Part shown: in pieces, positions 1 through 64,000 of the stretch | How positions within the stretch are numbered: position 1 is the first letter of the stretch | Layout of the letters: each line of letters opens with the position of its first letter | Source of the DNA: Apostichopus japonicus | Lineage: Eukaryota > Echinodermata > Holothuroidea > Aspidochirotida > Stichopodidae | Length of the DNA: 64,000 nucleotides | Direction of reading: 5' to 3' | NCBI RefSeq assembly: GCF_037975245.1 | Contig: NC_092562.1 | Location: forward strand, 28,285,554-28,349,553 | Notes under the pieces: model-generated | Database searches by the model: none | Told to the model about the DNA's origin: nothing | What the model saw: only the letters and a program-made list of their open reading frames with translations | Made by a program: the position numbers and the translations under genes

Positions 1-998
1 AAACATGTTCAAATCATATTTTGCGCGAAAAACGTCTTGAATCTTACACAATTTAGCATTGAACTTTGTCTTCACTCTTCAACAACATGGCTTATTTTCC
101 AACGATGAGCCGCGCCTGTAAACGTTCTCTCTATTACATATATGCAATTCATGTATAAAGGTCACGTCAGTTTGCCCCCATTAATGAGCATTACCTGTGA
201 AATTTCTGGATAACTGTAACAGTGTGTATGTAATCAAGAAAATTAAGAAAAGTCATATATAAAGCTCATTTGATAGGCCAATACGGTGTGCGTACAACAA
301 GAGCGAACGTTCATTAACAAGAGGACTGTATGACATTATACAACGATATAACCATAACAAATATTAAAGGAGTGTCGTTATTCATTGCGTCAGATCTGCT
401 TGAGTCTTTACACCACCAGGACTTGATTGTTTATACTAAAGTCAACATCCAAGCATTGAAATAATAACTGAAAAATATGCAAAATTTTATGCATATATTT
501 AAGACTGTGCGTCATTTTTGTAACCTTTTGGTGGAAGTTTATTAATCTAATTACGGTCTATAGCACCTAGAAAATTTATCTTTTTATAATACAAGTATAG
601 TGTGCATCCACCTTGCGTCTCTACATGCGAGTTTCATGTCAAACGATATGAAGAGGAGATCAAGTATACCGTACATTTATCCTACCGTTCTGAAAACATG
701 ACAGTCGCTGGATATGGTGCCCCACCCCCCCCCCCCCGCCTCAAAATTATGGCATTTCTTCGGCCCAGTCGGCTACTGTTAACAAACCTGATGGCCCTCT
801 GCCACCAATGTGCCAGTGATATGCACTTTACGCAGGTCCATTTCTGCACTTTCCAAATGTTTACACACCCTAAGCTGTTTCCTTGTCATCTACTCCCCCC
901 CCCCCCCCCCAACTCTGGAAATGTTGTTGCCGCCACGTGATAATCATAACAACTGTAACTTATGTTATATCCAACTACTATTTTATACTTTATTTCAG
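1..998. other. Non-coding flank, no gene recognised
   Basis: AT-rich sequence with no open frame that looks like protein. It contains two poly-C runs near 722-738 and 896-910. The last bases lead into a polypyrimidine-like tract and AG at 997-998, used here as the acceptor of the exon that follows. It may be the 3' part of an intron of a gene that begins outside the window. Confidence 0.4.
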
Positions 999-1383
999 GG
1001 ATAACCCAAACAGTTCGGTTCCGTATCACTATTATAATAATAATAATCAAAGCGGCAAAATAAAGAAAGAATGTGAGTACTACATGAAGAGCGAGCGAAA
1101 ATTACACGGCGGACATCTTTTCGTCACCGAGAAGTTTATCTTTGGCAGATGGGCAAGGAATTACAATATTACCTTCCGGCATCCCGAATGGAGCAAGAAG
1201 AATTACAGTCGATCTTCTATTGACACTCCCTTCATGAAACTATTCCGTCAAAAGCATCCTCAAAATTCTACCTCTAATGAGACTGACAACTTTTGGGAAA
1301 ACAAAACATCTTTGCAAGATTCTGTAAATTCGTACAAGGCGGAGAGTAATGGAGATTTCATGGTAGTTTGGAGAGGGCGGTAG
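999..1383 (+). CDS. Probable terminal coding exon of an unrecognised gene
   Basis: An open frame of about 128 residues starts right after a good acceptor (tttatttcag) and ends at TAG 1381-1383. The first base would complete a codon begun in an upstream exon (phase 2). The peptide opens Asn-rich (SVPYHYYNNNN), then is basic and aromatic (FIFGRWARNYNITF). It carries several N-x-S/T sequons (NIT, NYS, NST, NET, NKT). I see no signal peptide, transmembrane segment or family signature. An ATTAAA about 410 bp downstream could serve polyadenylation. The upstream exons would lie left of the window, so function cannot be assigned. It could also be a chance frame; the splice site and long uninterrupted frame in AT-rich DNA are the only support. 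Confidence 0.42.
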
Positions 1384-3851
<2,468 letters not shown>

Positions 3852-4065
3852 TTAACTAATAATTTCAAGATATGCCGGTATACTCTTAGTCCTGTTTACA
3901 CCGGGACCAGACGGTTCCTCGATGTTTTGCGCATGGACATCGTTACCGTTATCAGCAGGTACATCGGCATATGTATAGTAAGTATCGTTGTTTTTTCCTA
4001 CGACCGCGGTGTCTGTTCTCGCCGGTGGTCGCGGTGGCGGTTTCTGAGGCACTTCCTCTGAGATT
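3852..4065 (-). CDS. CCP receptor exon 5: cytoplasmic tail with PxxP and YxxI motifs
   Basis: Last coding exon; stop TAA at 3852-3854. It contains KPPPRPPAR (class of SH3 ligands), DTYYTYADV and PAYLEI. The two YxxV/I motifs are 29 residues apart, too far for a canonical ITAM, and the -2 residues do not match the ITIM consensus. Function in signalling is inference. The start is uncertain: two in-frame acceptors at 4065 and 4074 are possible. Confidence 0.6.
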
Positions 4066-7000
4066 CTGTTCGGTCTCGGTGCGGTCTGCGCGGTGTAAGT
4101 ATTCCCACTGTGTTTCTTGTTCGGTAATTGGTCTCGTTTGGCTTTCTTTGCGATATGTCGGCTGTAGAGACATAATAGAGGGCGATGTTTTAGAATGGCG
4201 TATGTGTATTTTATTCCTTCTTTTCTGTAGACTTGTCATAAGTAGAAACCAACAGTTATACAATTACCTATACGGTGTGATCTGAAATTTAGGTCAACAC
4301 TTAGGCTACAGTTGACATTTGACCTGAATCAATCGCTACGTGACGTCAGAATCTTTATCGCCTTCTTTAGTTACGCCTTGCATAACTAAATGTGTGCCTT
4401 TTTTTATTTATCGGTCTTTGAAATTGCTGCAAAATCTTCGCTTACACCGAAACGAATCTAATACTAGGGAGTACGTTACGTACTAGAATGGTCAATGTAA
4501 TAATTCTTGCGCATATGATTGAAAGGTCAATGGATAACCAATCCTACACCCCCCGTTAAATAACATTTATTTTCTATTGGTTCGTTAAGTTTATCCTTCC
4601 AACGTTGTTGTTCCTTTTCAGAAAACTTAATTTTATTGTAATGAAATCTTACCTCCGGCAGCACCAAGCGATGAAAAATATGATGATTACTCCTTCTAAT
4701 GTCCAAAAGACTGCCAAAACAATAATTGCTGCACGCTCATCTGAGAAGGAGTGAAAATAAGAAGCATATAAGGGTACAACAAGGTGTTGCTTCCAAAGAC
4801 ATTTGAGAGGCATCAGATCGCAAGATACCACTAAATTGTAGCAATAAACACAAAATGTGGATATAAACAGTATGTGTGATCATAGATACACTTAGTTTAT
4901 ACGTGTTTCATCATTGGTATCTTAGACTTCTGTTTAATTCTTTTCCCAATTATGGTGAAACACAACTTTCATTTCCTACTTGACAACATTAGAACCATAA
5001 CATATTCAGCCCGGTACATCATGTAACCAGCAAGGGCGAATGTGTTATCTAGATCATAACGGACTTGGGATTCGCTCAAATCCTGGATACATGTTGGTGA
5101 CGTCAAGGGTAATTTTCTTTCCTTGGAAGGAAAGAGAGAGACCAGAGAGAGGGGGCAGGTGTAGGGGAGGGGCTGGGGTGAGTATATGGCTGCAGCTCTC
5201 TACCAAAGAAATCTATTAACGTTAAATGTCACTACGACCAATTTAACAGAGTTGCCAGACAGCGAGGTTATATTACGTGGATTTATAGAATACTCTGCAT
5301 ACCTTCTGAGACGATGACAGGATGGGTCAGGTGGGGTTACAGCCCAGGGCATCAGAGAATATAAAGAGTAGGCCAATGTATTCTAATACGTCTATGAATG
5401 TAAGATGACTCTATGAAAATTTCAAATGGGAAGGGGAGAGGGGGAGGGGGGCATGATTGTCCGACCTGGCTCTCGAATCCCTTGCTTACCTTGGCATTGA
5501 TCAGTAACTGCTGCTGAGGAATGGAAAGGAAAAGGAAAATTATAAAATAAATAATCCTTGAACCAATTTACATATTAGCTTTAAAGTTGAATGAAAAAAC
5601 ATGAATATTCAGATGTTGTTCTCGTTGTAAATGAAATTGTTGAAAAAACAGTTGTGAATGTTCGAATGGCACTCAACAGACTTTTTTTCAGAGGGTCCTG
5701 TATACTGATTAATGAATCAAAGAAGCACGATCGCACAGAATTGCTTATCAACATGCGAATACGCAGGATGTACTTGTATACAAACATGCTGGGTGATTGA
5801 CTAGGTGAAGGTTTCACTTGTGCTGTTTAGCTGAATAACAAAAAGTTACTTTAGAAAACACAAGTTTTAAGGTGCTTAAACCAATTAAGTTTGACTTGAA
5901 ACTTCGAAAATGTGTTTCAAAGATCTCTTCTTCAATAGTACGAACAAATTGTATATAAACTACTAGTAATTAACTCACGTTACTGTAATGAATTGCGTTC
6001 AGCTACTGCAGCTTGTAAAGTTTCGCGGAACTGGGTTGAACAGATACGACATCGTTCATTTTGGGCATTTTGAGCCCCATTGGGCAAACGTGTTGCATGT
6101 AGTAACAGGTATAAACTTAAATACAGCCTTTACAAGTATTACCACTCCTGGTTATCTCAATGAAATATTTCAAGTGCGTTTATCGAACAATTTAGCCACT
6201 CATCCTATAATACATTGATCTTATCATTAAAGTGTACGATGATGTCCCTACAGCAGTTACCATTTGTAAAAGTTTACGCTGATATGCCAATAAACAATTC
6301 AACAAGTTGCTGTCTACACGGATGATATTCTACACCAACAGTTTATTATCCAAATTAACAGATTGCAAACAACCACAAAACTTAAACACTAATTTACAAA
6401 CCGAGATTACACTTGTAACACGAGGGTTAAACTTTTACACCCAGGTCTTGTTTCGAATGGGTATATATAGGTATCATACCATATTAACAGTAATGTACAT
6501 TCAATGAAAAGGTTAACAATTGTCGACAAAAAAAAGAGACCTAAACAGAACTAAGGCTGTGGTTGGTTTTGGCATTTTTTTCAGTCCTATTATCATTTTT
6601 TTCTGCCTTCTTGTGAAAGAGCATCAATGAAAGTTATACAGATGATGAGAAATAAGTTACATTGAAGGCGATTTAAAGTATTTCAAAAATTCCTTGATTA
6701 AATGTGGCTATTTTATCCCGCGCGAGCAGCCGGAAGAGCAAAGGTTCAGTATGCTAAATTTACTCCTCTTTTAGATCAAAACGGTCATAATATGGAAATT
6801 AACAGGTGTCATGATTGGCCAAGCCGTCAGCTACCATGAGGTGGATATAGGGTATGCCATTTGAAAACATCTATCTATGCTTTAAGGGGCTTGGAAAATG
6901 ACGAATTTAGTGTGTGAGTCAATAGAACGATTAATCGCGGTACACCGTAATATACTTACATGTACTTCTGCATTGAAGGTCTTGGTTACCGGTCCAGTTT

Positions 7001-9984
7001 CCATCATGGCACCTAGCATAAGCTATATTTGTACCTACGGCATTGTAATATCCCTCTCTACATAAGTATAAGATTTCCATGCCGTGGTAGAAGCTATCTT
7101 CATTTCGATCGACCACAGAAGTAAAGTTTCCTTCCATGTAGATGGCGTTTGCATTAGGAATAGATGGCGCTGTCCCACAATTTTCTGAGATGAAGAAGAA
7201 GGACAATTAAACTGCACGTGGCTGTTCACAATAAAATGATTGGATATATACACATTTTCGTTCGTATTTGTACAGATTTTCGTATATTTCATTGTTATTA
7301 TTACAATAAGAGCCAGTGTTTTACTCTTTACATAGAGACCTAGAATATTACTAGCTGGCCACAACCTACTGTACATCATTCTGCCACGTAATGCCATATA
7401 TTTGACAAAGTAATTTCATATTAATTGTTACTGTACTGTCAATGTTTTCAACGACACAAAACTTTAATAAAGGAGGGGATGCAATTTCCAGTTTTTCTGC
7501 AAAGGGATTTAAAGATAAAAATTAAAATAAAAAAAAAGTTTTTGTTGGTTCATTAGATGGTAAGAATAAGGCATTCAATTTAATACAGCAGTTTCATTTG
7601 AAATTTCGGAAGCAGACACCAAATCTTGGTTTGAAGACAGATATTGCATCTAGCGAAGATGGGAGTCGCTGTCTTTACCTTCCCCATTAGCCTACCAGGC
7701 AAGGGCGTAGAAACCGGGGGGTGGGGGCGCCAGCCCCCCCAGTGAAAAATATGGGGGGCGGAAGTATCATTCCGCCCCCCCCCCGCTCCGCGAGTCAGAA
7801 AACCCCTTTTTCATTTCCAAATGAGAAAAAAATCTCATTTGGAGCACCAAATTGCATCTATAAGGCCAGGTGAAAATGCAAAATTATTTACAAAATGGAT
7901 TGGGTGTTGAAGTGTGCTATATTGCACCAAATTGCATCTGAGGTCACCTGGAAATGCAAAAAAAATCCAAAGGGGAGGGGGACATCCCCTCCCCTTAGAC
8001 CCCTCCCCCAGGCCGGCCATCAGTCTTCAGCCCCCCCCCCACTCAAAAGTACCTTCCTACGCCACTGCTACCAGGGAAGTGATCGCAATTGTATATGCTT
8101 AGGCTAATAAGTCATTCCCATAGGTAACATTAATGTTGGCACGAATATTTCAAAAATTCTTGAATTTTTTCCCCTCGAATCATTCAAATAACGCTATACT
8201 CGAAATATCGTACGTGTATATTGGACAGTCGCTACTGTACAAAAAACTAAAGATATATGACTCAAAAGTTCAGCGTCTATACTTTTAAAGGGCGCGTCTT
8301 ATTTGATAATTATACTTGACTACACACATAGACTACACAAGTTGTAGACACATTTGAGTGCACCCTTGTCATACAGAGGACATGATCAATCTTGAGAGGA
8401 CCCGATCAATCATGACAATGTTTCGTTAAGAGATATAAGGAGATTCTGGAGTGTTTACAAAGTTAGTAAAACTGAAACAAGTTCAGAGTATTTGAACAGT
8501 GTCTTTAGTTTTCTCCTGTCCTGAAAGGATAAATCGATTGGTATCAAGCATTGTTTTAAGTGGGGGGGGGGCGGGGGGGGGGCATTTGTTGACTCAAATT
8601 TACAGAGAGTAACAAGTAAATAATTCATAGATTAGAGCCTCTGCATCTTCATGACGTTGCGAACTTGTGTTCAATTATCTCAGGCAATTCCATAGTATTT
8701 GAATAATGTCATACATAATCAAAACATAACATCGCATTTTCCAATTTGCTCGCTTCGTTAATTTTTAACCGTCATCACTGCTATCTGAATAATATTACAC
8801 ACCCGCACACACACGCATACATCACACCAGATATGTACACACACACGCTTACATAAATTTTGCATACACCACTACACTAAAGGTATAGGACAGTTGGGGT
8901 AGGGTGGGGGAGGGGTTTGCGTGACTGAATATATAGTCACAACTTCGCCTCTTCTATCCTGCAATCTCCCTCCCCTCTCTTGTATATATGCTCAAGGTGC
9001 ACTTACCTAAACAGTAGGGTTCCGTGTGAAAAATACCAGGCATCCATTCTCCATCTATGCAGTAACTTTGATCTAACATGTTATGATAATTACCAGAGGC
9101 GTTGCATGTTAATACTGCGCGTGGTGTGCAATCGCCAAGGTAGTCAACACTCCAAAACTCACGCGAGTTGTTTGAGGGTATGTTGCATAACACTATAGAT
9201 ATGAAAATGGGTATAAATAGGGGTAAAGTGATAATTATAAAATAAAATTGCTACAGTAGCCTATATTTTTAAACGATTGCCTTGGGTATACAAGACACCG
9301 TTAGGGGAATTGCATAAACGGCGCTCCAAAGCGTTACATGACAACATGCATCAGTTACTGTACATAACAGTGCTAATACTCTTTTCGGAGAGTAGGGGGG
9401 GGGGTATACCCAGACGTCGATGAATGTTATAGTATATATTTTTCATTCAGGCGAAAGAGTTTGAAAACGGCTGTCAAATGTTTGTTGATTGTTTGGTAAA
9501 TGAGTGACCATTAGGCTATTTGACTTCTCTAGCATATTTGTGGGCAATACTGAATTCCTATGAGGAAGCGGTTTCACTGGTAATGTATTGCACCGTAAAA
9601 GTGAATCCTTGGAATAAACAAAGAAATAATGACGTGACAACGGTGACATGCAATCAATATTAATGATCAATAAAGAAAATATCACCAATCAGTCAACATG
9701 TGTATATGGAGGCTGTACATCGTACGCAGAGGGTACGGAAATGGTCGGACAACATTTACCATAAATATTTGTCTTAGGCCAAATTAAACACCGGTACTCA
9801 AGAAGTGTCATGTATCAATGTAATGGATGTACTCACATGGTTGGCATTCAGCTTGAATACTTGTCCCGAAAGGTTCAAGTAATGAGGTTGTGCTTATTTG
9901 TCCACGAGTTGCCCCTAGCAACACCAAACTTAAACTCGTCCAGAGAAGTGACCCAAGGCCGCAAAGTTTGCAGTGGACATCCAT
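3852..9984 (-). CDS. CCP/Sushi-domain type I membrane receptor, five exons
   Basis: Proposed CDS on the minus strand: 9837-9984, 9007-9192, 6960-7184, 4653-4740, 3852-4065; 861 nt, 286 aa, phases closing throughout. Exon 1 gives a signal peptide starting MDVHCKLCGLGSLLW with a hydrophobic SLSLVLLG core. Exons 2 and 3 (residues about 50-186) each encode a CCP/Sushi module with four Cys and a Trp before the last Cys. Exon 4 encodes a transmembrane helix (about 191-213) ending WCCRR. Exon 5 encodes a 71-residue tail with a proline-rich KPPPRPPAR and tyrosines in YADV (Y248) and YLEI (Y281). CCP modules typically bind complement fragments or other proteins; the tail suggests SH3/SH2 adaptor binding (inference). 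An upstream in-frame ATG at 10077 would add a second hydrophobic stretch, but ATG 9984 gives the cleaner signal peptide. The exon 5 acceptor has a poor polypyrimidine tract and is the weakest junction. Confidence 0.74.
4653..4740 (-). CDS. CCP receptor exon 4: transmembrane segment
   Basis: Acceptor ...ccttctcag, donor GTAAGA. It encodes YERAAIIVLAVF, then a hydrophobic run through GVIIIFFIAW, then WCCRR. The basic stop-transfer end and the juxtamembrane Cys pair, a possible palmitoylation site, fit a type I topology. Confidence 0.72.
6960..7184 (-). CDS. CCP receptor exon 3: second CCP/Sushi module
   Basis: Opens ENCGTAP and continues to LYLCREGYYN, YARCHDGNW and LQC. This is the textbook four-Cys CCP order with Gly-Tyr after the second Cys and Trp before the last. 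There are sequons at NFT and NWT. The donor GTAAGT at 6954-6959 is preferred over an alternative GT nine bases upstream. Phase 1-1. Confidence 0.85.
7700..8067. mobile_element. Non-autonomous hAT-like MITE, family A, copy 1
   Basis: Bounded by exact 8-bp direct repeats CTACCAGG at 7692-7699 and 8068-8075. Ends read CAAGGGCGTAG... and ...CTTCCTACGCCACTG, i.e. inverted termini of the CAgtGGCGTAGgaA type. An 8-bp target duplication and CA(A/G) termini are hallmarks of hAT. There is no transposase frame. The same element sits in opposite orientation at 35817-36191. It lies upstream of exon 3 inside intron 2 of the CCP receptor gene. Confidence 0.88.
9007..9192 (-). CDS. CCP receptor exon 2: first CCP/Sushi module
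   Basis: Acceptor ...ctatag and donor GTAAGT are both good. Key residues in order: LLCNIP, GDCTP, LTCNASG, SYCIDGEW, PYC. The pattern of C...C...C...W...C fits a CCP module, with an extra Cys, so one pairing may be non-canonical. The exon is symmetrical (phase 1-1), as usual for shuffled extracellular modules. Confidence 0.75.
9837..9984 (-). CDS. CCP receptor exon 1: signal peptide
   Basis: Start ATG 9982-9984; the coding end at 9837 abuts a consensus GTGAGT donor. It encodes 49 residues and leaves one base (phase 1). The n-region has one Lys, followed by a Leu-rich core and small residues at LLGATRG, a plausible cleavage site. Confidence 0.68.
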
Positions 9985-11658
9985 TTGCAGTTTGTTGTTT
10001 TTCCTTTCTTCAACCGATTTCCTTGTGGCACGTACTGAGTGAACGCTGATAAGAATTATTATTAAATTGATCGCCACTCATTTATGCATCCACCATTTCC
10101 TCGTACTGGTCAAAGAAACCGAATAGAAAAAGCTATAAAGTTCTCTAGTGGTCTTCTACAAGGAATTCTGGGTAGTCCGTAAAACACTAGAATCTGTCAA
10201 CAGAACGCTGACCGTATGAGAGGGTTTTTTGACGTCTTTTGTAAAAGTTAATCACAGAAATCCAATTGAAACGGCAACAATGATTCTGATTGGCTTCTGG
10301 ACAGGATGACGTCACAATAAATAAAATAATGAACTGGATGATTTGGATGTGATGATTAATTAGTTTTTCATAAAAGATAATTTCCTGACATCTTAGCGTC
10401 TTCAGGAAGTTGATGAGGATCGTCAAAATATTTTCTGCAATGATGATGATCAATGATAAAAATACATTAAATAATAATATTTGAATTTTATAATAAAATT
10501 TAATGACACATTTTTTGATATATTAGCTTTCATTGCGTCTTTTCCACTTGTCAGCAATCACTCAAAATGAATTGATAAGGAAGAACTAATTCAAGTCAAC
10601 GATGATGGACTTAAAAATGAATAGACGAAACCATAAACTCTGTAAAAAGCAACAGAAGTTTGTAAAATATGAAATACGCCAAAAACTAAAGCGTAGCACG
10701 CTATGGTTGTTTACTTTATCGATTTCGCGGAATAGGTCTAATACAATTGTTGTATATTAATATATTTTAAAGTCATCAATATTTACTTCAACCTTATAAG
10801 AACTTTTTCTTTTCATAAGTGTGTTTTTGTTCTAGTTTAATTAGTTTAGTTTTCTTTTATTCTATTGTTCTTTTACGGTACGTATTATTAAGTTACATAA
10901 TAATGCCATGAATATTGCTTCAGTAAAATTTTTAAATGTTACCAATTTCTAACACCTCTAAGAGGATATAAAGAGAATATCAATGATATTGAATATTCTC
11001 CCAAAATATGCTAGAAAGTGACAAATCTGGTCAGTCCTATTCAACTTCTATATAAGCTTGTGGTACTCACGACCCTTATAGCATTTGCCTCATACCAATA
11101 ACTCATATCATTCCATTAAGTTAACTTGAATAACTCCAGTTAAAGAACGATTATAAAAAGGAACGAAGACACACACAAGCAAAATAGGAAAGAAAAATGT
11201 TATTATAAACAAATCATTGGAAACAAAAAATAACTGGCTATTGTTACACACCTCAGAAGCTGGGATCATTTGGAAAATGAGAGTCAATTTATACTGCTCA
11301 GTAATTGCTTAACGGTTGTAAAACGTATGAAAAACATAATGACCATTTTTTTTTGTATCACTGAAGACGATTTCTCCATCATTTTCCGTCCATTCATCAT
11401 CACCTAACATAAAATTGAAGATTAAAACATACGGCGTTTCCTCTCAGGACGATACGCGGCTCTATATATAGTGCGTGATAATAGGCATACTTCTATATTT
11501 TCACACGCATATCTGTATAAACGTCCCGCTGTGACCGAAGTAATTCAAGATCACTATATATGCACGTATATGATGTCACACAACTGTCACCTTTATACAC
11601 GTCATCTCGTTATCATAACCTCACCAAAACATAAAATATGGTTTCAAAGAAACTTCCT

Positions 11659-11928
11659 CAGGCGCGTAGCCAAGGGGGGGGGGTGAAGGGGAGACTGCCC
11701 CCCACCTTGAATATATTTAAAAAAAAAATTATTATATCGCTAGTAATTTCAATATAAAAAATGCTCAGCTGCAACTTTCAAGGCCTGGGAAGTGCCATTT
11801 CCAGCGATCTGGGTGGCATTTTCGGCCAAAATTTTCTTATACGCTTCGTGCCAACTTATGGTGGCGCTACGCTTATAGTTTGCCTACAGACTTCGCCCTC
11901 CCTTGGAAAATTCCTCGCTACGCCCCTG
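11659..11928. mobile_element. Non-autonomous hAT-like MITE, family B, copy 1
   Basis: Terminal inverted repeats CAGGCGCGTAGC and ...GCTACGCCCCTG. Flanks AACTTCCT and AACCTCCT match at 7 of 8 positions, an 8-bp target duplication. The interior shares the subterminal block (acgcttcg(c/t)gccaa) with family B copy 2 and with elements of other families in the window. No coding capacity. Confidence 0.8.
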
Positions 11929-11941
11929 AACCTCCTGAAAG

Positions 11942-12111
11942 CAGGGGTGTAGCGAGACTTTGTTTTAATGGGTGCCCAATGCTTTTCTAGGCATGACATT
12001 TTTAAAAAGAATTGTGTGTTTGTGTATGTGGGGTGGGGGAAGGGGATCTGACATATAGGCTATTTAGTGAACTTAGGCCTTCCGCTCCCCCTCCCAGTAG
12101 CTTCGCAACTG
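11942..12111. mobile_element. Possible small hAT-like MITE
   Basis: Starts CAGGGGTGTAGCGA and ends ...GCTTCGCAACTG; the ends are imperfect inverted repeats. Flanks CCTGAAAG and CCTGAACT share only the first six bases. Plausible but the weakest of the hAT-like calls here; it lies just 13 bp beyond the family B copy. Confidence 0.42.
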
Positions 12112-13429
12112 CCTGAACTTATCACACCTTGACCGCGATAAAACCATAGATCCGTGGCATGATGGCAATTTCACCTTCTTGAATTAAGAGCATTAATTCG
12201 CTTACTAATTCGATAATCGATATTGCGGGAAGGAGTGCGGGGGGGGGGGGGGTGCGGGTGTTGATGTGCGGTTTTCTATAGTTTATTTACCTTCGAATTT
12301 CTCGTGCCAAACACCAATTGTCGGTCACTATTGGGGGAGATGGTAGGGAAGGGATACCTTCGGGCGCACTCCATTACGAAGACGCCTTCAAATAGAAAAA
12401 GAGTTTACGCCTATATAGTTATGTAACATGGGGATATGATGTGAAGGGAAAAGAGCGGAGACGCGGGCGGGATGAAGGTGTGAGTTGCACCTGGTACATA
12501 TTTTAGGGAGTTACCAATTAAAAAGAAAAAAAATAAGAAGAGGTCAAGTGACTTGGTCTTCGGCTCAATATTCATTTCAGGACAAAAACCCTGCAAGGAT
12601 TGACACATTATAATCATTAGAAGTAACAAACGAAACCATTTTCTTTAACCTTCCTGATAGCTAGTGATGTTTACATTGTGTACAAGCCACAAACAGTGTA
12701 GAGATACGGTGTGAGAGATATCACGGATTGGTTTCTATGTTATTTCACCAAAGAAGATTTAAGAGACTTGATCAAGTCTAAAAATAAGATATTAAAATAT
12801 CCATTTTACTAATGAAGTCTTATAATTGAGGTAGGCCTATGGATCTGTTTTTGCAGTCACAAATACGCGCACTTCACAACAAGATGATGAATTTGGAGGA
12901 AAACGACCTCTTCCAACAGACTATAGCAGATATGATACTTGGCAGAACTTGAAGGAAAACACAGGACACACACACAAAACATGCTATACAGAGAGACAGA
13001 CACATGAGAATTGTTATATAATAATTATTATAACAATAAACAGAATATGATAACCTAATATTATATGCATAAGAGAGACAATCCTGAAATCTCAATTGTC
13101 TTATGGAAACTATATAACTTTAAATTTGAAATTTAAAGATGTTTTCTAATATTGTACACACAACATTCATTATACACCAGTAGCTACAGTAAATAGCTTA
13201 TGCTATATGAAACTACGCGCTTTGTCCATTAATATATCGAAGCCACGTTAAGATATCAGATGTGTACACATTGATAACAAAAAACAAAACTCAAAGATCA
13301 ATTGATTAAAACCAACAAGATATATGAATAAGAAAAAGATGAAGAAAAAGTAAAGGCTATCCTGATATAGGTCAACAACAAGGAAGTAAATTAAGGTAGC
13401 CACCATGAAACACCGTATTCTAGCCATTC

Positions 13430-13432
<3 letters not shown>

Positions 13433-13460
<28 letters not shown>
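13433..13460. repeat. Short (TA)n microsatellite
   Basis: About 14 TA units in intergenic DNA. Confidence 0.9.
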
Positions 13461-13464
<4 letters not shown>

Positions 13465-16273
13465 CGTTTCAATGATGAGACTATAGGATAGCTTCTTAGT
13501 GAGACCACTGTAACGTACACTTAAGTATCATTTTGGTCGAAAACTCAAAAGTGTAATTTTTGAACAATATATAAGAAACACTAAAACGCCATACCTTTAT
13601 TGAGATCTGCCTGTCTGTTCGTATATCTGTCTGTCGGTATGCTGCATATAATGCGGTACATTCCTACAATTGGAACTCACAGTTCATGTAACGCGTCTGA
13701 CTAAACAACTGCAGCATAGGCTATTGTGGGCTCGAGAAGATACTATGTCCGTACAATACAATAACCAGTGACGTAGGCAGTCCTTTTGTGTAGATAAGTC
13801 ACGGTGCAAGGTTTGTGAGCTGATTCACTGTCCTCTCGTGATGCTATAGGGACTAGAGAAGATATGTTCAGTGAAGTATTACTAAAAGGATCAATACAAA
13901 CTTTAACCTTTGCTGTGTTATCGGATAATCCTTTGGTAAATAACAATCTTTGTGGCACTCGTGCAAGGATACAGCTTGTGTCACAGTGGACGACGCATAG
14001 TGGTATATATTTATTTATTTCGCTGACTTCATTCAACCAAAAAGATTTTTTTTACGGTCAAAAATTAAGAAAGGTGCACAATAATTTTTTATGACTGATG
14101 ACTTTTCCAAGATTAAGTAGCTGTAATTTTTAATTCTTTAAGGATTATACGGAGGATTTACCAAAGGCCACTCTTTAATGGGGAAAATATTTGATTTGAA
14201 GACTGTTTGTCAACTAACAGACTTGGGGAAGTTTTAATGAGAATTAATATCCTCAACTTTTAATTGGTTTTAAGTCCTTAGAATTGCGGCCATGGCTCCT
14301 TCAATCGGTGGCTTATATTGAAAGAAGAAAATAAATATCGGTGACGTCACCACTCTGAAATAATCTTGTGATATGCGTAATCGTATAGTTTACCTAACAA
14401 CCTTATCAGTTTCGTGGTCTTTCATGCAGGAATTAACATTCGGTAGGACTGCTGCGAGCTTTACTGTATGATACACTGTGAAGGTTCCAATCTTTTCTTT
14501 GTTGGGTCTTCTAGCTGGTATTTGATACATTCCTTCATCACTTAGCAAAGAAGCTACTATACTTCAACCATGGAGCTATAAACAGAGCTCCATGCTTCAA
14601 CTAACATGTTTTTTCCTCGTGAGCTATACATGTTGTTACACAGAGATTGGACAGCGTGTAAACCTGAAGAACTTGTACAAAGACTAAACCGAAACCAAAG
14701 ATATTTCACCTTTTTCGGATATCTTTGACCGAAACCGAGAGAAGAAAACAAAACACAAACAAAGTCCCGGTAACGTGACTTGTGACGTCATAGTCTGTGT
14801 TGAAGATAACAGCAAGAGTGGCGGCTATACAAGTTGCGCAATAATTTTCGCAGTCTTTTGCGCGGAGATGAGGAAAATTGTGACGGTATCGGAATAGGAT
14901 GACAATTGCAATGGGGGCTGGGGAAGGGAGGGGAGGGAGAGCAGCCAGATTCTCAAGATATTTCGAACTATCTATAGAGAAGAGCACACAGCACATCCGA
15001 TGAAACAGGCCTTATTTTTTGGATACGTGCTGAATAGAGCTATGCATTTTGTATTACTATATCTGCATATGTTAAAGGACCTTCGGGAGGCTTGTCTGCA
15101 TTTTAAATAATCCCATGCACACCCCCCCCCCTCCTCATCGTCTGCGGTCAGAGCAAGGTATACAATGGCCAAGTTGTCAGAGGGCTAGTCGGAAGAGGCG
15201 GGTGGGGGGGGGGGCGATGCAAGTCATTCTTTTACTAACATTTGGCAAAATGTTGCCACCGTCGTCCGACGACTTGGACATACGAGTACAAGGAAGTTAG
15301 GAAGTAAGCAAAGATGGTTCAACATGGTGGTTGGGGGGGGGGGGGGGCTGGGGGATTACAATAGAATGACAGGGTGCCGCTTAACTTAATTTGAAGAAGC
15401 AAACGGCAACTACAAAAGTAACCATTCATATTCCGACTTACGACACCTATGCTGTGTTTACTAAACTCGTCATCACACTGTCTTTTAGTAATGGTTGTCG
15501 GGGTATTAATTGGATTAAAATATCATTATAGACGATTTCCTTGGGAGGGGGGTCTCTTTCAATTTGTAGGGGATTGCCTACAGTTCTTTCTAGTATAGAT
15601 GACCAACCGTGTTAAAATGTTTTCACCGATCTGAGACGACCTTTGATGTACCTAAGACAATGTCGTTCATCAGTCCATCAGGTACATTCACATTAGCATT
15701 AACATAATTATAACATACTGTATGAGGCGTGGTAGCCTACATCCACATACTTAATATGAGACATTTTTCATGTTTCACTTTTTAAGATCATGCGAAGCTC
15801 TCAGTTCTGATCACATCCATGTTCCCCTTTTGACTGTAGATAACCTTAGACCTCCACGAAAAGCAACACGCTTCAGTCGCTTCTTGTAATCCCAGTGGGG
15901 AATTAACAGGGCTCCATTTATGGTTATTAAATATGATCCATTTTTCTATTTTTGTCAGTAAAAATGTGCCACTTAGCTTATTGAAAAGCTACCACCCAAA
16001 ACATTTAGTAGATGTAGAAATTACCCAGACTTTTCTGTCCCACTACCTCAATGGCACCTAGCATTTTCTAAATCCATCCTGAAAAACGGGAAATGGTGGA
16101 TATACTGTGTGAAGTTCGGGAAATTGAAGCAAAGATATGAAGACCTCATAATGACCCACTCACATTACGGACCTTGTTTTCGCAGCTAGAAATTAGACCC
16201 TGAACAAGAAAACCAAGAGGTTTTGAGATTCCTTGGCATCAAATATTACTGAAGGTTCGTTGTGTACACTTGG

Positions 16274-16534
16274 CAGGCGCGTAGCATATTTGAGCATATT
16301 TCTTTTTTTAATTTTTAATGTTTTTATGATATCGCTAGTATTTTCAAAAGAGAAAATGCTAAAATGCAACTTACAAGGCCTGGGATGTGCCATTTCCAGC
16401 GATCTGGGAGGCATTTACAGCCAAAATTTTCTTGTACGCTTCGCGCCAAACATGGTGGCGCTCCGCTTAGATAGTTTGCAATGCCGAATCTACAGTTTCG
16501 CCCCTCCCTTGGCAAATTCCTGGCTACGCGCCTG
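16274..16534. mobile_element. Non-autonomous hAT-like MITE, family B, copy 2
   Basis: Termini CAGGCGCGTAGC and ...GCTACGCGCCTG are inverted repeats. Exact 8-bp direct repeats ACACTTGG flank it at 16266-16273 and 16535-16542. The interior is clearly homologous to 11659-11928 in the same orientation. No transposase. Confidence 0.92.
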
Positions 16535-16770
16535 ACACTTGGTTCCGACCTTTTATGAGTATTAATGTAGCATCAACACAAATGTTGTTCCTTGCTATCA
16601 GCTTAAGTTTGATGAACAAATTCATATTTTCAAGAATTTGCTTTAAGCTCTATCACTCATTAATATTCATGCCCCCTCATTAATAGTATTGGAGTAGAAT
16701 TCCGACTTGCAGCTGGAAGGTTAGGGCATTACGAGCAAGTTTTGCGAAAAATAACACTTAGCTTTAGCCC

Positions 16771-17357
16771 CGCCCCTCACTAATAATAATGAGATTGGAC
16801 AAACTGTCACCACAGCCATATAGAGGACTTTATTCCTGTACCACCAAACCAAGTTTGATGAAAATCGAACTTACAGTTGCGGTGATATTGACATTTTGAG
16901 GAATTCGCATCTAAGCTCCGCCCACTCATAAATGTTCATGATATTGGCACCAAAATTAATAGGGATCGTCTACTCATGATGGGTAACCTATGTACCAAGT
17001 ATGACATCAATCCCCCTTGGGATTGCTGAGAAAACCTAATTTCAAGCTTTTTTTGCGAAAAACAACACTTAGTCCCGCCCCTCACTAATAATAATGAGAT
17101 TGGACAAACTGTCACCAAAGCCATATAGAGAACTTTACTCCCGTACCACCAAACCAAGTTCAATGATAATTGAACTTACGGTTGCGAAGATATTGCTATA
17201 TGTTGAAAATCACTCTAAGCCCCGCCCATTCATTAATATTCATGATATTAGCACCAAAACAAATAGGGATCGTCTACTCATGATCGGTAACCTTTGTACC
17301 AAGAATGAGATCAATCCACCTTGGGATTGATGAGAAAACCTAATTTCAAGCTTGGTG
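16771..17357. repeat. 305-bp tandem duplication
   Basis: Two diverged copies (16771-17075 and 17076 to about 17357), anchored on cgcccctcactaataataat. Each copy includes a stretch with gagattggacaaactgtcac and one with gggatcgtctactcatgat. A third, more diverged partial copy precedes it at about 16610-16770. The second copy runs straight into the CA-rich and CCGAGGAC cassette. No coding sense. Confidence 0.8.
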
Positions 17358-17400
17358 TCACACACACAAACACAGACACGCATACATGTTTGTGTTTCAT

Positions 17401-17550
17401 TCAGACCGAGGACCCATTGTATTTTCCATTGTTCAAATCCACGTACCCTAACCTTAACAATACCCCAAACAATAGAATTCTTCCGAGGACGTGGTGATTC
17501 TTTAGAAATCACAACCGAGGACCTGGAATTCTTTTGTTCAAGTCCTCGGT
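17401..17550. repeat. CCGAGGAC inverted-repeat cassette, copy 1
   Basis: About 150 bp bounded by GACCGAGGAC and its inverse GTCCTCGG. Homologues lie at 26381-26528 (inverted), 41709-41855 and 41906-42046. Every copy is flanked by CA-rich simple sequence. The apparently conserved peptide across copies is a consequence of recent homology, since there is no start or splice context. Likely a small MITE; no clear target duplication was found. Confidence 0.75.
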
Positions 17551-17857
17551 ATAGAAAAACAAACGCACACGCACACGCAAACATGCACACACACACACAC
17601 ATATATATATATTTTTTTTGACTGCAATTTCTGATGTCATTTCTGATGTCTGATGTCTAACGTCATATCAAGTCTTACGTTCTGTACAAAGTCATCGTTC
17701 AATACTTTCCCTTGCTTGACGTTCTTTTAGGGAGAGAGGGGAGGGTAGGGTAAGGGGTGGGGCTGAGGAATGAGAACGAGGGTGGGAGAGGAGGGGGAGG
17801 GGAGGACCTTGTATGTGCGACCTTCTGTGTTAGTTATATCTGTTGGGATTCTTTGCG

Positions 17858-18843
17858 CAGGGGCGGCGGAACGGGAAAATTATTGGGGGGGCTAATTTGT
17901 GGAGACTATCTAAGCGGAGCGCCACCATCGGTTGGCGCGGAGCGTACAAGAAAATTTTGGGTTTTTCAAACCCCCAGATGGCCGGAAACGGCACTTCCCG
18001 AGTGTTATGCTGCGAATACCTAGCCCTAAAATATGGGTCTCAAGCCTGCAATTTCTCAGATTTCACGTAAAAATCTGTAAAAACATTGTAATTTGTATAT
18101 TGGATGGTGTAAGTTAAGAGAGTAGCTATTGCTCGTAGTGTACTCGCAAAGACGTTTTTGAGTGTAGTAAATTACTATTTGCAATTAAATGCAATAATTA
18201 TATAAATGTCATAAGAAAAAACTGAAAGCATTTCTTAATGTCAACAAATGGGTAATTCCAAAACCATGTGCAGTTGCCAACAAATTTCTATGAACGAAGC
18301 ACTGTCACGAATGCATGTACCCTATACAGTACAGGTGAAATGCTAATAATGTGTTTTTGTTATCACACTTAAGGCACTTTAGAAGGATATACCCTACGAA
18401 AGATACATCTCCAATTAGAAGGAAATGTCCCTGAAGGATATATCCATGGGAAATGTGCTACCATTGGAAGGATATATCCTTCAGGGGATGTTGGAGAACT
18501 GGCTGAAATGAGGCAAGTCATTGGCCTAAGACGAAGTTGTGTTGCGCTTACCGGTACTCACACTCACTGCTTCCACTTTTCACAGGGCGTGAAGACGAGG
18601 TTGGGGTGACAATGTGGTCTATAGCCAGGGGACGGGCCGAGGGTCCCCCAGCGATTACTAAAATTATTACACCTATATAGTATCCGTGTGCATCGGACAG
18701 ATCGACAAGTATGCATTGAAAAATGGGCAGATGCACGTTTCGGAGTCTTGGTAAATATTGGGGGGGCTAATCATGGATTTGCCCCCTCAACTTTTTCATT
18801 GTTGGGCTGAGCCCCCCCAAGCCCCCCGGTTCCGCCGCCACTG
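17858..18843. mobile_element. Non-autonomous hAT-like element, family C, 986 bp
   Basis: Starts CAGGGGCGGCGGAAC and ends ...GTTCCGCCGCCACTG, inverted repeats. The exact 8-bp target duplication TCTTTGCG lies at 17850-17857 and 18844-18851. Near its left end it carries, in reverse orientation, the subterminal block shared with families B and E (gagcgccaccat...ggcgc). The interior near 18371-18490 contains several copies of an aaggatatatcc-type palindromic motif. No transposase frame. Confidence 0.93.
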
Positions 18844-18861
18844 TCTTTGCGCATTCCCCGT

Positions 18862-20960
18862 TTTCAACATTTTTTTTTAATTTATTTTTTTAAACTTTAT
18901 TCGTAACCAGGGATCCTGTCAATGGTAAACCAGTGTTCTCCCCAGGATCCCTGCACATATAACACATACAAAATGAAACAAACAGAACACATTAATAAAT
19001 AAAGAATATAAATATAAAAAATAAATAAATATAAAAATCAAAATCAAATATCGATTTCAAAGATTCCAGAAAGCCAGGCCATTTCTAATTGCACATTTTA
19101 ATTTATTTTTAAAGGTATCAGTGTTATTGCACATACGAATATGCCGAGGCAGTGCATTCCATTCATTAACCCCATGGCAAGTTTGACGACGTCTCCCCCA
19201 AATAGTGTTGGAATGTGGAAGGCAGAAACCACCAGAGGTAGAAGCTCTTGTGGCAGATTCACTCGAGGAGACATGGACATACCTGTCACAGAGATAGTCA
19301 GGAGCAGCTGCTATGTGGATTATATGCATAAAAACCTGACGGTGATAATTCCATCTTTGCTTTATAGGGATCCAGGATAGAGCTGAAAGAACATCAGCTG
19401 TAGGTGCAGTCCCAGGAAGATCTCGAATAATCCGACCATCTCTTCCTTGCAGAGATACCAGACATTTTTTATACTTGGCACAGGTGTTATACCAGGTACA
19501 ACTAGCATAATCAAAGTGGGGGCTTATCAAACTATTGTACACCATAATCCTGTATTTGTGTGGAAGCTACTTCTTAACCCTCCCCAGCATCCCAAGACGG
19601 CAGGATATTTTCTTTCAAATCATAGATATATGGTCTTTGAAAGTTAAGGTACTGTCCAAAAGCACCCCAAGGTACCTAAAAACATGAACCTGTTCTATAT
19701 CATGTGAGTCATGATGGAGAATGAGAGGGTCAGCTCTCTTCATCATGGTTGGTGTGCCAAAAAGCATACTTTTGGTCTTTTTTACATTCAAGGTCAATGT
19801 GGTTTTGACTAGCCACTTGCCAATCTGATTAAGATCAGTACAGAACCTGCTGTATTTCACATATTTTCTCAGAGCTATACATAACAGCTGTGTCATCTGC
19901 ATATAACATTGCTTGGCTTTCACTTGTGGCAGATGGAAGATCATTTATGTAGATAGAGAATAGTAATGGCCCAATGATAGATCCCTGTGGAACGCCAAAT
20001 ACAATTCCCATCATATCTGAATACTGGTTCTCAATCTGAACAATCTGGTATCTGCCCGCAAGATAAGAGCCGAACCAATCCAATGCAGAGTCAACAACTC
20101 CATATGACCCAAGTGTCATGATCAACTGTATCAATAGCTTTTTTAAAGTCAAGGAACAAGATGCCAGTGTAGTTCTTTCTTCCACAGGCACCGTCCATGT
20201 TTGACAGAATATCATCAACCACATAGCTGAGAGCCGTAGTAGTGGAGTAACCAGGTCTGAAGCCTGATTGCCATTTGTTAAGGATCTTGTTACTAGTAAG
20301 ATACTGATACAGTTGATCAAGAACCACTCTTTCCAAGATTTTTGACACAGCTGGCAGAACTGAAATAGGTCTATAATTGTCGTCCTGACTGCGTGCCCCA
20401 TCTTTGAAAACTGGTGAGACCTTGGCAGTCTTCCAGTCAAAAGGGAAAACCCCATGAGAGAGTGAGAAGTTGATGATATAAGTAAGAGAAGGAGCAATGT
20501 GGGAGGCAGATAGCCTCAACAAACGAGCACTTATGTTGTCAAGGCCAGTGGCTTTCCCGGCAGACAGGCCCTTTAGTTGCTTCTCAATTGATTTAATGCT
20601 AACTGTCTGGAATCGGAAATTACATAAAGTATCATTTGTGGAAGGAGTGTGGGGTCTAGAATCGAATTTACTAGCTAACTCACTTCCAATGTTAGCGAAA
20701 AATTGTTGAAGACATTAGCAATTTCACACTTGTCATTAACAGCAATACCATTATCAATTATGTTAGCAATGTTACGGTGTTTGCTACTATGCATTGCTTC
20801 TTTAAGGGTAGACCATAATTTAGAGGAGTCATTTTTAGTGTCCTCAATTTTGGTTTTGAAGTACTCACATTTTAGTTGTGAAGCCAGTTTATTGAGTTTG
20901 TTTCTACATTTTTTTTATCTGGCCCAAGTGTCCAGTGAACCATTTCCATTTCCATTTCCT
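18862..20960 (-). pseudogene. Decayed non-LTR retrotransposon (LINE) with reverse transcriptase
   Basis: Minus-strand fragments in at least three frames together give a reverse transcriptase. Landmarks: GKATGLDNISARLL near 20550, NYRPISVLP near 20370, FRPGYSTTTAL near 20250, FLDFKKAIDTVDHD near 20130, GVPQGSIIGPLLFSIYIND near 19970, the catalytic YADD near 19900 and FRYLGVLLDS near 19660. The C-terminal part ends in NGLAFWNL at about 19060. The 3' UTR contains AATAAAG near 18900 and an A-rich tail (T-rich on plus) at about 18867-18890, abutting the target duplication of the neighbouring hAT element. The order of motifs fits the CR1/Jockey-type lineage (inference). Frameshifts and absence of the endonuclease mark it as a 5'-truncated dead copy. 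Confidence 0.9.
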
Positions 20961-21410
20961 TTCAATTTACCCAATGAAGCATATATAAACTGTTTGATAT
21001 CCAAAATTTATAAGCTAGGCCTGTATTGAAACGACTGGAATTTATTGTGTCGTGAACTATTTGACTAATCTATCTTTAATCCCTATTGACAAAGGAGGAG
21101 GAAAAAATCTGCAATGAACAGGGTGTTTTTCCACTCGAAAATGCGGTTTGATTTCGACCTTGTACAGCCAACGGATCACTAATCATCAAAAGGCTTAAAA
21201 ACGCTTTGTCAGAGAGCCATTTATTGATACCCAGTTAATCCGTGTATTATTGGTTAAAGCCAAATCGTATGAAAAATGAAAGTACGAATGCTTTTATACT
21301 AGTACACAATCAAAATAGTAAGACCAAAAACAAAAACGTTGGGTATATTGACTTTACCTATGCGGCTTGTGACCTCAGTACAAAGCTCCACCCATCTCGA
21401 TTACCGATCA

Positions 21411-21420
21411 ATTTATATAG
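21411..21420 (+). promoter_or_regulatory. Candidate TATA element of the Tie-like gene
   Basis: atttatatag, 100 bp upstream of the proposed ATG. The match is good but isolated in AT-rich DNA, so this is only a candidate. Confidence 0.22.
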
Positions 21421-21519
21421 TGGTCACTTTGATACGAAATATTATTCTCACTTACATATCGGGGAAGGTACCACTCCTAAGCTCCCCATCATTTGCAGAC
21501 TAGGAAAAGGGTCTCCGCT

Positions 21520-40869
<19,350 letters not shown>

Positions 40870-41708
40870 TTTTACTATTTTGTATTCCATTTGATTGGTG
40901 ACTAATTGATGATGGTCCAAATTGTATCGGATTTTTTGTTATGCAAATCTGATCAAACGTTTTCCTTCATTTAATTCAATTCGGTTTCTTGGTTTTTTAT
41001 TGTTTTTATTTCTTTATCGTTCTTTGGTTCTTGCTTATAGGAATAATATGTTTTGCATTTACAACGTCTTGTCTATTTACAGTTTTACCTAATTATTACT
41101 TATGACGTAATAATTGCGTTTTAACATAACGGATAGCAATTCTTTACAAAGACCTGGCAGATTTTGGAAGAATAGCTTTATTTCGCAACTCTATGCCTCC
41201 TTTAAGGCATGCAATTGACGACAAAGCATAACAATGCATATACATTTAAGTATTTGAAAACAAGCATTTATATTTTGGTGGCTGGTTTTATTCTTAAATT
41301 GACAATAATCATACGAGCAGCAATGAATTAATTCTCATTCGTTTATTTTCTTTTCCACTTGCCTTCATTATGTGAACGAAATTTATAACTTGCTCCTTTG
41401 CCCTCACAAATAAAAAACATTTGCCTTAACTAACAACAACATTTTTTCCACGTTTAAGTTATGCATTACTAAAGGTATCCCCTGATGGCTGGCTGAAATG
41501 AAATTTGTCTGCATCTGAACTTCAACACTGCATCCTCATAGTATTAGTGTGACGAACATGTGGTTTCTTCGAATTTCATAACACTTTCTGAATGAATCTG
41601 CATGGCAGCAGCAAAGTCAACAATGTTATATGGACAATTGAGGTGAAAATGCATTGGTTTCAATCATACACATACACACCCACCCACGCATGTTTGTATT
41701 ACATTCAA

Positions 41709-41855
41709 ACCGAGGACCCCATTGTATTTTCCATTGTTCAAATCCACATACCCTAACCCTAACAATACCCCATACAATAGAATTCTTCCGAGGACGTGGT
41801 GATTCTTTAGAAATCACAACCGAGAACCTGAAATTCTTTTGTTCAAGTCCTCGGT
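41709..41855. repeat. CCGAGGAC inverted-repeat cassette, copy 3
   Basis: Same orientation as copy 1, flanked by CA-rich simple sequence, and followed 50 bp later by copy 4 in the same orientation. Confidence 0.78.
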
Positions 41856-41905
41856 CAGATAGCAAACCAAACGCACACGCACGCACATGTTTGTATTACA
41901 TTCAG

Positions 41906-42046
41906 ACCGAGGACCCCATTGTATACTAAAAATCCATGTACCGTAACATTAACAATACCCCCATACAATAGATTTCTTCCGAGGACGTGGTGATTCTTTA
42001 GAAATCACAACCGAGGACCTGAAATTCTTTTGTTCAAGTCCTCGGT
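41906..42046. repeat. CCGAGGAC inverted-repeat cassette, copy 4
   Basis: Tandem neighbour of copy 3 with a small internal deletion after ccccattgtat. Both flanks are CA-rich. Confidence 0.78.
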
Positions 42047-45000
42047 CAGATAGCAAAACAAACGCACACACATACACGCATACACACGCAGTCATGACGG
42101 CATAGATTCCTTCGGCTACAGCCAAGGAATCAAAAAAGTAAACGGCCATTTTCAATAACTTTGTCAAAGTGCAAACAACTTTTATAAATTCTCAAATTGC
42201 ATAACGATTGAATCAATATCTTTTCTCATGCGCACTACACTTTTCACTTCAAGCTGGTCGCGATTGTCACTGCAGTACAACAATGCAAACAAGATGTAGG
42301 AAGAGAAATAAATGCCAAACTAAAAAATATATATAAAACAAAATGGAATGCAAAAAAATATCGACCGATATTCTCTATGGATGACTCTACCGAGAGAACG
42401 GATCCACATTCAATGATAAATTATTGCAAATTAGTAACAAAATACAAAAGAATAACAAAATGAAAAGCTTAAAAAAAGATTTAAAAAAATAACCAAATCA
42501 AACTGCGCTTGTCCACTTTGATGAGAAAAGCAGATGGCAAAACGTGTTTATTTACTTTCTCCTCTTTGCTGTGGACGGTTTCAATATCTTGATAACTATG
42601 AAATGAAAAAAAAAACAGACGAACATCTGGGAACGGATACAGTTTACCTCTTACGGATGACTTTCGATGACGCGTAAGAGATACTGCCCTTCCCACCCCT
42701 GCTCCCCCTCCCTCTGCACCCTACCCCACTCAAATCTAGGATAAAGAATATCAGCCGAAAGGGTATCGAATAGGGTATATGCATCACCATGCATGAGAAT
42801 GTTATAGTGGGTGCAGTGAATGTGACTGAAGGATGTAACATACGAAAGGAGTTAACATTTATTTCCATGATAACCAGAAAAAGGTTTTCTTTGTTGGTCC
42901 TCATTTTGGGTTTCAATATGGGATACGTTTGTTTAGCGATAGGAGAAAACGAACATTGATTCTTAAACTTTATTTCACTTGCGGACTCTTACCTCTCAGT
43001 AATTGGAAAACCTTTTGCTCCCACCCCCCCCCCCCCCATTCCCCCACAAACTGGCTATAGATGAACACTTTGCAATAAATGTTGTTGTTAAAGCCTACAG
43101 CTTTGCACCTTAAGGACTCATTCTTCACCCCCCCCCCCCCCCGGTTATATACCACAGTACTGCATTGGCATAAAGAATACACCTTCACGATTATATTATG
43201 AGACTACCAGTAACACATTGTTAGTCTTTATACATAGTCTTAATTCACTTATAAGGATGGACAATCATAATCTTCTCCTCCTAATAATAAAGTAAAACAT
43301 ATTGATGTGAAATAAAGTCTATAGAAGTCTTCATATTCTCCTAGTCTATTGCACCATGAGCCTAGATATAAGGAGTGGCTCTCAATATTACACACCCCAT
43401 ATATCTCCACCTGCTACACTGTTAGATTACTAGCAATACAAATGATGACTGTGTCATGTGCCTGTTCAGACCTTTCGTGTCCTGATACTGCCACCAAAAT
43501 AAATCTGAATGTTTGTAAGAAACTGATGATATATTTGAATATATTCTCATAGTAAAAAATAACATCATTACTTAGCATTGATAATAAAGGTGTTAACCAC
43601 CAATCATCAAAATGAATTATGTTTAACATTAGCTACTTAAATTATTTAAATACAACCTATGCTCTTGAATTCTCTAAATTGAACTTAACAGATCTTAACT
43701 ATACTGACCATAACTAATAATTACTAAACTTAACCATGTTTTCTTATCAATTTTTAGTTTTTAATAATCCTTTTGTAACTTTATCTCAAATGAAAGACCA
43801 ACCTGTTGTATATATTAACTGTAAAGCAAAAAAAAAAAATTTTAATTATAATAACTTTATGCATAAACACTTCATGTTTCTTTTGGACCTTACGTTTCAT
43901 GCAATTTTTCAGAACAAAGTGGAGAAAGTAAAATAGTATGATACTGCCACAGATTAAATCTGCCCTCTGTACAAAGCATGCAGTTGAATGTTTCCTAATG
44001 AAGAGCCGAACATCATACCAACTACACATACACAAACGATACCTGATGGGCCATAATCCTACACTGGCTTATCTTGTTCACAAAATTTTCACAATTGTTG
44101 ACTTAAATTTATTAAATATTTCACTTAGCTTATTTTAATATGACCTATCACTGCTCTTGAATGTATTTAAATAAATATCTTTCCATTAAAATCAACTTGT
44201 GCATAGCAAAGACATTTGTGGCTAAGAGTGAAATTCAAGCAAATGACCCAAGCATTTTGCAAATTCTGTACACTACCCAAGTGAGCTATGGAGCCCTTAG
44301 TTGGTGGCAAATCCCTATATAGCCATTTCTTTGGTTGGGGGTAGGGCACCAGTCAGAAGCCATCGTCCCGCACAATACCATACAATGGGGAACGGCACCT
44401 CCATTTCATTCGAAACAAACTACAGATAATAGAAAAAATAAATCAGAATAACTGATCATAAGAATAATAACCACTTATTATAGGCACATCGCTTGTAAAC
44501 TTTGGCAGTAAAGAATCTAAAACATTTTGGCTCATAGAGAATGTTTTAAGGGAACATGTATGTCCCTTTCTGCTTTATATATATATTAATATGTACATGA
44601 ATAATCATTGCGGCTTCATTGTGACCCAGTTGCATAATTATTTTATAGTTTAACGACAATGTTGAACATCTGCAACAGCTGCTAGTATACAGGCCATGTC
44701 TTCACATTATTTGTAATTTCACAAGTGTTTTGTAACATGCTAAACTTTGCAAAACTGTGGTAAGTTTGCCAATAAACATCAAAGCACAATTATATTGAGG
44801 ATTTCAAAGACTCTTAGCTAATAAGACATATCTTAATGACCACAGTTTGCGTTTCTTTGACCTAGCATACTGTGGGGTACAACACAGAATCACTTTAAAG
44901 AGAAAAATTCTGATTTCAATAACAAAACCAATTTGTTAAAACACAAATTTATGAAGAGAAAGTTTAACAAACTAATGGCTCAAGATAATGATGCAGTTGC

Positions 45001-45517
45001 AAGGTGACCTGAAGGTAAATGACCAGTATACATGTCGTCATGGTTACCACAGTTAAACTATAAGATTCAAGGTGATGTGACAGAAGTTATTCGGCCTACT
45101 GTCCGCAGAAAAGCCTCTGACATTTGGTAGAATAATAGTGGTATCGGTAAACCAAGCCATGTTGTAAAATACCTGGATTTTATCTAGAAACTGAGAGAGG
45201 AATTGACAGAAATCCAGCAACATGAATATTCATTAATACAGAAGAGTGTCACAAAAGCTATGCAAATATTTTCTTTGTTGGAGTGATTGTATCAGAAGCA
45301 GATGCTTTTTAAGTAATCATTTTCATAGTCCTAGACAATTTCCATGGCAACAGGATTGGCTGTTGCAGTACAACAAGATTCAAGACATATTACCCACAAT
45401 TCCTCACTCTGGTTAAACCATCCAAATCATGGCTTCTTGTACTTTAGGATGGAAGAATGGCCAAACAAGCTATGGTAAAAATTGGAGATTATAGATGCAG
45501 AGGTAGGACTGGTGGTC

Positions 45518-45646
45518 TCAACTACTCGTTTGATACTCTAACAGATAAAGAGGTAGTGCTTGTGAAGGGTGAAAGATGACATATTCTTGTTGCCTCGTCC
45601 GAACCGAGGATGAGGTCTCTTCATTGACCGGTAGTCTGCCTTGAGT
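45518..45646 (-). CDS. GNAT-ART gene exon 15: catalytic Glu motif and C-terminus
   Basis: Acceptor ...tctgtttag; stop TGA 45518-45520. Encodes TQGRLPVNEETSSSVRTRQQ followed by EYVIFHPSQALPLYLLEY and QTSS. E-Y-(I/V)-(V/I)-(Y/F) is the PARP catalytic glutamate strand and QALPxYLxxY the typical terminus. Another open frame over the same exon is rejected because exon 14 ends in phase 0. Confidence 0.88.
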   Translation of the reverse strand, partial: TQGRLPVNEETSSSVRTRQQEYVIFHPSQALPLYLLEYQTSS

Positions 45647-48600
45647 CTAAACAGAAAATAAAAGCATCAGTTAGGCCAGGTTTAAGGTAGAATCTATCAC
45701 AATGATCAATATCAAACACTGAGTTGTATTGTCATTAGGTAGGGGGGGGGGGGGAGGGGATGGGTCCATAGTTTGTGATACAATACTGGGTATGATTTAT
45801 ATGCCATGCAAAAGCAAAGATGTATAGCATTTTTTGGAAACAGGAGCCCTAGAAATCTAAAAAAAAGTTCAGACCATTAAAACACAAAATTAACCCAATA
45901 AATTAATTTGCTGCAACATCATCATACAATTTAGTCTAATGTTAGGTCTCTTTCACACCCACTGTACAAGATTGAATTTGTCATTTATTGTAACTCTAAG
46001 TAGAACTTGGATTAATGGGACAAATGCAGACCAGAGACTGCCAAGATATGAAAAACAAGATCATCTAGTTTCACATACTATAGTATAGGTTTGTTATTTT
46101 CATAGTGGACTGTCAAAAATAAAATTCATTGTGTTTCATCATGATGTACTACAGCAGTACAACAGCATTGTAGCATTCTTGTGCTGTGAAAATTACATTT
46201 ATAAAAAACATAAAAATCTGCTCAGTCCATGAGCAGTCGATGGATATCTGCTTAGGATATTTCAGGATAAGGAAAACGGGGTTGGGATAATCCTGGTTTC
46301 ACTGTTCTACTGATAAATGACTGAATTGTACCACCCTCTAGATTTTAAGCCTACTGGAGGGTAAAGTAATCTGTGTTTTTAACAAACTCATGGGAAATGG
46401 ACTAGATATGTGAATCATAAAAAGCAACTCAAAATCTTAGCTAACAATTCTGAATGGTATCATCATGGTAATTTAGCCAGACAGGATAGGTAATAGCCAG
46501 TGTTTGTCTTACAATCATTGTAATTAGACTAGAAATGTATATATATCAAACACTGAAAATACCCTCTGTATACTACCTCTCCCATACATTTTAAATCTCT
46601 ACTCACAATGACTGAATCATATCCATGATATAGATTTAGTTGTAATATATTAATTGCTATCATACTAGTAATGTAGATCCAACCCACCCTCCTTATGCTA
46701 CCTCTTATGGCAAGCCACATGTGCAATACTTCGATAAACTGAGTTTATCGCGAAAAACACGGTTATCCATTTGATAAACTAAGTTTATAACAGAGTTTAA
46801 CAGCGATTAACTCGGTTTATCAAATTATTGCACATATGGCTTGCCATAACCTCTCCCATACAGTTTAAATCTCTACTCACAATGACTGAATCGTATCCTC
46901 TCGATGCCGCTGCTCTCATCCTATCAGCTTGTCTCATCGTCTCTGGGATTCCAATCGCAACCTCCGCCAGAATTATCTTTCCAAGCTGTTTGGACGGTAA
47001 AAGATGAGAGCAATCTGCCGTTTTGCTGGTTTTCGGTATTACATTAATCAATAATTTGACGTGGCCATAAATTGTTCATGAAAATATCATCAGATGTCGG
47101 GATATACAAATAACGCTTGCTACAAGTTTTTCTGGCTATGCATTATGCAAATGCACCAAAATTTATTTGTTGAGTTAAAATAGCATTCGTTAATGCCATC
47201 GCATGTACATGGAAACACACTCGCATGAACGTTCATTTGATCTTGTAAACGGAAGGAGAATGAAACACGACAACTTACAGCTGAGAAATGAGCAGCAGTA
47301 CTGGGATGTTGACTGAAGTAAAGACCCATTCCATAGTCACCGCAAGAAAAATCTGTTTTGGATCAAAGATTGATAAAACATATTCTTATATAATTCAACA
47401 CAGTTCCATGAACCAGTTTGGGAGAACAATTTGCATCCTTTGGTTTCACGCTGCAAAATTTAAAACGTTTTTTTACAGTAGGATGTAGGATAATATTATT
47501 ATATTAATCTATATGAAATAAATATGAGCTAATACATGGATTCTCACTTGGCAGGCTGAGTACAAAAATAACTCAAGTATGAGTAATCATTTCTCTGGTA
47601 TGATCTTAATTCTTACTTGGCAGTATTATAAATAACACACACTTACCCAAGGATGAGAATCCATTCTCAAGTATGTTATGAATTCTCTCCGGATGAAGGA
47701 GAGAACCGCAGAAATACATTTTGGTCTTCATGGACGGATCGTTCAGTTTGTCACACCATGAAGAATAAAGGGACAAGGTATGTGGAGTTGGCTGGGCCTG
47801 CAGAAATTATAAAAATAAAAAATAAAAAAAAATAAAAAAAACCAACAGATTCATAAGCTTTGACTTGAATTTTCATATAAGAAATAGATTTACAGGAAAG
47901 ACTGAAGGAAGAAACAGTCCATTTGTCCTTCTTTGCAATATTATAATAAAAAACAAAACAAAAATCATCCATTAATTAACACCACAAACAAGTCTTCTGT
48001 TCTTTTCTTTCAACATAAAATTTTCATCAAGTGTCAACCCAGGCAATAAATGATCCACATTTTACAGGAAAGAAAGAACAAGAACTATATATTTGGTCCA
48101 TGCAAGAATCCTAGGAATTATTAGTTGCCAGTGCTTGTTATGAAGGACAAATACAGATTGTATGTACTAGATACCCAGACAAATTAAAGGACAGAAGGAT
48201 ATACACAGTCTCAATATCGTCTTTTCCACTCTTTGAAACCAGCCCTGGGCCTTCTAAACTTTTCTAAACATAAAATTCCAACTAAGATTGATTTGAGTAA
48301 TTGAATATCCTCCTAGATAGAAAGATAAGTACAGGTATATTAAAATGTTTACGCTTCATTTATTGCCAATCTGTGATATTTGCACAGTATGGATATGATT
48401 AGTTTAATATGTATTCTAGAAAAGACACTCTTGCTGAGCTTCAAAACATAATTAAAAATTCAAAACATAATTCAGAGCCGCCCCACCTTCTTCGTTCTTG
48501 TGACAGAGAAGTTATCTCCGAGCAAAGAATCCTCTCTCATCGCAAAAGCAAACTCTTCTGCCACTGCCCAATCGATGGTTTCTTCGTCTCCTTCAATGTC

Positions 48601-51600
48601 ACTCTCTGAAAAATGGAAAAATAACCCAGAAAGACCTAAAAATAATAAAAAACAACTTTCAATGTATAATCATGATATGGTCATTTTAATTCATTTAACT
48701 AAAAGATAAAAAAGGGACAAATATTTTTTTTTTTTTTAATTAATAAAAAACAACTCTCAATGTAAAATCATGAAGTGGTCATTTTAATTCATTTATTTGT
48801 TTTACTAAAAGATAGCAAAAGGGACAAATAATATTTTTTTCAAAACCAACCCAAACCTCAACAAGCTAATGGTTGTATACAAAACGTTTGTAAATTTGTG
48901 TAGCGAAAGTAAAGATAGTCATTTACACAGACAAGAAATAGTAACTTGAAATAACAATATCACTCTTCCAATCCTTTATGCTCAGATTGATTTCCATTTT
49001 CAAACATACGTAGGTATTTTCGCCCCTTATTTGTAAAGATGATTGACTGACCTGTCCCCATATCTCTGACCCTCCTCTCTAGGTCCTGAATGATAGAGCT
49101 ACTGTCAAGGTTCGCCCCTTCTTCACCTCCTTCACAATCGTCCCATTCTATTAAAGGAAAAAAAGAAGGAAAAAAAATATAAACAATGAAAAAATTAAAG
49201 ATGAAGGGTTATACCAATAAGTCATGATACCTCAAAAGTTTTGGACGGATAATGAAACCTCCAAAAAGATGAGTGGTGAGATAAACAAAGAGATCAAATT
49301 CAGGATGAAATGTCAGATGTAAAAATGTTTGAAATTTGACACTCTACCTGAAGTAAGACACACACGTAAGAAGAAATATATTCATAGTTGACCTTAACCA
49401 AAGGAAGCCTGAGCCTTCTTTCATAAAAGTACGCTCTGATTACTTTCATGACATTGACAATAAAGTTTAATAAATGTGTATGACAATGGAACAGACAGAC
49501 ATAACCACAGATGGGTAGAGAGACATTTTTGAGGGATCGGCGAATTTAACAAATGGATACCAATTTAAGAAAAAAGACTGGATTTTAATAAATCAAATGC
49601 TAACTTCATTTAAACCAGAGTTCCACAGACTGGGAGTAACAAAGATAGAGAAAGAACATATACAGAAATATTAATTTGTTACCTTTTTGTTACAACCAAT
49701 GTGCACAATCATATTTATGTATTTGATGATAAATATAATCCATAAGTTGATCTAACAAAGCTATTTCCCCCTTTTGTATCATTCATTAAGCTTACAGGGT
49801 GGTGTCCAGAATTATTTTCATTGCTTTGTACATGTTTACTTTCACTGTACAAGAAACTGATAAAAAAGGCCAGTATTTGCACATTGGTAAAATAGCCAAG
49901 CACCATTAATTTTAACTTTTCAGTCAAGTCCATTTTCAAATATGTTGAAATTGCTACTGTGGTAGAAAACACAAGCTAAAATGTGCAGATTCCTATCACA
50001 GAATCTAAAATCCTTGTATAGTAAATCACCATGGTAACCAGTATCAGGTGTTTCTTCCAGGCCATCCAAGTCGATGCCAGCTTTGAGGGCAAAAACTCTT
50101 TGTAGTAAATTCTTCCTTTCTGCGAAGAGGGAAAGAATAAATAGTCTACATTAATAAAGGACGTGGATTAATTTCTTTCCAAAGAGGAAACAAACATGAT
50201 AAACCAACTGTCTTAATTTACTTTGTATTAAAGGATACACGATCCGCCATTTTGCTTAAACTTTATATCGATGAGTGGTTCCCATCAATGTCAGTTATGT
50301 TGAATATGTCACCTCCAACAAGCCTCTGATTGTTCCACTATCACAAGAACTGTCTTACCTGATCCACTTTTGTCAAAGAATAGCATAGAGTACTGAAAAA
50401 CCAGACAGCTTAGTGGATCAAAATATTAAAAAAAAAGTTCAGTATGATACTCCAAAACTAACCTATAAATAAGCCAAAATGAGCAAAACCTGTTTTACAC
50501 ACTGCTCTTCTACTCAGGGATGAGCCTGGGGTAAAAAAAAATATCACAGAACTTTGCAAAAATTGCGGTATAGGCTCCAGTTTGCATATGCTACAGTGTG
50601 TTAGGATAATAGTTTTTGTCCCGAGGTAGAACAGAAATCACGGATATTCCGCGAATTCGCGGAAAAGCTCATGCCTGTCTACTGGTGAAAGTAATAAATC
50701 GTTGCTTTTTTTTGGATGGAAACACACTTACCGAGATCCTGTTTTTCGGCATGAAGTACATCAACCTTGTTGGACAGAGAGGTAATTATATCTTGTTGGG
50801 AACTGACCTAAGGAAGGATAAAAACAATGGATCAGCATTATTTTTCAGCATTAAAAACAAAAGAGATATTGTTGGTAATTAGTAAAGGGAGATGAAGCAG
50901 GCAACTATTGTACCTCCTTCTCAAGTGAGAAAACGTGGAATTTTCTTGATTCCTCTCCACAGTTTTCCTGACATAGTTAACGTTTGATGAAAGGATCAGC
51001 TTATGATTAAACTATCCTGTTCCCCTCAAAACCAAATTGATAATAATTCTAATTGCTGCTCTGAATCCATCCTTAACCTTTAGAAGCTCAATCAGACTCT
51101 AATTATCATCTTTATATTTGGATGAGTATAATTAAAGTTGAGACCTACCAAGGCCCGCAGGGCGATGATTTCGTGACGGAATCTCATAAGGCAACTAAAC
51201 TGAGCTTGGTAGGCTTCTCTGCTCTTCTGCGTCCACTTCTGAAGTTCCAGTTCCATCGCTTTGAGGTCCAAAGATTCATCGGAGGAATGAAACATTGTTT
51301 GGCCTGAAAAGTACAAACCAGAAAGTAAGTCCAGTCAATGGTATCATTTTTTGGGGGTCGTTGTTCCCATTCACCCGTAAGGATTCATGAGATCATATTA
51401 ATCACAACATATCCTATTTTCCTTAAGTTTAAGTGGCTGGTTGTACCCCTTTACCAGTTGGAGTGTTAGCTCAATGGTTAACGACGGAGCCTTTCAATCA
51501 TAAGGTACCAAGATTAATGTATGTCGTCCAGTTACAGAGTTGTTGACAATTGACAATTCATAATCATGGACATTAAATATGAATCTAAGAGACTGACTTC

Positions 51601-54600
51601 GGTCAGCTTGCGGCTTTGATAAGCCAATGATGGCTTCTCCGCGAGTTCCTGCTTGCAGTAGGATCTAACATACATACATACCAGTTAACAACATTGTTTA
51701 TTATGTAGCTGCAAGATGCTGAATATCAAGTGGTTCTTTACCAGTAAATGGTGGAATGTAACACATTAATGTGCAATTGGTCCAGTTGTCGGCCAGCTCG
51801 GAATACTTGCTGTTCAGCACGATGTCGTCAGAGAAGCCGTACCCGGAGAAGAAATCAACAGCGGAGTGGTCTGCGTAGACGACCAGGTTATCAAAACGGC
51901 CAACCATGGATGGATCCTTTAATTTCTACAAGATAAAGAAAAAGAAAACAAAATAAAAACAAAAGAACAAGAATAGAAGAAGAAAATGAATACAAAGAAC
52001 AAAACAAATCAGAAACAGATAAAACGGAAGAAAGAATCAATTTATTTAATCTTGTAAAATATTTGGTTTTCTTTTCATCTCAGGATGTCGTAGCAGATCT
52101 ACTTTGCATTCCCATTTACTAATAAATCTTATTTAAAACAATAGGTAAAAAAAAAACTGTTGCTTCGTTTAAACCACTTGGGAAGAATATACCTTTTGAA
52201 AAACTAAAAGAAGAAATTTCATAACAGGCCTGAAGGCTACTTTAAAGGCTAACTTCATGTTGATTGTTTAAAACTGAGAATCAAAGATGATTAGACTAAA
52301 AAAAACATTTGAGTCAGCAACATAAAACATACTGGAGAGAGAATAAACGTGATTTGGTACCTGAATGAGGTATTTCCCGACACCTGATTTTCGGTATCTC
52401 CTTCTGACTGCTAGTAGATCAATCTGAATGGTATTTTCTCCAGGACACCTAGAGAGCAGGGAAAAACAGTAGGAGGATCATATGATAAACAGTGAGAACT
52501 CCCATCCCATTCCTCAGGGGAATAACAAAATTAATCTAAATGAGCTGTTCTGCAGGATATCTAGAAGCAACAATGAAATTAGGTTAACAATGTACAAATA
52601 ATATGAAGTCCATTGGCTATTCCCCCTCTCCCTACCCCAGAGCTTTGATACAAGTAGATTCACAGATCAATGTAAGTGAGATGCTTCTTTCCCACGCACA
52701 TACAGTATTAAAGTGATGCTACTAATCCACATACAGATATCTATATTCCACTTACTCACTCCTTTCCATTCTATAGGAAACCCATCATTAACATTTCATC
52801 TTCATCTCTCACACACTAACCTCTCATTTTCATCTCTCACACACAAACCTCTCATCTTCATCTCTCACACACTAACCTCTCATTTTCATCTCTCACACAC
52901 TAACCTCTCATCCTCATCTCTCACACACTAACCTCTCATTTTCATCTCTCACACACTAACCTCTCATCTTCATCTCTCACACACTAACCTCTCATCTTCA
53001 TCTCTCACACACTAACCTCTCATTTTCATCTCTCACACACTAACCTCTCATCTTCATCTCTCACACACTAACCTCTCATCTTCATCTCTCACACACTAAC
53101 CTCTCATTTTCATCTCTCACACACTAACCTCTCATCCTCATCTCTCACACACTAACCTCTCATTTTCATCTCTCACACACTAACCTCTCATCTTCATCTC
53201 TCACACACTAACCTCTCATTTTCATCTCTCACACACTAACCTCTCATTTTCATCTCTCACACACTAACCTCTCATCTTCATCTCTCACACACTAACCTCT
53301 CATTTTCATCTCTCACACACTAACCTCTCATCTTCATCTCTCACACACTAACCTCTCATTTTCATCTCTCACACACTAACCTCTCATTTTCATCTCTCAC
53401 ACACTAACCTCTCATCTTCATCTCTCACACACTAACCTCTCATTTTCATCTCTCACACACTAACCTCTCATCTTCATCTCTCACACACTAACCTCTCATC
53501 TTCATCTCTCACACACTAACCTCTCATCTTCATCTCTCACACACTAACCTCTCATCCTACATTCCTGTTATTCATGTTCAGCGGACAGATTTACATTTGC
53601 TTTTATTACAAAAACAACTAACAAATAGTACAAACTCTTGAGAATACAGCAAAACATACATTTCAATTAATACACTATATAGTCAGAAGCCTGAAACAAT
53701 CTAGCCAGAAGTGTCTGGTCTTGCAACCAACTAGAGGGTTTGTAAGAAGAAATTGTGACATGAACCAGTGTGCAACAAGTCTGTGATGGGATGGAAAATG
53801 TTTCCAACCATTTTGCCTTTGAGACCTAACAGTTTGTGAATGCAGTACTTACACATGTGACTTTTCCCAGGTAGCACAGCCAATCAGACGTGATTCTATA
53901 CCAATGTAAGATGATACATCTGATTCTGTTTCCAAAGCCTCCTTCCTCTTTTCTCTCCTCTCTCTCACCAGCTGGAGAAACAACTCGGCTCCTTGAGAGA
54001 AATCATGCTCATCCTCTTCATCACTGATCGAAGAGAACAAATAAGGGTCTTTACCATATAACCTCTTGCTTTCTATCAGCAGCACCCACCCGCCCCCACC
54101 CTCACCCACCTGCCTCCTACAGCAACCAAACCTCATGTTAGCCATCACTATTGAGGAACTTTAACCAATTGTGAAAATAAATGGTTGAATTTCGGCTTCT
54201 GAATCGTTTGATGCAATGTGGAGGATGACAATCTTCAAGTAAGTGAATTATTAATTAATTAATAAGATGAACTATTAATTACTTAATAAGATACATTATT
54301 TATAGAACTGCAGAAGACTTTTGATAGACTAATCTTTAGGGCCAAGTTAAAAGATAAACCAGATGAGACTAATTCTATTTTGCACACTTTTTTGGGGTTG
54401 TACAATGCTGGTTAAGATCCATCACTGAACATGAAGAAACTCTGTTAATTTCAGGCACACATCGATACTTGCTTTTGAAAGCAAGGTTCTCTCTAGCGAG
54501 AGGAGACCATATGTTGCGAAAATCAACCAGCCCACAATTAAGGCAGCTTTCTGAGCCGATTTTGATACCATGTATCTCTTGATATTGTTTAATACTAAAA

Positions 54601-57600
54601 AAAATCATATTAATAGATCTCACTAGCTTGACTAGCCAATTCTTATTTCAAATAGAGAGGAGCAATAGTTTAAATTTGTGAAATTTCAATGTAGTTCATT
54701 TATTTTTTACAAACTTGTACATGTTTGATATGCCACCAAGAAAAGTGTCCTGACAACAACATGTTGAGGGTTAAATCAAGCTCTTTAACTACATATCACT
54801 ATTCACTTATTCATTAATCTTTCTTTGGTGGACAAAATCTAGGAGATTTTAGTTTGATTTTAAAACTAAAACCTTATTAAGGGTACTTACCAGTACCTAC
54901 AGTAGGTTTGGGGGAAAAATGCTGTTTCAATGCCAACTGGTTAAAAAAAAAAAAAGGAAATGTTTTTTTACCTACTGGAGGAAGAATCACTCTCTGTGTC
55001 ACTGAAAACATCTGCAAATGTTCTCTTCTTGTCATCATTGTGTTTGTTAGGGCCCTCTTTAAGGATAGTATCATTGGCATCTTCCTCTTCAACTGAATCT
55101 TTCCTCTTGGCATCCAATGAATTCAGACCATCATCACAATTACAAGTATTTTCAAGGTCCTTGGTCTTTGGTCTGTTCTGTTCACACCTTCCGCACACAC
55201 CCTTGTCTTCTGTTGGACTTTCACAATCTGTTTTATCATTCACTGGGGTGGTCTGTTTGTTCTTTTGTGTTCCTATGGAAACATATGCTTTCAGACTATT
55301 GGCATTTCCGAGCACTTTAATGTTACAGTTTATATCCTGGGAATTAAAGTCCCCCGATGAGAATCTATTAACTGATGAGGTGCCTCCTGGAATGCCATTT
55401 AGTTGGTTGTACTCCATAGAATATAAGTCGTCGTAGGGGGATTTTAGGACTCCGTAATCCGAGGTCAATTCTGGGGATAGGCTGCCTCCAGTGAGAGTAT
55501 TATCATCACTGCTCTCAGGGACCTTGTAGTCATTGAGCACATCTATGATATCGAAGTTAAAACATCGTCATAATTACTGTACATTGTAAATTTAGTCAGG
55601 TGTCTGAGGAAAGACTTAAGAAAGCACACAAGGCATGACACTTAAAGTAAGACCAGACCAGACGTCCCTGATATCCCGGGAGCAGTCCTCAGATGTCATG
55701 TACCATCACCGGATTAAAAGTGTCCCCAGAATCCGTTTACTGTCTCAGGAATAACTTGGTATTTGTAAAAAGACCCTGAATATTTGAAATTAAATATGTT
55801 TGGCTGAACTATTTGTTGGGTCAGCTGGAACCTACAGCAAGTTGTGATTGTTCATGTTGACAAACTACAAACGAAAAATTTATTCATGGCTCAACGATTA
55901 AGGCAACCTCAATAGGCCGTAATTCACAAGGGAAGCATCATGGTGCACTTTGTGATGAATAATAAGATTCCAATTATCTTCAAGTTTCATTTACATGAGA
56001 TTTTCATATCGGACAAAATAATTGTCTCTTCTAAACTTTGGCATTTGACCAACATCCTACAGTACAATGAAGAAAGAACTCCCAAAATACAAAGAGACTG
56101 TCAAAATGCCAGCGGTATCCAGTCAAAACGTCCCTTTACCAAAACGTCCCCGCTTTTTTAAGACCAAAACGTCCCCGCTTTTTACCAAAACGTCCCCGCA
56201 GTCAAAACGTCCCTGTGAGTCAAAACATCCCCGCTTTTATAATCAGTTGGAATGCAAGTGTGGACTTTTTTCCTTCAAATCAAAGAGTAAGGATAAGTAT
56301 AGTTTAGGTCGAAAACACAGTTTTTAGGAGTGGGAAGTGCCGGTTATGAGGGCGGAAACATTTTGAGTACAATTTTTTGAGGTAAGATCATATAAATAGA
56401 AAAGGGAATGCAAGAGGGCTGTAGGGTAATAGGATTTTTTTAAACACGAGTTGGTTTCTGAATGAATATATACCATATTGAGGGAAGGGAATAAATATTT
56501 TTTGTTTTCCTTAATTCGTTAATTCACTGAAAAACATATAGCGTATACCTTTTTCATACCAATTATAATTAAACGGTATAGTCCTTCATGATTTATTTAG
56601 CGCCTGTAATCAAACTTGCATGCCGGTAACTTAGCCAAATTATTAATATTAATACATATTCACAACTGAGAATGAATGTGATAGACGGGGACGTTTTGAC
56701 TTACGGGGACGTTTTGACCAACAGGGACGTTTGACCAACCGGGACGTTTGATCAACGGGGACGTTTTGACCAAAAGCGGGGACGTTTTGGTACAGGGACC
56801 TTTTGGTAAAGGGACTTTTTGACTGGTGAGCATGCCAGCTACAGTACCCCACCCTTAAAACTTACATCGTTATAGCAACCAACTTTTTCTGATCATGCCA
56901 ATGGTCGTCATACTGTACATGTGATCCAAAAAATGGGGAAGGGGTATATGGGGAGGGGGTGCCCCTCGACTCAAAGAAGATGGAAATTTTAGACCCCCTA
57001 CATGCAAAATAGTGACACGCACATGTTATAAATTGCCTTAATCATGTATAATTTAGGATAACTTCAAAGAGTACATGCAAATCAGCCAGATCCAGATATA
57101 TGATGAGTACTGTATGTGTGGGTTGGCTAGATTGCAATGACAAATGCAGGTTTAACCTCCAAGTTGTGGGTCACTGAGGGGCTCTGCATTGTAGGCACTA
57201 ACCCTTTATTTCAACATGGGGGGCGGCGGGAGGGGGGAGGAATACAAAATTGACAACATAATGTCCATGGGATTCCTGGAAAGAAGGTGGTTACCTTATC
57301 ATAAATACGGTCAGGAGTAATCAAATCATTTAATGATTACAATTGTTAGAGATTCCAATTTGTGTCAGAAGGAAAAGAGAGAAAGAAACTTTTAATATGT
57401 TAGTAACCAATGAATTATGTACACATTGTTTTGGAATGCATGCTTAAAGTAACTCACCTTCAACATTTCTAACCAGAAGGACAGTTGTTGCCCACTTATC
57501 ACAAACAGTTGAGTACAATACTTCTGGAGTGATATCTGGTAGACAGTTATCATATAATGCTACTGTAGCATGAAGGAGATCTCTGTTGGAAACCTGAAGA

Positions 57601-58292
57601 AAAGGATGAAATAATACAGTAACGTAAGTAACATTTGGCTGTGTGGTGTGACTACCATTTACAGTCCACAAGAAAAGCTTACCAATCTTAAAATTCATGA
57701 AAAAGTAAAGTACTGGCAACACCTTAGACTCAAGTTAGAGGGTGACCACATGAACTGTGATTCTTTCCAATCAATGTCTGTTCGATATGTACAGTAAGAT
57801 GCACAACTTACAATTGAGTTTGCTGGTGGACTTAATATTTTTGATTAATTGAGGAGTAGCTATAGTATGAATATGATACTTGATACGAGGCTAAGAATAG
57901 AGTCAGGACATAGGCTACGCCAGGCCTACGTGTTTGGCCATGTGTAAAAATTGCCAATTCGAAGTCTTAAGTGGGCCATATGTCAACCCAAAATGTTATT
58001 ACTAAGTCATAATACTAGTACTGCTGATACTTTGGTTGCATACCCCTGGGATAGCGTTGATCGAATTGTACTTTGGGCTCAGCAGCAACCGTCTGAATTC
58101 AATGATGATAGGAGTGGAACAAAATCTGCGATCAGCCAAGTCACCGAACTCCCGAGACTTTCCTTTATGTTGTGTTTCACTTCCTACATTCTTTCTTATA
58201 AGACTTTTAGGTGGACTTTTTCGGTTTCGTTGGAAACAGACGGGAGAAAGTTTTGATGCAATTGGACTGTTTACATCCATGGAGGCAGCCAT
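45518..58292 (-). CDS. GNAT acetyltransferase - coiled coil - PARP-like ADP-ribosyltransferase fusion protein
   Basis: Minus-strand CDS: 58044-58292, 57458-57593, 54972-55542, 53853-54062, 52361-52448, 51742-51925, 51149-51303, 50732-50807, 50030-50119, 49052-49147, 48487-48605, 47647-47797, 47279-47352, 46881-46985, 45518-45646; 2433 nt, 810 aa, phases closing at every junction. Order: unassigned N-terminus; acidic/Ser-rich linker (about 129-320); GNAT domain (about 365-480) with the acetyl-CoA loop R408-KS-G411-V-G413; coiled coil (about 490-560); acidic linker; ART domain (about 660-808) with GLYFS (Y720) and EYVIFHPSQALPLYLLEY (E789). The His of the PARP H-Y-E triad is Cys (YFCGS, about C688). 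Predicted role: chromatin or signalling enzyme using acetyl-CoA and NAD+ (inference). I do not recognise a named orthologue. Exon 4 may extend to 54116 (828 aa); the exon 9 and 11 donors are weak. Confidence 0.84.
46552..46618. repeat. Partial duplication of the exon 14 donor region
   Basis: About 60-70 bp here match the 3' edge of exon 14 plus its donor and the start of the intron at about 46849-46900 (ctctactcacaatgactgaa in both). Only about 20 bp of exon is included, so it is a non-coding decoy splice donor. Confidence 0.8.
46706..46848. mobile_element. 143-bp MITE with 23-bp inverted termini
   Basis: Ends TATGGCAAGCCACATGTG and ...CACATATGGCTTGCCATA, one mismatch over 23 bp. Direct repeats ACCTCT are at 46700-46705 and 46849-46854. 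The neighbouring duplicate at about 46572 shows the uninterrupted site (ctacctctcccata). The interior is rich in gataaact/agtttatc palindromes. Superfamily not assigned. Confidence 0.87.
46881..46985 (-). CDS. GNAT-ART gene exon 14: ART core
   Basis: Acceptor ...ccaaacag, donor GTGAGT, exactly 35 codons. LGKIILAEVAIGIPETM corresponds to the GxLLLCEVALG strand of PARPs; AAASRGYDSVI to the following KGYDSV loop. Confidence 0.88.
47279..47352 (-). CDS. GNAT-ART gene exon 13: ART Tyr motif
   Basis: Acceptor ...caaaacag, donor GTAAGT. DYGMGLYFSQHPSTAAHF corresponds to the G-x-G-(I/L)-Y-F strand of PARPs, with the NAD-stacking Tyr at about 720. Confidence 0.88.
47647..47797 (-). CDS. GNAT-ART gene exon 12: first part of the ART domain
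   Basis: Acceptor ...tttctgcag, donor GTAAGT. LYSSWCDKLNDPSMKTK, MYFCGSLLHPERIHNILENG, FSSL. In PARPs this is the (L/F)-H-G-(T/S) strand followed by N-x-x-x-I-L-x-x-G-F. Everything matches except that the NAD-binding His is Cys (codon TGC). Confidence 0.87.
48487..48605 (-). CDS. GNAT-ART gene exon 11
   Basis: Acceptor ...tttttcag. ESDIEGDEETIDWAVAEEF through FAMREDSLLG to SVTRTKK. The donor would be AAG|GTGGGG, poor at +4 to +6, but it gives phase 0, exactly what exon 12 needs. Confidence 0.76.
49052..49147 (-). CDS. GNAT-ART gene exon 10
   Basis: Acceptor ...tttaatag, donor GTCAGT. Acidic EWDDCEGGEEGANLD, then SIIQDLERRVRDMGT. Phase 1-1. Confidence 0.8.
50030..50119 (-). CDS. GNAT-ART gene exon 9
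   Basis: Acceptor ...cttcgcag. Encodes RKNLLQRVFALKAGIDLDG and EETPDT. Two in-phase donors are possible: GTGATT (50030, preferred) or GTTACC (50039); they differ by three residues. Confidence 0.75.
50732..50807 (-). CDS. GNAT-ART gene exon 8: coiled coil, continued
   Basis: Donor GTAAGT, acceptor ...ccttag. IITSLSNKVDVLHAEKQDL keeps the heptad register of exon 7, suggesting dimerisation. Confidence 0.84.
51149..51303 (-). CDS. GNAT-ART gene exon 7: coiled coil
   Basis: Acceptor ...cttttcag, donor GTAGGT. LKAMELELQKWTQKSREAY through LMRFRHEIIALRAL has heptad-spaced hydrophobics and continues into exon 8. Confidence 0.84.
51465..51665 (+). mobile_element. Possible tRNA-derived SINE
   Basis: GTGTTAGCTCAATGGTTAA is a good pol III A box in tRNA-like context; the B box is degraded. 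The 3' part has ggtcagcttgcggct. In the intron between exons 6 and 7 of the GNAT-ART gene. Confidence 0.5.
51742..51925 (-). CDS. GNAT-ART gene exon 6: C-terminal part of the GNAT domain
   Basis: Encodes LVVYADHSAVDFFSGYGFS and continues to LADNWTNCTLMCY. Strand, then an A-V-D-F-F helix, then GYGF is the usual end of GNAT folds (motif B). Acceptor ...ttgtag, donor GTAAAG. Confidence 0.88.
52361..52448 (-). CDS. GNAT-ART gene exon 5: acetyl-CoA binding loop
   Basis: Encodes GENTIQIDLLAVRRRY followed by RKSGVGKYLI. This is the GNAT motif A strand and pyrophosphate loop (Q/R-x-x-G-x-G/A), the diagnostic signature of the family. Donor GTACCA is imperfect, but the frame joins exon 6 exactly. Confidence 0.88.
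52793..53557. repeat. 28-bp minisatellite, about 27 copies
   Basis: Head-to-tail units of tctctcacacactaacc plus tctcat(t/c)(t/c)tca. Units are almost identical except at two positions, giving tttt, tctt and tcct variants in an irregular order. It lies in the intron between exons 4 and 5 of the GNAT-ART gene. No spacers, so not CRISPR. Confidence 0.97.
53853..54062 (-). CDS. GNAT-ART gene exon 4: N-terminal part of the GNAT domain
   Basis: Donor GTAAGT is strong. Encodes LYGKDPYLFSSISDEEDEH, a helical LQLVRERREKRKEAL and the first GNAT strands SSYIGIESRLIGCATWE. Three in-phase acceptors are possible; the one giving 54062 makes the most natural join (SSSSR|LYGKD). Using the acceptor at 54116 adds an 18-residue Gly-rich insert. 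Confidence 0.78.
54972..55542 (-). CDS. GNAT-ART gene exon 3: acidic, serine-rich linker
   Basis: Acceptor ...tatcatag, donor GTAAAA. 571 nt in the single frame expected from exon 2. Low-complexity, acidic and Ser/Asn/Thr-rich (VPESSDDNTLTGG, KRKDSVEEEDAND, FSDTESDSSSS). It has several Cys (GVCGRCEQNRP, TCNCDDG) and a possible basic nuclear signal (KHNDDKKRTF). Likely disordered. Confidence 0.82.
56114..56831. mobile_element. Foldback-like element with CCAAAACGTCCCC repeats
   Basis: Left end ggtatCCAGTCAAAACGTCC and right end, read inverted, gctcaCCAGTCAAAAAGTCC. Each arm has several short units of (c)aaaacgtccccg, inverted between arms. The exact 8-bp direct repeats ATGCCAGC are at 56106-56113 and 56832-56839. 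The middle is unique and non-coding. In the intron between exons 2 and 3 of the GNAT-ART gene. Confidence 0.85.
57458..57593 (-). CDS. GNAT-ART gene exon 2
   Basis: Acceptor ...ttcttcag, donor GTGAGT. Encodes VSNRDLLHATVALYDNC through ITPEVLYSTVCDKWATT to LLVRNVE. Helical, with a regular hydrophobic pattern; no family assigned. Confidence 0.75.
58044..58292 (-). CDS. GNAT-ART gene exon 1
   Basis: ATG 58290-58292 (MAASMDVNSPIAS...), 83 codons, phase 0 end at donor GTATGC. Basic, Ser/Lys-rich start, then FCSTPIIIEFRRLLLSPKY. A plausible first coding exon because its 5' side faces HDAC3 across a short intergenic space; no domain recognised. Confidence 0.62.
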
Positions 58293-58873
58293 TTTTATTC
58301 AGATCAGGCTCGTACAAACACTTACGGTAGTTGTGAAATGTCATTCGATGAAAGTGTATTAAACCGATTTGAATGCAAAATGAAATCGTCAGTATTAAAT
58401 TCATTTAATCTTAGACTCCTGTGTTTATGAAAGATAACCATGAAAATAAAAACACAATTTTCTCCACTTCTCTGCTTATACTTACATTATTTTAGATTAA
58501 TTATCCCACGTTTTATGTAAATCCAAAGAAACTCTTGGAAATCAATTATGTAGTCATTGAATTAGTTATAAAATAGTCCCATTATATTAAAATACAAATA
58601 TTAATAAACGTTTGAAATTAACTCAATTACTATCTTCCTTATCGTTCTGTTGGTAAATCTATAAAAAAAAAAGTTCATCGAAGTTTCACATTTTAACCTA
58701 AGACACATAGCCTACACTGAAGGCTACAGTAGTACTGGGTCTTGTCATACTGTTATCTGTGTCGCCATTGATATTGGTAACACAACTATTCCCTTTGTCT
58801 AGTTTGGAATAGTGAGGTCAAACGGGGAAAAGTTTCCAGATAACTTGACACATTTCGACAGTCACTAGCGAAG
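58293..58873. promoter_or_regulatory. Bidirectional promoter region of GNAT-ART and HDAC3
   Basis: 581 bp between the two start codons of head-to-head genes. It must contain both 5' UTRs and core promoters unless upstream non-coding exons exist. No TATA box at a sensible distance and no obvious CpG island; the sequence is AT-rich in the middle. Shared control is inference from geometry. Confidence 0.6.

Positions 58874-64000
<5,127 letters not shown>

Follow-up and report, generated by a model that had tools for sequence, protein, structure and literature searches.

The sea cucumber Apostichopus japonicus carries a gene that, on balance, we favour as encoding a single protein, which combines a GCN5/PCAF-like GNAT acyltransferase domain with an ADP-ribosyltransferase (ART) domain of the PARP fold at its C-terminus and also contains an acidic insert and a heptad-rich stretch. 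To our knowledge, well-studied animals have their PARPs and their GCN5-like acetyltransferases on different polypeptides, and, judged from the predicted gene model, the presence of a GNAT and a PARP-type domain in one animal gene is a real, unusual combination of known domain kinds. A natural fusion of this type would couple two metabolite-dependent protein modifications on one target, and would reveal processes that evolution has coupled.

The gene lies on the minus strand at positions 58292..45518 of the window, the 64,000-nucleotide stretch of chromosomal DNA that was analysed (28285554-28349553 on contig C2). Exons were placed by hand by combining open frame, splice signal and phase. The resulting 15 exons keep phase across 14 GT-AG introns and make up a coding sequence of 2394 bases whose frame is intact from the ATG at 58292 to the stop at 45518, the same span as in a previous sequence-only reading of this DNA. 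The predicted protein has 797 residues and not the 810 given in that reading, a length that would fit an upstream alternative acceptor for exon 4 adding 13 residues (worked out by hand); the acceptor at 54023 outscores this alternative. Because 13 of the 15 exons have only one open frame (a second frame is found in exons 9 and 13), the in-phase joining is a genuine test of the model, though the splice sites were chosen with the phase known. The exons, all on the minus strand, are as follows.

58044..58292, minus strand: exon 1, residues 1-83; initiator ATG flanked by A at -3 and G at +4; basic tail; donor score 1.2
57458..57593, minus strand: exon 2, residues 84-129; possibly alpha1-beta2 of the GNAT fold
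54972..55542, minus strand: exon 3, residues 129-319; acidic polar insert
53853..54023, minus strand: exon 4, residues 319-376; end of the insert, then GNAT beta3
52361..52448, minus strand: exon 5, residues 376-405; GNAT beta4 (IQIDLLAV) and acetyl-CoA loop (RKSGVG); weak donor, 0.3
51742..51925, minus strand: exon 6, residues 406-467; remaining GNAT core, GYGF, domain end CYIPPF
51149..51303, minus strand: exon 7, residues 467-518; beginning of the heptad-rich stretch
50732..50807, minus strand: exon 8, residues 519-544; heptad-rich stretch
50030..50119, minus strand: exon 9, residues 544-574
49052..49147, minus strand: exon 10, residues 574-606; acidic linker
48487..48605, minus strand: exon 11, residues 606-645; acidic linker
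47647..47797, minus strand: exon 12, residues 646-696; first ART strand, FCGS (with Cys675), ILENGF
47279..47352, minus strand: exon 13, residues 696-720; GLYF, triad Tyr707; weak acceptor, 0.0
46881..46985, minus strand: exon 14, residues 721-755; LAEVAIG, GYDSV
45518..45646, minus strand: exon 15, residues 756-797, then the stop codon; triad Glu776 within QEYVIF

The motifs that had been named beforehand are all found in this one reading chain: RKSGVG at 395-400, GYGF at 433, ILENGF, GLYF at 705, and the further PARP-fold motifs LAEVAIG, GYDSV at 750 and EYVIF at 776. Aspartate and glutamate make up 21% of residues 130-350 (the insert region) and 30% of residues 576-645 (the linker). The coiled coil placed between the two domains by the same reading is matched by a heptad pattern strongest at residues 499-548, with the 15 best 35-residue windows starting at 499-514 by a crude score taken without a control; from this pattern the stretch probably forms a coiled coil.

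Both domains were recognised above the curated Pfam cut-offs when the whole 797-residue model was searched, in agreement with the domain assignment made from motifs. For the GNAT part, Acetyltransf_1 matched residues 356-436 with 26.7 bits (cut-off 20.7, E 7.4e-6) and Acetyltransf_10 scored 26.4 bits (cut-off 23.6); Acetyltransf_7, at 21.3 bits, was below its cut-off of 27. NCBIfam returned GNAT matches only, all below their cut-offs, and gave nothing for residues 1-189 or for the ART part. The acetyl-CoA loop of GNATs has the motif Q/RxxGxG/A, which is fitted by RKSGVG. The closest solved structures to the GNAT core are tGCN5 (E 3.8e-5) and PCAF (E 9.6e-5), and the likeness to these KAT2 enzymes extends over LAV, the GxG loop, YAD, F..GF and TLM.CYI.P, which are common to both. 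The model differs from GCN5/PCAF in that exon 2 and the GNAT core are set apart by some 220 residues of acidic insert, and in the residue at the catalytic position: the catalytic Glu of GCN5/PCAF, which we take to be on beta4 (the Glu of AEVAFLAV), is aligned with Gln384. Asp386, two residues further on, could act as an alternative base, judging from its position. Animal KAT2 members have a bromodomain and PCAF_N, and neither gave a Pfam match up to E 10 in the 797-residue model. A separate KAT2-like gene is present in the same genome, on C18.

An ungapped alignment of 31 residues sets exon 2 against the beginning of the PCAF domain; its score of 28 was equalled by 59 of 5000 shuffles and is the highest for PCAF among all 46-residue windows of the model. 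This placement suggests that the acidic insert encoded by exons 3-4 may split the GNAT fold, with exon 2 supplying the domain start. The Pfam and phmmer GNAT alignments do not reach exon 2, and its addition to the GNAT core gave no clear gain, the scores going from 28.9 to 29.3 bits for Acetyltransf_1 and from 30.0 to 29.2 bits for Acetyltransf_10.

For the ART part, the PARP profile PF00644 matched residues 667-794 of the whole model with 44.2 bits (curated cut-off 26.7, E 2e-11); most of exon 15 alone (a query one residue short) scored 18.8 bits against the same profile, below the cut-off (E 0.0013). The closest solved structures are PARP3, whose E of 0.0017 adds up two weak stretches, and PARP4 (E 0.006). 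Besides this gene, the same genome has separate PARP3-like and tankyrase-like genes, assigned by fragment identity, and PARP1-like and PARP2-like genes, named by eye. To read the active site we used a MAFFT alignment to PARP fragments from the same genome and to PARP4, with seven other rows in all. In this alignment the catalytic triad reads Cys675-Tyr707-Glu776, compared with His-Tyr-Glu in PARPs. All five rows that reach the Cys675 column have His there, and four of the five that reach the Glu776 column have Glu; the remaining row, PARP1, has Arg because the PARP1 fragment was read beyond its exon edge. Ala715 falls at the column of PARP1 Ser904 and Phe718 at that of Tyr907, as we presume these residues to be numbered. 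MAFFT sets Cys675 on the triad His, with a two-residue insertion following. The phmmer match to tankyrase agrees with this register, but within a weak stretch of 6.0 bits, and the phmmer match to PARP4 has a different register around Cys675; by its proximity, His680 may be a stand-in for the triad His. Pfam found no helical regulatory domain in the 797-residue model. Compared with the HYE-type PARP3 and PARP4, the sea-cucumber ART keeps the triad Tyr and Glu, has Cys aligned with the triad His and shows no helical regulatory domain by Pfam.

Whether the two domains belong to one gene was examined with a homology-blind parser that used splice weights set from general knowledge and a codon table built on 1158 codons of this genome. 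All eight runs, covering seven distinct settings, returned a single gene, with a score of 118.1 at the strict and 125.3 at the relaxed splice cut-off (gene penalty 10, exon penalty 6). Controls at the relaxed cut-off scored 28.7 for the plus strand and 2.9-24.6 for 20 hexamer-block shuffles. Exons 1, 2 and 6-12 were chosen as modelled in every run, exons 13 and 14 only in the two relaxed runs, and exons 3 and 4 exactly in one run each; exon 5 as modelled, with the acetyl-CoA loop, and exon 15 were picked in none of the eight. The six strict runs kept exon 12 as the sole ART exon and terminated on an exon at 45183-45053 in place of exons 13-15. Every run also contained one to several extra exons absent from the 797-residue model, such as 50525-50463, present in seven. 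The codon table gave 83.6 bits for the coding sequence, 162.1 for its reverse complement and -38 to -104 for four intron blocks, and so measures mostly composition and less the frame; the homology-blind parse is therefore support and not proof. Forcing a break at 51500, 51000, 50400, 49600, 48800 and 48100 cost 12.2, 22.2, 11.0, 20.5, 22.8 and 15.6 bits, respectively, losses that include the gene penalty of 10 wherever a second gene is made; net of this penalty the breaks at 51500 and 50400 cost only 2.2 and 1.0 bits, and the break at 48100 left a single gene without the ART exons.

The break at 51500 yields precisely the two genes of an alternative that we regard as unlikely, in which exons 1-6 form a GNAT gene whose stop lies in intron 6 and exon 7 opens a coiled-coil/ART gene with an ATG at 51295, or in which the locus has alternative ends. 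Under this alternative, exon 6 left unspliced would add 12 residues up to a TAA overlapped by an AATAAA at 51702; the exon 6 donor is weak (2.1, top 6.8% of GT), the GNAT match stops at exon 6, and neither AATAAA nor ATTAAA occurs in the 717 bases downstream of the ART stop. However, such a signal would not be rare within 438 AT-rich bases, the exon 7 acceptor has a fair score of 4.6, within the top 2.3% of AG, and agrees in phase with exon 6, and the unforced parse joined exons 6 and 7 in each of the eight runs. A transcript end carrying GNAT alone is possible. An error in the model, with one domain being a relic or of mobile-element origin, appears highly improbable: exon 15 has a negative codon score and was missed by the parse, and the exon 13 acceptor is weak, but the 2394 bases run without a frame break and both domains exceed their Pfam cut-offs. 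In addition, a search of the 671,581,487-base assembly (35 contigs) with residues 354-797 (444 residues, exons 1-3 being left out of the query; 13 candidates scored) found no second copy, all 12 matches being within the locus. Among viral contigs, 26 pattern matches to the GNAT were obtained, and the ART gave three in viral contigs and 18 in prokaryote genomes; none of these was upheld by tblastn, and PHROGs had no match for the ART part. As the viral and prokaryote collections hold no animal genomes, these searches have no bearing on conservation. Collectively, the in-phase model with both Pfam domains and the eight single-gene parses indicate that the locus is probably one gene, in line with the earlier claim of a single GNAT-PARP gene.

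A second gene, on the plus strand from 58874, faces the GNAT-PARP gene. Four of its exon pieces, assembled by eye, gave 8.8e-91 with HDAC3 and a poorer 1.2e-74 with HDAC2, and scored 105.6 bits with Hist_deacetyl. The two genes are arranged head to head around the following interval.

58293..58873, no strand: gap of 581 bases between the start codons of the GNAT-PARP gene (minus strand) and HDAC3 (plus strand)

The observed/expected ratio of CpG is 0.85 in 58000-59100 compared with 0.67 in the window. The gap is a probable promoter region common to both genes, and the head-to-head placement with HDAC3 is a circumstantial hint that points to chromatin.

The protein would be nuclear and self-associating; the GNAT part would bind acetyl-CoA and either acetylate slowly or serve in sensing only, and the ART part would bind NAD+ and perform at most mono-ADP-ribosylation, since the triad His is Cys and the helical regulatory domain was not found. 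From the residues at the two active sites, catalysis in the GNAT and ART domains is doubtful. The sequence-only reading had proposed a dual modifier at chromatin. The chromatin part of this proposal has circumstantial support from the GCN5/PCAF-like core and the HDAC3 neighbour. The notion of a working dual modifier is made doubtful by Cys675 in place of the triad His, Ala715 at the PARP1 Ser904 position and Gln384 at that of the GCN5 catalytic Glu. We consider it quite improbable that one animal enzyme, driven by a promoter shared with HDAC3 and equipped with a Cys-Tyr-Glu ART site, would draw on both acetyl-CoA and NAD+ and attach acetyl and mono-ADP-ribose groups to chromatin proteins. The same three replacements favour a protein in which both domains are dead or nearly so and which would be a scaffold sensing acetyl-CoA and NAD+ levels, a reading that we hold to be possible though somewhat unlikely. 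The acetyl-CoA loop and the triad Tyr and Glu are retained, however, and Asp386 might still provide a base. Moreover, in plant clade 1D PARPs, as in the sea-cucumber ART, Cys replaces the triad His with the Glu kept, and Citarelli et al. call the effect unclear in the part of their text that treats this clade (PMC2964712). These plant proteins differ in having Val for Tyr in all but the moss protein, in belonging to the PARP1 clade and, for some, in carrying SAP domains, according to the same part of that study (PMC2964712). The scaffold reading overlaps with the one-protein explanation that we favour, activity being the sole difference. A PARP with a Cys-Tyr-Glu triad, the Glu being kept, would be a natural protein for testing the role of the triad His.

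The sequence-only reading recognised no described protein of this domain order. For animals, our searches of openly licensed PMC papers likewise turned up no GNAT-PARP fusion, but a GNAT-ART pairing is described for phages. The relevant sections of PMC2964712, PMC2993927, PMC11788884 and PMC2656531 describe no animal protein with the GNAT-PARP order; within those of PMC11788884, Acetyltransf_1 is listed in another domain shuffling, with no mention of PARP. In polyvalent proteins of phages and plasmids, one GNAT family typically neighbours an ART in the same polypeptide, as stated in the passages on these domains (PMC5512222), so the pairing has a precedent, though the domain families and the setting differ. 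The polyvalent proteins have, in those passages, an H-Y-D ART site and RimI-like GNATs (PMC5512222), whereas the sea-cucumber ART has Glu776 and is nearest to eukaryotic PARPs. Membership in the polyvalent proteins was considered and rejected: ART-PolyVal scored 15.6 bits (cut-off 31.2), the last triad residue is Glu and not Asp, and the gene has introns and lies on an animal chromosome. The survey of the PARP superfamily counts variant triads within it, in the sections that deal with them (PMC2964712). Its section on fungal clade 6A describes PARP-E2 proteins which, like the sea-cucumber protein, combine a PARP and a second protein-modifying fold in one chain, though with a ubiquitin-conjugating partner and without the final Glu (PMC2964712).

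The searched genome assembly (G000) also contains separate PARP3-like and tankyrase-like genes, identified by fragment identity, and PARP1-like and PARP2-like genes, whose names were assigned by eye. Furthermore, a KAT2-like gene is present in the same genome as the GNAT-ART gene.

Contigs C20, C5, C8, C3 and C18 of G000 (loci L028, L033, L027, L029 and L037): PARP3-, tankyrase-, PARP1-, PARP2- and KAT2-like genes

We found the following features in the window.

58874 to about 63588, plus strand: 5′ exons of an HDAC3 gene; the GNAT-ART gene stands head to head with it
52789-53556, intron 4: tandem array (28-base unit, 27.4 copies, 96% matches)
56135-56234 and 56685-56821, intron 2: two short arrays, units ACGTCCCC and GGGGACGT
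19835-20714, minus strand: two overlapping open frames, each a partial RVT_1 profile match above cut-off
37129-37536, plus strand: open frame with weak EGF-like matches under cut-off

Because they are built on these two units, the short arrays lie in opposite orientation. The minus-strand feature is a frame-broken reverse transcriptase gene, LINE-like by its look, and the EGF-like open frame may be an exon from a gene for an extracellular protein.
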